Assembly: GCA_024226935.1 (NCBI GenBank) | Contig: JAAELK010000225.1 | Coordinates: 1 to 64,000 of the forward strand | Source of the DNA: Desulfobacteraceae bacterium | GTDB taxonomy: Bacteria > Desulfobacterota > Desulfobacteria > Desulfobacterales > Desulfobacteraceae | Reading direction: 5' to 3' | Length of the DNA: 64,000 bases | Part shown: positions 1 to 64,000 of the stretch, one piece after another | Layout: each line of letters begins with the position of its first letter | Position numbering within the stretch: position 1 is the first letter of the stretch | Notes under the pieces: generated by a model | The model's database searches: none | Told to the model about the DNA's origin: nothing | What the model saw: only the letters and a program-made list of their open reading frames with translations | Made by a program: the position numbers and the translations under genes

Positions 1-123
1 GAAACTAAAGGTCGTGGGAAGCTTGGCGGGCAGCCAGGAAAAATTTGTGTTCCCATCAAAGATATTTGGGTCTTTCCTCTTGATAAAAAGTTTAGAGTTT
101 TGCTTAAATCAACTCATGAATGA
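1..123 (+). CDS. 3' end of an unidentified gene (partial)
   Basis: An open frame runs from the window edge to a TGA at 121-123 and gives the last 40 residues of a protein, basic and ending in KSTHE. I do not recognise the family. It converges on the truncated cyclase gene, whose stop codon begins at the very next base. Because that cyclase ends in mid-domain at this junction, this ORF could belong to inserted or rearranged DNA, but nothing in the 40 residues shows a transposase or integrase motif. Confidence 0.4.
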   Translation, partial: ETKGRGKLGGQPGKICVPIKDIWVFPLDKKFRVLLKSTHE

Positions 124-1428
124 CTAACCCGAATATTTACGCTGTTCAAGGATGATATTTAATTTAATCAGTCGTTTTCTCATTTCCAAAGCTGCCTGCA
201 CCGCCATTTCCGGATGATCATCAAACCCGACAGGCGCTCCGAAAACAGCCTCAATCTCATCTCCCACATATTGGAGAATAAGCCCCCTATGTTCTTTTAC
301 GGCCGGGGTCATTTCGTTAAAATACTGGTTTAAGATTTTCACCACCTGGCGGGGGTGATTTTTTTCCACAAGACCCGTAAAATTTCTCAAATCGGAAAAG
401 AGCAAGGTAACCCGTTTCATCTCTCCTTCCAGGGAAATTTTACCCGACATGATTTCATCCCGGATTTCCTTACCCATGTATCGACCAAAGGATTTTTTTA
501 CCCGTTGGCTTTCATTTAAACTGCGAATCATATCATTTATCCCCTGGGCCACATCACCCAATTCATCATTGGACACGATTTCCACCCGGGCATCCAGGTC
601 ATTATTTTCCACGGCCTTGATGGTCTTTTTGATCTGAAGCAAGGGAGTAGAGATACTTTTTGCTAAAAAATAGGCCAGAATCAATGCAATGGTCAACGAA
701 TCCATGGAAAGAAAGAACAGTTCCCAATAAAGGGAAGAGATCAACTGACTTCTGGTCACTGCATCGGCCAGGGAAAGCTGCTGAATATTGGAAACAATAG
801 TGGTCGCAATGATGGGAAACGGTATCAAAATAATCCCCAGCATAACCACTAAAAATCGTTTTCTCACACTGATTTTGAAAACATGTTTAACCCGGTTTAA
901 ATGACCTTCTGGAAAGAACTTAGGGATGTGGGAACGCCAAACATTTTCAAGGACAAAAAAAAGAACCATACAGGTCACGCCACCGCCGAGAAGAATGATT
1001 CCCAAAAACCGCCTGAAACAAAATACCAGATCCTGTGTTGCCACATTAAAAATCTTTGCCGTGATCAATGGTTCCAAAAAACCAAAGATAAAACCCCCCA
1101 CTATCCAAATCAAAAAAGAAGCCATCGTAACAACCATGGGGTACTGAATGGCTCTCCTTTGGAGATGGTAAATCATGAAAGGATCAAACTCAGAGATATC
1201 CCGACTGCCGTCGGCCACTTCATACAAAGATCTGGACGATTTTCTTTTTAACAAGACAAAAGCCAGAAGAGAAAGCGTTGCCATACCTGCAAAAAAAAAC
1301 AAAAGATCATAATAGTCCGGAATCACTGGATTTTGTTTAACAAAGGGCTGGATAATTCTAAAATAGATGAAGGTGGAAGATGCACCTAACATATTACCCA
1401 CCCCCAATAATATTCCTATTTTTTTCAT
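124..1428 (-). CDS. Membrane class III adenylate/guanylate cyclase, C-terminally truncated
   Basis: The 434-residue protein has about six hydrophobic segments in residues 1-258, a HAMP-like linker (about 258-310) and the first half of a class III nucleotide cyclase domain from about residue 338. Both metal-binding aspartates are present, in FSDLRNFT near residue 345 and YVGDE near residue 386. The chain then ends at about residue 434, just before the region that normally carries the HTG segment, the substrate-recognition residue and the NxxxR transition-state pair. None of the three frames downstream on this strand restores it. Its ATG overlaps the stop of the upstream PP-loop gene by four bases, so it is the last gene of that operon. 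Catalysis as a homodimer seems unlikely without the missing half. Domain calls are firm; loss of function is inferred. Confidence 0.85.
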   Translation of the reverse strand: MKKIGILLGVGNMLGASSTFIYFRIIQPFVKQNPVIPDYYDLLFFFAGMATLSLLAFVLLKRKSSRSLYEVADGSRDISEFDPFMIYHLQRRAIQYPMVVTMASFLIWIVGGFIFGFLEPLITAKIFNVATQDLVFCFRRFLGIILLGGGVTCMVLFFVLENVWRSHIPKFFPEGHLNRVKHVFKISVRKRFLVVMLGIILIPFPIIATTIVSNIQQLSLADAVTRSQLISSLYWELFFLSMDSLTIALILAYFLAKSISTPLLQIKKTIKAVENNDLDARVEIVSNDELGDVAQGINDMIRSLNESQRVKKSFGRYMGKEIRDEIMSGKISLEGEMKRVTLLFSDLRNFTGLVEKNHPRQVVKILNQYFNEMTPAVKEHRGLILQYVGDEIEAVFGAPVGFDDHPEMAVQAALEMRKRLIKLNIILEQRKYSG

Positions 1429-2567
1429 ATTGCCTTTTTTAACAATTTTTCAATGGTATCAGCCAGATCATCCCTGCCCCGCTGCCTCAACAAAGGAATC
1501 ATGGGCCTGTAAAATGGAGGCCGAACCCTGATGGTAATATCAAATTGTTCAATATCCTCTGGATTCACCTCATCTTCAACAAAAGCCCGGGTCTTGTGCA
1601 ATATTCCCAGGGCGGTCAACTCTGTCATGGTCCGAACACATTTTTCACATTTACCACAGTTCAAACGGTCCGGGACATTAGCAAGACAAACCCTGAAATT
1701 TTGAAATGCCGCATCCCAGGAAGAGACTATTCTTATTTTTTCAAGACGGGACATTTCATAATCCCGGTGGCGAAGTCTCAGTCCATAACTTGAATATTCC
1801 GGATCCAGCAGCGGATGGGACCCACAGGGATGCAAATTAGGAATATCATAGGATGATCCGATAAACATCAGATTTATCCGATTGCTGAAAGCATGGGCCA
1901 TGGCAGCCAGAACAGCCCCAAAAAAACTGTCCAGCCATAATTTGCGCTCATCACACAAATGACGAATATTGGTATAGACCGGAATCAACTGGGTACCTGC
2001 ATCCCGGGTAATTTTTAAAATTGCATCCATGGCCCGGTCAAATACATGATATTTACTCCCCCGCTCCACCACACCGCCGATATCAAAACCGTGGAGAAAA
2101 AAACTATCTCTTACATATCCCGGATGCCCCTTGGAATAATTAAGTCGATTTAAACGAAGAGCAGCAAGGGAATCCATCCCCCCGGACATGACCATACCAG
2201 CCCTGACAGGATTCAAGCCAGGCAGTGTTTCCAGGGTTTTGGCCTCAATGGTTATGGGAGTATACCGGCTATTTTCCGGCCCCAACCTTGTCCAATGGGA
2301 CAAGATATTCATGGCCACACCTAACCCTTCCTTAAGAAATGGACAGATCTTTTGTCCAATGAAAATTCTTTTTTCTCCCAGATGAAGGGCCGGCAAAAGA
2401 CAACCCACCAAAAACGCATCGGGGTTAGCCTCAAACCCAGATGCAAAGGAAAGGGGAGTCTTAATAAATACACTTTGTTCGGGCCGATTGCAATCTTCAA
2501 AAATCACCCTGGCCCCAGCCGTAACAAATTGACTGTCCCGGGTCAAATTAAAATCAATAATTTTCAT
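1425..2567 (-). CDS. QueC-like PP-loop ATP-pyrophosphatase family protein
   Basis: The 380-residue protein carries a PP-loop motif, SGGMDSLAAL, near residues 126-136, and a zinc-type cysteine cluster, NCGKCEKC, near residues 302-310. The second resembles the C-terminal CxxCxxC cluster of 7-cyano-7-deazaguanine synthase (QueC). PP-loop enzymes adenylate a carboxyl or carbonyl group before amide, nitrile or thio transfer. The protein is longer than QueC (about 220-240 residues), and the first 120 residues match nothing I recognise. No other queuosine gene is nearby, so a QueC role is doubtful. It lies 34 bases after the ATP-grasp gene and overlaps the cyclase gene by four bases, so it probably acts on the product of the two upstream enzymes. 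The substrate is unknown. Confidence 0.75.
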   Translation of the reverse strand: MKIIDFNLTRDSQFVTAGARVIFEDCNRPEQSVFIKTPLSFASGFEANPDAFLVGCLLPALHLGEKRIFIGQKICPFLKEGLGVAMNILSHWTRLGPENSRYTPITIEAKTLETLPGLNPVRAGMVMSGGMDSLAALRLNRLNYSKGHPGYVRDSFFLHGFDIGGVVERGSKYHVFDRAMDAILKITRDAGTQLIPVYTNIRHLCDERKLWLDSFFGAVLAAMAHAFSNRINLMFIGSSYDIPNLHPCGSHPLLDPEYSSYGLRLRHRDYEMSRLEKIRIVSSWDAAFQNFRVCLANVPDRLNCGKCEKCVRTMTELTALGILHKTRAFVEDEVNPEDIEQFDITIRVRPPFYRPMIPLLRQRGRDDLADTIEKLLKKAI

Positions 2568-2601
2568 TGGCTTTTTTTCTTATTTCCATCTGGTTAAATT
2601 C

Positions 2602-3510
2602 TCATAAACTTTTATTTGAAACGATAGAGGATAGATAATCAATAATCTGCCAGGCAATATCTTTTCCGGTTGCTGCCTCCAGACCCTTAAAACCTGGCGA
2701 ATAATTTACCTCAACCACGAGGGGAGGTCCAGTTTTTTCAACCATCATATCAACCCCGGCAATTTCAAGACAAGAAACCCTGGCTGCATCAAGAGCCAGA
2801 GTCTCCCATTCCCTTGGAGGATCAATGGCTATCGCCTGACCATTTTGATGAATATTGGCCCTGAAATCACCCGGGGAAGGTTCAAGGGCCATGGCTCCGG
2901 CCAGGCGACCTCCGATCACCAGCATTCTCAGATCCTGGCGCCCCTCAGGTTTGATAAATTGCTGAACCAGCATGCCTTTCAAAGGGTTAAGATGGGTATC
3001 AAGGTATATGTTTGCCTGACTTTCATTCTCAATCTTTTCCACACCGTCTCCGCCCATACCATCCACTTGTTTAGCAATAACCGGAAATCCTCCCAGATGG
3101 GCAACCGCTTTAAAAAAACCAGGCTTCCGGGTAATAAAACAGGAATTTGGAACCCGTATCCCTGCGGCTGCCAGAGTCTGGAGGGTAAGATATTGATTTC
3201 TTGCAATGGTCACCCCCTCAATTTTATTAACCAGGGCAATATTCATCTGCATAAAATGACGGAGCAGAACAAACCCATATTCCCCCATGGGAGATCCCTG
3301 GCGGGGTAATATCACATCGGGAACCCGGCCTGAAATATCCATGGGAAAACCAATAAAATCAAAAAGACCAGATTTGCCCATATCCATGGCACAGGTAATT
3401 TCATAGGGGTTGATCAACAAAATTTGATGCCCCAGATCATTTGCCGCCTCCAAAAAACGCTTATTGGGATGAAAATCAAATCCATTGACAGTCATTATTC
3501 CAATGATCAT
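2602..3510 (-). CDS. RimK-type ATP-grasp ligase
   Basis: The 302-residue protein has the ATP-grasp layout of the RimK/LysX/MptN group: a pre-ATP-grasp N-terminal half, the glycine-rich loop MGGDGVEKI after the KQ lysine near residue 150, the segment EGRQDLRMLVIGG, and the metal-binding end VVEVNYSPGFKGLE. Such enzymes form an acyl phosphate and join a carboxylate to an amine, for example adding glutamate or other amino acids to a peptide or metabolite. Its ATG overlaps the stop of the upstream GNAT-tailed gene by four bases (3507-3510), which suggests translational coupling. The pairing with a GNAT-tailed protein and a PP-loop enzyme suggests an amide-bond-forming pathway. Substrates cannot be read from the sequence. 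Confidence 0.85.
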   Translation of the reverse strand: MIIGIMTVNGFDFHPNKRFLEAANDLGHQILLINPYEITCAMDMGKSGLFDFIGFPMDISGRVPDVILPRQGSPMGEYGFVLLRHFMQMNIALVNKIEGVTIARNQYLTLQTLAAAGIRVPNSCFITRKPGFFKAVAHLGGFPVIAKQVDGMGGDGVEKIENESQANIYLDTHLNPLKGMLVQQFIKPEGRQDLRMLVIGGRLAGAMALEPSPGDFRANIHQNGQAIAIDPPREWETLALDAARVSCLEIAGVDMMVEKTGPPLVVEVNYSPGFKGLEAATGKDIAWQIIDYLSSIVSNKSL

Positions 3511-5492
3511 TTGTCATTATCCCCTTGATTATCAATCATATGTTCCGGCATCCACACTCCCATTTGTTTATTTAATTTTCCACTGAAATAGGTCAGGATT
3601 TTTTTCGTATTATTCCGAAGGGCAATTTTCTGGGTGACCAGATTCTCCTCACTGATAATGGAAAACACCTTATAATCTTTTACCCTTTTGGTCAGACCCT
3701 CCAATAATTTTGCCCCCACTCCCAGGGCACGGTACTCGGGTCGCACAGAAGTATATCCCCTTTCCACAAAATTGGTAAAATCAACCCCTGTCATCTGTTT
3801 AAGCCGTTTTATAAAACTTGCTCTGGGGTGCTTCAAACTGGAATTTCCAATAATCACTCCATTTTCCATGGCATAACCGATCATATAAGCCTTTTCAAGA
3901 TTGGATCTAACATGGGTGATGTCAACAGATCCACCTGCTTCCACCATTTTACAAATTTCCTCCAGGACTCCAGAGGGAAGTTCCTTGGGTGACTGGTAAG
4001 TAAAAAGGATTTGCCTTCCAAGACAAATAACCCGATTATTTTCTAAATCCACCCGGAGATGACCCAATGATTTGCTGTTTATTTGACTCAAATACACCAG
4101 CAAGTAACCAGGATCTCCCAAAAATTGCCAAAAGGGAATCCCAGGCAAGGGAGCTACACCGGCATAATCCATAAACCCGGGCGGTATAATCGGAGCAAAT
4201 AATTCATCCCGGGTCAAATCCCGGACTGTATCTTGATTTGTATCTTGGAAGGAATGAACAATATTAGGGCTATTTGCAATAAATTTTATCCGATCAATAT
4301 CACTGTTGCCTTGTTCCTTGAATAGATCCGAACCGGATAAATGGTTCCATATACCAAGCTTTGATGCCTCCCATAGGGTTTTTTCAGAAATTTTAGATCT
4401 ATCTGTTTGCCAATGAATCAATCTAAGCCCAGCTGTAAACAGATCCGACATTTCTTTTATATATCCCGGAAAAAGCTCTCCTGTCCTGACCTGTATACTA
4501 AAAAAGACACGGGGTTGTTTTATTGAAAACCAATGGGCCAGATGCCGGCATATGTCCCCCGGGAAAATTTGGTCCGCCTTTTCTTGAATTTTTCGGCCCG
4601 GCGATTCTATTTTTTCATCAATATCTGAATTAGAAGATGCCTGGACAAATACAAATCCCCGGACACCCAGGTTATGGACCTGATCTTCCAGAAAGTCTGA
4701 TAAAGCAAATGGATCCTTAAAAAATAAAGGATAAACCAAAATTATCTTTTCAGGAGTTAGATACTGATCCAAGGGAACTGCCCTGAAATCGGGCAGACTA
4801 TTTTTAAGATCCATTTTCACCCCATGGATCTGGTTGACCCAATCCCCCAGCAGGACAAGGCCTTTTTGGGCCTGATTCCAGATAAGATGATCAAAGTATC
4901 GAGTGTCCGGAAGAGGAAATCCTCTTTTTATCATTGCCACCACCCTGACACCGGGATAATGTTCTTTAATGAAAGCTGCCATTATCCGTGCAGCAACCGC
5001 CTGGGCCTGGCAAGAAACAAAAAAAATTACCGTCCCCGGATCATACCTGTCAAGTTGGCTTGCCAACCCTTGTTCGCACAACAACACAAAAGGATTGCCA
5101 TGGGCGCAAATATCTGTATTGGATGCCAGGATCAAACAACTATCTATTTTATTTTTACAAGATATAAAATACTGGGGATCATAAAACTTATTCCCTTTAA
5201 ACTCATCCATATCAACCACGGTTTTATAAGTGGCTTCATACAACTTTTTCAACCGAAAATAAGTTTGCCTGGAAACCTGTCCTGAATCTCTCTTTTTTTG
5301 AATTTGTTGAAAATAAAACAATAGACTTGTTTTAGAAAAAAGGTGGGTCCTATAAAAATCAAGATTTGCGTCATAGTGACCTATAGTAAATCCGGAACCG
5401 GACAAACTCCCCGCAACCACGGCCGCATCCCAACAGGGCAACATCGGACTGGCTGCCGGGGGATGAATCAATAAAATAGTAGACGATATCAT
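3507..5492 (-). CDS. Large protein with cobalamin-binding-like N-terminus and GNAT acetyltransferase C-terminus
   Basis: From the ATG at 5492 the product is 661 residues. It begins with STILLIHPP and then a stretch of the kind seen in the B12-binding domain of radical SAM enzymes, but no CxxxCxxC cluster follows, so it is not a radical SAM enzyme. The middle 300 residues are unrecognised. The last 130 residues look like a GNAT acyltransferase, with the acyl-CoA loop RALGVGAKLLEGL in place. A longer reading from a TTG at 5627 is open (706 residues) but has a less protein-like N-terminus. Neither start has a strong ribosome binding site, although AAGGGG lies upstream of 5492 at a long distance. 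It is the first gene of the operon and is coupled to the ATP-grasp gene. It may transfer an acyl group to the small molecule or peptide handled by that ligase. Confidence 0.7.
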   Translation of the reverse strand: MISSTILLIHPPAASPMLPCWDAAVVAGSLSGSGFTIGHYDANLDFYRTHLFSKTSLLFYFQQIQKKRDSGQVSRQTYFRLKKLYEATYKTVVDMDEFKGNKFYDPQYFISCKNKIDSCLILASNTDICAHGNPFVLLCEQGLASQLDRYDPGTVIFFVSCQAQAVAARIMAAFIKEHYPGVRVVAMIKRGFPLPDTRYFDHLIWNQAQKGLVLLGDWVNQIHGVKMDLKNSLPDFRAVPLDQYLTPEKIILVYPLFFKDPFALSDFLEDQVHNLGVRGFVFVQASSNSDIDEKIESPGRKIQEKADQIFPGDICRHLAHWFSIKQPRVFFSIQVRTGELFPGYIKEMSDLFTAGLRLIHWQTDRSKISEKTLWEASKLGIWNHLSGSDLFKEQGNSDIDRIKFIANSPNIVHSFQDTNQDTVRDLTRDELFAPIIPPGFMDYAGVAPLPGIPFWQFLGDPGYLLVYLSQINSKSLGHLRVDLENNRVICLGRQILFTYQSPKELPSGVLEEICKMVEAGGSVDITHVRSNLEKAYMIGYAMENGVIIGNSSLKHPRASFIKRLKQMTGVDFTNFVERGYTSVRPEYRALGVGAKLLEGLTKRVKDYKVFSIISEENLVTQKIALRNNTKKILTYFSGKLNKQMGVWMPEHMIDNQGDNDK

Positions 5493-5727
5493 ACTAACCA
5501 ATATATATTTTTTTTTAATAATACCCAACACCCCTTGCAGATCAGCTTTGATTTGACATCTTCCACAGATAAGCTGCAAAGGGGTGCTTTTTCTTATATG
5601 CACAAGATCATCATTTTTGCAATGCAATGGTAATTTTACTTTGGCCTGTCAATTGTCTCCTTATATCAAACCCGCTGCCTTGCAATTTAAAAAAATCCCC
5701 CGATTTGACTTTGGATAGCTATAGGAA

Positions 5728-5753
5728 AAACCCCGGTGGTAGCTTTGGGGTTT
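5728..5753. other. Inverted repeat in the divergent intergenic region
   Basis: AAACCCC at 5728-5734 pairs perfectly with GGGGTTT at 5747-5753 across a 12-base loop. It lies 30 bases before tamB in the space between two divergent operons. No T-run follows on either side, so it is more likely an operator or a 5' leader hairpin than a terminator. I found no convincing -35/-10 pair in the 5493-5782 gap. Confidence 0.4.
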
Positions 5754-5782
5754 ACCAAAGGTCTTGTCAAAAAAGATAAACC

Positions 5783-8700
5783 ATGGTAATGACTTGGTTT
5801 TTTTTAATGGATGGTATGGTGTTAAAGCCAAAGAATAAATTAGGTGTCATTGCAGGTTTTGTTTGTTGTGTACTACTGGCTACCGTTTGGGCGGGCAGTT
5901 GTTTTCTAAAAACCAACACCACCAAGACCATTTTGTTACACCTTATCAGTGAGAAGGTTCCAGGCCAGGTTGTCTTTGATAAACTGGAAATCCATCCTCT
6001 TTTAGGGCAGATCAATTTACTGGGACTTCAACTCCGTGGGCCCCATGGAAAATCTCTGGCTCGCATGAAAAAAATGAGTCTCGATTTATCCTGGACAAGC
6101 CTGCTAACCGGCAAAATCTGTTTTTCCTCGGTTATGATGGACTCTCCCAGGTTAAATCTTAGTCTATTGAAAAATGGTTCCCTTGCCCCAGGCCTTTCTT
6201 CAGTTAAAACTACAAATGGATCTTCCTGGTTCTTTTCAGATATTCTTGTTAAGAAATTTGTTTTAAAAAATGGAAGCCTCGTACTGGAGGTGCCTGGTAA
6301 AAACTTGAATCTATCGGTTTCAGGTCTGGATGTTCTGGTATCAAATTTTGATCTTTTGCATGGATCAGCAAAATTCAAAGCAAACTTTGAGACCGGAAAC
6401 ATCACAACCCGGGAAAAATCCATTTTGCTTAATCCGACCCGTATGGAGGCTGATTTTAAAGATGGAGGATTATCCAATATTTTTGTCCATTTAGACTCCA
6501 ATGACCTTGATATGAAGATCCTGGGCTCTGTCAAGGATCTTTTTAATTGCCCTGTTTTTGATATTCGTCTTAAGAGTATAATGGATCTTGAACAGGCAAC
6601 TTTTACTGCAGGTATAAAACCCAAGGCTTTCCAGGGACAATTGCTAACCAACCTGTCCATTAAAGGAGATCTTGACAATCCGGTGATAACAGGTTCCATC
6701 CAATCTAAGAAAGCCTGGGTCAAGGGTTATCTCCTTGAAAACCTTATGCTGGAATTTAAGATAAAAAACCGAATGGCAACAATGCTGCCATCCCATCTTT
6801 CTTCCAAATTTGGAGCTCTGGACCTGGAAGGAAAAATAAACCTTGAAAAGGTTTTTCCCCATGGATTTTTAAAGCCCTTTGATTTAAATGAACTTTCGTA
6901 TAATATAAATGCACTTCTTTCAGGGACAAAATTATCTGTCCTTTCCGGGATAAAACCAGGCACAAAAGGTAAAGTGACATCCAGGATAAATTTTTCCGGT
7001 AGGGGTGTTGATCCTGAAAAAATAAAGGCGGATATAAAAGCAAAGCTGAGCGCAACTGGGCTCAGACTAAAAGGTATGCCAACATCAATGGCTGCCATGA
7101 TCAACACCGATATTGTTCTTGATAAAAAAACTGCCAGAATTAATTTCCTTGATTTGAGGGCCCCGTCAATTATACTGACAGGTAACGGCCAGGTGGATAT
7201 TACCACCATGAAAATTTCAGGCAAACTCAATCTTAAGATGGGTGATATTGGATTATTGAACAGGCTCACCCATTTAAGACAGAAAGGACAAATCAGTGCA
7301 AAAATAGAGATTAACGGGCCATTTTCATGTCCTGGGGTCTCTTTGACGGCTTCAGGCTCAAATATCGAAATCAATAATGTTGTCCTGGGAAATCTGACTT
7401 TAAAGGGTAATCTTGACAGGACCGGCAGAGTCAGGGTTGACAAATTTTTACTGGAAAACCATGGATCGATTCTTAATGGTACTGGTTGGTTGGAATCGCT
7501 AAAAAAGATGCTCAATGGAAATAGAAAAAATTTAATTCATTTTGATGTGAAAACTGGAAACCTGAATCTCGCCAATTTCATGCCGACCTCTTTTTTTAAA
7601 GGAAAACTTAATGGCAAGATCATGGTAAGAAGCAATCTTGTGAAACCCATCGTAAGGGCTGATATCAAAGGATATGATCTTGCTTTTAAGAAGGTACAGA
7701 TCAAGGATGCTACACTTTCCCTTAATGGGAAGATTCAAAGCCGTTTTTCCAATGTGGATGGTGTTTTAAATATTGACGCAGATTCCATAAAAGTTTTTGA
7801 CCAGGCAAGGGGCAAATTTTCTTCAAAATTTTTGCTCCGGGGTAGCCTTAAGAACCCGCAGATCAAGGGCAAACTTGATATTCAAAAAATTATGATCTTA
7901 AATGAAAAACAAAATCCAATGGATTTGACTGTTAAACTGCAAAACAAAAAACTTGAAATAAAGGCAGATATAGGCCCCATGATGGAAGGGGTGTATCACA
8001 TGGATACCAAGGTATTTGCAGTCGATTTTAATGTGGATGGTTTTAATTTATCACCCTATTTTGCACTCATGGGCCGGTCAGGATTCACAGGAGATATCAC
8101 CGGCAGTATCAAGGCAAAAGGCCGGATTGACAAACTTAAACAGATCCAAGGATCAGCTGATTTTTCTAAAATTATGATTGCCTTTGCAGGCAACCCTTTT
8201 ATCCAGACAAAAGATTCGCGACTTACCTTTAAAAACGGACAATTGTGCCTTTTGCCCACCCAGATTAAGCTCTTGAAAAAAGGCATCCTTATGGTGAAAG
8301 GCCAGGCAGACCTTAGCGGTTCCCTCGATTTTAAAGCCTTGGGAGACATCCCCTTGGAGCTGCTCAATCCCCTGGTGGACAAAATAAAATTTGCCACCGG
8401 CAATGTCCGCATCACAGCTTCCCTTAAAGGCAGTATTTACGACCCTATTATCCAGGGAGATCTTTTATTCAACTCCCTTGGAATGGGGGTTGATGGACTT
8501 GATCAGGATTTTAAAAATATGAAAGGCCATATTAAGTTCACCCCGGATAAGATCGAGATTTCAGGGTTTGAGGGCTATATGGGTCAAGGCCGTTTTGACC
8601 TTGGCGGCAGTGTGATATTAAAAGCCTGGGCACCTGAAAAATTTAATCTGAAAATTAATGCCCATCAGCTCAATCTGGATATTCAGGATTTAATGGACTT

Positions 8701-9610
8701 GACTTTCAATTGCAACCTGAACTTTGTCGGCACGGATAAAGCGTCCCAATTAACCGGCGGGGTTATGTTACTTGGGGGCAGCAGGTACCACAAGGATGTT
8801 AAACTGAACCTTATTACCATGGCCACAAGACAGACAAGACAAATCCCTTCAGAAGGAAAAAAAGCAATGGGCTTTTTGCACAATATCAGTCTGAACCTGG
8901 ACGTCGGTAGCCGTGAGCCTTTGTTGGTGGATAATAACCTGGCTTATCTGGAGATCAGTCCCAACTTGACAATCAGGGGAACGGCTGCAACCCCTGTACT
9001 GATAGGTCGCGCCCGGGTGGACGGAGGGCGTATTCATTTTCAAAGGGCTGAACTTGAAGTACAAAAAGGGGTAATTAACTTTGTTAACCCTTATAAAACA
9101 AAACCTGTCTTAGATATTGAGGCAAAAATGGAAATCCGGGCCTGGACCATTACCCTGGCCATTTCAGGATCTCCTGACAATCTGAATTTACAACTATCCT
9201 CCGACCCTTTTGAACAGCGTATGGATATTCTTTCATTAATTCTCCTTGGCAAGACCACCCGGGAATTTGGAGATACAAACGGTGGGCGGCGGTTTGGTTC
9301 TGATGAAATTATTGCCAATGTTATGGCAAGTTCCCTGGAAAAAAGTTTAAAAGAGGCTACAGGCCTCGATTATTTGAAAATTACTCCCCAGATACAGGAA
9401 CTATTAGCTTCCTCCGGAGTTGATGTCATGCTTGGAACAAATCTGTCCAGGCATATCAACGTAAAATACGGGGTGGATGTCAGAAAAGGCAAAGTTGTTC
9501 AGCGGGTGATCACCTCTTATCAATTACTCGAAAATCTTTTGTTAGACGGGTACCGGGATACAGATGGAAGATTTGGTGGTGAACTTAAATATCGACTGGA
9601 GTTTAGATGA
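5783..9610 (+). CDS. tamB: TamB-family inner-membrane/periplasmic translocation protein
   Basis: The 1275-residue protein has one N-terminal membrane anchor (about residues 20-38) and then a very long run of repetitive beta-rich sequence, as in TamB/AsmA-like proteins. The last 350 residues match the TamB (DUF490) domain, including GRARVDGGRI, a segment ending FEQRMDILSLILLG, and a C-terminus ending in a phenylalanine-arginine. TamB spans the periplasm and works with an Omp85 protein in outer-membrane protein assembly or lipid movement. Here the gene order is tamB then the Omp85 gene, with a four-base ATGA overlap (9607-9610). Possible starts are 5783, 5807 and 5816; none has a clear ribosome binding site, so the exact N-terminus is uncertain by about ten residues. 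Confidence 0.9.
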   Translation: MVMTWFFLMDGMVLKPKNKLGVIAGFVCCVLLATVWAGSCFLKTNTTKTILLHLISEKVPGQVVFDKLEIHPLLGQINLLGLQLRGPHGKSLARMKKMSLDLSWTSLLTGKICFSSVMMDSPRLNLSLLKNGSLAPGLSSVKTTNGSSWFFSDILVKKFVLKNGSLVLEVPGKNLNLSVSGLDVLVSNFDLLHGSAKFKANFETGNITTREKSILLNPTRMEADFKDGGLSNIFVHLDSNDLDMKILGSVKDLFNCPVFDIRLKSIMDLEQATFTAGIKPKAFQGQLLTNLSIKGDLDNPVITGSIQSKKAWVKGYLLENLMLEFKIKNRMATMLPSHLSSKFGALDLEGKINLEKVFPHGFLKPFDLNELSYNINALLSGTKLSVLSGIKPGTKGKVTSRINFSGRGVDPEKIKADIKAKLSATGLRLKGMPTSMAAMINTDIVLDKKTARINFLDLRAPSIILTGNGQVDITTMKISGKLNLKMGDIGLLNRLTHLRQKGQISAKIEINGPFSCPGVSLTASGSNIEINNVVLGNLTLKGNLDRTGRVRVDKFLLENHGSILNGTGWLESLKKMLNGNRKNLIHFDVKTGNLNLANFMPTSFFKGKLNGKIMVRSNLVKPIVRADIKGYDLAFKKVQIKDATLSLNGKIQSRFSNVDGVLNIDADSIKVFDQARGKFSSKFLLRGSLKNPQIKGKLDIQKIMILNEKQNPMDLTVKLQNKKLEIKADIGPMMEGVYHMDTKVFAVDFNVDGFNLSPYFALMGRSGFTGDITGSIKAKGRIDKLKQIQGSADFSKIMIAFAGNPFIQTKDSRLTFKNGQLCLLPTQIKLLKKGILMVKGQADLSGSLDFKALGDIPLELLNPLVDKIKFATGNVRITASLKGSIYDPIIQGDLLFNSLGMGVDGLDQDFKNMKGHIKFTPDKIEISGFEGYMGQGRFDLGGSVILKAWAPEKFNLKINAHQLNLDIQDLMDLTFNCNLNFVGTDKASQLTGGVMLLGGSRYHKDVKLNLITMATRQTRQIPSEGKKAMGFLHNISLNLDVGSREPLLVDNNLAYLEISPNLTIRGTAATPVLIGRARVDGGRIHFQRAELEVQKGVINFVNPYKTKPVLDIEAKMEIRAWTITLAISGSPDNLNLQLSSDPFEQRMDILSLILLGKTTREFGDTNGGRRFGSDEIIANVMASSLEKSLKEATGLDYLKITPQIQELLASSGVDVMLGTNLSRHINVKYGVDVRKGKVVQRVITSYQLLENLLLDGYRDTDGRFGGELKYRLEFR

Positions 9611-12444
9611 ATAAAATATCTATTTACAGCCGTACCTGTAGCCTGAAAGCCTTGCTAATCTGGAGTATAATTATTTTATTTGGCTTTGTTAAACCTGGAT
9701 TTGCCGCAAACCCGGAAAAACATCCCAAAGAAACTATTTTTCAAATTGATGTCAAAATCCTTGGGATAAAAGGGGATACAACTTTTTGGAATTCCATTGC
9801 CAGGGATTTAATTTCATTAAAACCCTTGGACCCATATAATAATGATCTAATAAAACAGGCGATTGTCGGTCTTTCCGATTCAAACCTTTTTCAATCCATA
9901 CATGTATCCGATCCTGTAAAAACTACCAGGGGCTTGAAAATCACCTTTGAGCTTATTCCCTACGGGCGTATTAAGGATATCAAGATCTACAAGGCCTTTC
10001 CTCTGTTTGACCGGGAAGTACTCGATATTATGACCCTTTATAACGGGGAACTTTTTTCTAAAAAAAGCCTTGAACAGCAGAGCAGTCGTGTGATCACCCT
10101 TTTTAAAAAACAGGGTTTTATTGATCCCAAGGTCACCCTATCCGCCCAAAAGGATGGGTATGATGGAAATTATCTGATCTCGGTTCATATTAATAAAGGG
10201 GACTTTTTCCGGGTAAACAAGGTGGAGATCCAGGGAAATAAAAGTTTTTTATCATCCCGCTTAAAGCTGAGGACTGAAACCTGGAAAGCCTCTGTCCTGC
10301 TCGGCAGCGCCAAACGATTTATCCAAAATAACCTGGATGATGATGTTAAAGAACTTATCGCATTTTACCGAACCCAAAAATTTGCCGATGTCGCAATTAC
10401 CCCGGAAGTGATAAGGGATCGTAAAAAAAAACAAGTGGATGTGATCTTTCATGTTGAGGAAGGCCCCAAATACCTGATCGACTTTAAAGGGAATAAAAAA
10501 TTTTGGGACTATACCCTGAATAAAGAAATGACCCTGGAAAAAGACGGAAATAAAAACAATTTTGCCCTTGGAAAAAGTATCCGGAATCTGAAAGAAAAAT
10601 ATACTATGAAAGGATACCCGGACGTAAAGATAAAATCCGGAATAAAAGAAAATACTTTATCCAGGCCTCCGGAAAAACAAGTGACCATCTCCATTAATGA
10701 AGGCGATAAATATTGTGTTTCAAAAATTGATATCCTAGGAAATCGATCTATCACACAAAAACAAATTTTTAAAAATATTCTGACCCAAACTTCGACTCTT
10801 AGCAATTGCAATATTTATGTGGCAAATCAACTTGATAAAGACATAAATACCCTTCGAGAACTCTATTTTACAAAAGGATTTATCGGGATCAAGATTGATA
10901 AACACATCCGGTTTTTAGATGCTGATAATCAGGACAAAACAAAAGTCAAACATGTACAAATCGAACTTGTCATTGATGAAGGGATCAGAACAAGGGTTGA
11001 AAAGGTTCAGTTTAAAGGTCTGTCTGCCCTGTCCCGGGACAGGGCATTGGAGTTTATCACCCTGAAATCAGGAATTCCCTTTGATCCCCATATGATGGAA
11101 AAAGATGAAAAAAATCTGGGGCAAAAAATTTCCGAGTTAGGGTATCCCAACAGCTGGGTAACGGGCGTTGTAAAATTTAGCCCTGACAGATCTGGAGCAA
11201 TTTTGACCTATACCGTGGAACAAGGCCACTATGTAAGGGTAGGGCATATATATTATCAAGGAAATTTCAGGACAAAACAATCCATTCTTGACAATAAAAT
11301 GCAGATCTTTTCCGGTGAACCCTTTTCCCTGGTCAAATTACTGGAGAGCCGACAGAACTTAATGGAAATTGCAGCCCTCAGTTCAGTGCGGTTTACTACC
11401 ATAGGCCTGAACAACAATGCTTCAAAGGTAGATATAATCATAGTGGTTGAAGAAAAGAAACCTTATTTTGTAGAAACAGGCACAGGTTATGATACCCAAC
11501 GCCGTTTTTATCTCGACTCAACGGTGGGAGATCATAACTTTCTGGGTCGTAATTTGGATCTTCAACTAAAAGGGGAGTACAGTCAGATCGGGTATAATTG
11601 GAACATAGCATTAACGGAACCACAGCTTTTTTACACCAAAATTTTGTCCAGCACCCGGTTTTTTGGTGGAAAACAAGAAGAGTTTAACAAGGATTATGGA
11701 ATCAAGACCCGGGGGATCGCCCAAAATTTTTCCCGGACTTTTTTATCCAACAAACTGATAGTAAACCTAGGCCTGATGCATGAATCCAGAGATCAATACC
11801 CGACCCAGTACCGGCAAGACACTGAAACAACCCAATATGATTCACGAAATATTATCACCATAAGTCCGGGTATCAGCTACCGAACTATAGATTCCTATAT
11901 TAAACCCAGTAAAGGTCATATTTCCACTTTTAACATGGAACTTTTAAAAGGACTTGATAATGACCTGGACGATTTTATTAAATATCGCCTGGAAACCAGG
12001 TATTATCATACTGTGTTTAAACCATTGGTTCTTGCCCTGCGGGGACAATACCAGTTGATCCAACCCTATGGAAGCAACAGAGTTGTGCCTGAGGATCAAT
12101 TATTTTTTTTAGGTGGAAGTTCAAGTGTCCGGGGTTTTGATGAAAACCTTTTGCAATATGATTCAACAGGCAACGCAGTAGGGGGAAGAGAGACTATCTT
12201 AGGAAGCATCGAAGCACGGTATGATCTGGGATTAAATTTTGAACTTTCCACCTTTTACGACATAGGAGCAGTAAAGAAAACCCAAGGCAAAGATGCAGAT
12301 CATACATTCCGTGACTCCATCGGCCTTGGGCTTAGTTATATGACACCCATAGGTCCCATTGGATTATTGTATGGCTGGAAACTGGACCCCAGGGCCAACG
12401 AAAGTGCAGGCAGGTTTTCTTTTTCCATGGGGTATACCTTTTAA
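9607..12444 (+). CDS. tamA: Omp85-family outer-membrane protein with about seven POTRA domains (TamA/BamA-like)
   Basis: The 945-residue protein begins with a signal peptide ending near GFAA (about residue 34). The periplasmic part, to about residue 600, reads as seven POTRA-like repeats, each starting with a strand such as RVNKVEIQGNKSF or CVSKIDILGNRSI and ending with a VxEG turn. A 16-strand-type beta barrel follows, with the Omp85 loop-6 motif SSSVRGFDEN and a C-terminal aromatic residue (GYTF). Classical TamA has three POTRA domains and BamA five, so this is neither by length. Fusion of start and stop codons with tamB argues for a TamA-like partner. The gene symbol is given on context; a BamA-like role in outer-membrane protein insertion is possible. 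Confidence 0.85.
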   Translation: MNKISIYSRTCSLKALLIWSIIILFGFVKPGFAANPEKHPKETIFQIDVKILGIKGDTTFWNSIARDLISLKPLDPYNNDLIKQAIVGLSDSNLFQSIHVSDPVKTTRGLKITFELIPYGRIKDIKIYKAFPLFDREVLDIMTLYNGELFSKKSLEQQSSRVITLFKKQGFIDPKVTLSAQKDGYDGNYLISVHINKGDFFRVNKVEIQGNKSFLSSRLKLRTETWKASVLLGSAKRFIQNNLDDDVKELIAFYRTQKFADVAITPEVIRDRKKKQVDVIFHVEEGPKYLIDFKGNKKFWDYTLNKEMTLEKDGNKNNFALGKSIRNLKEKYTMKGYPDVKIKSGIKENTLSRPPEKQVTISINEGDKYCVSKIDILGNRSITQKQIFKNILTQTSTLSNCNIYVANQLDKDINTLRELYFTKGFIGIKIDKHIRFLDADNQDKTKVKHVQIELVIDEGIRTRVEKVQFKGLSALSRDRALEFITLKSGIPFDPHMMEKDEKNLGQKISELGYPNSWVTGVVKFSPDRSGAILTYTVEQGHYVRVGHIYYQGNFRTKQSILDNKMQIFSGEPFSLVKLLESRQNLMEIAALSSVRFTTIGLNNNASKVDIIIVVEEKKPYFVETGTGYDTQRRFYLDSTVGDHNFLGRNLDLQLKGEYSQIGYNWNIALTEPQLFYTKILSSTRFFGGKQEEFNKDYGIKTRGIAQNFSRTFLSNKLIVNLGLMHESRDQYPTQYRQDTETTQYDSRNIITISPGISYRTIDSYIKPSKGHISTFNMELLKGLDNDLDDFIKYRLETRYYHTVFKPLVLALRGQYQLIQPYGSNRVVPEDQLFFLGGSSSVRGFDENLLQYDSTGNAVGGRETILGSIEARYDLGLNFELSTFYDIGAVKKTQGKDADHTFRDSIGLGLSYMTPIGPIGLLYGWKLDPRANESAGRFSFSMGYTF

Positions 12445-12602
12445 AAGATTGGCTCCTATTAAATTTTCTAAGTCCTACTCTTATTGTCAACCATAATAGT
12501 TTGAAATTTGCTGCCAAATTCTCAGCTATCCTAAACACTCATAATACTTGCTATAAAAAAACAGACTGGTTACTATTAAGACACCTTGAATAATCACGAA
12601 AG

Positions 12603-14078
12603 ATGGATTATTTATCATCTTATATACAAACAAAGATGGGAGCTGCCTTGAAAACAGCCTGGTTGAAATATATATTTATAATATGTTGCCTTTTCCAGAC
12701 AATGGACGGATTTGCAGTCCAGGACAAACCCTTGGAAGAATGGCAAATCCAAAACATATGGACCGGGGACTATGACAAACTCATCAAGCATCGGGTCATT
12801 CGAGTCCTTGCTCCCTATAGCAAAACTTTTTACTTTTTAGACAAAGGTATGCCAAGAGGATTAACCTATGATCAGATGATGGCGTTTGAAAAAATGGTAA
12901 ACAAAAAGCTCCATAATCCTCGTCTGAAAATTCATGTTTTAGTAATTCCAACCCCCCGGGACAACTTGATTCCTGCCCTGCTTTCCGGAAAAGGAGATAT
13001 TATTGCCGGGAACATGACCATCACCGATCCTCGCAAAAAAAAAGTGGCTTTTGCAGACCCGTACCTGACCCATATAAATGAGATTGTAGTGACAGGTCCT
13101 GACTCCCCGGAAATTAAAACCATTGACGACCTGTCAGGACAGTCGATCTATGTCAGGAAAACCAGCAGTTACTATGAAAGCCTGGTCAAACTGAACAAAA
13201 AATTTATATGGAGCTGGAAAAAAAGAGTTCATATTATTCAAATCAGTGAATATTTAGAAGATGAAGATCTCCTTGAAATGCTCAATGCCGGAATGATTTC
13301 CATGGTGGTTGTTGACAGCCACACAGCACAGTTCTGGGACCAAATTTTTGATAAAATTGTGCTGCATCCCCAAATCATTTTACGCGATAATGGCAGTATT
13401 GCCTGGGCCATTCGAAAAAAAAGCCCAAAACTCATGGCAATCATCAACAAATTTATCAAAAAAAACAAAAAAGGTACCCGGAGCGGCAATATCTTATTTG
13501 AGCGGTATTTGAAAAATATTCACTATGTTCGCAATGCCCTTGTGGACGATAAAAAATTTCAACACATAACAAAAATTTTTCAAACATATGCCAAACAATA
13601 TGATTTTGACTGGCTTTTACTCAAAGCCCTTGCCTTTCAAGAATCTGGAATAAACCAGAACAAACGAAGTCCCATGGGGGCTATTGGAATCATGCAAGTA
13701 CTACCCTCAACCGCCCGGGATCCCAATGTCAACATCAAAAACATTTACAACCTGAACGCCAATATCCATGCTGGCACAAAATATTTAAGGTACCTTGTGG
13801 ATCATTATTTCAGCGACCCTGACATTGACTTACTCAATAGAAATTTATTGGCATTGGCTGCCTACAATACCGGGCCCAATAGAGTTTCAAATCTCAGAAA
13901 AGAGGCTTATTCCATGGGGCTTGATCCCAACGTCTGGTTCCAGAATGTGGAAGTCGTGGCAGCCAAACGTATCGGTCGAGAAACCGTACAATATGTCAGT
14001 AATATTTTTAAATACTACATTGCTTATAAACTGATCTATGATCAACGGGCAAAAAAACCAGACTATTTACGAAAATGA
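12603..14078 (+). CDS. mltF: MltF-like membrane-bound lytic murein transglycosylase
   Basis: The 491-residue protein has an N-terminal signal or anchor (residues 20-38), a family 3 periplasmic solute-binding domain (about 55-300, with the PLLSGKGDI-type region and TITDPRKK), and a C-terminal SLT lytic transglycosylase domain (about 335-450). The SLT motif QESG near residue 346 carries the catalytic glutamate and is followed by GAIGIMQVLPSTA and AAYNTGPNRV. This is the architecture of MltF, which cleaves peptidoglycan glycan strands to 1,6-anhydro-muropeptides and is controlled by its binding domain. The gene stands alone after a 158-base gap from the Omp85 gene. Its 3' end overlaps the convergent lipoprotein gene by 16 bases. 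Confidence 0.92.
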   Translation: MDYLSSYIQTKMGAALKTAWLKYIFIICCLFQTMDGFAVQDKPLEEWQIQNIWTGDYDKLIKHRVIRVLAPYSKTFYFLDKGMPRGLTYDQMMAFEKMVNKKLHNPRLKIHVLVIPTPRDNLIPALLSGKGDIIAGNMTITDPRKKKVAFADPYLTHINEIVVTGPDSPEIKTIDDLSGQSIYVRKTSSYYESLVKLNKKFIWSWKKRVHIIQISEYLEDEDLLEMLNAGMISMVVVDSHTAQFWDQIFDKIVLHPQIILRDNGSIAWAIRKKSPKLMAIINKFIKKNKKGTRSGNILFERYLKNIHYVRNALVDDKKFQHITKIFQTYAKQYDFDWLLLKALAFQESGINQNKRSPMGAIGIMQVLPSTARDPNVNIKNIYNLNANIHAGTKYLRYLVDHYFSDPDIDLLNRNLLALAAYNTGPNRVSNLRKEAYSMGLDPNVWFQNVEVVAAKRIGRETVQYVSNIFKYYIAYKLIYDQRAKKPDYLRK

Positions 14079-14308
14079 TACTTCCATCCCTTATCACGCA
14101 TGCATCTTCGTGAATAGGATATTTCATCACTGACACTATAATTCCACCGTCTTTCCATTACATAGTCCCTGGCTTTTTTTTCACACTCATCCTGATCTTC
14201 ATAAAATTGAGCTTTTGTTTTTTCAGGATTAAAAGCCACATAGCTATAGCAACCATCCAAGCACAGCAACAAAGAACCCATCAATCCCACAAACAATATT
14301 CTTTTCAT
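14063..14308 (-). CDS. Small predicted lipoprotein
   Basis: From the ATG at 14308 the product is 81 residues, with a signal peptide and lipobox LDGC near residue 20. The mature part is short, charged and contains two more cysteines (DECEKKARDY and SRRCMRDKG), which could form a disulfide. A GGAG ribosome binding site lies 10 bases upstream of this ATG, so it is preferred over a longer open frame to 14425. I do not recognise a family. It converges on mltF with a 16-base overlap. Confidence 0.7.
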   Translation of the reverse strand: MKRILFVGLMGSLLLCLDGCYSYVAFNPEKTKAQFYEDQDECEKKARDYVMERRWNYSVSDEISYSRRCMRDKGWKYHFRK

Positions 14309-14437
14309 CTTTTCCAACTCCTGAACCCTTGTTATCGGACAACGTCTATTAATAATCTGGAAAGAACCTGTCAATTCCGATTCATAAGGCCCACCATAAA
14401 CAGAGCGCGCCTGAAACACAAGCAAATTTATGACAGA

Positions 14438-14983
14438 CTATTTTACTTGTTCAATAATCACAACCGATATTTTTTGACGGATCAATTTGCCTTTGCTCTC
14501 AATAGTCAAAAGAATGCTGTTTTCACCGGGAGGAAGCTTCCCGCCATAAATCCCATGTTTATCCTTGCCTGCCGAATAGTCGTTCCATCCCGCCAGGGCA
14601 ATTTTTGCCAGGGGAAATAGCTGCTTGGAAAACCGCATTTTTGGGGAGATCACATCATTGGGAACACTATTTTCCCGTACTCTGGTCGGTTCAATCCCCT
14701 CAAATACAAACCCGCCCCGATTTTTACCATCATGGATATACCGGGTTTTATTCCAGTCTATCTCAATGTTGGAATCCGATTTATTTTCAATATCCAGCAT
14801 AAAGGATGAAAAATAGCTGGTTCCTTCCTTGGCCGGCGTAAAGCTGACACTAAAATTGTGAGTATCAATCGTCTTTGATACCGGACTGCTAACATATTCA
14901 TAGTTAACAACCGAACATCCAAAACAGCCCAGCATAAAGGTGATAATAACCCCTGTGAATAACTTGATATTTACATATTTCAT
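14438..14983 (-). CDS. Predicted lipoprotein of unknown function
   Basis: The 181-residue product from the ATG at 14983 starts with a signal peptide and a cysteine-rich lipobox region (FMLGCFGCS). A strong GGGGGAG ribosome binding site precedes this ATG, which rules against the longer frame to 15115. The mature part has a beta-sandwich feel, with phrases such as FSVSFTPAKEG and LPPGENSILLTIESKG that suggest an immunoglobulin-like fold, but I cannot name a family. It lies 129 bases upstream of the next small lipoprotein in the same direction, so the two may be co-transcribed. Confidence 0.7.
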   Translation of the reverse strand: MKYVNIKLFTGVIITFMLGCFGCSVVNYEYVSSPVSKTIDTHNFSVSFTPAKEGTSYFSSFMLDIENKSDSNIEIDWNKTRYIHDGKNRGGFVFEGIEPTRVRENSVPNDVISPKMRFSKQLFPLAKIALAGWNDYSAGKDKHGIYGGKLPPGENSILLTIESKGKLIRQKISVVIIEQVK

Positions 14984-15289
14984 GTCTCCCCCCTTATGCA
15001 GATCTTTAATTTGACTTACCCATCTGAACAGATAAGTTATGACAGATAAACTATTTGTATTCAAAGTTGAAAATGAAGTCAAGGTCAGGCAATTAAATTT
15101 TAACATATTCTCCAACCCCGATTTTGACTGGACCCATGGTTCAAAAAAAGGTATAGTCCCGGGGAAAGTAAATATTTTTTAGACCTGTCACAAAAAAATG
15201 ATTATCTATTGACAAAATCAAGCAATAATTATAGAATAAAGAGTTTTTTGAAATTGCAAAAAGTATTGAAATAATTAAGGAGAGTTAAC
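14984..15289. other. Divergent intergenic region between lipoprotein and rplU
   Basis: This 306-base AT-rich stretch holds the ribosome binding site of the leftward lipoprotein gene at its left end and the rplU promoter at 15209-15237. I see no further gene, repeat or riboswitch in it. Confidence 0.6.
15209..15237 (+). promoter_or_regulatory. Sigma-70-type promoter of the rplU operon
   Basis: TTGACA at 15209-15214 and TAGAAT at 15232-15237 are separated by exactly 17 bases. The -35 is a perfect consensus and the -10 has one mismatch. It lies 52 bases upstream of the rplU start, as expected for a strong housekeeping promoter. Confidence 0.8.
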
Positions 15290-15601
15290 ATGTACGCAGT
15301 TATCAGAACCGGAGGAAAGCAGTACAAGGTTCATGAGGAACAAATTCTGACAGTTGAAAAACTTGAAGGAACTGAAGGTTCTCAGGTTGAATTCGATGAT
15401 ATCCTCATGTATTCCGACGGAGAAGTCATTACCCTTGGAGCCCCCAAGGTTGAAAATGCCATTGTAAAAGCACATATCCTTGAACAAGGACGGGGTAAAA
15501 AACAATTGGTCTTCAAGTATAAACGCCGGAAAGGCTATCGCAAAATGCAAGGCCATAAACAGCATTATACAGAAATAAAAATTGAATCTATTTCGGTTTA
15601 A
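15290..15601 (+). CDS. rplU: 50S ribosomal protein L21
   Basis: The 103-residue product matches L21 throughout: [14 protein letters not shown] at the start, the central EFDDILMY region, and the basic end [21 protein letters not shown]21 binds 23S rRNA in the large subunit. The start is fixed by the AGGAGAG ribosome binding site at about 15280. It is first in the conserved rplU-rpmA-obgE order and sits 14 bases before rpmA. Confidence 0.98.
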
Positions 15602-15615
15602 GGAGAGATCATAAG

Positions 15616-15870
15616 ATGTCACATAAAAAAGCAGCAGGTAGTACCAGAAACGGACGTGACTCAAAGGGTCAACGCCGGGGCGTTAAAAGATTTGGCGGGG
15701 AGATGATTTCTGCCGGAACTATCATAGTAAGACAGATCGGCACCAAAATTCATCCGGGCAATAATGTGGGCATGGGCAAGGACTACACCCTCTTCGCAAA
15801 AATGGACGGTGTGGTGACTTTTGAACAAAAGGGTCGCGACAGAAAAAAAGTCAGCGTTTATGAAGCGTGA
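15616..15870 (+). CDS. rpmA: 50S ribosomal protein L27
   Basis: The 84-residue product is typical L27, with [20 protein letters not shown] near the start and the [15 protein letters not shown] core. The flexible N-terminus of L27 reaches the peptidyl transferase centre; here it is the short form MSHKKAAG with no cleavable extension. AAGGAGAG just upstream of the ATG is the ribosome binding site. Its TGA overlaps the GTG start of obgE by three bases within a GTGA. Confidence 0.98.
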
Positions 15871-16862
15871 AATTTGTAGATGAAGCAATTATCACCGTCA
15901 CTTCAGGCAATGGTGGACCGGGATGTGTTAGTTTCCGCAGGGAACGGTACATTGAGTTTGGAGGTCCTGATGGTGGAGATGGCGGTGATGGTGGGAGTGT
16001 AATTCTAAGGGTGGATCCAGGCCAACGGACACTTTACGAATATCGTCGTCAAAAATTGTTCCATGCCAAGAATGGTGCCTCCGGACTTGGCAAACAAAAA
16101 CATGGTAAAAATGGAAGGCATACATTTCTGGATCTACCACCTGGGACCATGGTCTCCAACGCCGATACCCTTGATCCCATTATTGATCTCACCTCTGAGC
16201 ATACAGAACATATTATTGCAGAAGGGGGCAAAGGGGGACAAGGAAATAAGAGGTTTGCTTCAGCGACCAATAGAACACCCAGATTTTCTCAACCAGGAAT
16301 TCCCGGTACCGAAATAAAATTGAAGTTAGAGTTAAAACTTCTGGCCGATGTGGGCATAGTAGGTCTTCCCAATGCCGGTAAATCCACTTTGATTTCCAGC
16401 ATATCTGCGGCTCGACCAAAAGTTGCAGATTACCCGTTTACAACCCTTACCCCGACCCTTGGCATGGTAGAGCCCCCCTTCGGAGAACCCTTTGCCGTGG
16501 CAGATATCCCGGGACTTATTGAAGGGGCCCATGAGGGCATCGGCCTTGGCATCAAATTTTTAAAGCATATTGAACGAACCGGAATTTTAATTCACCTGAT
16601 TGATGCAGGTCAAATCGACCCGGAAAATCCCCTCGAATCCTTTAAATTGATCAACAAAGAGCTGGCCATGTACAGTAAAAAACTGGCCCAAAAAACCCAG
16701 ATTGTGGTACTTAATAAAACTGATCTTACCGGCTCACAAAATCGAGTGGATAAGTTTAAAGCAGCCGTGCCAAATCTTAAGGTTCTTACCATTTCAGCAG
16801 TTACCGGTCAGGGTGTAAAATCTTTGGTCAAACTGCTCGCTTCCAAACTTCAAAAAGAGTAA
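15867..16862 (+). CDS. obgE: GTPase ObgE/CgtA
   Basis: The 331-residue product has the glycine-rich Obg fold (residues 1-158, for example [12 protein letters not shown]) and then a GTPase domain with G1 GLPNAGKST near residue 165, G3 DIPG and G4 NKTD. Obg proteins bind the 50S subunit and link ribosome assembly to growth. The start is GTG at 15867, in the GTGA overlap with rpmA, which implies translational coupling. There is no long C-terminal OCT domain; the protein ends soon after the G domain, as in many proteobacterial short forms. Confidence 0.97.
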
Positions 16863-16865
16863 CCC

Positions 16866-17543
16866 ATGAATGCAGGACTTTTTGGGGGGACTTTCAATCC
16901 GCTTCACAATGGTCATATCGATGTTATTAAATACGTGAAGCAGGCCTTTCACCTTCAAAAGATCTTTTTATTCCCCTCTGCTACCCCGCCCCACAAATCC
17001 ATGACCGAGCTGGCCCCAGCCCGGGACCGACTGGATATGGTAAAAGGCTGGGTAACAGAGCAGGATGGATTTTACGCATCGGATATAGAACTAAAAAGAA
17101 AAGGCCCTTCTTTTACCATTGATACCATAAAGGCCTTTAAAAAGAGTGCCTTTGAAAATGAAATTTTTAAAAAAAAACATGGTCTGCAACTTAATTTCTC
17201 CCTCTTAATGGGATCAGATGCATTTTTTGATATCACCACCTGGAAAAAACAGGAACTCATTTTTCGAGCTATTCCCATCATTGTCATGCTCAGGGGAGAT
17301 CGAACCGGGATAGAACCCATTGCATCCTTTATTGACGAACATATCTCAAAAGGATACAAATTAAATAAAGGACTAACCAAGTTTACCCATAAACAGATGC
17401 AGCCTATATGTATTTGTAATGTACCCAAAATCGACATTTCTTCAACCATGATACGGGCACGGGTAAAAGAAAACCTATCCATAAAAGGACTTGTCCCGGC
17501 AAATGTTGAGAACATCATCAAAGAAAAGGATTTATATAAATGA
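16866..17543 (+). CDS. nadD: Nicotinate-nucleotide adenylyltransferase
   Basis: The 225-residue product begins with GLFGGTFNPLHNGHI, the nucleotidyltransferase signature in which the HxGH histidines bind ATP, and ends with the ISSTMIRARVKENLSI motif of NadD. It makes nicotinic acid adenine dinucleotide in NAD synthesis. The gene follows obgE by three bases, and its TGA overlaps the rsfS ATG by four bases. The obgE-nadD-rsfS order is common in proteobacteria. Confidence 0.96.
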   Translation: MNAGLFGGTFNPLHNGHIDVIKYVKQAFHLQKIFLFPSATPPHKSMTELAPARDRLDMVKGWVTEQDGFYASDIELKRKGPSFTIDTIKAFKKSAFENEIFKKKHGLQLNFSLLMGSDAFFDITTWKKQELIFRAIPIIVMLRGDRTGIEPIASFIDEHISKGYKLNKGLTKFTHKQMQPICICNVPKIDISSTMIRARVKENLSIKGLVPANVENIIKEKDLYK

Positions 17544-17935
17544 CAAACCCCATGGCATTGACAGAAGAATTCACCCCCTATCTTACCCCTATTTTTGAAC
17601 GCAAGGCTAAATCTATCACAGCAATTGATGTCCGTAAAATGACATCCTACACAGATATGATAGTGATTGTTGAAGGGGAATCAGGCCGCCAGGTAACTTC
17701 TTTGGCCGAACATATCATCAAGGCCCTGAAAAAAGAAAAAATAATGGTTTTCGGCATGGAAGGGATCAAGGAAGGCGAGTGGGCCTTGCTGGATTACGGC
17801 CATATCATCGTCCATATATTTGAATCAAAAGCAAAGAATTTTTACGATTTGGAAGGACTGTGGAGTGATGCTCCAAGGGTTGATCTATCCCAGTTCGGCC
17901 CCATCCTTGAAATGGAAGAAGACGATGATTTCTAA
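17540..17935 (+). CDS. rsfS: Ribosome silencing factor RsfS
   Basis: The 131-residue product matches the RsfS/Iojap family, with KAKSITAIDVRKM, the TDMIVIVEG segment and the WALLDYGHIIVHIF core. RsfS binds L14 on the 50S subunit and blocks subunit joining under nutrient limitation. A short acidic tail (EMEEDDDF) follows the conserved domain. The gene overlaps both neighbours: nadD by four bases and gpmI by 11 bases. Confidence 0.95.
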   Translation: MTNPMALTEEFTPYLTPIFERKAKSITAIDVRKMTSYTDMIVIVEGESGRQVTSLAEHIIKALKKEKIMVFGMEGIKEGEWALLDYGHIIVHIFESKAKNFYDLEGLWSDAPRVDLSQFGPILEMEEDDDF

Positions 17936-19478
17936 AAAAAGTCCGGTCAATATTCTGATGATCCTTGATGGATGGGGAATTAGCCCCCATAGGCATGGGA
18001 ATGCCTTTGCCCAGGCCAAAACCCCTTTCCTGGACCACCTTCTTAATAAGTTTCCCAACAGCCAGCTGGACTGCTCCGGTAATGCAGTAGGTCTTCCCCA
18101 TGGAACCATGGGAAATTCGGAGGTCGGACACATGAATATAGGAGCTGGACGCAAAGTTCCCCAGGATTTTGTCCGAATCAACACCGCCATTGAAGATAAA
18201 AGTTTTTTTAAAAATCGGGAACTTAAAAAAGCCATGGAGACCGTCAAGAAAAAAAATAGGAGTCTTCATCTTTTAGGCCTTCTATCCGACGGTGGAGTTC
18301 ACAGCCATATTTCCCATCTTTTTGCCCTCATTGACATGGCAAAACAAAACCAAATAAAAAATCTTTATATCCATCCCATTCTTGATGGAAGAGATACCTC
18401 ACCCACCAGCGGCATCACCTATATCAAACAGATCCAAGAACACCTCGACTCCGCAGGGATAGGAAAAATTGCCAGTATCATCGGCCGGTACTGGGCCATG
18501 GATCGAGATACCCGATGGGACCGGGTAGAAAAAGCCTATCGTCTCTATACCAGCGGAGAAGGCAAAAAGGCAAAGGACCCTATCCTGGCAATACAAGATG
18601 CCTATGATTCATCAGAAACCGATGAATTTATCCGGCCCATTGTCTTTGAAACCAATACCGACAAAGGCCAATCAAACAAAGGGGTCATCCAGGACGGAGA
18701 CGGACTGATCTTTTTCAATTTCAGGGCAGACCGGGCCAAGGAAATCACCCGGGCCTTCATTGAAAAAGATTTTGATGGATTTAAAAGACAGCAAACTCCT
18801 GCCCTGTCCTGCTTTATCTCCATGACCCAATATGACCAAACATTTGGTCTGCCAACGGCTTTTGCCCCCCAAAACCTCACCAATGTTTTTGGAGAACTCT
18901 TAAGCCACCAGGGAATTAACCAACTCAGGATTGCAGAAACAGAAAAGTATGCCCACGTCACCTATTTTTTCAATGGGGGAAAAGAGACCATTTTTGAGGG
19001 CGAGCAACGGATCATGATCCCTTCCCCCAGAGATGTAGCCACCTATGACGAGAAACCTTCAATGTCCGCCGCCAAAGTGGCCCAAACCGTATGTGAACAA
19101 ATAGATTCGGGCAAATTTGAATTTATCGTATTAAATTTTGCCAACATGGACATGGTTGGTCATACAGGCATATTGGATGCCGCCATCAAAGGGTGTGAAA
19201 CCGTAGATACCTGTGTACAAAAGGTGGTAAAAGCCATTTGGGCAACCAATGGTACCGCCTTTATCACTGCAGATCATGGAAACTCAGAACAGATGATTGC
19301 CAGTGACGGTTCTCCACACACAGCCCATACTCTGAATCCGGTCCCCTTTATCCTGGCAGGGGAAAAATTTAAAAACACCCCGGTTCACAACGGAATACTG
19401 GGAGATATTTCCCCCACCATCCTCAAAGCCCTTGGGATGAGCCAACCCATTGAGATGACAGGAACCCCTTTAATATAA
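17925..19478 (+). CDS. gpmI: 2,3-bisphosphoglycerate-independent phosphoglycerate mutase
   Basis: From the ATG at 17925 the product is 517 residues, close to the usual 510. It starts with the metal-binding VNILMILDGWG and has the phosphorylated serine in TMGNSEVGH near residue 65. Other conserved parts are HPILDGRDT, GRYWAMDRD and the C-terminal metal ligands in NMDMVGHTG and FITADHGNSEQM. The enzyme interconverts 3- and 2-phosphoglycerate using two Mn ions. An upstream frame opens to 17820 but lies inside rsfS; the GGAAG site and the family start support 17925. It is the sixth gene of the rplU operon. Confidence 0.96.
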   Translation: MISKKSPVNILMILDGWGISPHRHGNAFAQAKTPFLDHLLNKFPNSQLDCSGNAVGLPHGTMGNSEVGHMNIGAGRKVPQDFVRINTAIEDKSFFKNRELKKAMETVKKKNRSLHLLGLLSDGGVHSHISHLFALIDMAKQNQIKNLYIHPILDGRDTSPTSGITYIKQIQEHLDSAGIGKIASIIGRYWAMDRDTRWDRVEKAYRLYTSGEGKKAKDPILAIQDAYDSSETDEFIRPIVFETNTDKGQSNKGVIQDGDGLIFFNFRADRAKEITRAFIEKDFDGFKRQQTPALSCFISMTQYDQTFGLPTAFAPQNLTNVFGELLSHQGINQLRIAETEKYAHVTYFFNGGKETIFEGEQRIMIPSPRDVATYDEKPSMSAAKVAQTVCEQIDSGKFEFIVLNFANMDMVGHTGILDAAIKGCETVDTCVQKVVKAIWATNGTAFITADHGNSEQMIASDGSPHTAHTLNPVPFILAGEKFKNTPVHNGILGDISPTILKALGMSQPIEMTGTPLI

Positions 19479-19488
19479 GTGAATATTT

Positions 19489-19998
19489 ATGTTTGAACCA
19501 ATTAGAGATTTTATTACCGGAAAAGAAATTGACAATAGAGGTTCGGAAGCCAGTCGCCAGATCTTTGAAAAATTTCTGGTGGAGGTAAAAGGATTTAATA
19601 AGAAAGAAATCAAAGTAGATACACCCCTCATTGTTCAGTTCAAAGGAAAAGATTATGTATCTGCAATTGACCTGATCGTCCACTGTGACAATAAGCCTTT
19701 CATGGCGGTCACCTGTGTGGCTGGCTCCATTGGATCCTACGAACGGGAAATCCTGGCCGGAGCCAGATTAGTGTACAAATCCCAACTCCCCCTGGCCGTA
19801 TCCACCGACGCCCGAAATGCCGTTATAATGGAAACTGTTTCCGGAAAAACAATCGGCCATGGCCTGGATGCCATACCCTCCAGACAAGAGGCCGAAAAAC
19901 GCTTTATATCCATTGAAGAAATCATTTATGACCCTAAAAAAAGAGAGCGGGAAATGATCATCTATCGCTCCTTCAATATGGAAAAAATAAATAGATAG
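19489..19998 (+). CDS. HsdR_N-like small protein (orphan nuclease-type domain)
   Basis: The 169-residue product resembles the N-terminal domain of type I restriction subunit R (HSDR_N_2 group), a PD-(D/E)xK-like fold. It has the segment EASRQIFEKFLVEVKGF, then VSAIDLIVHCDNKPFMAVTCVAG, in which the usual E-x-K of the active site is replaced by MAVTC. No helicase, methylase or specificity subunit lies nearby. It follows gpmI by only 10 bases and precedes the operon terminator, so it is co-transcribed with housekeeping genes. The role is unknown; the changed active-site segment suggests DNA or nucleotide binding without cleavage. Confidence 0.65.
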   Translation: MFEPIRDFITGKEIDNRGSEASRQIFEKFLVEVKGFNKKEIKVDTPLIVQFKGKDYVSAIDLIVHCDNKPFMAVTCVAGSIGSYEREILAGARLVYKSQLPLAVSTDARNAVIMETVSGKTIGHGLDAIPSRQEAEKRFISIEEIIYDPKKREREMIIYRSFNMEKINR

Positions 19999-20014
19999 TA
20001 AAAATCTCTTACCA

Positions 20015-20072
20015 TAAAAAAGCGAGGGCAATGATTAGAAGTACATTCTTCTCCCATTGCTCCCGCTTTTTA
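20015..20072 (+). terminator. Rho-independent terminator of the rplU-gpmI operon
   Basis: A long stem formed by AAAAAGCG-AGGGCAATG on the left and CATTGCTCC-CGCTTTTT on the right, with a loop of about 20 bases, ends in a T-run. The A-run at the left means it can also work for the convergent zinc-ribbon gene. Confidence 0.8.
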
Positions 20073-20091
20073 CTTTTTCAGATTAATGGTT

Positions 20092-20769
20092 CTATCCCCG
20101 GGAAGTTTCCTTATTGCAATGCTTGCAAAGAACAGCCCTTTTCTTTATGATCTCGGCACAATAGGGACATTCCCTTGTAAAATGCCGTTCATGGAGCTGC
20201 TCAACGGCCTTTTTCACCCCTTCCTGTAAAACCGGGGTGGGAAACTTATGATTCACCAAGTGTTCTGCTGCATCACCATCGCCCAACTCCCCGACCATCT
20301 GGGCAGCTTTTAAACGAGCCTTGGGGGGAATTTTGGGATCCAGTAAGATCTTCAAAATTTCATCCCAATCCTTTGACATATAATAATCTGTCAATACGGA
20401 AAAAGTCTGTTTCAATAGATCTTTTTTAGCTTCTTGTTCCAAGAGGACGGCATCATCCAATTTTTGCCCACTGGCACCCATCGGACTGAACACGGGCATA
20501 TATTCAAAATTTTTCTGACCCGGCTCATTAATACACCGATAAGATGCCGGTGTCTCCATGGTCTCCTGGAGATGATCCCATCCTTTTTTATAAGAAGGAC
20601 AATCATCATTAAAACATATGAATAAATAGGGGGTCCCCCAGCCCAGACCGTCGGAAACACTGATCTGGGGAACTTCCCACAGAGTCATTTTCTGGTCGCA
20701 ATGGGGGCAATGGGGTTTGTCCATTTTTATATATTTTGTAAGCAGTTCTTCTTTTGTTTCAAATGCCAT
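20092..20769 (-). CDS. Zinc-ribbon protein with HEAT-like middle
   Basis: The 225-residue product has two CxxC-type knuckles: CPHCDQKM near residue 21 with FNDDCPSY near residue 55, and a C-terminal pair CPYCAEII and LCKHCNKE. Each pair could hold one zinc. The middle region (PPKARLKAAQMVGELGDGDAAEHL) looks like one or two HEAT-like helices. A clear AGGAGAG site precedes the ATG. It lies 72 bases downstream of the carboxyltransferase gene in the same direction and could be its last co-transcribed gene, but no functional link is evident. Confidence 0.75.
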   Translation of the reverse strand: MAFETKEELLTKYIKMDKPHCPHCDQKMTLWEVPQISVSDGLGWGTPYLFICFNDDCPSYKKGWDHLQETMETPASYRCINEPGQKNFEYMPVFSPMGASGQKLDDAVLLEQEAKKDLLKQTFSVLTDYYMSKDWDEILKILLDPKIPPKARLKAAQMVGELGDGDAAEHLVNHKFPTPVLQEGVKKAVEQLHERHFTRECPYCAEIIKKRAVLCKHCNKETSRG

Positions 20770-20841
20770 TCCTGTTCTCTCCTTATGGTAGTCTGAATAT
20801 ACAAGACTACCCGAATAAGCTATAAACCAAGACTTGTTATC

Positions 20842-22851
20842 CTATTCAATAACAGCAAGAATATCATTCTTAGCCACTGAATCACCACTCTTAAAATTCA
20901 CCGCAATGATCACACCACTGGCAGGAGCCGGCAGGGCATTTTCCATTTTCATGGCTTCAATTACCACAATGGTCTCCCCTTCATTGACCGTATCCCCTAC
21001 ATTTTTTTCATACTGAATGATCATACCGGGCAGAGGAGCCTTCACCGGTGTGCCCGACCCGGCAGCCGGCGCAGGAGTCAAAGCTGCTGCCTTAGGTGCA
21101 GGCTTAGGGGTAGCAGCCGGAGCCGGTGCAGCCTGTTGTACTGCAACGGGAGCCGCAGCAGCAGGGGATACAGGAGCCGCAGGAGCTGCGTAGGTAATCA
21201 TTGGAGATCCCCCAACTTCATCCACTCCCACCTCAAAATATTCCCCTTCAACAAATACATTAAATGTCCTGGCAGATTCACTTTTTTCCGGGATATTTTC
21301 CGCATTTGGTTTTTCTATCAATTCTCCCGCCTTGGCCATTTTGACCATCTCTAACTGCTTTTCCACATCTTCCAAGGTGATGGGCTTAAGGTCAGCAGGA
21401 ACTTCCTCCCTACCATATTTTTGCTTCAGATATTTTTTCCCGGTCACAGGGAAAAGAGTATAAATAATGAGGTCTTCATCATCCATGGCCAGGTCACCGA
21501 TCTCTTTTCTGGCCTTTTCAAGCTCCGGTTTCAACACCTCGGCTGGACGACAAGTAATGGGATTTTCCCCTCGATCATACCCCTTCAAAGCTTTTTCCTG
21601 AAGTTTCGCATCAATGGGTACCGAGGTTTTACCATAGAGACCATAACACAGATCTTTTACCTGGGCTGTGATCATTTTATACCGCTCTCCATCTCCATCA
21701 AACAAAACATTATTCACGGTCTGGGTCCCCACAATCTGACTTGTGGGAGTAACAAGGGGGATCTGTCCCAGTTCTTTTCTGACCCGGGGCAATTCTTTAT
21801 AAACCTCATCAATTTTATCCAGGGCATCCATCTCCCGCAACTGATTCACAAGATTTGACAACATACCACCTGGAGTCTGGTGCAGCAACACATTGATATC
21901 GATCATGGAGACCTTTGTATCATCCAGCAAATGCTTGTATTTAGGCAGAATCTCCTTTTCAAGGATTGTATTTATATCAGCAAGGGCATTGATATCAAAA
22001 CCAGTATCCCTATTGGTCCCCAAAAGAGACATAACAAAGGGTTCCAGGGCGGCATGGGAAGTTCTGTAGGCATAAGGAGTCATACAGGTATCAATAATAT
22101 CAACCCCGGCTTCAATTGCCTTGAAATGGGTCATGGGAGACATACCGGATGTAAAATGACTATGGAGATGAATCAGGGGTTTTACATTCTCTTTTAAGGC
22201 CTTGACCAATTCATAGGCATCATAGGGCGACATGAGCCCTGCCATATCCTTAATGCAGATACTGTCAGCCCCCATATCTTCAAGTTCCCTGGCCTTCTTA
22301 AGATAATAGTCTAAATTATAGACATCACCGCCAAGACGCGGTTCGGTCAGGGTATAGCAGATACATCCCTGGAAATGGGCTCCACATGCCTTGATCACAG
22401 GAACTACAGTTTCAAAATTCCGATAATCATTCAAGGCATCAAAAGTTCTGAAAATCTCCAATCCGTTCTCAACGGTCTTTTCCACAAAAAGCTTGGCCAC
22501 ATCATCGGCATAATTTCTATACCCTACCAGATTCTGCCCCCGGAGCAGCATGGAAAGTGGAGTTTTTTTAAAATAACGCTTTAAGGTCCGAAGCCGTTCC
22601 CAGGGATTTTCACCAAGGAACCGATGCATGGTATCAAAGGTAGCCCCGCCCCAGACTTCAGCGGCCCAAAATCCGATCTCATCCATTTTTTCGGCGACGG
22701 GAATCATATCTTCTGTTCTTCCCCTTGTGGCAAACAGGGATTGATGACCATCCCTGAGAGACAGATCCTGAATTTTGACTGGATTTTCAGCTGCGGGCCT
22801 GGATTTATCGTAATTCATCTCGACCATTTTAACCTGATTATGCTCACTCAT
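20842..22851 (-). CDS. Carboxyltransferase 5S-type subunit fused to biotin carrier (transcarboxylase/oxaloacetate decarboxylase alpha family)
   Basis: The 669-residue product has an HMGL-like TIM-barrel carboxyltransferase domain (about 25-300; LSLRDGHQSLFATR, the HLHSHFTSGM metal-binding histidines), the conserved PYC/OADA region (about 310-490), an alanine-proline-rich linker (about 565-600) and a C-terminal biotinyl domain whose lysine sits in EAMKMENA. It resembles the transcarboxylase 5S subunit with the 1.3S biotin carrier attached, or pyruvate carboxylase subunit B. With the neighbouring 12S-type subunit it should move a carboxyl group between methylmalonyl-CoA and pyruvate/oxaloacetate, a step in propionate or succinate metabolism. 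A good AGGAGAA site sits six bases before the ATG. Sodium-pump use would need a beta subunit, not seen here. Confidence 0.9.
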   Translation of the reverse strand: MSEHNQVKMVEMNYDKSRPAAENPVKIQDLSLRDGHQSLFATRGRTEDMIPVAEKMDEIGFWAAEVWGGATFDTMHRFLGENPWERLRTLKRYFKKTPLSMLLRGQNLVGYRNYADDVAKLFVEKTVENGLEIFRTFDALNDYRNFETVVPVIKACGAHFQGCICYTLTEPRLGGDVYNLDYYLKKARELEDMGADSICIKDMAGLMSPYDAYELVKALKENVKPLIHLHSHFTSGMSPMTHFKAIEAGVDIIDTCMTPYAYRTSHAALEPFVMSLLGTNRDTGFDINALADINTILEKEILPKYKHLLDDTKVSMIDINVLLHQTPGGMLSNLVNQLREMDALDKIDEVYKELPRVRKELGQIPLVTPTSQIVGTQTVNNVLFDGDGERYKMITAQVKDLCYGLYGKTSVPIDAKLQEKALKGYDRGENPITCRPAEVLKPELEKARKEIGDLAMDDEDLIIYTLFPVTGKKYLKQKYGREEVPADLKPITLEDVEKQLEMVKMAKAGELIEKPNAENIPEKSESARTFNVFVEGEYFEVGVDEVGGSPMITYAAPAAPVSPAAAAPVAVQQAAPAPAATPKPAPKAAALTPAPAAGSGTPVKAPLPGMIIQYEKNVGDTVNEGETIVVIEAMKMENALPAPASGVIIAVNFKSGDSVAKNDILAVIE

Positions 22852-22910
22852 TTAGTTTTCTCCTGGTATATATATATTTTATTTGCGATCTATTTTATCT
22901 GGCAACAACC

Positions 22911-23111
22911 CTATTTAAACATTCTCAACTGCATCATGGTATTGGTCTGCATCAATTCCCGTCTACCCGTTATCCCCCATAAATTCACCTGGGGTACAGG
23001 TTTTGCCGACAAATCCTGGGAGTGTTCCAAATTTTGACAGGCAGCAGCCTCACCTGTCTTGATATATGCAGTTACAGCAGCCATGGCAGCGGCTATTTTT
23101 TTTTTATCCAT
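22911..23111 (-). CDS. Small subunit-like protein of the biotin carboxyltransferase complex
   Basis: The 66-residue product lies between the 12S-type and 5S-type genes, all in the same direction, with gaps of 14 and 59 bases. Its start is supported by AGGAGAG about eight bases upstream. The N-terminal half is an alanine-rich helix (AAAMAAVTAYIKTGEAAA), and the C-terminal half contains NLWGITGRRELMQ, similar to the NPWKLAGRxELM-type tail I associate with the delta/epsilon subunits of methylmalonyl-CoA decarboxylase. It has no transmembrane segment. It probably helps assemble the complex. The family link is from memory of a short motif and is moderate. Confidence 0.7.
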   Translation of the reverse strand: MDKKKIAAAMAAVTAYIKTGEAAACQNLEHSQDLSAKPVPQVNLWGITGRRELMQTNTMMQLRMFK

Positions 23112-23125
23112 TCTAAATATCTCTC

Positions 23126-24679
23126 CTATACAGGAATATTTCCATGTTTTTTAGCCGGACGCATTTCCCGCTTGGTAACCATGGCCTCTAGGGCATCGAT
23201 AAGTCTGGGCCTTGTTTGGGAAGGCTGAATTACAGCATCCACATAGCCCCTGGCAGCCGCGCAATAGGGATTTGAGAACTGCTGATTATATTCATCTATC
23301 TTCTCTTTTCGTTTAGCCGCAGAGTCATCGGCACCATTGATTTCCCTGGCATGGATAATATTGGCAGCACCTTCTGCTCCCATGACGGCAATCTGGGCGG
23401 TTGGCCATGCAAAAGCCATATCAGCGCCCAAATGCCTTGAACACATGGCAATATAAGATCCACCATAATCTTTCCGGGTGATCAATAATAATTTAGGTAC
23501 TGTGGCCTCGGAATAACACCAGAGCAGTTTGGCGCCATGGCGAATAATCCCCCCCCATTCCTGATCACTGCCCGGCAAGTATCCCGGCACATCTGCAATG
23601 GTAAGCAAAGGGATATTAAAGGCATCACAAAACCTGATAAACCGGGTGGCCTTATCGGAAGCATCTATATCCAGGCATCCTGCCATATTATTGGGTTGAC
23701 TGGCAATAATACCAATGGTACGCCCATTGAGCCTGGAAAAGCAGATCACAATATTTTTGGCAAAATATTGGTGGGGTTCAAAAAATTCTCCATCATCCAC
23801 AATGGAGACAATAATATCTTTTACATTATAAGCTCGATTGGGACTATCCGGAATAATAGAATCCAAAGCTGGGTCCATACGGTTAGGATCATCCGTAGGA
23901 ACAGTCATTGGCGGATCTTCCATATTGTTGGACGGCAGATAAGATAAAAGTTTACGAATATTTATTATGCAATCTTCATCGGACTCACAGGCAAACTGGG
24001 CCACACCGGATTTTTCATTATGGGTCATGGCACCGCCCAGATCTTCAAAGGAGATCTCTTCTCCGGTAACCGCCTTGATCACATTAGGACCAGTGATAAA
24101 CATATAACTGGATTTTTTTACCATAAAAATAAAATCTGTCATGGCAGGAGAATAAACAGCACCTCCAGCAGTGGGCCCCATGATGGCGGAAATCTGGGGG
24201 ATCACCCCGGAAGCCGCAGAATTTCTAAAAAAGATTTCCCCATACCCGGACAGGGCATCGATCCCTTCCTGGATTCTGGCACCGCCGGAATCGTTCATAC
24301 CTATCACCGGAGCCCCGGCCTTTAAGGCCATATCCATCACCTTGCAGATTTTCTTGGCCTGCATTTCCCCCAAAGACCCCGCACGGGCGGTAAAATCCTG
24401 GGCATAGGCAAAGACAATACGGCCTTCCACCTTCCCATGACCCGTGATCACCCCATCGGCAGGAACTTCTTTTTCCTCCATACCAAAATTGGTGCACCGA
24501 TGGGTCACAAACATATCAATTTCCCTAAAGCTGCCTTTATCAAACAGGAGATCAAGCCGCTCCCTGGCATTTAATTTTCCGGCTTCCCGACGTTTTGCCA
24601 GGGCCTTTTCTCCCCCCATTTCCAGAATTTTTTGTTCTTTTAACTTCAATTCCTGGATCTTATCTGCTGTATCTCCCAT
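23126..24679 (-). CDS. Acyl-CoA carboxylase beta / methylmalonyl-CoA carboxyltransferase 12S subunit
   Basis: The 517-residue product matches the crotonase-fold carboxyltransferases (MmdA, PccB, transcarboxylase 12S) along its whole length: LNARERLDLLFDKGSF, the oxyanion-hole glycines in NDSGGARIQEGI and MGPTAGGAVYSPA, VGRTIGIIASQPN-like sequence, and the C-terminal RKDYGGSYIAM with GAEGAANIIH. It transfers carboxyl between biotin and propionyl/methylmalonyl-CoA. It is the first gene of a three-gene set with the small subunit and the biotin-carrying subunit. The acceptor specificity (propionyl-CoA) is the common one for this length and context, not proven by a residue I can point to. Confidence 0.92.
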   Translation of the reverse strand: MGDTADKIQELKLKEQKILEMGGEKALAKRREAGKLNARERLDLLFDKGSFREIDMFVTHRCTNFGMEEKEVPADGVITGHGKVEGRIVFAYAQDFTARAGSLGEMQAKKICKVMDMALKAGAPVIGMNDSGGARIQEGIDALSGYGEIFFRNSAASGVIPQISAIMGPTAGGAVYSPAMTDFIFMVKKSSYMFITGPNVIKAVTGEEISFEDLGGAMTHNEKSGVAQFACESDEDCIINIRKLLSYLPSNNMEDPPMTVPTDDPNRMDPALDSIIPDSPNRAYNVKDIIVSIVDDGEFFEPHQYFAKNIVICFSRLNGRTIGIIASQPNNMAGCLDIDASDKATRFIRFCDAFNIPLLTIADVPGYLPGSDQEWGGIIRHGAKLLWCYSEATVPKLLLITRKDYGGSYIAMCSRHLGADMAFAWPTAQIAVMGAEGAANIIHAREINGADDSAAKRKEKIDEYNQQFSNPYCAAARGYVDAVIQPSQTRPRLIDALEAMVTKREMRPAKKHGNIPV

Positions 24680-25143
24680 AGTACATTCCCATCCTTTATG
24701 TTTAAACTATTCTTTTATTCGCTAAACCGCCAAGCACAAAACCAGTCATCCGGGTACCCGCCAAGCGGCCACCCAACATACTGGTTTTAATCCTTAAAAT
24801 CCATGACACCAGGACAATATATCTATTCCATAAACCCCATGGATTTACACGGATAATCATACAATTTTTCTTTACCGTCCATATCCGATACTCATTGAGC
24901 TAAAATACAAAACTTTCCGGTCCCTCGTCAACAACAAAACTTGATTTGTCTTCTTTTGTATGACTTTTAAAAAAATCACCGGCAGCTGCAATGGGAATAA
25001 TTGCTTTAAACATGACGGAGTACCCTTTAAGATAAAGGGTCTATCCCCCAGGCCAAGGGCATTTGTCGTTGCTTTTAAAAACAATTAAAGTTAGAATGAA
25101 GCAAGGATTGTAACTATTAGTTACAGCAGATTAGGAGCCGGAG
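24680..25143. other. Divergent intergenic region, 464 bases
   Basis: The stretch separates the leftward carboxyltransferase operon from the rightward pseudo-receiver operon. It contains a hairpin at 24738-24788 in the probable leader of the leftward operon. Its right end, 25081-25143, is AT-rich and should hold the promoter of the rightward genes, but I could not pick a convincing -35/-10 pair. No gene is apparent. Confidence 0.5.
24738..24788 (-). other. Hairpin with internal palindrome upstream of the carboxyltransferase operon
   Basis: AAAACCAGT (24738-24746) and ACTGGTTTT (24780-24788) form a perfect nine-base stem. Inside it lies the ten-base palindrome CGGGTACCCG. It is 59-109 bases upstream of the ATG at 24679. 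No T-run follows, so an operator or leader structure is more likely than a terminator. Confidence 0.5.
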
Positions 25144-25251
25144 ATGTTTAAAGGAAAAAATCCGACAGACCAGATAATACCAACGACTTCCCCTGAAGTT
25201 TTATGCATCCCTTCCTTATGCAACAAACAAGGTCAAGGAGATAGTAAGTGA
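25144..25251 (+). CDS. Possible 35-residue leader or small protein
   Basis: An ATG at 25144 with a GGAG site directly upstream opens a 35-codon frame (start MFKGKNPTDQ, two cysteines in the second half) that ends in TGA at 25249-25251. The stop overlaps the GTG start of the following receiver gene in a GTGA. The strong site and stop-start overlap suggest that its translation sets the level of the downstream gene. I recognise no family. It could be a chance frame. Confidence 0.4.
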   Translation: MFKGKNPTDQIIPTTSPEVLCIPSLCNKQGQGDSK

Positions 25252-25994
25252 TCCCGGACTATCAGCATAAGGTTTTGGTTGTTATCAGTGACACCCATGT
25301 CAGCGAGGTAATTCTCAATATCCTTGAAATGGAAAATCTCAAATACACGCATACCGACAATTGTAAATCGGCACTTGAGAATCTTAAGACTGCGACCCAA
25401 CCCTTTTCCCTGATTATTTCTGGTCAACAAATGCCCGACATGCAAGGCACCCAATTGCTTGAACATGCAAAAAAACTATCCCCCGCAACCATCCGTTTTT
25501 TGTTAACTGAAGATTCAAATATACAGACCATTATCAATGCAGTTAATAAAGGTTCAGTCCAGTGGTATGTCTCAAAGCCCTGGGATAATGACAAAATGAT
25601 CAAAACCATAGGTTCCGGTATTGGACAATATGAACAATTCCTGAAAAAGGAAAACCTCATTACCCTTGCAAAAAAACAAAATGCCAAATTATATGAATTA
25701 AACTGTGAACTCATGGAAACAGCAAAAGCCCACGATAAAAACCTAATAGCCATTGACTCTGAAATTGAATCTATTAAAGCACAACTCAAAGAATTAACTT
25801 CCTATGCCCCCCTGAGCCCGACCCAGGTTATGGAACAATTACAAGCTATTTTGGCCCCCCAGGACGAAAAGAGCCAGGAGGTACTCAATGCTCTGTTTTC
25901 ACAAACCATAAATACATTATTTATCAATTTTAATACCCTGGCCTCGAAAAACGAATTTGAAATGCCGGTCCCCAGTAAAAGAGGGGTGGCATGA
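25248..25994 (+). CDS. Pseudo-receiver domain protein with coiled coil
   Basis: The 248-residue product has a CheY-like receiver fold at residues 1-120. The usual acidic pair is reduced (VVISDTH), and the phospho-acceptor position reads SGQQMPDMQG, with glycine in place of aspartate. The conserved lysine is kept in YVSKPW. A helical, probably coiled-coil region (about 130-200) follows, then a short tail without a DNA-binding domain. The start is GTG, with AGGAGA six bases upstream. Its stop overlaps the ATG of the FapA-like gene by four bases, so the two are surely translated together. It probably acts as a phosphorylation-independent adaptor. Confidence 0.8.
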   Translation: MIPDYQHKVLVVISDTHVSEVILNILEMENLKYTHTDNCKSALENLKTATQPFSLIISGQQMPDMQGTQLLEHAKKLSPATIRFLLTEDSNIQTIINAVNKGSVQWYVSKPWDNDKMIKTIGSGIGQYEQFLKKENLITLAKKQNAKLYELNCELMETAKAHDKNLIAIDSEIESIKAQLKELTSYAPLSPTQVMEQLQAILAPQDEKSQEVLNALFSQTINTLFINFNTLASKNEFEMPVPSKRGVA

Positions 25995-28648
25995 CCGAAA
26001 CACCAAAACCCAAAATTCTCATCCTCGAAAGCAATGAAACAATAAGCGATCGTGCCGGAACCATCCTTACTAAAGAAGGCTGGGACATCCATAGTGAAAA
26101 GACTGCAGAACAAGCCCTTTTAAGACTGGAGGAATCCAAGCATAGGCCATTCAACCTGTTTATATCCAATTTCAAATTACCAAAGATGGAAGGAGATGAC
26201 ATACTAAAAAATGCAAAGGCTATTTCTCCCATGACCCAACGAATGCTCATGGTATCGGCGGATAAACCGGAAATAGTTATCAGGGCAATCAATAAGGGAG
26301 GCATTAATTCCTGCATCATCTACCCATTCCAGGACGAAGACCTTGTCAATCAGGCAAAAAACTGCCTTACCCAATTTCAACTATCCATAAAAAACCAACG
26401 ATTAAAACGGGTCACCGACCACCAGAATAAACAACTATTTCAAATAGCCCAAAAGCTGAAAAAAAAAGGCAAGGCCTCCCAAAAACTCATTGAAGAAAAA
26501 AAAGCAGAAAAACTAATGCACCGGGCCAACCTGAGAAAAACACTCAAACAAAAAGACCAGAAGACGAATATCACCCTTGAAGACCGAATAAGTCAAAACA
26601 ATGTCTCCGTCACGGCCGAATCCTTTCAAAGTGAATTTTTAATGCTTTGCGATTATATCAAAGCCTTATTTGACAGTACCGCTTCAAAAATAAATCTCAA
26701 CCCGGTTGTTCTTGATTTCAAATCCCTTAATTTAAAACAAACCCCAATAATAACGACGGATGACACTGACGCTGCTGACACTACAAACACCGATGATGAT
26801 GATACTGAAGCTGCCGAAACTACAGACACCGATGATGATACTAAAACTGCTGACACCACAGACACCGATAATGATGATACTGAAGCTGCCGAAACTACAG
26901 ACACCGATGATGATAATACTGAAACTGCCGAAACTATAGACACCGCTGCCGAGGACCTGTCGGATCTCACCCAAAAAATCTTAAAGGTTGCCTTTACTTC
27001 CCAGTCAGACCCCGGCTTTACCCCACTCCAGAAAAGACCAAATGCCGGAGATCAAAAAAAAGAGGTATCCTTGGACGTATATTTTGAGATTTCAGTCTCA
27101 AGGGATCAAACAAAGGCATCGATTCAAATAATCGAAGGAATGTACTTTCCTGGAACACTCACTCTTTCAAGTATAGTGGACTTTTTGCACAACCAGGGCA
27201 TCTCCTACGGCATAATCGATGATCAAACCATTGAAGCCTGGATTTTGCAGCGGGAAACAAAAGAAGAAAGCTTGATAATAGCAAAAGGGGAAAAACCAAT
27301 GACGGGCCAGGACGGCCAAATAAGTTTTCATTTTGAAAATGACTTTACGAATCCCGGAAAAATTCAGGGAGATGGAACAATTGATTTTAGAGATCGTGGA
27401 GACATTCCCTATGTCCACAACGGCGACCTGCTTGCAAAAAAAACACCGGTAAAAGAGGGCAGGCACGGAATGGATGTCTTTGGCAACTCTGTCCTTGTTG
27501 AAGAGCCCATGGACCCTCTCTTTATTTCCGGCAATGGCACAGAGATCAAAGAAGAGGAGCTGGAAATATATGCGGCCTTGGACGGCCAACCCAATGTAGA
27601 TGCCATGGGAAATATCACAGTTAACCCGGAATTAATGATAAAAGGCGATGTTGATTTTGAAACCGGAAATATTGATTTCAATGGAAATATCATTGTCAAT
27701 GGAGTCATTAAAGAGGGCTTTACAATTAAAGGCATCAGCCTTACAGCCCGGGAAATAGAAGGGGCGATAATTGAATTATCCGGAGATCTACATATCTCAG
27801 ACGGCATCACAGAAGCAAAAATCAACTCTGTGGGCAATGTTCATGCAAAATTTATAAACAATTCAACCGTCACAGGATTTGGAGATCTTATCATCCAAAA
27901 GGAGATTATCGATTCCAATATTATTATCAGTGGGGCCTGCCAGAATCAAACAGGACATATTATCTCTTCAACAATCATTGCAAAGCGGGGAATTGAAGCC
28001 AACAAAATAGGAACGGCTGCATCCAAACCTGTCATCTTGAAAGTCGGCGTAAGTGAACATATAAAAATTCTAACCCAAAAAATTGAAGGTCAACTTGAAA
28101 AGTCCCTAAGGCAACTACTGGAACTAAGGGAAAACATTGAAGGCATCGAAACCAAAGATCAGGAACTTTATGAACTGATCACCCAAAAAGCCCAGGTCCA
28201 GGAAAAAGCCGAAAACGAAAGCAAGCAAATCCTGGAAACCATTCCAGACTTGAAAAAGACAAATGATATTGCAGGCGTTCAAAAATCGACCCTCCGGATA
28301 AAAAAATTATCTAAAACAGCAGAAACAGCAGAACAGGAATTAAACAAGATATTTGAAACACAAGACCTTTATGCAAAGCAAACAGATCAATTTAAAGAAC
28401 AGATAACCATAATTGAAGAGCGAAATAAAAAATATGTCCTGGAAAAAAAGGGGCTTGCAGAATTTGACACTAAAACCCCACCCCTTCCACAAATACTCAT
28501 AAACGGAAAAATCACCCAGGACACTTCCATCCAAGGGCCCAAATCATCACTCACCCTGAAAGACGATCTATCCAGATGCCAAATACAGGAGATCTCCATC
28601 CAGGAAGACGGGCGCTCTTTCCATGAAATGAAAGTCTCCGATCTATAG
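25991..28648 (+). CDS. Pseudo-receiver / FapA (DUF342) fusion protein
   Basis: The 885-residue product has a receiver-like domain (about 5-125) in which the phospho-acceptor is asparagine (SNFKLPKMEG) and the conserved lysine is lost (IIYPF). Then come a charged helical region, an Asp/Thr-rich repeat tract (about 257-318), and a FapA-type beta-helix (about 360-690; DLLAKKTPVKEGRHGMDVFGN, FNGNIIVNGVIKEGF). A long coiled coil (about 695-815) and a short C-terminal domain follow. FapA-like proteins are polymer-forming, related in fold to bactofilins, and linked to flagellar assembly or cell-surface polarity. No flagellar gene is in the window. The fusion and the coupled pseudo-receiver gene suggest a scaffold that recruits signalling partners. 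Confidence 0.85.
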   Translation: MTETPKPKILILESNETISDRAGTILTKEGWDIHSEKTAEQALLRLEESKHRPFNLFISNFKLPKMEGDDILKNAKAISPMTQRMLMVSADKPEIVIRAINKGGINSCIIYPFQDEDLVNQAKNCLTQFQLSIKNQRLKRVTDHQNKQLFQIAQKLKKKGKASQKLIEEKKAEKLMHRANLRKTLKQKDQKTNITLEDRISQNNVSVTAESFQSEFLMLCDYIKALFDSTASKINLNPVVLDFKSLNLKQTPIITTDDTDAADTTNTDDDDTEAAETTDTDDDTKTADTTDTDNDDTEAAETTDTDDDNTETAETIDTAAEDLSDLTQKILKVAFTSQSDPGFTPLQKRPNAGDQKKEVSLDVYFEISVSRDQTKASIQIIEGMYFPGTLTLSSIVDFLHNQGISYGIIDDQTIEAWILQRETKEESLIIAKGEKPMTGQDGQISFHFENDFTNPGKIQGDGTIDFRDRGDIPYVHNGDLLAKKTPVKEGRHGMDVFGNSVLVEEPMDPLFISGNGTEIKEEELEIYAALDGQPNVDAMGNITVNPELMIKGDVDFETGNIDFNGNIIVNGVIKEGFTIKGISLTAREIEGAIIELSGDLHISDGITEAKINSVGNVHAKFINNSTVTGFGDLIIQKEIIDSNIIISGACQNQTGHIISSTIIAKRGIEANKIGTAASKPVILKVGVSEHIKILTQKIEGQLEKSLRQLLELRENIEGIETKDQELYELITQKAQVQEKAENESKQILETIPDLKKTNDIAGVQKSTLRIKKLSKTAETAEQELNKIFETQDLYAKQTDQFKEQITIIEERNKKYVLEKKGLAEFDTKTPPLPQILINGKITQDTSIQGPKSSLTLKDDLSRCQIQEISIQEDGRSFHEMKVSDL
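26759..26944 (+). repeat. Tandem repeat of five 33-39-base units within the FapA-like gene
   Basis: Five units (26759-26791, 26792-26830, 26831-26866, 26867-26905, 26906-26944) each end in ACxxxxAC(A)C-type sequence and encode DDDTEAAETTDTD-like peptides. Unit lengths are 33, 39, 36, 39 and 39, all multiples of three, so copy-number change keeps the frame. Units 2 and 4 differ at only one or two bases, a sign of recent duplication or slippage. Confidence 0.85.
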
Positions 28649-29488
28649 ACAGATTCCAAAAAGAGATTGATACAACCCCAGATAATACTGTCCTTCCTCA
28701 TCGCGTTGCCTTTTCAAACAACCATTACCATAAATCCGACATTTTTTTTCTAAAACCTTTGCCGCTGTTTTTTCCTGTTGCCTGGAAAGAGTTTTAGATT
28801 GAATCAAACCAACAATGGAAGCAATACGGTATTTATCCTGGGAATGATGGGCCGATAATTGGTCCCCATGCCCGCCATGTTTTATGGTACAGGGTTTATC
28901 AACTAAAAATATGGGATAATCCGCCAGAATACGAAGCCAGAAATCATAATCTTCACATACAAGAAACTCTTCATTAAAATACCCCTTTAATTCAAAGAGT
29001 TCTTTACGAATCATCACAGCAGACGGACTGACCAAACACAAATGAAGAGAAGCATCAAAAATCATACCTGATGGTTTTTGATGCTTTATCTTGGGATTAA
29101 CCCGCTTGCCATTACGTATCCAAATCTCTTCTGTCTGGCAAATAAGAGCATCGGGATTGCGTTCAAAAAAATCAATTTGACAGGAAATTTTATCCGGTTC
29201 CCAGGCATCATCAGAATCCAAAAGCGCAATAAATTCCCCATGGCTGCGTTTAATACCCAAATTCCGGGCGGCACTCACCCCGGAATTTGCCTGGGTTAAA
29301 ACCTGAATTTTATTCCCATACCCATCTAAAATATCCAAGGTATTGTCCGTGGATCCATCATCGATGATAATAATCTCAATGGCGTCATAATTCTGGTCCA
29401 AGACCGAATCAACTGCATTTTTCAAGGTCCATGCCCGATTAAATGTGGGGATGATGACACTGACCAATTTTTCTTGAGTTAGCTTCAT
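28643..29488 (-). CDS. Family 2 glycosyltransferase
   Basis: The 281-residue product has the GT2 start VSVIIPTFNRAWTLKNAV, the nucleotide-binding IIDDGSTDNT, the ARNLG motif and the metal-binding DSDD near residue 100. The catalytic-region CEDYDFWLRI follows near residue 185. GT2 enzymes add sugars from nucleotide donors to polysaccharides, lipids or proteins. The gene stands alone between two rightward operons and overlaps the 3' end of the FapA-like gene by six bases. The acceptor is unknown. Confidence 0.9.
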   Translation of the reverse strand: MKLTQEKLVSVIIPTFNRAWTLKNAVDSVLDQNYDAIEIIIIDDGSTDNTLDILDGYGNKIQVLTQANSGVSAARNLGIKRSHGEFIALLDSDDAWEPDKISCQIDFFERNPDALICQTEEIWIRNGKRVNPKIKHQKPSGMIFDASLHLCLVSPSAVMIRKELFELKGYFNEEFLVCEDYDFWLRILADYPIFLVDKPCTIKHGGHGDQLSAHHSQDKYRIASIVGLIQSKTLSRQQEKTAAKVLEKKCRIYGNGCLKRQRDEEGQYYLGLYQSLFGICL

Positions 29489-29585
29489 GTAAGGATTTAT
29501 ACCACGCTCCTTTTATATCGTAAATCCTTATCATACCAAATTATTAATTCTTTTGTTTCCCTGCTTTTTTCAAAGAAAAAAAAAG

Positions 29586-29602
29586 AATGAATTTCATTCA
29601 TT
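29586..29602. promoter_or_regulatory. Palindrome upstream of the kor promoter
   Basis: AATGAAT-TTC-ATTCATT is a perfect seven-base inverted repeat, 18 bases before the -35 box of the kor promoter. It has the size and position of a dimeric activator site. Confidence 0.4.
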
Positions 29603-29619
29603 TTAATGTTAGGTAATCC

Positions 29620-29666
29620 TTGACATCCAAATTCAAATCACATATTGAATATCCTTTAATTTGGAT
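29620..29666 (+). promoter_or_regulatory. korDABC promoter with flanking operator-like inverted repeat
   Basis: TTGACA (29620-29625) and TATTGA (29643-29648) are spaced by 17 bases. The nine-base repeat ATCCAAATT (29625-29633) is matched by its perfect reverse complement AATTTGGAT (29658-29666), so the -10 box lies between the two arms. A regulator bound to both arms would cover the promoter. Confidence 0.6.
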
Positions 29667-29691
29667 AGGTTTATCTATTTAAGAGGTTATT

Positions 29692-29913
29692 ATGGGAAAA
29701 GGCAAATCAGTCACACATGTAGTTGACAAAGAATGGTGTAAAGGGTGTGGTATCTGTGTTCATTTCTGTCCCAAAAAAGTACTCGAACTTGACAGAAAAG
29801 GGAAAGTGGACACTGTACGACTGGAAGACTGCATAGCATGTAAGCTCTGCGAACTCCGATGCCCCGATTTAGCAATACAAATTATAAACAAGCAGGAAAG
29901 GGAAAATGACTAA
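29692..29913 (+). CDS. korD: 2-oxoacid:ferredoxin oxidoreductase, ferredoxin-type delta subunit
   Basis: The 73-residue product holds two 4Fe-4S motifs: CKGCGICVHFCP and CIACKLCELRCP. It carries electrons from the thiamine-diphosphate centre to ferredoxin. The GAGG site at about 29682 fits the ATG. It overlaps korA by eight bases. The D-A-B-C order is that of 2-oxoglutarate:ferredoxin oxidoreductases (Kor). Confidence 0.95.
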   Translation: MGKGKSVTHVVDKEWCKGCGICVHFCPKKVLELDRKGKVDTVRLEDCIACKLCELRCPDLAIQIINKQEREND

Positions 29914-31060
29914 CAAGGATAATATCAGGTTTATTCAGGGAAATGAAGCCTGTGTTGAGGGGGCTCTCTACGCCGGTCTCAATTTTTTCGCAGGTTACCC
30001 AATTACCCCATCCACTGAAATTACAGAACATCTTTCCGAAAGGCTTCCCCAGACAGGGGGAAAATTCATCCAGATGGAAGATGAAATTGCCTCCATGGGC
30101 GCCATCATCGGTGCTTCCCTGACCGGGAACAAAGTAATGACCGCCACCTCCGGGCCTGGGTTTTCCCTGAAACAAGAAGCCCTGGGTTATGCCTGTATGG
30201 CGGAAATCCCCTGTGTCATTGCCAATGTTCAAAGGGGCGGACCTTCCACAGGAAACCCCACCCATGTAAGCCAGGGAGACATAAACCAGGCCCGATGGGG
30301 AACCCATGGGGACCATGCCATCATTGCACTCACCGCATCCAATCACCAGGATGTATTTAAAATAACAGTGGAGGCTTTTAATCTGGCTGAAACTTATAGA
30401 ACCCCGGTTATCATCCTCCTGGACGAAGCCATAGGACACATGCGTGAGAAGCTTATCATTCCTGAACCAGGAGAACTTCCCGTGGTGGATCGTTTACGAA
30501 CACACGTTCCCAAAGGTGTGGATTACCACCCCTATCTTCCCAGAGAAGATGACCGGCTTCCCATGTCCGATTTTGGTGCCCAACATCGATACAATGTGAC
30601 CGGCCTTTTCCATGACATGTGGGGATTTCCCAACAACGACCCTGCAGTGGTAAATGGACTCTTACACCATCTGGTGGATAAAATTGAAAACTCCGTCAAT
30701 GACATTGCCATGTACAAAGAATATTGGCTGGATGATGCAGAATATGTCCTTGTTTCCTTCGGATCTTCAGCCCGGTCTTCCATTCACCTTGCCCAGAACA
30801 GGCGGGCCAGAGGGATGAAAATAGGAGTTCTCGAACTCCAGACCCTGTGGCCATTCCCCACGGATATTGTCCGGGAAAAATGTGCCAATGCCAAGGCTGT
30901 CATCGTAGTTGAAATGAATATGGGACAGGTGATCACCCAGGTAAAGAATGCAGTGGATAATCCCAACAATGTATTCCTGGCAAACCGGATTGACGGCCAA
31001 TTGATATCACCCACTGATATCAAAACTGTCCTGAGAATGATTCAAGGTAAGGGGGTATAA
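29906..31060 (+). CDS. korA: 2-oxoglutarate:ferredoxin oxidoreductase alpha subunit
   Basis: The 384-residue product has the pyrimidine-binding half of the thiamine enzyme: GLNFFAGYPITPSTEI, the glutamate in MEDEIASMGAIIGAS, SGPGFSLKQEALGYA, and the RGGPSTGNPTHVSQGD loop. It lacks a fused gamma domain, which is supplied by korC. The enzyme decarboxylates 2-oxoglutarate to succinyl-CoA with reduction of ferredoxin, and in Desulfobacterales serves the oxidative citric acid cycle. Branched-chain 2-oxoacids are possible alternative substrates. It is one base from korB. Confidence 0.93.
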   Translation: MTNKDNIRFIQGNEACVEGALYAGLNFFAGYPITPSTEITEHLSERLPQTGGKFIQMEDEIASMGAIIGASLTGNKVMTATSGPGFSLKQEALGYACMAEIPCVIANVQRGGPSTGNPTHVSQGDINQARWGTHGDHAIIALTASNHQDVFKITVEAFNLAETYRTPVIILLDEAIGHMREKLIIPEPGELPVVDRLRTHVPKGVDYHPYLPREDDRLPMSDFGAQHRYNVTGLFHDMWGFPNNDPAVVNGLLHHLVDKIENSVNDIAMYKEYWLDDAEYVLVSFGSSARSSIHLAQNRRARGMKIGVLELQTLWPFPTDIVREKCANAKAVIVVEMNMGQVITQVKNAVDNPNNVFLANRIDGQLISPTDIKTVLRMIQGKGV

Positions 31061-31061
31061 A

Positions 31062-31886
31062 ATGAATGACACACCATTTAATTTTAAAGATTATGTAAGA
31101 TCTCGATTTTTCCCCCATATGTGGTGTCCTGGCTGCGGCCATGGAATTGTCCTGGGCTCTTTGCTCAGGGGAATCCACGAACTGGGACTAAATAAAAATG
31201 AAATTGTCATGACCTCGGGCATTGGTTGTTCCTCCAGAATATCCGGATATGTTGATTTTCATTCCCTGCATACCATCCATGGCAGAGCATTGAGTTTTGC
31301 CACAGGTGTAAAACTTTCCCGACCGCATCTCAAAGCCATTGTACCCATGGGAGATGGAGATGCACTGGCCATTGGTGGAAATCATTTTATCCATGCGGCC
31401 AGGCGCAATATTGATATCACGGCAATTGTCATGAACAATAAGATCTATGGCATGACCGGCGGCCAGTTTTCACCCCTGTCTGGCCCAGGCAAAAAAGCTA
31501 CCACCGCACCATATTCCACCATTGACAATGAGTTTGATATTGTTGAACTGGCAAAAAGTGCTGGTGCTACATTTGTAGCTAGATCCACAGTGTTCCATGC
31601 CGTAGAAGCCAAGGATCTCCTAAAAAAAGCCATCATGCACAAAGGCTTTTCCGTTGTTGAAATTCTTTCCCAATGTCCCACCTACTATGGCAGGAAGAAT
31701 AAGGAAGGGGATGCGGTCCAAATGATGGAAGGCTTCAAAAACAATACCGTCAAAATCGGATCCAAAAAACTGGAAAAAAATCCCAACCTGATCCAACGGG
31801 GTATCTTTGTTGAGGACACAGACAAACCGGAATATTGTGAGGCATATGACCACATCATCGAGACCGCAATGAAAGGAAATTCATAA
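31062..31886 (+). CDS. korB: 2-oxoglutarate:ferredoxin oxidoreductase beta subunit
   Basis: The 274-residue product is the thiamine-diphosphate-binding beta subunit. It has WCPGCGHG near residue 20, the conserved cysteine in IGCSSR, the metal/TPP motif GDGDALAIGGNH (about 105-116), and NNKIYGMTGGQ. It joins korA for the decarboxylation step. The stop codon shares one base with the korC start. Confidence 0.95.
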   Translation: MNDTPFNFKDYVRSRFFPHMWCPGCGHGIVLGSLLRGIHELGLNKNEIVMTSGIGCSSRISGYVDFHSLHTIHGRALSFATGVKLSRPHLKAIVPMGDGDALAIGGNHFIHAARRNIDITAIVMNNKIYGMTGGQFSPLSGPGKKATTAPYSTIDNEFDIVELAKSAGATFVARSTVFHAVEAKDLLKKAIMHKGFSVVEILSQCPTYYGRKNKEGDAVQMMEGFKNNTVKIGSKKLEKNPNLIQRGIFVEDTDKPEYCEAYDHIIETAMKGNS

Positions 31887-32425
31887 TGGAACGTTCAAGA
31901 CTTGTTTTTTCAGGTTCAGGCGGCCAGGGTGTGATTACAGCAGCCATTATCCTTGCCAAAGCGGCTGCAATTTTTGAAGGGAAAAATGCCATCCAGTCCC
32001 AGAGTTATGGAGCTGCTGCAAGGGGAGGGGCGACCCGAAGTGATATTTTGATATCGGATACCGAAATTAATTTTCCTAAAGTGACCCAGCCCAACATTCT
32101 AGTCAGTCTAACCCAGGAAAGCTATAATAAATTTTCCCCGATCCTCAGACCGGGTGGCCTTTTATTGATAGACTCAAAATTTGTAACCATTGAAAAAAAA
32201 GTGGATGCAAAACATATTTGCCTTCCCATGTATGAGATGGTCATGGAAAAAATCGGAAAACCCATTGTCTTTAATATCTGCATGTTAGGAGCTCTCATCG
32301 GGATTTCCCAGCTGGTGAAACCTGAATCCATCCTCAAAGTTTTGGAAACCACCGTCCCCAAAGACTTTATGGATATGAACACAAAAGCCCTGGATCTGGG
32401 TATCCAAATGGGGAAAAACCAATAA
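31886..32425 (+). CDS. korC: 2-oxoglutarate:ferredoxin oxidoreductase gamma subunit
   Basis: The 179-residue product matches the gamma subunit, with FSGSGGQGVITAA at the start (CoA-binding glycine loop) and QSYGAAARGGATRSDIL. It completes the KorDABC complex and is followed by a strong terminator. Confidence 0.95.
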   Translation: MERSRLVFSGSGGQGVITAAIILAKAAAIFEGKNAIQSQSYGAAARGGATRSDILISDTEINFPKVTQPNILVSLTQESYNKFSPILRPGGLLLIDSKFVTIEKKVDAKHICLPMYEMVMEKIGKPIVFNICMLGALIGISQLVKPESILKVLETTVPKDFMDMNTKALDLGIQMGKNQ

Positions 32426-32449
32426 TAGGCACAATTATAGTGGTGTAAG

Positions 32450-32490
32450 AAAAACGCCTGCTGGAAAATTTATCAGCAGGCGTTTTTTTA
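32450..32490 (+). terminator. Rho-independent terminator of korDABC
   Basis: AAAACGCCTGCTG and CAGCAGGCGTTTTTTT form a ten-plus base GC-rich stem with a nine-base loop followed by a T-run, 25 bases after the korC stop. Confidence 0.95.
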
Positions 32491-32499
32491 TCTCTTTTA

Positions 32500-32655
32500 G
32501 TTAGTGGCAGACCGAAAACCCGTGCTTGGATGAAAGCTTACCTATATGCAAGGCGCAAGAAAGTTTGAAACCGGAGTGTACTCCAGTACATGAGGATTTC
32601 AGACTTTTGCAGCAACGCGGCAGATGGGTGAGGTTTCGTTCAAGCACTAGTTAGT
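32500..32655. repeat. Long imperfect palindromic repeat element (MITE/REP-like)
   Basis: Two arms of about 60 bases mirror each other around GTACTCCAGTAC at about 32578-32589. The outer ends GTGCTTGGATGAAA (32532) and TTTCGTTCAAGCAC (to 32647) are near-complementary. The arms share interrupted matches along their length (for example the ACC-AT-TGC and TGAAA-C blocks). A flank TTAGTGGCAGACCGAAAACC precedes it and CTAGTTAG follows. No coding frame is present. It looks like a non-autonomous mobile or intergenic palindromic element. Confidence 0.75.
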
Positions 32656-32928
32656 TGGAACCGGCCCAGGTCTTGCTGCCGGAAACAGATCCTCAATATT
32701 AAGTCCCTTTATTTTTTTCAGACAACTTTCCAGGGCTTTTTGCTCGGAACTGCCTGCCCCCTGATGTTCCGGTTTAGCAACGATATTAACCAGATTAGGA
32801 ACTGCAATGTAATCCCCTGCCAGATTCCCCTGGATTTTCTGGTGAACATCAATATAAATCATTCTGCCTTTTCTGATCAAATTATACCGGGTAATCCGGG
32901 TTAAAATGTCATTTACGTGAAGCTCCAT
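32647..32928 (-). CDS. Hypothetical 93-residue protein
   Basis: The ATG at 32928 has GGAG eight bases upstream, which decides against the longer frame to 33048. The product has a small central part with alternating strands (NLIRKGRMIYIDVHQKIQ, DYIAVPNLVNIVA) and a proline-rich tail. No motif is recognisable. Its stop codon falls within the right end of the palindromic element, so the last few residues are set by that element. A second, deleted copy of the element lies upstream. Confidence 0.6.
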   Translation of the reverse strand: MELHVNDILTRITRYNLIRKGRMIYIDVHQKIQGNLAGDYIAVPNLVNIVAKPEHQGAGSSEQKALESCLKKIKGLNIEDLFPAARPGPVPTN

Positions 32929-33138
32929 ATGTGTATCTCCTTTTTTTAGATTACACCTGCCACACTTCCCCATTGTTTTCAACATTTTTCTTCTAAACCA
33001 TCCCCTCCTGAACAAAAAACATTGATAAATACGCCATTGACAATGCATATCCCAATGGATTTAAAATACCTGGCAAAAACAAGTTTTGCATGGGTGAACC
33101 AGTGATCAACATCGACTATTAGATACAAATAACTTACT

Positions 33139-33169
33139 AATTAGTGGCTGGCCGAAAACCACTAATTAA
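33139..33169. repeat. Deleted second copy of the palindromic element
   Basis: TTAGTGGCTGGCCGAAAACC repeats the left flank of the element at 32500 with two mismatches, and is followed directly by ACTAATTA, which resembles the element's right end (ACTAGTTA). The interior is missing. The short product is itself a palindrome (TTAGTGG and CCACTAA). Confidence 0.6.
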
Positions 33170-33176
33170 AATTGAA

Positions 33177-34730
33177 TTATCGCGCATGGAGAGTAAATGT
33201 TTTAACCACAAGCTCCCTGAATTCCCGAATATAATCAATGGTTTTCTGGTTCATGGAATGGGCCTTGCTATCCCACCCCACATAAACCATGGCAATAATC
33301 TTCTGATCAACAAATACAGGCAAAACAGCAAACCCAGAAAGGCGTTCTATTTTTCCAAACCGATCCATATACCATGGAGGAATCTTTTTTTTATTCTTTT
33401 CCCCATGGATGTCCCTGACAACAATATCACTCTTTTTCAAGATTGAATCGTTAAAGATATCCTGGATATTCTCCAATTTAAATGAAAAGCTTTTAAGAAA
33501 TTGCTGTGACGTATCCCCTTTGACAAACCTGGCATCCATTGTCTGGGTTTCTTTTTTTTTAATGGAAATACAGACCTGGGTAAAATAAAAACTCCTGAAA
33601 AGGACTCCCACGATATTGGTAAAAATTTCATGTATACTGAGTTGGCAGTCCAGGTTTTCTTTTATCTGTTTTAAACCGCTATTCAAACTATCCATATTTT
33701 TTATGCCAGAAGACTTATCCGGCCGGAGAGATCGGTCCGGATCAATATTCAGTAAAGCCGCATGTTTAACCATTTTATCCCGGGAAGTTTTGACCATTTC
33801 CAATGCCTTTGACATATTGATACTCAAAATTCCTTTATATTTGACGGCAACACCCGCGGCCTGGTCACGTACCTGATCCCAGCCATTATCCATGGGAATA
33901 TCACACATTTCCCTGGTAAAAGCACAAGCATACCGATGGCGACTGCCTTCACTGATATCTCCCCCCTTCATATCAAAACCCACCACCGGCCGCATACCAT
34001 CGACGACATTTTTAGGCAACCGAAGTTTTAAAGCCACAAGCCTGCCCAAATCACTATAGGAAAGCCCAAGGACAGATTTTGATGCCGCCTGAAGAGAAAC
34101 CTGACCTTCATCCATGACAACCTCAATCTGAATATATTTATCCGGGGCAAACAATGCCACCAGATACTCTCCCAGATCGTAAACCATGGCAGAAATCTGG
34201 AGAGCATCAGCATCCTTATATCCCCCCTCAAGGGCAATCTGTCTTGCCATAATACTCCGTTGAAGCCCTTTTAATGCTTTATCCCTGAGGAGATCAACAT
34301 TGGCAAGACCACTCATCATCTCATAAATTTTCAAACTGGCGGCTGCCAACCGGATTTCATCGGTACCAAGAATGATCATAGCTTCTGAAATAGTGGAAAT
34401 ACCTTTGGTTGAAAAATGCCGATAAAAAGAAGAATTCACCAATTTGAGCACCTTTGATGTCAGCGCCATATCCTTCAAAATTACCTGAGCGATATCATTA
34501 GCCGATGAATATTTCATGGTTAAAATTTTATTCACATCACTGACCTGCCTGGAAAAGGATAAAAATGAATCCTGGGCCATCATTTTTTTAAAAATAGATT
34601 TTACGAAAAGGCTGTGATCAGAAGCATCTGACTGGGTCGCCACCTCATCCCCAGTGGCTTCCCGGCCCAAAGCCGGCAGGCAAATCGCATCCAATTCTAT
34701 ACCCGCATGGCGGGTATCTGATACATCCAT
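33177..34730 (-). CDS. HDOD domain signalling protein with C-terminal GAF-like domain
   Basis: From the ATG at 34730 (GGAG five bases upstream) the product is 517 residues. The HDOD domain occupies about residues 40-240 (VILKDMALTSKVLKLVNSSFY, GTDEIRLAA, YDLGEYLVALF), without the full metal-binding HD pair of active HD-GYP enzymes. The C-terminal 150 residues look like a GAF-type sensor (CISIKKKE, LSGFAVLPVF, AMVYVGWDSK). HDOD proteins act in signalling and motility control in deltaproteobacteria. A TTG at 34751 would add seven residues and has no better site. It diverges from the class I cyclase gene, and the two share a 115-base promoter region. Confidence 0.85.
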   Translation of the reverse strand: MDVSDTRHAGIELDAICLPALGREATGDEVATQSDASDHSLFVKSIFKKMMAQDSFLSFSRQVSDVNKILTMKYSSANDIAQVILKDMALTSKVLKLVNSSFYRHFSTKGISTISEAMIILGTDEIRLAAASLKIYEMMSGLANVDLLRDKALKGLQRSIMARQIALEGGYKDADALQISAMVYDLGEYLVALFAPDKYIQIEVVMDEGQVSLQAASKSVLGLSYSDLGRLVALKLRLPKNVVDGMRPVVGFDMKGGDISEGSRHRYACAFTREMCDIPMDNGWDQVRDQAAGVAVKYKGILSINMSKALEMVKTSRDKMVKHAALLNIDPDRSLRPDKSSGIKNMDSLNSGLKQIKENLDCQLSIHEIFTNIVGVLFRSFYFTQVCISIKKKETQTMDARFVKGDTSQQFLKSFSFKLENIQDIFNDSILKKSDIVVRDIHGEKNKKKIPPWYMDRFGKIERLSGFAVLPVFVDQKIIAMVYVGWDSKAHSMNQKTIDYIREFRELVVKTFTLHAR

Positions 34731-34845
34731 TGGAACTCCATTCAAAAACAAGCTTGAAAATAATGATGATTACCCCATATAATACAGGTATCATCTTAAA
34801 CTTTCTAAGTGTAATTTTCAATTTAATTTTGAAACAGGTAAGAAA

Positions 34846-36861
34846 ATGTACCAAGAAAACGATAAGATAGAAAAATTAAAGAAACAAATTTTACACCTAA
34901 AGGCCTGTTTTTCCAACTATAATATAGTCCGTATGCGAGAGGCATTGAGATATCTTACGGGCCCAAAACTTGAGCTGTTCATAAAAATCCCCTTTTTTAT
35001 CCATGTCAATTTACCAAAGTTTCCAGGATTCGTTGATTCAGATCCGGCTGCCCACGGGATTTATAATTTTGAGCAATCCGGTTTTTATAAAGAGGTTCTC
35101 AAACAAAATTTATTACCCCAAAATGCTATTTTCAAAAACAAAGCCGATACGCCGTGTGTACAAGGATTTTATCACATCGGCAGCCTTGGTACCTTCACCC
35201 AGTCCGCAGGATCTGATTTCGACTATTGGGTGATAATTGATAAGAAAAAATTTTCTGATATACGATATTATAACCTTGAAAAAAAGCTGGATCACATCCT
35301 TAAATTCAGCCGGGAAGACTATGACCAGGAAGTCACTTTTTTTATTATGGATCAAAAAGATATACGAAATAATTGCTATGCCAGATTTAACGATCCAGAA
35401 ACCCTGACTGCTCCCAAAGTTTTTTTAAAAGAAGAATTTTATCGGACTTTCTTGATGATCGCCGGCAAAATCCCCATCTGGACCATACTACCCTGCCAAA
35501 GCGATATTAAAACCTACACTGCCCTTGTTAAAGATATTTCATCCACCAGCCACCTAAAATCTATTTCCAAGGAGTTCATTGATCTTGGCACCATTGAAAA
35601 ACCGGGTTTCCAGGATATTTTAAAAGGTCTTTTATGGCATATCTGCAAATCACGATTTGATCCGGTAAAGGCCCTGATAAAAGCATCCATGATTTTTTCA
35701 TCTGGATTTGGTCAAGCGGATCAAAAAATACTTTTATGTGATAAAATCAAAGCAAGATATGAGAAAGCCGGCATCGATGATTATCATGCTGACCCCTATA
35801 AAATGCTTTTTGATCAAATCATTACGTTTCACCAAGACAATGAACCCAAGAGCATAAATCTCATTAAAACCGCCATATTTCTCAGGCTTTGCGGATATCC
35901 CAGGGTCACGATACCGGAAATAGGATCTCCCAAAAAACAATTACTGGACTGGTATATCCGAAACTGGAATCTCAACCAATCCCAGGTCAGCAAACTATTA
36001 TCCTACATCACATGGTCGGAATCGGAAAAACTACTTTTTGAAAGAAGCATCATCACCCGTCTATCATTTATGCACCAAACGGTTCAAAAAAAATATCCCC
36101 TCTCTCAAATAGAAGATAACTTCCCTGCACCGGAAAAAAGAAATTTCAAAATTCTCATCCATAAGACAAAGGAACGTTTAAACAAACCGGATGGGAAAAT
36201 AGCTGAATGCTCCACCTATTTAAAACAACAAAAATTTCAATTATTTCTTCTCCAACACAAACGGTCCCAGGAATGGCATCTATCTTGTTATATAAACCGT
36301 CAACCCCAGCTTCAAAAACTTCATCAAGCTCCAGCGCTTTTAGGCCTATTGGGATGGATACTTGAGAACCAACTCTATGCCAGAGCCCAAAGCTCCATGA
36401 AAATTGATCTTCCCTTACACCTGTTTGAAAGCCATACCATCCCTGTGGACCCAGACAAACTATACCTGGCCTTTCAACCCGTCAAACCCCTATCCGACGA
36501 TATTTTTGAATATTCTCCAATCTGGTCAAAACTGATGATTCTTCTGATATACTCGGAAAAAGAGAAAAAAAAACCTTTGGAAAAGGCGGAATTTCTGGGC
36601 TTAAACACCTGGGGAGAATTATTTTTAGATACATTGGTGCTTGACACAGACAAAAACATGGGGGATAGGTATAAGGAGATCGCTGTCAAAATTGATAAAT
36701 ACGGAGAAAACAGCCTGCGACTTTATTTTTTCCAATTAGCAAAGGAACATGATACAGAGGCAGTATTTGAGATCAAACAACACTTAGCAACATCGTCAGT
36801 GAAGCAACATCGTCACCCCGGGAATCCAGACAAAAACCGTCCATTATTGGACAGATTATAG
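34846..36861 (+). CDS. Class I adenylate cyclase homologue
   Basis: The 671-residue product has the nucleotidyltransferase signature of class I (CyaA-type) cyclases: HIGSLGTFTQSAGSDFDYWV near residues 108-127, matching the GS-x(n)-QS-xx-SD-D-W pattern of enterobacterial CyaA, with the two aspartates kept. The following 500 residues are all-helical, without the glucose-regulated C-terminal domain of Escherichia coli CyaA (848 residues). It should make cAMP from ATP in the cytosol. The pseudo-receiver/TPR gene follows by only eight bases. No CRP-like receptor is in the window. Catalytic activity is inferred from the kept motif. Confidence 0.8.
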   Translation: MYQENDKIEKLKKQILHLKACFSNYNIVRMREALRYLTGPKLELFIKIPFFIHVNLPKFPGFVDSDPAAHGIYNFEQSGFYKEVLKQNLLPQNAIFKNKADTPCVQGFYHIGSLGTFTQSAGSDFDYWVIIDKKKFSDIRYYNLEKKLDHILKFSREDYDQEVTFFIMDQKDIRNNCYARFNDPETLTAPKVFLKEEFYRTFLMIAGKIPIWTILPCQSDIKTYTALVKDISSTSHLKSISKEFIDLGTIEKPGFQDILKGLLWHICKSRFDPVKALIKASMIFSSGFGQADQKILLCDKIKARYEKAGIDDYHADPYKMLFDQIITFHQDNEPKSINLIKTAIFLRLCGYPRVTIPEIGSPKKQLLDWYIRNWNLNQSQVSKLLSYITWSESEKLLFERSIITRLSFMHQTVQKKYPLSQIEDNFPAPEKRNFKILIHKTKERLNKPDGKIAECSTYLKQQKFQLFLLQHKRSQEWHLSCYINRQPQLQKLHQAPALLGLLGWILENQLYARAQSSMKIDLPLHLFESHTIPVDPDKLYLAFQPVKPLSDDIFEYSPIWSKLMILLIYSEKEKKKPLEKAEFLGLNTWGELFLDTLVLDTDKNMGDRYKEIAVKIDKYGENSLRLYFFQLAKEHDTEAVFEIKQHLATSSVKQHRHPGNPDKNRPLLDRL

Positions 36862-36869
36862 GAAAAAAA

Positions 36870-37880
36870 ATGCAAGATAAATCCATCCTGGTGGTCAGTG
36901 AAAAAGAAGATGAAAGAACAGATCTGACCCAGACTTTAAAAGAAATAGGATACAACAAAATCTTATCTGCCCAGGGCGGAGGAGATGCATGGGCATGTTT
37001 GAAATCAAACAAAATCGACTGTGTCATCTCTTCATATGATATGGAAGATATGTCAGGACTTGCTTTGTTAAAGATTCTTCGAAGGGAAGAATCGGTGGCC
37101 GACCTACCCTTTTTCCTCACCCATGATGCCTTCACTCAAATAAAGGTGATCAAAGCCGGACAGATTGGCGTGACCGGTCTTTTTGTGATTCCATACAACG
37201 AACAGGGAATGAAAGACAAACTTATTCAAGCCCTTGAAAAAATCAAGGACCCGGTGGTCGTCCAGGTAGAAGAAAACCTGGAAATAGGGATTGACCTCAT
37301 TGAAAAACAAGAATTTAACAAGGCCCTGAAGGTATTTCAGCGCCTTGTCAACCAGCGGGAAAATCCTGAATATTATTTTAATATCGGATATATTAAAACC
37401 TCCCAGGGACATCACAGTGAAGCTATTGAAGCCTTTTCCAAGGCTACCCAACTGGACAGACTTTTTGTCAAAGCATATGAAGCCATGGGAAGGGCCTATA
37501 AGGCACTTGGGGATGCCCAAAAATCGGAAGAATGTCTCCAGGTTGCAGCAGAAATATACATGGACACAGACAAACTCGGGTCGGCCGAAGAAATTCTCAC
37601 CGAAATCCTCAAAACCGGATCAAATTCCTTAAACGTATTTAACACATTGGGGGTACTCCATCGAAAAAAAGGAGACACGGAACTGGCCCTCCGCCAATAC
37701 AAAAAAGCATTAAAAATCCATCCGGATGAACCCTATATTTATTACAATATCGGCCGACTATACCTGGATATGAAAAATACAACCAAAGCTAAAAACTATT
37801 TCCAGACAGCCCTGGATAAGGACCATAGTTTCGACGAAGCCAAACAGGTAATCAAAGCCATTGATTTGGGCCTTGTGTGA
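36870..37880 (+). CDS. Pseudo-receiver protein with TPR repeats
   Basis: The 336-residue product has a receiver-like domain (about 1-120) with SSYDMEDMSG at the phospho-acceptor site, where the aspartate position is serine, and FVIPYNE where the conserved lysine should be. About six TPR helices-pairs follow (about 135-330; YFNIGYIKTSQGHHSEAIEAF, NTLGVLHRKKGDTELALRQY, YYNIGRLYLDMKNTTKAKNY). TPR arrays bind partner proteins. It lies eight bases after the cyclase gene, so the obvious partner is that cyclase. Phosphorylation control is unlikely. Confidence 0.85.
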   Translation: MQDKSILVVSEKEDERTDLTQTLKEIGYNKILSAQGGGDAWACLKSNKIDCVISSYDMEDMSGLALLKILRREESVADLPFFLTHDAFTQIKVIKAGQIGVTGLFVIPYNEQGMKDKLIQALEKIKDPVVVQVEENLEIGIDLIEKQEFNKALKVFQRLVNQRENPEYYFNIGYIKTSQGHHSEAIEAFSKATQLDRLFVKAYEAMGRAYKALGDAQKSEECLQVAAEIYMDTDKLGSAEEILTEILKTGSNSLNVFNTLGVLHRKKGDTELALRQYKKALKIHPDEPYIYYNIGRLYLDMKNTTKAKNYFQTALDKDHSFDEAKQVIKAIDLGLV

Positions 37881-37887
37881 AATGCTC

Positions 37888-38439
37888 TTAAAGCCATATG
37901 GGATGAATTTCTTTCAAAAGATCCTTTGTACACTGAACAACAGCAGACAACCTGAAATACCGTAATGCCATGCCAAGATTCAGAGTCAGCAATCGAAGAT
38001 AGGAAAGCTCACTGGCTGACATTTCCCACGGTTCTGAGTGGTAAATTCTCAAAGCTCCTATAATTTTTCCCTTTAAATTAATTGGCAGAGATACAATGGA
38101 CCTGATCCCTTCTTTTTCCGCTTTTTCAGGGTATTGAAGACGATCACTATCTTTAGTATCGGTTATGATCACAGGTTTAAAGTTTGATTCCAACTTGATA
38201 CTCTTATCAACCAAAATAATGCCTTTATTGACATACCCAAGACTTAATCCTTCCGTGGCAAGTATCTCCAAGGCTTGGGTCCCAGGATTTACCACAAAAA
38301 TATTAACCCCTTTCACCCCCATGGTAGACACCAGCAATTGAGCAACCTGGGAACCCATGATGGAGGGATTAACTGCATCAAAAACAGTTTCAACAATTAA
38401 TTTATATTTTTCAAGATCTATTTTATAATCACTTAACAT
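37888..38439 (-). CDS. GAF domain protein
   Basis: The 183-residue product is a single GAF domain: an N-terminal helix, then GVKGVNIFVVNPGTQALEILATEGLS, a loop with VDKSIKL, and IRSIVSLPINLKGKIIGALRIYHSEP. No output domain is attached. GAF domains bind small ligands or sense redox state. An AGGAGG site precedes the ATG by six bases. It is 39 bases downstream of the USP-like gene in the same direction, and the two form a small operon. It converges on the TPR gene with a seven-base gap. Confidence 0.85.
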   Translation of the reverse strand: MLSDYKIDLEKYKLIVETVFDAVNPSIMGSQVAQLLVSTMGVKGVNIFVVNPGTQALEILATEGLSLGYVNKGIILVDKSIKLESNFKPVIITDTKDSDRLQYPEKAEKEGIRSIVSLPINLKGKIIGALRIYHSEPWEMSASELSYLRLLTLNLGMALRYFRLSAVVQCTKDLLKEIHPIWL

Positions 38440-38478
38440 GCATGCCTCCTGTAGTTGTTGATAGTATTACCCTTTTTT

Positions 38479-38943
38479 TCAATTGACTATATGAACACCG
38501 ATCCCCCCCTCAACATGCCGGGTAACCCTTTTTGAAATACTTCTGCTGAAATAATTGATAATATTGCCTGGATTTCGATTCAACACCACCACATCGAATT
38601 TGCCCATTTTCCAAAGGCGGATAATATCATCGGCAATATCCTGTCGCACCGGTCGATACAGGCAATGGATATTCTGACCGGCAAAACCATAATTTATGAG
38701 CTTTTGCTTGGCAGCTTCCATGGCATGTTTTTCCTCACCCTGCTGAAACCGAACATAAGAGGCGTTTTTAATCACTTTGTCCATGATAGGATTATTGCGG
38801 GTATCAATTTCCGGGACAGGAGTAAAGGCATGAAACAAAGTTATTTCGACCTCCTTTCTTTTCCCATACCTCTGACCAACAAAATCAATGGCGATTTCAT
38901 CATTAGCGGTGAAATTATAGGGTATCAGTATGTTAACCGGCAT
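38479..38943 (-). CDS. Universal stress protein-like protein
   Basis: From the ATG at 38943 the product is 154 residues, with a near-perfect AAAGGAGGT site upstream. It has the USP fold order: VNILIPYNFTANDEIAIDF, ITLFHAFTPV, a central helix, and KFDVVVLNRNPGNIINYFSRSISKRVTRHV at the end. The ATP-binding G-x2-G-x9-GS motif of ATP-type USPs is not clear (NPGNIINYF...SIS). It probably belongs to the non-ATP-binding type. It is co-directed with the GAF gene, which suggests a stress-sensing pair. Confidence 0.8.
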   Translation of the reverse strand: MPVNILIPYNFTANDEIAIDFVGQRYGKRKEVEITLFHAFTPVPEIDTRNNPIMDKVIKNASYVRFQQGEEKHAMEAAKQKLINYGFAGQNIHCLYRPVRQDIADDIIRLWKMGKFDVVVLNRNPGNIINYFSRSISKRVTRHVEGGIGVHIVN

Positions 38944-39381
38944 CCTGACCTCCTTTCCTAAGGATTTAAAATTATTTTGGATAATGCAAAAAGACAATTT
39001 ATTTTTGTATCAGTGAAAAACCAAAATACATATCAATGATGAAACCCAAAAAAGCGATCTAAAATCAGCGGAATATAATAAGACAGGGCCATATAACCAA
39101 GCTGCCTAAAATATACCAGAGACACCTTGTGTTGTAAATTAATTTACCCGTTTTTTTAATCATTGTTCTGGACATTTACCCCGGGCAAGCTTTTATTCCC
39201 AAAATATTTTTATTATAATTTGACAATAAATCATACAAATTGATAGACTGATAATAGGAATAATGCTAAATTCAAGCAGAATGATCAATTTCTGTAGTAG
39301 TGGTGTTTTTCGATTCTTCTTGCCGCAGTCCTGTCATTTTTTTTATCACAATTAATTATGTTTAAAAAAAAGGAGTGCATT
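38944..39381. other. Divergent intergenic region, 438 bases
   Basis: This AT-rich stretch lies between the leftward USP gene and the rightward ABM gene. A possible rightward promoter is TTGACA at 39220-39225 with TAGACT at 39244-39249 (18-base spacing, poor -10). No frame with a ribosome binding site is seen, and no repeat. Confidence 0.4.
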
Positions 39382-39711
39382 ATGGCAGTTTCCATTATTA
39401 TCAGCCGATTGGTTCAAAACCAAACCATGGCAACACAGCTGGCCCCCTTGATCGTACAACTCAGATCCAAGGCCACTGTTCAGCCAGGATTTCTCACAGC
39501 CCAGACTTTCAGTTGTCTGGATTGTGAAGGCGAGTACCTGATCATCAGTACCTGGAATACTCTGGAAGACTGGAACAAATGGATGCACAATCCAGAGCGC
39601 CTGGCCATCCAAAGCCAAGTAGATGAATTATTAGGGGAAAAAACCCGTTATCGGTATTATGAACCGGTTGTGGGTGGCATCATCCCCAATTTCCCCCCTG
39701 ACACACAATAA
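39382..39711 (+). CDS. ABM-family (antibiotic biosynthesis monooxygenase-like) protein
   Basis: The ATG at 39382 with AAGGAG seven bases upstream gives 109 residues; an ATG at 39358 is less well placed. The product is a dimeric ferredoxin-like ABM domain: VSIIISRLVQ, LIVQLRSKATVQPGFLTAQTF, and YLIISTWNTLEDWNKWMHNPE. Members include monooxygenases, haem-degrading enzymes and small-molecule-binding proteins. It is followed 32 bases later by the CitE-like lyase gene. In an anaerobe a true oxygenase role is unlikely. Confidence 0.8.
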   Translation: MAVSIIISRLVQNQTMATQLAPLIVQLRSKATVQPGFLTAQTFSCLDCEGEYLIISTWNTLEDWNKWMHNPERLAIQSQVDELLGEKTRYRYYEPVVGGIIPNFPPDTQ

Positions 39712-39743
39712 TCTAAAGCCAATTGAACCAGGAAACATTGTCA

Positions 39744-40664
39744 ATGAAACCAAGTAGATCCGTATTGTCCGTCCCGGGACACATGGATAAAATGCAGAAA
39801 AAAGCCGCTGCCGGTGCAGCAGATGTCATCATGCTGGACCTTGAGGACAGCGTACCGGCAGATAAAAAATTGATTGCCAGGCAAATCATCACCAAGGCCA
39901 TTCTCACTGGAGATTGGAAGGGAAAGACCCTGGCCGTCCGCATCAATCCTCTGGATACGCCCTTTGCCTACGAAGATATCATCCAGGTAGTGGAGGCTGC
40001 GGGGCAGGCCATTGATTTCATTGTTATTCCCAAAGTAGCCCATGCCGGGGATATTCATTTTCTTGCCCGCCTTCTGAATGGAATAGAAATGCGGAAAAAA
40101 ATTTATTCCAAAATTGCCATTGAAGCCTCCATCGAGACCGCTGCCGGCCTTGAACAGGTGACTTCCATTGCCCAGGCTGACCAGCGCTTAAGATCCCTAT
40201 CTTTTGGTGTTGCTGATTACACAACATCAATTGGCGCCAAATTAGTTTCCCTGTCAGGCCACGGGGAAAATGAAGAAGAGATCTACCCAGGACATCGATG
40301 GCATTACCCCATAAGCCGAATTGTAATGGCAGCCAAGGCTAATGGACTTCTGGCCATTGATGCCCCCTTTGGTAACTTTAAGGCCCCCAAGGCTCTGGAA
40401 AGTGCCGCTGCCATGGCGGCGGCACTGGGCTGTGATGGGAAATGGGTAATCCACCCGGATCAGATTGAAATCGTGAACAAGGTGTTTAGTCCGACACCAG
40501 AAGAGATCAGGCGGGCTAAACAGATTCTGGATGCAGTTAAGACTGCTGGGTCCTCATCCCAAGGAGCGACTGCAATTAATGGACAAATGATAGATCTTGC
40601 CACGGCACGCCTGGCCGAAAAGGTTTGGGACCAAGCCAGACAACTGGGCCTGGTAGAAAAATAA
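39744..40664 (+). CDS. CitE-like HpcH/HpaI aldolase (malyl-CoA or citramalyl-CoA lyase family)
   Basis: The 306-residue product has the CitE family pattern: RSVLSVPGHMDKMQKKAAAG, the metal-binding MLDLEDSVP near residue 35, AVRINPLDTPFAYED, and IEASIETAAGL with the metal-binding glutamate. A C-terminal helical cap (KWVIHPDQIEIVN) completes it. No citrate lyase alpha or gamma gene is nearby, so it is a stand-alone acyl-CoA lyase, splitting malyl-CoA, citramalyl-CoA or a relative to acetyl-CoA and a 2-oxoacid. The ATG at 39744 with AGGAAA upstream is chosen over a TTG at 39723. It follows the ABM gene in one transcript. Confidence 0.85.
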   Translation: MKPSRSVLSVPGHMDKMQKKAAAGAADVIMLDLEDSVPADKKLIARQIITKAILTGDWKGKTLAVRINPLDTPFAYEDIIQVVEAAGQAIDFIVIPKVAHAGDIHFLARLLNGIEMRKKIYSKIAIEASIETAAGLEQVTSIAQADQRLRSLSFGVADYTTSIGAKLVSLSGHGENEEEIYPGHRWHYPISRIVMAAKANGLLAIDAPFGNFKAPKALESAAAMAAALGCDGKWVIHPDQIEIVNKVFSPTPEEIRRAKQILDAVKTAGSSSQGATAINGQMIDLATARLAEKVWDQARQLGLVEK

Positions 40665-40674
40665 TTCAATAAAC

Positions 40675-41523
40675 TTATTGAGTCGCAGAATCTTTTGCAC
40701 ACCCACCAACAGAGGAAGCATCCGCCCTATCTTGAGAGTTTAAGCCAAGATGCTGTTTTATCTGATTGATATCATTGCCTTCCACCATCCAGCACCCATC
40801 CCCTGATATCACCACCGGGACAGAGGAAAGACCAGCCCTTGAGAAAAAAGAGATGGTTTTGTCTATGAGAATATTTGCCTGACTGCATCCGGGTATATCC
40901 TTGGCATATTGAATTTGCCCATAGTCTTTATAGGCAACTTTGTCACAAATAGCCTGAACTGCCATGTTACGGCTTTTCGAGCCCAGCACCGGAAAAAGAA
41001 TTACCTTAATTTCAAGATGATTTTCCATGGCAAGTATTTCAAGAGACGGCAGCAACTTCTTACAGTGTGAACAATTGGGATCCGTGACTACATACAAAAA
41101 TGTGTCGGCTTTCCCAGGTTTAAATGAAAATAAGGTCAAATCATCTAAAACCTTCAAATTTTTTTGAAAAAAAGCCTTCCGTTTTGCCTTCTCAAGGGCT
41201 TTTTTCTCATCCACCTTTACACGTTCCTTCCGGGCAACATCCGCCAATGAATTCAAAGTATCCCGGGTAATAAATTTTTTATTTTTAAAAAGCTTTCCAA
41301 CCAGGAGAAAATCCTTCCCAGCATAGAAAGGTACAAGGTCACCACCCAGACTTAAGACAACTTCGCACAATGACCCTTGATCCTTTTTAAACACGATTTT
41401 AGCATCCCCGGGCAGAGGTGCCTGTCGGGAAAGCCAATCCATATCAACGTGGGTACAAACCTCGGCGGCAGACACATCAAAACTCAACATCAACAATACT
41501 AAAAACACCAACATCCATCTCAT
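40675..41523 (-). CDS. DsbC-like periplasmic thiol-disulfide protein
   Basis: The 282-residue product has a signal peptide (cleavage near SAAEV, about residue 20), an N-terminal linker-dimerisation part, and a thioredoxin domain with the active site CSHC (TDPNCSHCKKLLPSLE) near residue 155. A cis-proline segment (SSVPVVIS) follows. Two more cysteines lie close to the C-terminus. This resembles DsbC/DsbG disulfide isomerases. It stands alone, converging on the CitE-like gene; no DsbD-type reductase is in the window. Isomerase versus oxidase use cannot be told from the sequence. Confidence 0.85.
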   Translation of the reverse strand: MRWMLVFLVLLMLSFDVSAAEVCTHVDMDWLSRQAPLPGDAKIVFKKDQGSLCEVVLSLGGDLVPFYAGKDFLLVGKLFKNKKFITRDTLNSLADVARKERVKVDEKKALEKAKRKAFFQKNLKVLDDLTLFSFKPGKADTFLYVVTDPNCSHCKKLLPSLEILAMENHLEIKVILFPVLGSKSRNMAVQAICDKVAYKDYGQIQYAKDIPGCSQANILIDKTISFFSRAGLSSVPVVISGDGCWMVEGNDINQIKQHLGLNSQDRADASSVGGCAKDSATQ

Positions 41524-41798
41524 CTTAAATCACCCCTATTTTTAAAAAATATCTCAGTAAAAAATCAAAATTTTCTGAATTCTCTATTACCATATTTTTT
41601 AAACATTAATAAGAGATAAAAAAACTAATCGCTAAAAATAACCTGCACCATGGAAGGCAGTGCAAAACAGACCACTCCCCCCACCAGACATATTGTTCCA
41701 TAGAATAATATGAAGAAACGCTTGATCAAAAGCCTTAAAAAAGAGTAATAGATAATTAAGAGTATTTTTCATCAAATCATAAGCATCGGAATATTATC

Positions 41799-42719
41799 AT
41801 GGAGCAAGACAACAACGATACTTTATTTGAAATTCTATTGGATGCAGCGAAAAAAGTATCCATGGGGGCCTATGACAAAACAGATAGCCTTATGGAATTA
41901 ACCAATCAGAACAAATATCCTGCTGTGGTTTCAGAATTGGCCGAAGCCTTTGGTATGATGATCGTTCAAGTCGAATCCAGAGAATTTAATCTGGAACAAT
42001 TACTATCCGAACTCAAGACAAAAAACCAGAAACTAAAAGAAACTCTCCTTCGGGTCCAGATACTTGAGAGCATTCAAAGCCACATGAGCAAATTTGTACC
42101 CAAATCTGTCCAAGACCTGATTGAGGACAACCCTGAAAATCCGGATCTAACCAAACATGAAAAAAATATATCGGTACTTTTTCTCGATATTGCCGGATAT
42201 ACAAAAATGAGTGAAAATAACTCCAGGGAAAAGATGAATTACCTGATCGAAACCTATTTTAGTGAATTTTTAAATATCATAGTTGAAAACAAAGGAGATA
42301 TTAATGAAACAGCAGGAGATGGCCTGATGATCCTTTTCCAGGATGACACCCCCAAAACCCACGCAATAAACGCAGTTTCCGCAGCCGTTGGAATTCATAA
42401 AAGAACAAAGCTCATCAATGAATCTTTAAAGGGAAAATATAAACCGGTATCAGTAAACATTGGCATTAACTCAGGCAATGCCTCTGTGGGCTCCACTCGA
42501 TTCAAAGGCATTGCCGGCGATCGATGGACCTATACTGCTTCAGGTGCAGTCACCAATATTGCGGCCCGGGTATGCGCCATTGCAACAGATGGAAAGATTC
42601 TTGTCACCTCCTTAACATCCGATCATATCAAAAACAACTTTAGACTGGGCGAACAAAAAAAACAAAAACTTAAAAATGTCAGTAAGGCAATCCAAGTCCA
42701 AGAAGTGCTTATTGACTAA
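41799..42719 (+). CDS. Soluble class III adenylate/guanylate cyclase
   Basis: The 306-residue product has an N-terminal helical part with a coiled coil (about 60-95) and a complete cyclase domain (about 120-300). The metal aspartates are in SVLFLDIAGYT near residue 127 and AGDGLMILF. The C-terminal half, missing from the cyclase at the window start, is here: VNIGINSGNASVGS, GDRWTYTASGAVTNIAARV with the NxxxR pair. The lysine that usually selects adenine is threonine (NETAGDG), so the substrate is open. It has no membrane segment or sensor domain and stands alone. Confidence 0.88.
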   Translation: MEQDNNDTLFEILLDAAKKVSMGAYDKTDSLMELTNQNKYPAVVSELAEAFGMMIVQVESREFNLEQLLSELKTKNQKLKETLLRVQILESIQSHMSKFVPKSVQDLIEDNPENPDLTKHEKNISVLFLDIAGYTKMSENNSREKMNYLIETYFSEFLNIIVENKGDINETAGDGLMILFQDDTPKTHAINAVSAAVGIHKRTKLINESLKGKYKPVSVNIGINSGNASVGSTRFKGIAGDRWTYTASGAVTNIAARVCAIATDGKILVTSLTSDHIKNNFRLGEQKKQKLKNVSKAIQVQEVLID

Positions 42720-42762
42720 ACAAACCAAAGTGGGATTCCATCACCCACCCAAGGGGTAAAGC

Positions 42763-43086
42763 CTAGGGCAAATCTTCCATGGTATCGTAACAGGGCATAA
42801 TAGAGGGGAAACCTGAAATTTCGATCACTTCCTTAATATTTCCAGAAAGTCCTGCCAGACATAATTCCCCTTTAAGAGCCTTTACTTTCTTAGTAGCAAC
42901 CAAAAAAATTCGCAACCCAGCACTGGAAACATATTCAAGATTGGTTAGGTCCAATACTATATTCAAATTTCCCTCTTCAATAATTTTGCCGAGACTTAGT
43001 TCCAGTTCCGGTGCTGTAACTGCATCCAATCGTCCCTTTAACCCAACCACACATCTACCCTCTTCAACCAGCTTTCCTATTTCCAT
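42763..43086 (-). CDS. STAS-domain anti-sigma factor antagonist-like protein
   Basis: The 107-residue product is a single STAS domain: CVVGLKGRLDAVTAPELE, then NIVLDLTNLEYVSSAGLRIFLVATKKV with the phosphorylatable serine in VSSAGLR. A GGAG site precedes the ATG. STAS antagonists free a sigma factor or other target from an RsbW-like kinase. It is distant (about 10 kb) from the RsbW-like gene at 52429 and close in sequence to the second STAS protein at 52906, so both could use the same kinase. Confidence 0.9.
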   Translation of the reverse strand: MEIGKLVEEGRCVVGLKGRLDAVTAPELELSLGKIIEEGNLNIVLDLTNLEYVSSAGLRIFLVATKKVKALKGELCLAGLSGNIKEVIEISGFPSIMPCYDTMEDLP

Positions 43087-43406
43087 ATGATCTCCATAAA
43101 AACGCCGTTTCCCTTTGGAATGATATATAGTCTACACCTTACCTCCACTATCTGTATTCCATAAAAAGGATTGTGTCAATTAGAAGCTTAATTTTGTTCA
43201 GGGCAAACAGGACCAGCCAGGGATGGCTTTCCATAGAACATAAGGAAATTACACCTGATTGATCAGGCAATATAATTTATAAAATGGAATCAAATGCCCC
43301 TGAATATCACAAGGACAAAAAAAAAGTCTCTGAACAAATTATAGTTCAGAGACTTCTATCTTTTCAAGTCACCAAGATGACTTTTTTAGCTAAGTAAAAC
43401 GGCTAA
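43087..43406. other. Intergenic region, 320 bases
   Basis: It carries the promoter side of the leftward STAS gene and, at its right end, the terminator of the cold-shock gene. I see no gene or repeat in the rest. Confidence 0.5.
43311..43358 (-). terminator. Rho-independent terminator of the cold-shock gene
   Basis: AGTCTCTGAAC and GTTCAGAGACT form a perfect 11-base stem with an eight-base loop. On the minus strand the stem is followed by a run of nine T. It lies 50 bases after the cold-shock stop codon. Confidence 0.92.
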
Positions 43407-43610
43407 CTAGAGCACGGTTACATTTGTTGCAGCAGGACCTTTCTGTCCTTCTTCAATATCAAATGAAACACGGTCCCCTTCATTCAGGGATTTAAAACCT
43501 GCTGAATTAATGCCGGAATGATGTACAAATACATCTTTTCCGCCGTCTTCTTGTTCAATAAAACCAAAACCCTTTGAGTCGTTAAACCATTTTACAGTAC
43601 CGTTAGCCAT
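43407..43610 (-). CDS. Cold-shock domain protein (CspA family)
   Basis: The 67-residue product is a typical cold-shock protein with the RNP motifs KGFGFIE and DVFVHHS. It binds single-stranded RNA and DNA and resolves mRNA structure. A leftward promoter about 130 bases upstream leaves a leader of about 125 bases, as in known cold-shock mRNAs with temperature-sensitive leaders; the regulation here is inferred. Confidence 0.95.
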
Positions 43611-43740
43611 ATTGGCAATCTCCTATAGTAATAAAAAAAATACAAGCTTCAAACTTCGGAGCAACACCATTCTATTTTTTGGAATATACACCTCAGAAAT
43701 GAAACCTAAGCGCTTTACATACAGCAGCGCAATCTTTATA

Positions 43741-43768
43741 AGAATACAGGAATACTAATAAAAGTCAA
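43741..43768 (-). promoter_or_regulatory. Cold-shock gene promoter
   Basis: On the minus strand TTGACT (43768-43763) and TATTCT (43746-43741) are spaced by 16 bases. It predicts a leader of about 125 bases before the ATG at 43610. Confidence 0.55.
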
Positions 43769-43791
43769 GCATTAAATTAATCAGATTACAT

Positions 43792-43815
43792 TTTTTCCCA
43801 CAATAATGGGAAAAA
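43792..43815. promoter_or_regulatory. Perfect inverted repeat between the two divergent promoters
   Basis: TTTTTCCCA and TGGGAAAAA are exact reverse complements around a six-base loop. It sits between the -35 boxes of the leftward and rightward promoters, 23 and 10 bases away. It may be a shared operator. Confidence 0.55.
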
Positions 43816-43825
43816 GACTCAATGC

Positions 43826-43855
43826 TTGACCCAAGACAATTGAATGGTCTATACT
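43826..43855 (+). promoter_or_regulatory. Sucrose operon promoter
   Basis: TTGACC (43826-43831) and TATACT (43850-43855) are spaced by 18 bases. It predicts a transcript start near 43862 and a leader of about 220 bases before the ATG at 44080. Confidence 0.6.
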
Positions 43856-44079
43856 CATCAGATAATATTATTTTCGTTATTAATCTCAAAGAAAGAAGTC
43901 ATCAAAAAATTCTTTCTTACATATTGGGTATTGAAAATCACCATGATCCTAATGCAGGGCGAAATTTTATTTAATCTTTTCCCAACCCGGGAATTTGCAG
44001 GTTTAGTCTGTAGTTTCAAAAGCGCATTGCCGGATAATTATGATATTCACCAAAAATTCACAAGGAGATTCAAACTCTG

Positions 44080-46275
44080 ATGGGTACCGGCAAAGGACTT
44101 CATATTCAAATGTTTAGTATCCATGGATTGCTCAGAGGCAAAAATATGGAACTGGGCCATGATGCCGACACAGGCGGCCAGATTAAGTATGTAGTTGAAC
44201 TCTGCAATGCCCTTGCACAAAACGAGCAAATTAAACAGGTGGACCTTTTCACACGCTTGATTCGTGACAAATCCTGTTCTGGAGATTATAGTCTCCCCCT
44301 GGAACAAATCAATAAAAAATTCCGTATTATCAGAATCCAATGCGGGGGACGCAAATATATCCGCAAAGAATTACTATGGCCCTTTTTAGATGAATTTGTG
44401 GATAAAACCATCAAATTTATCCAACAGGAAAAAAAAGTCCCTGATATTGTCCACGGACACTATGCAGACGCAGGTTATGTCAGCCGGGAGCTGGCCAGAT
44501 TTTTCGGGATACCCTTTGTGTATACAGGCCATTCTCTGGGAAAATCAAAAAAAATACAACTCCTGAACGATGGAATGGATATCAATGATATTAATAAAAA
44601 ACTAAAAATTGATCATCGCATCGATATAGAAGAAGATATTCTCCAATTTGTTAATTTGATCATCACCAGCACCAACCAGGAAATTGAAGGCCAATACTCC
44701 CTATACCGCAACCGAACCCTGCCGACATACCAGGTAATTCCACCGGGAATCGACATTGAAAAGTTTCACCCCTATTACCACGACATCCTTTTCAACAACG
44801 GTGAAAAAGAAGAGGCATTATTTGCCAATGCCTCAGTCACCCGGGAGTTGGAACGGTTTTTTCAATATCCGGACAAACCCATAATCCTGGTATTATGCCG
44901 CCCGGACAAAAAGAAGAATATCCAAGGCCTGATCAAAGCATATGGAGAGGATTATGAACTTCAGGCCATGGCCAACCTGGCAGTTTTTGCAGGTATAAGA
45001 AAAGATATTGCCCTGAAAGAAGACAATGAACGGGATGTACTGACCCAGATGCTGCTGTTGCTGGATAAGTATAACCTGTATGGAAAAATGGCCATCCCGA
45101 AAAAACATAATTTTGAACATGAAGTGCCGGAGCTCTACCGAATTGCCGCCAAAAAAAAAGGCGTCTTTGTCAACTCTGCCCTGACAGAACCCTTTGGACT
45201 GACCATTCTTGAATCCCTCGCCTGCGGCCTGCCAATTGTGGCCACCCACGACGGTGGACCAAGGGATATTATTTCCAACTGCCAAAGTGGAATCTTGGTG
45301 AATCCCAAGGATACTAGAGCCATTGCCCAAGCTATCAAAAATATCCTTGCACACCAGGATCTATGGGATGAATATTCAAAGAACGGCATCATGAACACCA
45401 GAAAATTTTATACCTGGGAAAATCATGTCAAAACCTATACCACCGCCATTGACCGCCTTTGCCAGGAATACGATTCTTCGAACATCCAGGTCAGAAAACC
45501 CAGCCGCAGCATTGGATATCGGCTTTCAGACCTTAACCACATATTAATCACAGATATTGATAACACCCTGCTGGGCGGGAACGAAAAAGAGCTTGGCGCT
45601 CTGATAAATCTTTTAGAAAAAAACCGAAATCATTTAGGATTTGGTGTGGCCACCGGCAGAGGATTGGAATCTGCCAAAAAGATTCTAAAGGCCCATGACA
45701 TAATGACACCGGATATTATTATTTCCTGTGTAGGCAGCCAAATCAGTTATGGAGACACCTTTTACCAGGACAAGGGCTGGGAAACCCATATTTCAAAAAA
45801 CTGGAAGCCCGGCCCCATGGCAGCATGCCTTAAAAGAATTAATTTTATTCAACCCCAGGAAAATTCATCCCAGAGTCCCTATAAACTCAGCTATTATATG
45901 GAACCGGGAAAAGATCGTTTGGCCCGTATCCACCATGTCTTAACCCAACACCGCTATCTTTACACCCTGATCTATTCCCAGGATAAACACCTGGACCTGC
46001 TTCCATACCGCGCATCCAAGGGCAAAGCCATCCGATACATAGGTTATAAATGGGGAATCCCCCTTAAAAATTTTCTGGTCTGCGGTGATTCAGGCAATGA
46101 CGAAGAGATGCTCAAGGGAGACCCATGTGCTGTAATTGTTGGCAATCACAGCCCGGAACTTGCTTCCTTAAAACCCAGTAAAAATATTTATTTTGCCGAG
46201 CAATTCTTTGCAGGAGGCATCTGTGAAGGAATTTCCCACTATAACTTCATCCACCATGCAAAAGGGGAAATATGA
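44080..46275 (+). CDS. Sucrose-phosphate synthase with fused sucrose-phosphatase domain
   Basis: The 731-residue product has a GT4 sucrose-phosphate synthase domain (about 1-460): HIQMFSIHGLLRG, MELGHDADTGGQIKYV, and the donor-binding TEPFGLTILESLACGLPIVATHDGGP split over about 365-395. A HAD phosphatase domain follows (about 480-731), with DIDNTLL as motif I, ATGRG, and GDSGNDEEM as motif IV. It makes sucrose-6-phosphate from UDP-glucose and fructose-6-phosphate and can remove the phosphate, giving sucrose, a common compatible solute. Both active sites look intact. It overlaps the sucrose phosphorylase gene by four bases. Confidence 0.92.
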   Translation: MGTGKGLHIQMFSIHGLLRGKNMELGHDADTGGQIKYVVELCNALAQNEQIKQVDLFTRLIRDKSCSGDYSLPLEQINKKFRIIRIQCGGRKYIRKELLWPFLDEFVDKTIKFIQQEKKVPDIVHGHYADAGYVSRELARFFGIPFVYTGHSLGKSKKIQLLNDGMDINDINKKLKIDHRIDIEEDILQFVNLIITSTNQEIEGQYSLYRNRTLPTYQVIPPGIDIEKFHPYYHDILFNNGEKEEALFANASVTRELERFFQYPDKPIILVLCRPDKKKNIQGLIKAYGEDYELQAMANLAVFAGIRKDIALKEDNERDVLTQMLLLLDKYNLYGKMAIPKKHNFEHEVPELYRIAAKKKGVFVNSALTEPFGLTILESLACGLPIVATHDGGPRDIISNCQSGILVNPKDTRAIAQAIKNILAHQDLWDEYSKNGIMNTRKFYTWENHVKTYTTAIDRLCQEYDSSNIQVRKPSRSIGYRLSDLNHILITDIDNTLLGGNEKELGALINLLEKNRNHLGFGVATGRGLESAKKILKAHDIMTPDIIISCVGSQISYGDTFYQDKGWETHISKNWKPGPMAACLKRINFIQPQENSSQSPYKLSYYMEPGKDRLARIHHVLTQHRYLYTLIYSQDKHLDLLPYRASKGKAIRYIGYKWGIPLKNFLVCGDSGNDEEMLKGDPCAVIVGNHSPELASLKPSKNIYFAEQFFAGGICEGISHYNFIHHAKGEI

Positions 46276-47723
46276 CCCTCAAAAACAAGATTCAACTTAT
46301 TACTTATCCAGACAGCCTAGGCGCCAACCTTCCTGAACTGCATTATTGCCTTAGAAAATATTTTGCAAAGGCAATCAGGGGGGTCCATTTACTGCCTTTT
46401 TACCCTTCCTCTTCGGACCGGGGATTTGCTCCCATAACCTACGATGAAGTAGACCCGGCCTTTGGCACCTGGGATGATGTGGAAAAAATCGGACATGATT
46501 TTGATCTTATCATTGATTTCATGGTCAACCATATTTCCCGACAATCTATTTTTTTCCAGGATTATATTGACAAGGGTCCCCTCAGCGAATATGCAGACAT
46601 GTTCTTAACCTTTAACAAACTTGCAGCAAATGGTTTTATTCCCGACGAGGATCTGACAAAGGTCTATACAAGAAAGCCCCGCCCACCCTATCAACAATTG
46701 GAACGGCCCAACGGAACCCTGGAAAAGATATGGTGTACTTTTGACTACGAACAGATTGACCTGGACTATAAATCTCCCAAAACACGGGAGGTAATGCGTA
46801 AATTTCTCATCCGACTGGCCAGAAACCGTCCCAAAATGATTCGACTGGATGCCATTGCTTACACCACCATGGAAATAGGAACCAATTGTTTTTTCCTGGA
46901 ACCCCAAATTTGGGAACTTTTGGAATGGTTTGACGATTATGCATCTGCCTTTGACACTGAAATTCTACCGGAAATCCATGAACACTACACCTATCAATTC
47001 AAACTGGCAAAGAAAGGATATTGGTGCTATGATTTTTCTCTGCCCATGCTGGTACTTCACTGCCTGTACATGAAAACCACCAGACGCTTAAAATCCTGGC
47101 TAAAAAAATGCCCCCGTAAACAGATCACTACCTTGGACACCCATGACGGCATCGGGGTTGTGGATGTAATGGAACTTCTCAACCAAAAGGAAATAGATGC
47201 AACCATTGACCTGCTATACAAAGAAGGCTCCAATATCAAAAAAACCTATTCCGGACCGGAATATCAAAATCTTGATGTCTACCAGGTCAACTGCACCTAC
47301 TACTCTGCTCTGGGATGCCATGATGATGCTTATATTACTGCAAGAACCATCCAATTTTTTACCCCGGGGATACCCCAGGTCTATTATGTAGGCCTTCTGG
47401 CCGGAGAAAATGATATTGAACTGGTTGAAAAAACTCGACTTGGCAGAAACATCAACCGCCATAATTATACCCTCGAAGAGATCAAGGAAGATATTCAAAA
47501 GCCGGTGGTACAGCGTTTGCTTCGTCTCATGGAATTTAGAAACTCCTATCCGGCCTTTAATGGTGAGTTCACTGTCATGAAATCGACGGACAAACAATTA
47601 ATATTGGAATGGACCCATAAAAAACACACAGCCACAGCCTTTATTGACGTGAAGACCCCGGGTAACACCAAGATCACCTACACCGATCCTGTAGCATCCC
47701 GGGTGGTAGATTTTATTGTTTAA
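46272..47723 (+). CDS. Sucrose phosphorylase family enzyme (GH13_18)
   Basis: The 483-residue product matches sucrose phosphorylases: KNKIQLITYPDSLG at the start, a catalytic aspartate in IRLDAIAY near residue 195, the acid glutamate in EILPEIHEHY, TLDTHDGIGV, and YQVNCTYYSALG. It splits sucrose with phosphate to glucose 1-phosphate and fructose. The segment PFYPSSSDRGFAP resembles enzymes I recall as acting on sucrose 6'-phosphate, so the phosphorylated sugar is a possible substrate. Start and stop overlap with the synthase gene shows tight coupling. Its 3' end overlaps the convergent LOG-domain gene by 11 bases. Confidence 0.9.
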   Translation: MTLKNKIQLITYPDSLGANLPELHYCLRKYFAKAIRGVHLLPFYPSSSDRGFAPITYDEVDPAFGTWDDVEKIGHDFDLIIDFMVNHISRQSIFFQDYIDKGPLSEYADMFLTFNKLAANGFIPDEDLTKVYTRKPRPPYQQLERPNGTLEKIWCTFDYEQIDLDYKSPKTREVMRKFLIRLARNRPKMIRLDAIAYTTMEIGTNCFFLEPQIWELLEWFDDYASAFDTEILPEIHEHYTYQFKLAKKGYWCYDFSLPMLVLHCLYMKTTRRLKSWLKKCPRKQITTLDTHDGIGVVDVMELLNQKEIDATIDLLYKEGSNIKKTYSGPEYQNLDVYQVNCTYYSALGCHDDAYITARTIQFFTPGIPQVYYVGLLAGENDIELVEKTRLGRNINRHNYTLEEIKEDIQKPVVQRLLRLMEFRNSYPAFNGEFTVMKSTDKQLILEWTHKKHTATAFIDVKTPGNTKITYTDPVASRVVDFIV

Positions 47724-49830
47724 GCCTGTAATTGGGTTTTTGAAACACTTCCACGGTTTCCTGGCAAAGGGTGTGTTTACGGATACGAGCAGCTTTTATC
47801 CTGGCCTTCTCCACGTTTTCTCCTGGAATCTTATTTTTCAAGTACCAATCATCGGGGTTACCTAAAAACCGAATCAATTCCAATTCGGCCTCTTGGGCAT
47901 TACGGCAGGATTTAATTAAACGAGGAGTAAAAGCAGGTCCATATTTTCGCCGGGCAATTTCATCGGTCTGCTTCTGGGTATGTTTCCATAAATTATTCGG
48001 ATCCAACAAAATGATGGGTGCTAAAGGATTTTCATGAATCTTCATGGAAGTAATGGTAATGGCTAATTCTTCAGCACTTCCATAGCCACCGGTATTGATA
48101 ATAGGCAGATTACTCAATTTCTGAAGATGATCCTGCCGGGCCAAACGTAGTCCTTCTTTGTATTTTATCAATCCATCGCAGGTAGTCAAAGATGCCTGAT
48201 TTTCCCCTTCAAGGTCGATGGCAATCCCCACACTCATGATATTATGCTGACGAGCCAAGTCATTGGCCTCTTTCATAAGCCCCGGGCCACCACCGTGAAC
48301 AATCCCCATTTCATAACCCAACCGGATAGCCAGGCGATTAATAAGATCAATGGTCAGGTTATTATCTGCTTCCTGGGTGTGGGACCCATAAAAAGCCAAC
48401 CAGTATTTAACCAGATCAAACCGCTGTTTATCATCGGGTTCCATAAAACAACCATGGGAAAAAGTATATAATTTATCTGTATCGGAATCATAATGTAAAA
48501 ACTCACATCCGGAATCAACGGCATGGGTCAGCTGAATCATTTTTTTGATATAATCATCCTCAAAAGAAGGATTATTCATATTAATCAAAAAAGTCCTAAG
48601 CCCGCTTCGTCTCAAGGCATAAATAACTTCAAGAGCTGGAAATTTTCTTCCAATAAAGACCCGGGAATTCACTCCACCCAAGACAGATAACTTTTCAAGG
48701 GTCTTATGAAACCTATCACCTTTACCATCTAAAAGCTGTGGTCTGGTTTTTCTATATGTGCTTTCAAGCAAGGCATTCTTAATAATCTCGAGCTGGGCCT
48801 CCCCGTGGGGATTTAAGGCCTGGGGAATCTGAACAAAATTTGCCTTATTAAGAATCATACCTAAAGATTGACTACCGATAACATTAAATAAATTAGAAAC
48901 TTCAACATTGGTCAAAAGATCGCAAAGCCTATACCCCTCCTTAACCTTATTTTTTTCCAGGGGAACTGCCAGAGGATTCCTGGTTCTGAAAAATCGGATC
49001 CTGATCCGAATTTTCTCCAGAGCAACAGCCTTGGTTCCAAAATGATAAAGTTCCACCTGGCGGTCCCTGAAAGTCCGGAAAGGGTCCAATATCCTGGCAG
49101 GCAAATGCTCTATTTTTCCATTTTCAGGTTCTACCACAGCATCAATAATCCCATAAATATCCCCCAGAGAAATCTTAATGGCCCCCACAAATAATTCCCG
49201 AGGCTTTAACTGGCTGGTTTTAAGATCCAGAGGTATTCTGGATCGAATGCGCCCCAGGGCACTTCTTCCCTTTTTTATTACAACATTGATAGAGGAAGGA
49301 TTCATGGCAAAAGGCTCAAAACAATATTGATAGGGTTCCAATTCCACACTGATATAATCACAGGTTTTGCCCGTGAGAGGATCTTGTTCCTGACAAATTT
49401 CAAACCCCTCATAATAGCCCTTACCAACCCTGCGCCCCACAAAAAGCCGTTTATGAAGATAATGCCGAACATCCCGGATTCTTAGTTCCGGATCCATAAC
49501 CACAAGCCGTCCAATTTCATCCCCTTTCTTAAAAAGATCCAGGGCATTTTCCATGAGAGGATTCAAATTCTGGATCTGCCCCTCCAAAAAAATATCAGAT
49601 GCATCAATCCGTGGTAATTTGTCCGGATACAATTGATCTGTCTTGATACCAATCTGGGCATTGCCGCTTCTGCCCGAAAAAATAAAAGGCTTACCCTCAT
49701 TAATAGCGCCACAAATATAATCGGATACAAAGGGAAATAAAAACTGCGCTCTTAAAAATTTTTCATCTTTTTTTCTAGTATGAATAGCATTAATATGACC
49801 GTCTTGACTGATAATCTGAGATATTTCCAT
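47713..49830 (-). CDS. Large LOG/lysine-decarboxylase-like domain protein
   Basis: The 705-residue product has a Rossmann domain of the LOG (TIGR00730-like) type at about 410-640, with GIVHGGGPGLMKEAND near residue 510 and INTGGYGSAEEL near residue 580. In active LOG phosphoribohydrolases the second motif is PGGxGTxxE; here it reads TGGYGSAEE, so the glutamate is kept but the proline and threonine are not. The first 400 residues are beta-rich and unrecognised (for example VGRRVGKGYYEGFEICQEQD, LGDIYGIIDAVVEPENG). The C-terminus is basic. A role in nucleotide or cofactor hydrolysis is possible. It is convergent with the sucrose operon, not part of it. Confidence 0.7.
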   Translation of the reverse strand: MEISQIISQDGHINAIHTRKKDEKFLRAQFLFPFVSDYICGAINEGKPFIFSGRSGNAQIGIKTDQLYPDKLPRIDASDIFLEGQIQNLNPLMENALDLFKKGDEIGRLVVMDPELRIRDVRHYLHKRLFVGRRVGKGYYEGFEICQEQDPLTGKTCDYISVELEPYQYCFEPFAMNPSSINVVIKKGRSALGRIRSRIPLDLKTSQLKPRELFVGAIKISLGDIYGIIDAVVEPENGKIEHLPARILDPFRTFRDRQVELYHFGTKAVALEKIRIRIRFFRTRNPLAVPLEKNKVKEGYRLCDLLTNVEVSNLFNVIGSQSLGMILNKANFVQIPQALNPHGEAQLEIIKNALLESTYRKTRPQLLDGKGDRFHKTLEKLSVLGGVNSRVFIGRKFPALEVIYALRRSGLRTFLINMNNPSFEDDYIKKMIQLTHAVDSGCEFLHYDSDTDKLYTFSHGCFMEPDDKQRFDLVKYWLAFYGSHTQEADNNLTIDLINRLAIRLGYEMGIVHGGGPGLMKEANDLARQHNIMSVGIAIDLEGENQASLTTCDGLIKYKEGLRLARQDHLQKLSNLPIINTGGYGSAEELAITITSMKIHENPLAPIILLDPNNLWKHTQKQTDEIARRKYGPAFTPRLIKSCRNAQEAELELIRFLGNPDDWYLKNKIPGENVEKARIKAARIRKHTLCQETVEVFQKPNYRLKQ

Positions 49831-49897
49831 GGTGATGGTCTTTCTTAAAGGTTGAACTCCAACAGGCAGTAATTATAAGTGTTTTCTAAAGCACAGT

Positions 49898-50164
49898 TTA
49901 TAAGATATCCGCGTCTTTTTTTGTATTATAATCATCAAAAAGCAGTGATAAATCTTCAATAGAAAGAGTTCGCACTTGATGGGGAAGCCATCTATATTTA
50001 TCAATTAAATACCGATATACTGCATCCATTCCATGCAAGTCTTCATACCCTTGATCCTGGGCAATCTGATCACCTAACCGTGAAAAGACAGCCTTCATTT
50101 CCCCTTCTGCAACAAATAATCTTTCTGTCCTTTCCTGGTATTCTTCATTAATATCCTTTCCCAT
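49898..50164 (-). CDS. Hypothetical 88-residue protein
   Basis: A GGGAGGGG site precedes the ATG at 50164. The product is charged, helical and soluble (ERTERLFVAEGEMKAVFSRLG, then HGMDAVYRYLIDKYRWLPHQVRTLSIEDLSLL read in parts). No family is recognised. The pattern of a short helical region and a YRYLxxKYxWLP motif suggests a small adaptor. It lies 67 bases upstream of the LOG-domain gene in the same direction, so they may be co-transcribed. Confidence 0.65.
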   Translation of the reverse strand: MGKDINEEYQERTERLFVAEGEMKAVFSRLGDQIAQDQGYEDLHGMDAVYRYLIDKYRWLPHQVRTLSIEDLSLLFDDYNTKKDADIL

Positions 50165-50211
50165 TTTCCCCTCCCATATAATACAAAATGATTGAAAACA
50201 GCATTAAAACT

Positions 50212-50427
50212 TCATGATAGAATTCGTAAAATTCTATCTCCCCACAGACGAAAGGTCAACAAGAAATAAATCCACCGGATACCATCACAAACAAACCAGA
50301 TATTAAAGACCAAAAACAAACTCAATAAGTGCCAAATAAAAAAGATTGTAAAAAAAACAATTCTCATTTTTTTCTTACAATAAAATTTTGATATTTTTTT
50401 TCTAACCGCAGGATTTCGACTCATCAT
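50212..50427 (-). CDS. Possible small membrane protein
   Basis: The 71-residue frame has a basic N-terminus and one or two hydrophobic stretches (IVFFTIFFIWHLLSLFLVFNIWF). Its first 26 bases overlap the end of the 5'-nucleotidase gene in another frame. An internal ATG at 50367 is an alternative. No strong ribosome binding site is present at either. AT-rich DNA favours hydrophobic open frames by chance, so confidence is low. Confidence 0.35.
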   Translation of the reverse strand: MMSRNPAVRKKISKFYCKKKMRIVFFTIFFIWHLLSLFLVFNIWFVCDGIRWIYFLLTFRLWGDRILRILS

Positions 50428-52075
50428 AAGGACAAATTTTCACGGAAGTGTTCCAAATTGTGTTAAAGTCAACTCCTCCGATAAGGCTATTAGAAAGTCT
50501 GTTTTCTGAGCCAGCTTTTTCTTTAACCAGCTCCAAAGGTAAAATTGGAATCAGGAAAGAAGATACACTTTTTTGCATATTCATGGATAGAATAACCTTA
50601 TTTCTTTCTTCAAACCTACGATCATTCAATTGTGTTTTATGATCTTTAAAATATTTTATTAAGATTTTTCCTATTACTTCAAATGTCTTTTCGAATTCGG
50701 ACTCCTTTTTTTTTAACTTTGTATAATACCCTGCTCCTTTGGCCATATAATCAGTCATAGCCACTTTATAAATTTTATTAGAATTAATTTTTTCACCATT
50801 TACTTTTACATTTTCAACTTTTCCCTGATCATATTCCCAGGTCAAATTAGAAGTATGCAGATGGGCTCCATCTTTTTTCCCTATAAGCATCGCGGCTTCC
50901 TTTAAAATATCCATAATCTCATCACCTTTTAACTTGATAAGAACTACTTTATTGGGTATGGATACAGCATTATAAATATCTCCACTTGTAATTTTACCCT
51001 TCTTAATTTGACTCCTGATTCCCCCTCCGTTAAGAAAAGCAATATCTGCCTTTGTCTCAACTTTAATAGCATCAGCTACAATTTGGGCAAGCAAAGTATC
51101 TTTTTGCCTTGCTCCGTCTAAAGTTAAATTCAGTTGATTATCTTTCAAAATAACTTCATCAACATCAAATCCCTGCTCTTTTTCCATTTGAGTTTTATGT
51201 TCTTTAAGTTTTGCTGATACCCTTTGATCTTTTTCATTATTTAGATCAATTTTAATAAGTTTGCCTTTGTAATGAATTATTTTTTTATTTTCAAGATCCA
51301 ATTGTAGTTGTCCAAGATATTTTCCATTAGAACCAGCTTGGACAATAATGGAATTATTGATATTTATCGGAGTTTTAAGTGGTGTATGGGAATGACCGTC
51401 TACAATCACAACCCCGGAAATTTTATCCGCCAATTGTCTGCTTGCTTCATATTTACCTCTATCGCCTTTTTTATAGTCACCTAAATGAGCAAGAACAACA
51501 ATCAGATCTGGGTTTTCTTTTTCCTCCATCAATTTCTTATATTTTTGTACCGCATCGACTGCATTTGTAAAGACAACTCCTTTAACTTTACCCCCTATTT
51601 TTTCAGTTTCTTGATTGATAACACCGATAATGCCTATCTTAAGACCATTAATATTTTTTATCACATAGGGAAGAAATAAAAGTGTATCATCTTTATAAAC
51701 ATTACAAGCAAGAAAAGGGAAATCAGCCCTCTTTTCCTGTTCTTTTAATACATTTAATCTATTATCAAACTCATGGTTTCCAATGGCCAATGCATCCAAT
51801 TTCATAAGATTGAAGGCATCGATATCGGCCTTGGCTTTTGTCAAATTTGATATGGGAGTACCTGTATTAAAGTCCCCTGCATGCAAAAAAAGAACGTTTT
51901 TTTCTCCTTTTTCTTTTCGTATTTTATTAACCTCATTGGCTATAACCCCAAAAGTTTCAATATGACCATGGGTATCATTTAAATGAAGGATAGTAATAGT
52001 TTGTGAAAAAACTGGAACCGAAAATAGTAAAAACACCAAAAAAACAAAAAAAACCAGATAACCCTTTGAAACCAT
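50402..52075 (-). CDS. Secreted 5'-nucleotidase / UshA-family metallophosphatase
   Basis: The 557-residue product has a signal peptide (about 1-25, VPVFSQ) and a calcineurin-type phosphoesterase domain with LHLNDTHGH, HAGDFNTG, GNHEFDN and DGHSHTPL, which hold the two metal ions. The 5'-nucleotidase C-terminal domain follows (about 315-480; LNGGGIRSQIKKGKITSGDIYNA split, GAGYYTKL). It should release phosphate or nucleosides from nucleotides in the periplasm. The coding sequence is markedly more AT-rich than its neighbours: in 51241-51300 I count 12 G or C in 60 bases. That suggests recent transfer. The last 60 residues (to DESKSCG) extend past the family domain. Confidence 0.9.
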   Translation of the reverse strand: MVSKGYLVFFVFLVFLLFSVPVFSQTITILHLNDTHGHIETFGVIANEVNKIRKEKGEKNVLFLHAGDFNTGTPISNLTKAKADIDAFNLMKLDALAIGNHEFDNRLNVLKEQEKRADFPFLACNVYKDDTLLFLPYVIKNINGLKIGIIGVINQETEKIGGKVKGVVFTNAVDAVQKYKKLMEEKENPDLIVVLAHLGDYKKGDRGKYEASRQLADKISGVVIVDGHSHTPLKTPININNSIIVQAGSNGKYLGQLQLDLENKKIIHYKGKLIKIDLNNEKDQRVSAKLKEHKTQMEKEQGFDVDEVILKDNQLNLTLDGARQKDTLLAQIVADAIKVETKADIAFLNGGGIRSQIKKGKITSGDIYNAVSIPNKVVLIKLKGDEIMDILKEAAMLIGKKDGAHLHTSNLTWEYDQGKVENVKVNGEKINSNKIYKVAMTDYMAKGAGYYTKLKKKESEFEKTFEVIGKILIKYFKDHKTQLNDRRFEERNKVILSMNMQKSVSSFLIPILPLELVKEKAGSENRLSNSLIGGVDFNTIWNTSVKICPYDESKSCG

Positions 52076-52428
52076 ATTTTCTCTCCTGCAAAAACAAAAT
52101 TATTTTAACTCATTTACTAAATAACGGCCATGGGCCGCTCAAGTGGTTCCATCGGCTTGCCCACAACAAAATATGAAAGAATTCGATAAATTGATTGGTT
52201 CTTTCATATAAATAAGACAAAGACTTTTTAGCATTAAATCACATTGGTGTATCCTGTTATTTTCCACACCAGGTTACTTTTTATGAAATTTGTAAAAAAT
52301 CACAAATCATGTAATTGCGGATCAATCGAACAATTATTTTTTTTGATAAAAAAAAGAAGTACACCAACACCTTTTGAAGACAGCCTTTCTTATGAATAAA
52401 AAAGATAGGCTGAAGAGAAAATCGACTG
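52076..52428. other. Intergenic region, 353 bases
   Basis: The AT-rich stretch should carry the promoter of the leftward nucleotidase gene. At 52381-52414 CAGCCT-TTCTT pairs imperfectly with AAGAT-AGGCTG, a weak hairpin just after the RsbW-like gene; without a T-run it is at best a poor terminator. No gene is seen. Confidence 0.45.
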
Positions 52429-52845
52429 CTACCGGGGATATTGTTTGATCATAGTAAGAATATTTTTATCATGACTTCGTTCATAGACCACTTCATCCAT
52501 CATTTTTTTGGTCAGGAAAATACCCAGCCCACCGATACCACGCTCATAAAAGGAAAGATTCGTATCAGGATCTGGTTTTGCGAGGGGATCAAAGGCAGCA
52601 CCATAATCCACCACCTTAATGGTCACCCCATGTTGGCTATCCCATGAGCAGGTCAATTCAATATTGCCTTTTTTCTCCTCTGGGTAAGCATAACTGATAA
52701 TATTTACCAAAACCTCCTCCAGGGACAACTCAACCGGATACAATAGCTTAACATCCAATCCACGGTCCGTGGCCGAATTACGAATATGTGCCAGAAAAGC
52801 TTCCAGATTTTCCAGCCTTGCAGAAAGAACCAGCGTCTTGTTCAA
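52429..52845 (-). CDS. RsbW-like anti-sigma factor serine/threonine kinase
   Basis: The 138-residue product is a GHKL ATPase of the RsbW/SpoIIAB type: ELSLEEVLVNIISYAYPE (N-box), VKVVDYGAAFDPLAKP (G1 region), and RGIGGLGIFLTKKMMDEV (G2). It phosphorylates a STAS antagonist and holds a sigma factor or other target. It is last of a three-gene set after the PP2C and STAS genes, the usual content of a partner switch. No sigma factor gene is in the window, so its target is elsewhere or is not a sigma factor. Confidence 0.92.
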   Translation of the reverse strand: MNKTLVLSARLENLEAFLAHIRNSATDRGLDVKLLYPVELSLEEVLVNIISYAYPEEKKGNIELTCSWDSQHGVTIKVVDYGAAFDPLAKPDPDTNLSFYERGIGGLGIFLTKKMMDEVVYERSHDKNILTMIKQYPR

Positions 52846-52905
52846 AGGATACTCCTTTGTCTCAAGCGAAGATCATTCGCTATGAATAATATTTTTTTAT
52901 ATAGA

Positions 52906-53244
52906 CTAATCGCCCAACATGCTCAGAGCCTCTTCCTGGGTGGTGCTGATATCGAAAATAGCTGTAAATCCTGAGACATCGAAAACCTCGTATATCTTTT
53001 TATCCAGATTACACAAAACCAGACTCCCCCGGACGGCTTTCAATTGTTTAGAAACAGCGATCAACACCCGCAACCCGGAACTGCTGATATAATCCAGCTC
53101 TTTAAAATCTATTAACATCTTGCCTCTTTTGTCATCGAGAACGATTCCAATCTCCTGATTAACACCCGGAGCGGACTGGGCATCGATACGACCAATCAAA
53201 GAAATAATATCAATGCCATCTCGAACCTCATGTTCTATAAGCAT
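52906..53244 (-). CDS. STAS-domain anti-sigma factor antagonist
   Basis: The 112-residue product is a STAS domain: DIISLIGRIDAQSAPGVNQE, then MLIDFKELDYISSSGLRVLIAVSKQL with the phospho-serine in ISSSGLR. It lies 23 bases after the PP2C gene and 60 bases before the RsbW-like kinase gene. In a partner switch it is phosphorylated by the kinase and dephosphorylated by the PP2C protein. Confidence 0.93.
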   Translation of the reverse strand: MLIEHEVRDGIDIISLIGRIDAQSAPGVNQEIGIVLDDKRGKMLIDFKELDYISSSGLRVLIAVSKQLKAVRGSLVLCNLDKKIYEVFDVSGFTAIFDISTTQEEALSMLGD

Positions 53245-53267
53245 AGTTTTTACCTTCCCCTCTTTTT

Positions 53268-54425
53268 TTATTCAGTCGGCTGGTATTGGATTACCAACTG
53301 TGTCATATCATCAAACTGTGGTCCATTGCCGACAAAATCAGTTACCGACTTGTAAGCACCTTTAACCAGCGATGTCGGAGTCAGCTGATCCTGTCCATCC
53401 AGAAAATCTATCAACCGCCTCACCTCATAAAACTCATGGGCTTCATTTTCAGCATCCAGCATTCCATCGGTGAAAAAATACAGCAACTCACCAGGAGCAA
53501 GCATAACCCGCCCCGCCTCAAACTCAACACCCTCCATGACACCAAGAGCTATGCCTTTAGTTCGAGGTAAAATCTCAATGCTGCCGTCCACAGCGATTTT
53601 CATCGGCGAATCATGGCCTCCATTGGCATATTTGAGTTCACCGGTCTTCACATTCAAAATAGCATAGATAGCAGTGACAAACATACAAAGATCATTGTCC
53701 ACACAAAGTAGATTATTGACATGGGAAAAAACCTTATCAACACTGGTACCTTGCAATGCCGTAAACCGGAGCAGGGTACGACTGACACCCATAAAAATAG
53801 CTGCTGTCACCCCTTTGCCGGAAACATCTGCAATGATAAACCCCAGATGATCATCATCGATAACAAAAAAATCGTAAAAATCACCACCAATATCCTTGGC
53901 CGGTACCATCTGAGCGCATACAGATACTTCACGGCATTCCGGGTAGGAATGGGGCAAAATAGATTGTTGTAACCGGCCGGCAAGTTCCATTTCCTGCTGC
54001 ATTGCGGACAGGACCTCCCGGGCCTTTCTGCCCTTCTGGAGTATAAGAAGCTCGGAAAGGGTTTTATCAATAGTGAGTTCCAAATCACGAAAATCAATGG
54101 GCTTGGTAATAAAATCAAAGGCGCCGCGATTCATGGCGGTACGAATATTGTCCATATCGCCATAGGCGGAAACCACCACCGCCTTGGTAAGACATGGCAG
54201 TTTGAGAAGTTCTTCAAGTAAGGTCAGACCATCCATTTGCGGCATATTGATATCGGTAAGAATCATATCAATATCCCCATTTGCCTTTAATTGTTCCAGA
54301 GCTTCGAAACCATTTCTAGCAAAAAAGAATTCAAAATCATTTTTTCTAATCTTCCGCCTGAATTTTTGTAGAATCAAAGCTTCAAAATCAGGCTCATCAT
54401 CCACCACAAGAATTTTACTTACCAT
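53268..54425 (-). CDS. Receiver-PP2C (SpoIIE/RsbU-type) serine phosphatase
   Basis: From the ATG at 54425 (GAGGGA eight bases upstream) the product is 385 residues. It has an intact receiver domain (about 1-120) with VVDDEPD, phospho-acceptor aspartate in TDINMPQMDG, VVSAYG and the lysine in FITKPIDF. A short coiled coil and a PP2C phosphatase domain follow (about 165-385; PAKDIGGDFYDFF, DVSGKG, YANGGH, FFTDG with the metal aspartates). It links two-component phosphorylation to the STAS/RsbW switch. The upstream sensor kinase gene, 162 bases away and co-directed, is the likely phosphodonor. Confidence 0.93.
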   Translation of the reverse strand: MVSKILVVDDEPDFEALILQKFRRKIRKNDFEFFFARNGFEALEQLKANGDIDMILTDINMPQMDGLTLLEELLKLPCLTKAVVVSAYGDMDNIRTAMNRGAFDFITKPIDFRDLELTIDKTLSELLILQKGRKAREVLSAMQQEMELAGRLQQSILPHSYPECREVSVCAQMVPAKDIGGDFYDFFVIDDDHLGFIIADVSGKGVTAAIFMGVSRTLLRFTALQGTSVDKVFSHVNNLLCVDNDLCMFVTAIYAILNVKTGELKYANGGHDSPMKIAVDGSIEILPRTKGIALGVMEGVEFEAGRVMLAPGELLYFFTDGMLDAENEAHEFYEVRRLIDFLDGQDQLTPTSLVKGAYKSVTDFVGNGPQFDDMTQLVIQYQPTE

Positions 54426-54587
54426 ATACATTCCCTCGAACATTTTTTACAATTACCAATAAATCTTCACTGATACTAGCACGTTCTGGAAAGGAGTGCA
54501 AGTTAAGACCTGACCATAAACACCCCTTGGCACTACTCGAAAACCACGACAAATCAACCGGCAAAACTTCTTGAAGATACCTCTTTT

Positions 54588-56645
54588 CTATTTTTCCATT
54601 GCCCCGGGCAACCCCACCAAAAAACGGGTGAACTCCCCTTCTTCTGATTCAACCTCAAAGGTGCCCTTATGTCCCTGGACCACAATATCATAACTCATGG
54701 ATAGACCAAGTCCGGTTCCCAATCCAGCAGGTTTGGTAGTAAAAAAAGGGGTAAATACCTTTTCCATGATCTCCTTTGGAATCCCGGACCCGTTATCCTT
54801 AATAATGATAATCACTCCATTTCCCTGCACTCTTGTTTCGACCCAAAGGGTAGGCTCAAAGCCAGCCCCCTGGGATTCAAGTTTTTCTTTGACAGCATAA
54901 CAGGCATTATTAACTATATTAAGAATCACCCGACTCAAGTCCTGGGGAATGACTTCAAAATGACCCACCCTGGGATCATAATCGGTGTTGATGGTCACAT
55001 TAAAATCGCCGTCATTGGCGCGCATACCATAATAACCAAGCTTCACATATTCATCAACAAAGGTATTCATTTTAATATTACGAAGTTCTCCTATATTTCC
55101 CCGGGAGTGATCTAACATATTTCGGACGATGGAATCAGAACGTTTACCATGCTCATTGATTTTAGAGGCGTTGGAAATCAAATCCCCCAAAATCTCGTGG
55201 ATATACTCCCAGTTTTCTCCATCAAATTTAGTTTTATGATCCTCAAGTTCCTCCTTGATTTCATCCACCAATTCCACAATCAATTCAGAAAAATTAATCA
55301 CAAAGTTAAGAGGATTTTTTATCTCATGGGCGATACCGGCGGTAAGACTTCCCAGGGAGGCCATCTTCTCTTGCATTATGATCTGGTCTTGATAATTATT
55401 TATCTGTTCCAAAGTCTTTTCCAACTCCTGATTCTTTTCCTGGACCTCTTCCGAAGCAAATAGTAATTTTTTCTGGGCTTGCTTCCTCTCGAAAAGTTCA
55501 TCGCGAAGCAATTCCTGGGTTCGGGTCAGACGCTGATTCAATCGCTTAAAATAAAAGGACGCAAAACCAAGACCAATAATCAACATCACGGCCAGAAAAA
55601 ATTCTTTCCAATATTTAGCCATAACCTTTGGCAAAGTAATGTCTCCATAATGTTCATAGGGTGTCACTTTGAGCTTACGCAAGGTTTCATGAATGGGCTG
55701 GTAATTGGAAGGCACGGTCCAGCCTTCATAATTACCAAGTTTAGCAGCACGGCTCTCGGCTGGAATACTCATCAATACCACCGCCACCCTTTCATTTAGC
55801 TCCATTGGAGTATGGGAAGCTGTGGCAAAGGGCCATTCCGGATAGAGCTTGGAACTAAGCCAAAAAGGAAAACTATCCCCATACTTCTTATTAAGCCAAA
55901 GGGGGGTAAAATTTTTAAGATCAATCCTGCCCTCGGCGGCCATACGCTCAAGGGTATCTGTGCGCACAACACCTACATCCACCTTTTTATCTTGAACTGC
56001 CAAAACAACATTATCATGGGAACCTAGAAAAAACAGCCCACCCAGATCCTTGTAAGGATCAATACCCATTTGCAAAAGCTGCCACCAGCCAACCTGCCAA
56101 CCGCCCCAGGCTGTGGCCTCCACGGCAGCCAAACTTTTGCCCTCTATATCTTTATAGGTAACAATATCGGCACGATCTGAACGTCGGAAAAAAACAACAC
56201 CAAAGGAGGTATAGGGTTTGCCCAGGCGTAAATTCTTCAATGTAGCGATGCGTCTCACATCATACAAGGTTTCAAACTCCACATACATGCCTGGATTGGT
56301 AAGGACAAAATCAGCCCCCCCGTTTGCCACCACCCGCCGGATCTCATCCCAATCGTAGGGGCACACAACAAATTTATAACCAGGAATATGTTCAGTTAAA
56401 TAATCCGCAGTGGGTTGCCATTTCTTAATAGCTTTTTCCTTGCCCCGTTTAGCCATAACAGCAATCCTGATAATTTCCATATCCGAACCACCGTTTTTTT
56501 TTAAGATTTCATTTTTATCAATCGGATTTACAACCTTGACACGGGTACTCCCGGAAACATGAAACATTACCAGATTCGAAGGACCGGCAAACAAGAAAAT
56601 CATGAAAACAAAAAAAATCTGCCGGATTGTTCTTTTCATCATCAT
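54588..56645 (-). CDS. Sensor histidine kinase with PhnD-like periplasmic binding domain
   Basis: The 685-residue product starts with an N-terminal membrane segment, then a PhnD/phosphonate-type solute-binding domain (about 50-320; IRIAVMAKRGKEKAIKKWQP, ADFVLTNPGMYVEFE, KSLAAVEATAWGG). A second membrane segment (about 338-360) and a coiled coil lead to HisKA with H in GIAHEIKNPLNF near residue 440, and HATPase with NNACYAV, DNGSGIP, FTPFFTTKP and GTGLGLS. It would sense an anion or small molecule outside the inner membrane and phosphorylate the receiver-PP2C protein. The ligand is not readable. Confidence 0.92.
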   Translation of the reverse strand: MMMKRTIRQIFFVFMIFLFAGPSNLVMFHVSGSTRVKVVNPIDKNEILKKNGGSDMEIIRIAVMAKRGKEKAIKKWQPTADYLTEHIPGYKFVVCPYDWDEIRRVVANGGADFVLTNPGMYVEFETLYDVRRIATLKNLRLGKPYTSFGVVFFRRSDRADIVTYKDIEGKSLAAVEATAWGGWQVGWWQLLQMGIDPYKDLGGLFFLGSHDNVVLAVQDKKVDVGVVRTDTLERMAAEGRIDLKNFTPLWLNKKYGDSFPFWLSSKLYPEWPFATASHTPMELNERVAVVLMSIPAESRAAKLGNYEGWTVPSNYQPIHETLRKLKVTPYEHYGDITLPKVMAKYWKEFFLAVMLIIGLGFASFYFKRLNQRLTRTQELLRDELFERKQAQKKLLFASEEVQEKNQELEKTLEQINNYQDQIIMQEKMASLGSLTAGIAHEIKNPLNFVINFSELIVELVDEIKEELEDHKTKFDGENWEYIHEILGDLISNASKINEHGKRSDSIVRNMLDHSRGNIGELRNIKMNTFVDEYVKLGYYGMRANDGDFNVTINTDYDPRVGHFEVIPQDLSRVILNIVNNACYAVKEKLESQGAGFEPTLWVETRVQGNGVIIIIKDNGSGIPKEIMEKVFTPFFTTKPAGLGTGLGLSMSYDIVVQGHKGTFEVESEEGEFTRFLVGLPGAMEK

Positions 56646-56682
56646 CTGATCCTTAGCTTATTCATATCTTCATCAAACCCGT

Positions 56683-57909
56683 TTAGTATAGCAACATCCC
56701 CACAAGACCTGCAATTGGTATAATCCAAATAATATCCACACTAAAACGCAAAAGTGCCACCATACATCCTGTAAATATGATCAATGTCACCCAGTGAAAC
56801 TGGCTCCCTTGACCAATGACCACGGCAGCGGCAAAAACCATTCCCACCACGGCGGCACGGATTCCTTTGAGAGCAGCCTGGACCAATTGAGATCCTTTGA
56901 TATGATCCAATATCTGGGAAGCACTCACCATGAGCAAAGCTGGCGGAAAAAAAATGGCAAAAGTAGCTATCACAGCTCCCAGCAGTCCCTTCACCTTATA
57001 ACCGATAAAGGCCGCACTGATCAAGATAGGACCAGGAGTAATCTGCCCCAGGGCAATGGCACTGGTAAATTCGGGACGGGTCACCCAATGAAGCCCATTA
57101 ACAACAATCGCCTCGATCAACGGAATGAAAACAAATCCACCGCCAAAAAGCATCAGACTCATGCCTGAAAAAGTAACAAAAATCCGGGCAAGGGAATTAT
57201 TACCCAGACCTGAAATCGGTACCAAGAAAAAAAGGATAAAAGCCCCCAATAATACCATGGAAAAGATAAATTTTATTTTTGAAAAGGAGGGATCAATCGT
57301 TGCTGCCCCCACATCTGATACTTTTTCCAAAGTTAAAGGGACACGGCCATAGACAATAAGCCCACCAAGACCGGCCAAAAAAATAATCATTAAACTAACA
57401 TAAAAACCACCGATCCCAAGAAGGATCAGGGCAGCCATGAGTGCCAGGACAAATTCAAACCAACCCCTGATCGCCTTTTTACTCATTCCCCATGCCGTAT
57501 TAATGACAATGGCAGTTACCGCTGGAACAAAGCCTGAAAAAACCTTAGTCACCATGGGAACTTCACCATAATTAAAATAGATATAAGAAAGACCTAACAA
57601 AAGAAAAAAAGAAGGCAGAATAACGCCTGTGGCACTCACCAAAGCACCAAGCCCCCCCCGTAACCGATACCCCACAAAGGCCACCACATTAACAGCCACA
57701 GGGCCAGGCAAAAGCAGGGCCAGAGAAATTGCGTCCAGCATATCCTCAATATGCAATAATTTGCGTTTGCGGACCATATCATTTTCCACCACCGCAATCA
57801 GGGCGGTAAAACCACCAAAGGCAATACACCCAATCTTTAAAAAACTTAAGAAAAGAAACCGCAGGGAAATAAACTTTCCTTTTGTTTCCTGGGATTTAGG
57901 CGCTAACAT
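56683..57909 (-). CDS. chrA: ChrA-family chromate/anion transporter
   Basis: From the ATG at 57909 (AGGT site) the product is 408 residues with about ten to twelve hydrophobic segments and two homologous halves. Each half has the family motif: FGGFTALIAVVENDMV with LLPGPVAVNVVAFVGYRLRG in the first, FGGGFVFIPLIEAIVV with ITPGPILISAAFIGYKVKG in the second. Such proteins export chromate in some bacteria; many homologues in other contexts have unknown anions. It lies 37 bases before the PhnD-type kinase gene, in the same direction, so the kinase may sense the transported anion. A start at 57969 is open but lacks a site. Confidence 0.88.
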   Translation of the reverse strand: MLAPKSQETKGKFISLRFLFLSFLKIGCIAFGGFTALIAVVENDMVRKRKLLHIEDMLDAISLALLLPGPVAVNVVAFVGYRLRGGLGALVSATGVILPSFFLLLGLSYIYFNYGEVPMVTKVFSGFVPAVTAIVINTAWGMSKKAIRGWFEFVLALMAALILLGIGGFYVSLMIIFLAGLGGLIVYGRVPLTLEKVSDVGAATIDPSFSKIKFIFSMVLLGAFILFFLVPISGLGNNSLARIFVTFSGMSLMLFGGGFVFIPLIEAIVVNGLHWVTRPEFTSAIALGQITPGPILISAAFIGYKVKGLLGAVIATFAIFFPPALLMVSASQILDHIKGSQLVQAALKGIRAAVVGMVFAAAVVIGQGSQFHWVTLIIFTGCMVALLRFSVDIIWIIPIAGLVGMLLY

Positions 57910-57970
57910 CTTTTTACCTGCATTTACTTTTATAAAACATAGTATTGATATCTCTTCTACACTTGGCAAC

Positions 57971-58972
57971 TTATTTTGTTCGGGACGAAATCTCCTTAAG
58001 CAATTTCTGCTGGAGACTACGCAAGCTTAAGTCCCCAGAATCTATCGTATTGACTATTTCCTTTTTCAAACGTTTATTTTCCTCTTCAAACAAACGAATA
58101 TCAGCAGAATCAAAGGTCATCCCTTCTCCTTTCCGGGTATACATCCGGTCATAACCCAGATTATCCAGGCTCTCACCTGCCACCAATTCAAAAATACGCA
58201 TATCTTTTTTGGAGGCCTCTTTAAGAAATTTTCGAGTATTATTTTTTATAACCGGCTGCTGGACATTGGCCCAGAGGGCACCGCATTTGGCAGTCTCCAT
58301 GGCCTCCTCTGATATATTAAAATGAAGCATCTCCTCAACAAAGGGTATCTTAAAATGATACATCATCTCTTTGAGAACTCTTTCAGAATCAGCGGTTAAG
58401 TCTTCATAACTCACGGAAAAAAAATTTGCAGCATCAACCTTGGCCTTCAGACCAAGAGCCAGTTGTTGCTCAGCATGCCAATATTTAGCAATATGATAAT
58501 AACTTTTTTCCCCCACAACGGCCTTACGAAAGGAAACCGCCACATCCCTGCCGTCCCGGTAAATATGAATATAACGGGCATCGGGAAAATAGTTGCCAAT
58601 CTGGGGCAAAAAATAAACATTAGCAAGACTCTTACAACACCAGACCAATGCCCCCTTGGCCTCACTCATCAGATCGTGAACAGCACCGTAAATCGCCATA
58701 AGTGAGCGTTCTAAACAGCAAAGCTTCACCACTTCCCGATCCAGAGTTACCCCCGTCCAGGCAACTGGATTAGCCTCTATCATCCTGCAAATATCATCCA
58801 CCAATTGATCAAAATTAGCATCTAGGGACAGATCTCCATAACCGGGCAAAAGAGGCATGAAACGTTCCAGAATATGGGACGGATGAGGAGAAGCAATGGC
58901 GGGCTGCTGATTGAGCATCAAACGAAGAAGATTGGAGCCGGATCGTTGCGTGCCAATCATAAAAATTGTCAT
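57971..58972 (-). CDS. Sulfotransferase family protein with C-terminal coiled coil
   Basis: The ATG at 58972 has GGAAGAGAG upstream and gives 333 residues; the frame to 59041 is less likely. The PAPS 5'-phosphosulfate loop is GTQRSGSNLLRLML at the N-terminus, and the 3'-phosphate site is YIHIYRDGRDVAVSFRKA near residue 140. The last 50 residues (DIRLFEEENKRLKKE and onward) form a coiled coil. It would move a sulfuryl group from PAPS to a sugar, lipid or protein. It precedes chrA by 61 bases and starts the leftward run. The acceptor is unknown. Confidence 0.88.
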   Translation of the reverse strand: MTIFMIGTQRSGSNLLRLMLNQQPAIASPHPSHILERFMPLLPGYGDLSLDANFDQLVDDICRMIEANPVAWTGVTLDREVVKLCCLERSLMAIYGAVHDLMSEAKGALVWCCKSLANVYFLPQIGNYFPDARYIHIYRDGRDVAVSFRKAVVGEKSYYHIAKYWHAEQQLALGLKAKVDAANFFSVSYEDLTADSERVLKEMMYHFKIPFVEEMLHFNISEEAMETAKCGALWANVQQPVIKNNTRKFLKEASKKDMRIFELVAGESLDNLGYDRMYTRKGEGMTFDSADIRLFEEENKRLKKEIVNTIDSGDLSLRSLQQKLLKEISSRTK

Positions 58973-59192
58973 TTTTCTCTCTCTTCCATTACAGACACTT
59001 TGATAAATCTTGTCTGCCAGATCATTTTTTAAAGTCAGCAATCCCTACTGGAATATTACCCTCTGACTTCTCAAAATTATTAAATTATTAAACAAATGGT
59101 AATCGCAATTTTTCTCAGTTTTGTATATTTTATGAAAAAGAAAGTCAATAAAATACTTATGCAACCCAAGGACAGGCCATCCAGGCAATCTT

Positions 59193-60887
59193 CTATAGAC
59201 CTAACCCCCCTGGATTCATAATACCATTTGGATCCAGATGGGTCTTGATAGCCCTGAGCACTTCCATATTTTGAGCTCCCAGATGACGCTCCATCCAGGG
59301 AGCCATCATCCTGCCCACCCCATGGTGATGACTCAAAGATCCACCCGCCGCCTCAATACTATCGATGATAGACTGTTGATAGATTTTAAATTTTGCCAGT
59401 TCCGGCATTGCGGTAATAAAAATAAAATAAAGATTTGTACCCTGGGCATAAAAGTGGGAAGCATGGGTCATACAGATAGTGTGGGGATTAGCCTTAACCA
59501 CTTTTCGCACGGTTTTATGCAAAGAGTGAAGATTTTTCCAGGTTACCGAGCATTCCAGTGTATCAATTAAGATTCCATAATCATTTAGGGCATCCCGCAT
59601 ATAGGGATCGGAAAATCGCCCCTTATACCATTTTCGCATGGGATATCCCGTAAGAAAAAATCCCTTGTTTTTCCGGCAGGTCTTTTTCACCTGGCACAAT
59701 ACATTGGCAGCAAAAGCTCTCTGCCCCTCTGCCTGACCCATAACCAGACAGCGCCTACCCTTTTTCATACCTTTCAATCCCAGAAATTTATCCATTACTC
59801 CCCCGTCCAATCCATACATCTGCATGGCTACATCGGTCTCTTCCGGATCGGATATCCGCAAAATAGCCGGCATTCCAAACCGGCCCTGGCTGATTTGCCG
59901 CCCCGCGGCCACTGCCGATTCAAAAGATGGGAACATAAAAGCAAATTGCCGATCATTATCCGGTAAATATTCAAAGACCTTCATGGTCACTGATACCAGA
60001 ACACCAAAACATCCCTCGGATCCTTTCATAATATCATTTAGCTTGGGACCGGTGGCCGTGGCCGGATAATCAAGGGTTTTAAAGCTGCCCGTCGGGGTAA
60101 CATATTCCTGGCTGATCACCAGATCTGAGGCATCTCCATACAAGGATGAGGCCTGGCCAGATCCCAGGGTCACAACCCAGCCTCCAACCGAAGAGAACTC
60201 AAAACTTTGGGGAAAATGACCGCCGGTGTAAGATTTGTTTGCCGAAAGTTTTTTTTGCGCATGGTTGAGCAGGTCTTCGTAAACAGGCCCCATCATGCCC
60301 GGTTCCACCGTTATGGTCTGATTAATTTCATTAAAAGAAATTAATTTATTCATGTGGGTGGAAAGAACCAGGGTAACCCCTCCTTTGGGACAATCCAGAC
60401 CAAAGGTCACACTGCTGCCACCCCCATGGACATGGACAGCAATTTTTTGATCATGGCAAAAACTAATAATTGCCTTTACATCTTGTTTGTGCCGGGGATG
60501 AATCACCAGATCACAGATATCTTTTACCTGCCCTTGGCGCAGACTCATTATATCTTCCATAGCCTTTCCCTTGGTATATTTAAGGCGATCATAACCGGCG
60601 ATAGAAATATTTTCTTTACCCACAATTTTTTCCAGATTAGCCAGATTGGCTTCGGACAAATTAACGGGCATGGTCTCTTTTATCGTCTGGTCTCCTGTAT
60701 TTTTGGTTATTGTAAAATCAGCATCCGTTAGATTTAATTGCTGTTTAATCACCTTTAAAAATCCCTTGCTGGGATTTTTAAAGGCCTGGTTATCCCCCCA
60801 TTTAAATATGGAGCGAAAAGAATTTTGTTTTGGCACGGTTTCAATCCACTGGGGTGTAAAATCGGTATCTTGTCCATAATTTTTCAT
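59193..60887 (-). CDS. Alkyl-dihydroxyacetonephosphate synthase-like FAD enzyme
   Basis: The 564-residue product is a VAO-type flavoprotein. The FAD-binding region has VHVHGGGSSVTFGL, GHFPQSFEFSSVGGW and GSEGCFGVL, and the C-terminus has SHHHGVGRMMAPWMERHLG and NPGGLGL. HFPQSFEFS and the histidine triplet are typical of alkyl-DHAP synthase (AGPS), which swaps the acyl group of acyl-DHAP for a fatty alcohol and so makes ether lipids. Lactate or glycolate oxidases of the same fold lack these. Its ATG overlaps the stop of the FGGY kinase gene by four bases. Ether-lipid synthesis is an inference; a different 2-hydroxy acid oxidation remains possible. Confidence 0.8.
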   Translation of the reverse strand: MKNYGQDTDFTPQWIETVPKQNSFRSIFKWGDNQAFKNPSKGFLKVIKQQLNLTDADFTITKNTGDQTIKETMPVNLSEANLANLEKIVGKENISIAGYDRLKYTKGKAMEDIMSLRQGQVKDICDLVIHPRHKQDVKAIISFCHDQKIAVHVHGGGSSVTFGLDCPKGGVTLVLSTHMNKLISFNEINQTITVEPGMMGPVYEDLLNHAQKKLSANKSYTGGHFPQSFEFSSVGGWVVTLGSGQASSLYGDASDLVISQEYVTPTGSFKTLDYPATATGPKLNDIMKGSEGCFGVLVSVTMKVFEYLPDNDRQFAFMFPSFESAVAAGRQISQGRFGMPAILRISDPEETDVAMQMYGLDGGVMDKFLGLKGMKKGRRCLVMGQAEGQRAFAANVLCQVKKTCRKNKGFFLTGYPMRKWYKGRFSDPYMRDALNDYGILIDTLECSVTWKNLHSLHKTVRKVVKANPHTICMTHASHFYAQGTNLYFIFITAMPELAKFKIYQQSIIDSIEAAGGSLSHHHGVGRMMAPWMERHLGAQNMEVLRAIKTHLDPNGIMNPGGLGL

Positions 60888-62443
60888 TTTTTCGGGTATC
60901 CTGTAATTTTCTGAATTTGTGAATATAAAGGAGCCAGGGCCTTGTACATTTTCTTATAGACTTCTTTATACAATTGGCTATAAATAATAACATTTTTAGG
61001 ATCTGGTTCAAACACGGTTTTTATGCGAACCATATTGGCAACAGCCCCGTCAATTGTGTCATAAAGCCCCAGGCCCCTTGCTATAATAATGGCTGCTCCC
61101 AGCCCGGAGGTTTCATGGGTCTCACCCTTTACCATGGGCAGGTTGAAAATATCGGCAGTAATTTTACAAATCTCGTCACTTTGGGATGCCCCGCCAGATA
61201 CAGCCGCCTTTTCCACCCGCATTTTTCCTTTTTTCTCAATCTTTTCCATACCTTCATAGAGGGCAAAACCCAATCCCTCGATCACAGCCCTATACACATG
61301 ATCCTTGGTGTGAACATCCCCAAATCCGATCATGGCTCCCTTGGCATCTGGATGATCCAGTCCTGGCCCCCAATAGGGCTGGACTACAAGCCCCATGGCA
61401 CCTGGGCCTGTCCGTTCAAGACATTTATTAAGGACCTCCTCCGGGGCAATCCCCAATTTAAACGCCTCTTCCACTTCCTTGTGGGCAAATTCCTGCTTAA
61501 ACCAGGAGATCATCCAAAAACCCCGGAAAATTTCCACCTCGGGATTATAACATCCCGGCACCGGAGCCGGATAGGGCGGCATAAACCGAATGGCCTCAAA
61601 ATATTTTTGGGAGGTAGTCTGGACCGTGGCAGTGGTGCCAAAACTTAAAGAAACCATTTTCTGATTAGTAACTCCGGCCCCCAGGGTTTCACATCCCTTA
61701 TCGGATCCACAGGCAATCACAGGAGTTCCTGGACGCAGACCTGTCAGATCTCCCACCGCCGCGGTTACCACCCCAATAAAACCTCCCGGCGAAATAATAG
61801 TGGGTAGCTTTTCAATTTCAATGGGAAAAAGCTGACTGATCAACGCCCACTTGCCTGCCCATCTGTGTTTTTTATAATCATAGGGCAAATGACCTATCTG
61901 ACTGGCCGCAGAGTCGGCAAACACCCCGGTGAGGCGATAATTTAAAAAGCCGGACACCTGGAGATACTTATGGGTTTTTTCCCAAATCTTTGGCTGATTC
62001 TGAATAATCCAATTGCCTTTTCCCTGGGCCTGGATATCCATAAGTTTTTTTTCAAGCCCCATAAGCTTAAATCCAAAGTTTAAAGGCCCTTTTGCACCAA
62101 ATGTAGGATGCGCCCTTCTCTGGTCCAGCCAGATAATTGCCGGTCGCAGAACCTGACCTTTCCTGTCCACATTAATCATGCTCGCCCGCTGGGAGGTCAC
62201 CCCCACACCGGCAATGGATGCAAAAGCGCGGGGATGTTTTTTTTTCAAAACCCGACAGGCTGTAACCAAACTTTTCCAATATATATCCGGATCCTGCTCT
62301 GCCCAACCCGGATGGGAGCTGTAATAGGGGATATAAAACTGCTGTTCGCAAGCCAGAAGTTCTCCATTTTCAGCAAAAAGAAGAGCTCGAAGGCTTTGGG
62401 TACCGCTATCAATTGCCAGAATAGTTTTTGTTTCCATAACCAT
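60884..62443 (-). CDS. FGGY-family carbohydrate kinase (glycerol kinase-like)
   Basis: The 519-residue product has the FGGY kinase pattern: LAIDSGTQSLRALLF at the ATP-phosphate site, GVTSQRASM and IIWLDQRRA in the first lobe, IACGSDKGCETLGAG, and AAVSGGASQSDEICKITADI in the second. Glycerol kinase has GxTNQRET and a WxD pair; here the region is TSQRASM, so the substrate may be another polyol or dihydroxyacetone. Genes on either side use glycerol 3-phosphate or DHAP. Start is ATG 62443 or two codons later at 62437, where the spacing to GGGAAAG is better. Confidence 0.88.
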   Translation of the reverse strand: MVMETKTILAIDSGTQSLRALLFAENGELLACEQQFYIPYYSSHPGWAEQDPDIYWKSLVTACRVLKKKHPRAFASIAGVGVTSQRASMINVDRKGQVLRPAIIWLDQRRAHPTFGAKGPLNFGFKLMGLEKKLMDIQAQGKGNWIIQNQPKIWEKTHKYLQVSGFLNYRLTGVFADSAASQIGHLPYDYKKHRWAGKWALISQLFPIEIEKLPTIISPGGFIGVVTAAVGDLTGLRPGTPVIACGSDKGCETLGAGVTNQKMVSLSFGTTATVQTTSQKYFEAIRFMPPYPAPVPGCYNPEVEIFRGFWMISWFKQEFAHKEVEEAFKLGIAPEEVLNKCLERTGPGAMGLVVQPYWGPGLDHPDAKGAMIGFGDVHTKDHVYRAVIEGLGFALYEGMEKIEKKGKMRVEKAAVSGGASQSDEICKITADIFNLPMVKGETHETSGLGAAIIIARGLGLYDTIDGAVANMVRIKTVFEPDPKNVIIYSQLYKEVYKKMYKALAPLYSQIQKITGYPKK

Positions 62444-62510
62444 CTTTCCCAGGCCCTGGGTTCCAAGTTTAGATTTTAATTCAATTTTTCAGGCAATTTG
62501 TTTTGCCTGG

Positions 62511-64000
62511 TTATTTTACCAATTTTCTTTGTTGACCAGGGGGTGCATAGGCATCCTTCCACACCTTTTCATATAACTTTTTTTCCCGGATCCATTTTGC
62601 ATCATTCCAGGAGAGAAAAGGCTGTATTCTTGTCTGGATCTCATCCATATAATCCATACCCCCATTGGGTAAAACAAGACCGATGCGTACCCGCCGAAGC
62701 AAGAGATCTGAAAGATGGCGGATCTGTTCATGACCGGCACCATAACAAAGTTCAGCCCACAGCGTCCGGGTGGTACCAATGGGGGTAAAGTCCTCCTTAT
62801 TACAAAGAGCCATCATCTCCACAAGCTTGTCACCATATCGTCCCAAAAGTCGCCGGGTCACTTTAGAAGATAATTTAACAAACCCTCCACCAAAAACAGA
62901 TTTTGCTGCAATTTCAGGGGTTGCTCCTGATCCCGGCCAAAGCCTGGTATTTTTTTTAGAACACCTGGGCAGATATTTGCTCACCGCCTTCAGGGCATCG
63001 AATGCCAACAACCGAAAAGTGGTCAATTTGCCGCCGGTGACGGTGACAAGCCCCTTATCCTTCCAAACCACATGCTCCCGGGATTCCTTGGAGGCCACAA
63101 CTTTCTTTTTACTTAATATGGGTCTTACCCCGGCGATGGAAGCAATGCAATCCTCCATGGATACCTTAAAATCCGGCAGGATATGGGCCAATCCAGCCAT
63201 TAAATAATTCACTTCATCCATGGTGATACAAGGCTCTTTTGAAACATCACCTGTATAATCCACATCCGTGGTCCCTAAAAGAAGACAACCTTCCCAGGGA
63301 AAAAGAAAAACAGGCCGTTTGTCCCCGGGATGGATAAAACTGATCACCCGATCCAGGGGATATAATTTACCGGGAAATATCAGATGACTGCCCCTGAGAG
63401 GCCGAATATGAAATCCTCTCACCGGCGACGGATGAAGATTTTCTGCAAAGGGCCCCGTGGTATTAACCACCGCAGAGGTTTTCACCAAGGTCTTCAAGCC
63501 GGTCTCAGTATCTCTTAAATAAACCCCGACCACATTCCCCTTGACGTCACGCTCAATGGAGATAGCTTTAGTATAATTAAAAGCATGACCTCCCCCGGAG
63601 CAACCATCAAAAATCAATCGGAGCACCAATCTTGCGTCATCCACCTGGGCATCTTTAAACCCCACGGCAGACAAAAGATTTGCCCTGCGGACCTTTGGCA
63701 CCTTTTCAAGGGTCTGGGCTTTTGAAAAAATTTGATGTTGTTTACCCCCGGCCATGAGGCTGTAAAGCGATAATCCCAATTTCATGGTTCCCATGGAAGG
63801 ACCATGATCATCATAGAGCGGCATGATAAAATCCAAGGGGTCCACCAACCCGGGATATGCAGACAACAATCTTTGTCGTTCCCTGACAGCCGATCGAGTT
63901 AACAAAAACTTTCCTTCCTTAAGATAACGCAACCCCCCATGAACCATCTTGGAAGAACGGCTCGAAGTTCCCCAGGCAAAATCATTTGCTTCCACCAACA
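62511..64000 (-). CDS. glpD: GlpD-like glycerol-3-phosphate dehydrogenase (N-terminus outside the window)
   Basis: The frame is open to the window edge. The visible 496 residues begin near residue 40 of the usual protein: EANDFAWGTSSRSSKMVHGGLRYL, so the FAD-binding GxGxxG start is missing only because the window ends. It has GAFNYTKAISIER-like sequence, the WEGCLLLGTTDVDYTGD region, IAGVRPILS and VTVTGGKLTTFRLLA, all typical of GlpD. The C-terminal GlpD cap follows (LCYGAGHEQIRHLSDLL). It oxidises glycerol 3-phosphate to DHAP at the membrane and passes electrons to the quinone pool. The FGGY kinase gene follows by 67 bases. Confidence 0.9.
   Translation of the reverse strand, partial: LVEANDFAWGTSSRSSKMVHGGLRYLKEGKFLLTRSAVRERQRLLSAYPGLVDPLDFIMPLYDDHGPSMGTMKLGLSLYSLMAGGKQHQIFSKAQTLEKVPKVRRANLLSAVGFKDAQVDDARLVLRLIFDGCSGGGHAFNYTKAISIERDVKGNVVGVYLRDTETGLKTLVKTSAVVNTTGPFAENLHPSPVRGFHIRPLRGSHLIFPGKLYPLDRVISFIHPGDKRPVFLFPWEGCLLLGTTDVDYTGDVSKEPCITMDEVNYLMAGLAHILPDFKVSMEDCIASIAGVRPILSKKKVVASKESREHVVWKDKGLVTVTGGKLTTFRLLAFDALKAVSKYLPRCSKKNTRLWPGSGATPEIAAKSVFGGGFVKLSSKVTRRLLGRYGDKLVEMMALCNKEDFTPIGTTRTLWAELCYGAGHEQIRHLSDLLLRRVRIGLVLPNGGMDYMDEIQTRIQPFLSWNDAKWIREKKLYEKVWKDAYAPPGQQRKLVK

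Follow-up and report, generated by a model that had tools for sequence, protein, structure and literature searches.

Three genes and an interrupted fourth lie on the minus strand at one end of the window, the whole 64,000-nucleotide stretch of Desulfobacteraceae DNA that was analysed. The features of the locus are as follows.

3507..5492, minus strand: 661-residue protein with a degenerate B12-binding/radical-SAM-fold N-terminus and a C-terminal GNAT acetyltransferase (VIA-align and motif survey of 66 relatives)
3528..4040, minus strand: GNAT domain, residues ~485-655, with the motif RALGVGAKLL (VIA-align Z up to 16 to N-acetyltransferases)
2602..3510, minus strand: RimK-family ATP-grasp carboxylate-amine ligase, 302 residues (PF08443, E=1.8e-34; TIGR00768 above cut-off)
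1425..2567, minus strand: QatC/QueC-like PP-loop ATP pyrophosphatase, 380 residues, with an N-terminal domain common with QatC (AF2 pLDDT 91; VIA-align)
2169..2186, minus strand: SGGMDS pyrophosphate-binding loop (sequence; residues conserved in 51 relatives)
1638..1688, minus strand: QueC-type zinc-binding motif C-x9-C-x2-C-x2-C (all four Cys invariant in 51 relatives)
141..1428 (ORF 1428..124), minus strand: membrane adenylate/guanylate cyclase with HAMP and class III domains, interrupted fourth gene (homologue residues 1-431)
1..140, minus strand: putative insertion-element end that breaks the cyclase gene and terminates the contig (18-bp inverted repeat at 123-140; read from two contig ends)

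The open reading frames run from 5492 to 3507 (gene 1, counted from an ATG that is kept in the close relatives L074-L076, the mechanical ORF start being TTG 5627), from 3510 to 2602 (gene 2) and from 2567 to 1425 (gene 3). Genes 1 and 2 share four bases (3507-3510), a 34-base spacer (2568-2601) separates genes 2 and 3, and gene 3 shares four bases (1425-1428) with the cyclase gene. The coordinates, the four-base overlap and the 34-base gap of the original prediction thus agree with the ORF calls, and every motif it named (RALGVGAKLL, MGGDGV, EVNYSPG, SGGMDS and CGKCEKC) is found in the translations. The three genes it grouped are real, but the system is larger and includes linked genes for a GshB-like ATP-grasp, a TLC/HEAT/cNMP membrane protein, an Opp-type transporter, cyclases and an FGE-like protein. 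The cyclase gene (1428..124) runs off the contig end, residues 1-431 of its homologue being matched in the window and residues 427-519 at the start of another contig of the same genome (C552). An 8-bp target duplication, TGAACAGC, at 141-148 adjoins the 18-bp inverted repeat, and the two contig ends suggest that an insertion element, whose interior is missing, cut the cyclase gene. In this genome the linked part with the GshB-like ligase starts where the window's contig breaks.

The three chemistries originally assigned to these genes are borne out, the RimK family model being exceeded and the GNAT and QueC folds being clear by structure. The GNAT domain of gene 1 is marginal by Pfam (E=0.05) and the protein has no NCBIfam match, while a stand-alone relative (L049) lies above the PF00583 cut-off (21.0 vs 20.7). 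GNAT is the sole portion of the 661-residue protein kept in all relatives, and in many genomes it stands alone (~177-183 residues). The N-terminal portion displays a B12-binding plus TIM-barrel fold, aligning by VIA-align with 6fd2 (Z 14.3 over 302 residues) and with TokK and OxsB (Z 13.8), and the radical SAM cluster motif CxxxCxxC is present in none of the 66 relatives examined. The original description of a GNAT-tailed protein needs amending, as the part in front of the GNAT is a dead, degenerate B12-radical-SAM domain. The RimK-like protein passes the TIGR00768 rimK_fam cut-off (158.9 vs 143.4) and shares the ATP-grasp fold and family signature of the alpha-L-glutamate ligases RimK, MptN, CofF and LysX. 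In contrast, these enzymes have other operon partners and the window protein stays under every function-specific cut-off, scoring 136.6 vs 331 with the S6-specific RimK equivalog PRK10446.1 and falling far short of the MptN, LysX, CofF and NAGGN synthetase models. Lysine/arginine (LysX/ArgX), methanopterin and F420 ligase identities were rejected on these scores.

The modelled PP-loop enzyme resembles QatC most (VIA-align Z 15.6 over 295 residues, model residues 1-375), followed by Cap9 and QueC (3bl5), both at Z 12.3. This structural assignment is taken from VIA-align because Foldseek by itself gave no E below 0.001 for the model. The protein falls under the Pfam QueC cut-off (PF06508, E=0.16, 11.9 vs 22) and has no NCBIfam match. 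Its likeness to QueC, the preQ0 synthase, lies in the SGGxDS loop, the Arg of the VPxRN position and the zinc motif, but it carries an extra N-terminal domain of ~118 residues and does not keep YPDC. Residues G129, G130, D132 and S133 of the loop are invariant in the 51 relatives and S128 nearly so, and the zinc motif has a first spacing of x9 vs x8 in the QueC family. C205, C248, H251 and D255 are further conserved positions of the protein. YPDC and YxQxHxxE, the QueC substrate motifs (PMC13329287), are absent from the PP-loop family alignment, and a motif-anchored reading of that alignment gives HPLL at the YPDC position; from its sequence, the enzyme seems to be without the deazaguanine-binding residues. 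The genome has its true QueC at another place, next to a QueE-like gene (L001), and profile comparison of this QueC with the PP-loop family gave an alignment limited to the PP-loop. The queuosine pathway was rejected on the location of this QueC and the apparent loss of the deazaguanine-binding residues. The three genes thus match neither queuosine nor lysine synthesis, the two known pathways named in the original prediction, the LysX score being far below cut-off.

QatC (qatABCD) and Cap9 (type IV CBASS) have the same QueC-family PP-loop core, and with QatC the window protein further shares its N-terminal domain as well as an invariant HP motif. Their zinc motifs differ, C-x19-CGxCxxRR in QatC and C-x9-CGxCxxC with four Cys kept in the window protein. 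QatC has been proposed to modify a protein N-terminus, and to our knowledge the reaction of QatC-type PP-loop proteins in phage defence is unsolved. Characterised members of the QatC/Cap9/QueC fold convert a carboxylate to an adenylate, which an amine or ammonia then attacks, and Cap9 links a carboxylate with a glycine at the N-terminus (PMC13279940). The best structural match to QatC, extending over nearly the whole length including the N-terminal domain, together with the Cap9 reaction and the fact that RimK is itself a protein modifier, would be consistent with protein modification, in which a partner protein would receive an acyl group on its N-terminus from the PP-loop enzyme and the GNAT and RimK-like enzymes would make or extend the tag. 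We consider this unlikely, as the YPDC motif is apparently replaced, a conserved N-terminal Met-Gly is found in no encoded protein of the set among those read, and QatA, QatB and QatD were recognised neither among the clustered neighbours nor by PADLOC. Whereas QatC and Cap9 have defence partners, the window set is linked to ligases and a GNAT with no defence partners recognised, and a defence-system reading was rejected for lack of a PADLOC match.

More distant PP-loop relatives, at 25-43% identity, occur in polysaccharide clusters of Gloeothece, Azospirillum and Nostoc and as tandem pairs in such clusters of three further genomes (G010, G177 and G187). Their location would suit an enzyme that amidates uronic acids while the GNAT acetylates amino sugars, but such modification of surface polysaccharide or lipid is very improbable here: the conserved set includes no glycosyltransferases but does include a pair of ATP-grasp ligases and a transporter of the peptide type. 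A 929-residue frame in G364 that would fuse PP-loop and ATP-grasp was rejected as an open frame in GC-rich DNA.

The GNAT, RimK-like ATP-grasp and PP-loop genes form a truly conserved operon, far beyond chance across many families. A PP-loop alignment scan returned 80 loci, nearly all in Desulfobacterales, with the RimK-like ATP-grasp nearby in 70 and the GNAT in about 66; in most complete loci the three genes adjoin and are co-oriented, with median gaps of 2 and 17 bases. GNAT and PP-loop genes occur in the identical 24 of 194 genomes of the order, and the GshB-like ATP-grasp in 22 of these 24 carriers and one other genome (Fisher p about 1e-25, with counts that are not phylogenetically independent). 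To the original question whether the three genes stay together across Desulfobacterales, their joint recurrence answers yes. The identity of the genes, their folds and conservation, and their linkage and co-occurrence were all observed directly. A conserved short ORF for a substrate peptide, which the original prediction suggested looking for, did not appear: the gaps leave no room for one inside the operon, and clustering of nearby ORFs of at least 80 residues turned up no new conserved neighbour, yielding for the most part antisense shadows of known genes or housekeeping genes of the chromosome. A minimal version, TLC-GNAT-PP-loop plus the GshB-like ligase with no close RimK homologue, occurs in Geothermobacter and two further genomes. 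The G120 locus has neither a GNAT nor a PP-loop gene, and its RimK-like gene is followed by a third ATP-grasp gene. An apparent TLC-GNAT overlap in a 1649-residue frame of L137 was rejected as a long open frame only. Habitat was set aside as a guide to an osmolyte role, since record titles name mostly sediment MAGs, without matched negatives.

The linked GshB-like ligase is encoded together with the TLC/HEAT/cNMP membrane protein and with an ABC transporter of the peptide type (SBP5-OppBCDF). It has both GSH-S domains of prokaryotic GshB and is similar over its full length to the E. coli glutathione synthetase (1gsa), but scores just under the glutathione synthase equivalog cut-off (268.4 vs 272; 258.4 for the copy of the window's own genome) and reads SPGGIPRIN at the C-terminal motif, where E. 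coli GshB has SPTCIREIE. For glutamate-cysteine ligase, PF04262 gave 0 of 25 and PF04107 4 of 22 carriers. In most carriers, which lack this partner, the ligase thus does not act second in an ordinary glutathione synthesis, and that pathway was rejected. In one family thioredoxin, DsrE-like and multihaem cytochrome genes are inserted in the operon. These insertions and the near-cut-off, full-length match to glutathione synthetase would agree with a glutathione-like low-molecular-weight thiol or redox cofactor, for which the ATP-grasps would assemble glutamate, cysteine and one further residue, N-acetylation by the GNAT would parallel that by MshD in mycothiol synthesis, and the PP-loop enzyme would amidate last. 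This is unlikely given the scarcity of glutamate-cysteine ligase, the changed GshB motif and the confinement of the redox genes to one family.

The SBP5 protein reaches no SBP5 equivalog cut-off, the permeases have matches to nickel as well as oligopeptide models, and the TLC family is annotated as nucleotide transporters. Biosynthesis genes beside a membrane transporter-like protein and an SBP5-type importer recall cnt, and with the nickel matches of the permeases they could point to a secreted metallophore or peptide signal, exported by the TLC/MFS-like protein and re-imported with metal by SBP5-OppBCDF as for staphylopine (Cnt). However, neither a nicotianamine synthase nor an opine dehydrogenase was recognised, Cnt model matches lie far under cut-off, and the TLC protein has a cNMP-binding domain and resembles nucleotide exchangers, all of which make this reading distinctly unlikely.

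The closest chemical precedent is the synthesis of N-acetylglutaminylglutamine amide (NAGGN), a salt-protection compound induced by osmotic stress. The asnO-ngg pair (PA3459-PA3460) uses the same chemistries, GNAT acylation, ATP-dependent peptide-bond formation and PP-loop amidation, with Ngg combining a GNAT with the peptide-bond-forming ligase and AsnO acting as the PP-loop amidotransferase (PMC8070244). In NAGGN synthesis the GNAT and ATP-grasp are fused, whereas here they are separate and non-orthologous, the RimK-like protein scoring 24.4 bits vs a cut-off of 569 with the fused synthetase model TIGR03103; its PP-loop enzyme is asparagine-synthetase-like, whereas that of the window is QatC/QueC-like, and the window system adds a second ATP-grasp, cyclases and transporters. 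The original statement that no described pathway has this set must accordingly be corrected, as NAGGN synthesis uses the same chemistries, although with non-orthologous proteins; no description of this gene set was found in the literature. The true NAGGN amidotransferase (TIGR03104) is above cut-off in 14 of 194 genomes and in 0 of 24 carriers, a zero overlap that is not significant (P=0.15), and mutual exclusion of the operon and the NAGGN genes was rejected. With one GNAT, one ATP-grasp and one PP-loop enzyme, the minimal version corresponds to the NAGGN formula.

The small-molecule or peptide-type pathway originally proposed is the best explanation of these data. In its specific form, a ribosome-independent pathway to a small N-acylated, amide-capped peptide-like metabolite made by NAGGN chemistry with different proteins, it is favoured tentatively. 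We infer the order of steps, substrates, product, direction of transport and role as follows. One or two ATP-grasp ligases, the RimK-like enzyme of the operon and the glutathione-synthetase-like enzyme of the linked operon, would couple amino acids via acyl-phosphate intermediates, glutamate being the likeliest substrate of the former. The GNAT would then acylate a free amine using acetyl-CoA, and the QatC/QueC-like enzyme would adenylate a carboxylate and couple ammonia or an amine, leaving a terminal amide. The TLC/HEAT/cNMP membrane protein and SBP5-OppBCDF would move or recover the product, which is probably exported or salvaged, possibly under cyclic-nucleotide control through the cyclases. 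Osmolyte, thiol, metallophore and signal are unproven candidate roles, a compatible solute with a salvage transporter being the most economical. Against the NAGGN-like reading, Cap9 and, as proposed, QatC act on protein N-termini and not on small molecules, the distant PP-loop relatives lie in polysaccharide clusters, many carriers have two ATP-grasps, exceeding the NAGGN need, the TLC family carries its nucleotide-transporter annotation, and one carrier (L123) bears a name that means a freshwater aquifer.

A convergent, NAGGN-like pathway, in which a QatC-type PP-loop enzyme, of a kind otherwise studied for anti-phage protein modification, works as a small-molecule amide synthetase with GNAT, RimK-like and GshB-like ligases towards a capped peptide that Desulfobacterales use as a major solute, cofactor or signal, is possible but doubtful. 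The reading is testable now because cultured carriers exist, namely Desulfosarcina widdelii, D. alkanivorans, Desulfocicer vacuolatum, Desulfatitalea alkaliphila and Geothermobacter hydrogeniphilus. Desulfobacterales are major sulfate reducers of marine sediments. If the reading is true, a pathway common to many of their families would yield an unrecognised metabolite in a large biomass, QatC-type PP-loop proteins would gain a metabolic relative that may be simpler to assay, and the acylate-ligate-amidate logic of NAGGN would have evolved twice.

The three main genes of the operon occupy the positions, and show the overlap and spacing, given in the original prediction, and all five motifs that it quoted are found in the three proteins. 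The features of the operon and of its disrupted end are as follows.

5492..3507, minus strand: ORF, 661-aa protein (GNAT)
3510..2602, minus strand: ORF, 302-aa ATP-grasp protein
2567..1425, minus strand: ORF, 380-aa PP-loop protein
1425-1428, 4-base overlap with the PP-loop gene: fourth gene, a membrane cyclase with HAMP and class III catalytic domains, broken near the left contig end
Window 1-148 and L157 1-147: ends of an apparent insertion element, with 18-bp inverted repeats and an 8-bp target duplication

The GNAT-protein and ATP-grasp genes overlap by 4 bases and 34 bases separate the latter from the PP-loop gene; operon gaps have medians of 2 and 17 bases. Upstream of the operon start divergent genes for a translocation and assembly module, TamB-like and Omp85/BamA-like (window 5783-12444), which were not noticed as a conserved operon neighbour in relatives. 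The missing cyclase end (homologue residues 427-519, versus 1-431 in the window) opens contig C552 (L157) of the same genome, followed by TLC, FGE-like, second cyclase, radical SAM, GshB-like ligase, SBP5 and OppBCD genes. At the two contig ends there is an 18-bp inverted repeat together with an 8-bp direct repeat (target duplication TGAACAGC), so that C225, the window's contig, and C552 are almost certainly neighbours parted by an insertion element. This element seems to disrupt the adenylate cyclase gene and to be the reason why the contigs break there. In the close relatives L074 and L075 the cyclase is not intact at this place either. The TLC ATP/ADP-transporter-like membrane protein (L157 446-3658), which combines HEAT repeats with a cNMP-binding domain, displays strong operon linkage.

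The genes do stay together across Desulfobacterales. When 84,980 species genomes were scanned with a PP-loop alignment, using two peptide patterns that reached only close relatives, 80 loci came up, nearly all in Desulfobacterales and the others in Desulfohalobiaceae, Geothermobacter and Deferrisomatales. A RimK-like gene lies near the PP-loop gene at 70 of these and a GNAT gene at about 66, together with TLC/HEAT/cNMP (51), FGE-like (43), cyclase (37), GshB-like ligase (35) and SBP5 (27) genes, all lower bounds because many contigs are short. L049, of the window's family, keeps the order GNAT, ATP-grasp, PP-loop, cyclase, and its three main genes are 56-71% identical to those of the window. 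In one family (L044 5907-11149, L057 8517-15630, L112, L120) sigma-54 activator, thioredoxin, octahaem cytochrome-like and DsrE-like genes are inserted between the GNAT and RimK-like genes.

Among 194 genomes of the order, taken in one draw, strong matches to the GNAT and to the PP-loop protein coincide in 24 genomes; 22 of them, and one further genome, have the GshB-like ligase (Fisher's test about 1e-25, related genomes not being independent). One exception, G107, has decaying copies. Genome G120 has the GshB-like ligase but no GNAT or PP-loop gene, a third ATP-grasp following the RimK-like gene in their place; this third ATP-grasp (459 aa, L165 1585-2964) is weakly similar to the Asp-Met ligase LdmS. 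Ordinary glutathione synthesis is unlikely, since its partner ligase is absent from most carriers. The set in L137-L139 (Geothermobacter and two other genomes) consists of TLC, GNAT, PP-loop and GshB-like genes, and no close RimK homologue was found in these genomes. This leaves a minimal pathway with a single acyltransferase, a single ATP-grasp and a single PP-loop enzyme. The presence of two ATP-grasps in the majority of carriers points to a product longer by one residue than that of this version.

Structure comparison identifies residues ~485-655 as the GNAT tail (N-acetyltransferases match with Z up to 16), and ahead of it lies a B12-dependent radical SAM fold (Z 14.3 to AprD4 over 302 residues). 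The CxxxCxxC motif is absent from all 66 relatives examined, and the domain is full length, shortened or missing among relatives, which makes the GNAT the functional part of the protein. L049, from the same family as the window, has a stand-alone GNAT adjoined by a B12-radical-SAM protein that is intact and keeps CxxxCxxC (5538-7040), while the copy fused to the GNAT elsewhere is dead; fusion followed by decay is a possible history. By TIGR00768 (158.9 versus a cut-off of 143.4) the ATP-grasp protein falls in the RimK family of alpha-L-glutamate ligases, but it belongs to none of the function-specific subfamilies tested by profile comparison.

The PP-loop protein scores under the Pfam QueC cut-off. 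Its AlphaFold2 model (pLDDT 91) is nearest to QatC of qatABCD (Z 15.6, 295 residues aligned, model residues 1-375), followed by Cap9 and QueC (Z about 12, core only) and, near Z 9, by many thiolases, NAD synthetases and the nitrile synthetase ArtA. Across an alignment of 51 relatives there is no variation at R202, at the four cysteines of the zinc site or in most of SGGxDS. The YPDC motif binds deazaguanine in QueC and Cap9 (PMC13329287, PMC13279940). Because this position reads HPLL here (flanking anchors, by eye, the profile alignment stopping short of the region), CDG is an unlikely substrate. Tandem QatC-like pairs ~42% identical to the window's protein (L158 8153-10719, L159 7220-11665, G010:C1:3675892-3678307) occur in polysaccharide-type loci of other Desulfobacterales, beside ABC-2 transporters, sulfotransferase-like proteins and a GMC-type oxidoreductase. 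A full-length relative (39% identical) on a Nostoc plasmid (L162, NZ_CP151100.1 50223-51398) lies beside transposases, near an exopolysaccharide cluster.

The individual folds are already known. Iyer and colleagues reportedly surveyed amidoligase neighbourhoods in 2009. The open literature searched shows no description of this gene set. The original prediction had weighed a match to a known pathway such as queuosine synthesis; the operon fails the defining tests of QueC, qatABCD and NAGGN synthesis, although it shares all three chemistries with the last. Another 14 genomes of the order possess NAGGN genes, against 0 of the 24 carriers, a zero overlap that is not significant (P=0.15), and NAGGN gene sets and carriers include different members of the same families (e.g. 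G035 and G092 against G000 and G192). In NAGGN synthesis, Ngg acetylates glutamine and adds a second glutamine, and AsnO amidates the end (PMC8070244); solutes of this type have their charged amino and carboxyl groups masked (PMC1224877). From these shared chemistries, the proposed product is a short peptide or amino-acid conjugate, N-acylated and ending in an amide. The Opp-type transporter might recover leaked product, and the cyclase and cNMP-domain membrane protein might couple transport to signalling. The pathway is real and conserved, apparently undescribed, and its chemistry class is fairly well supported.
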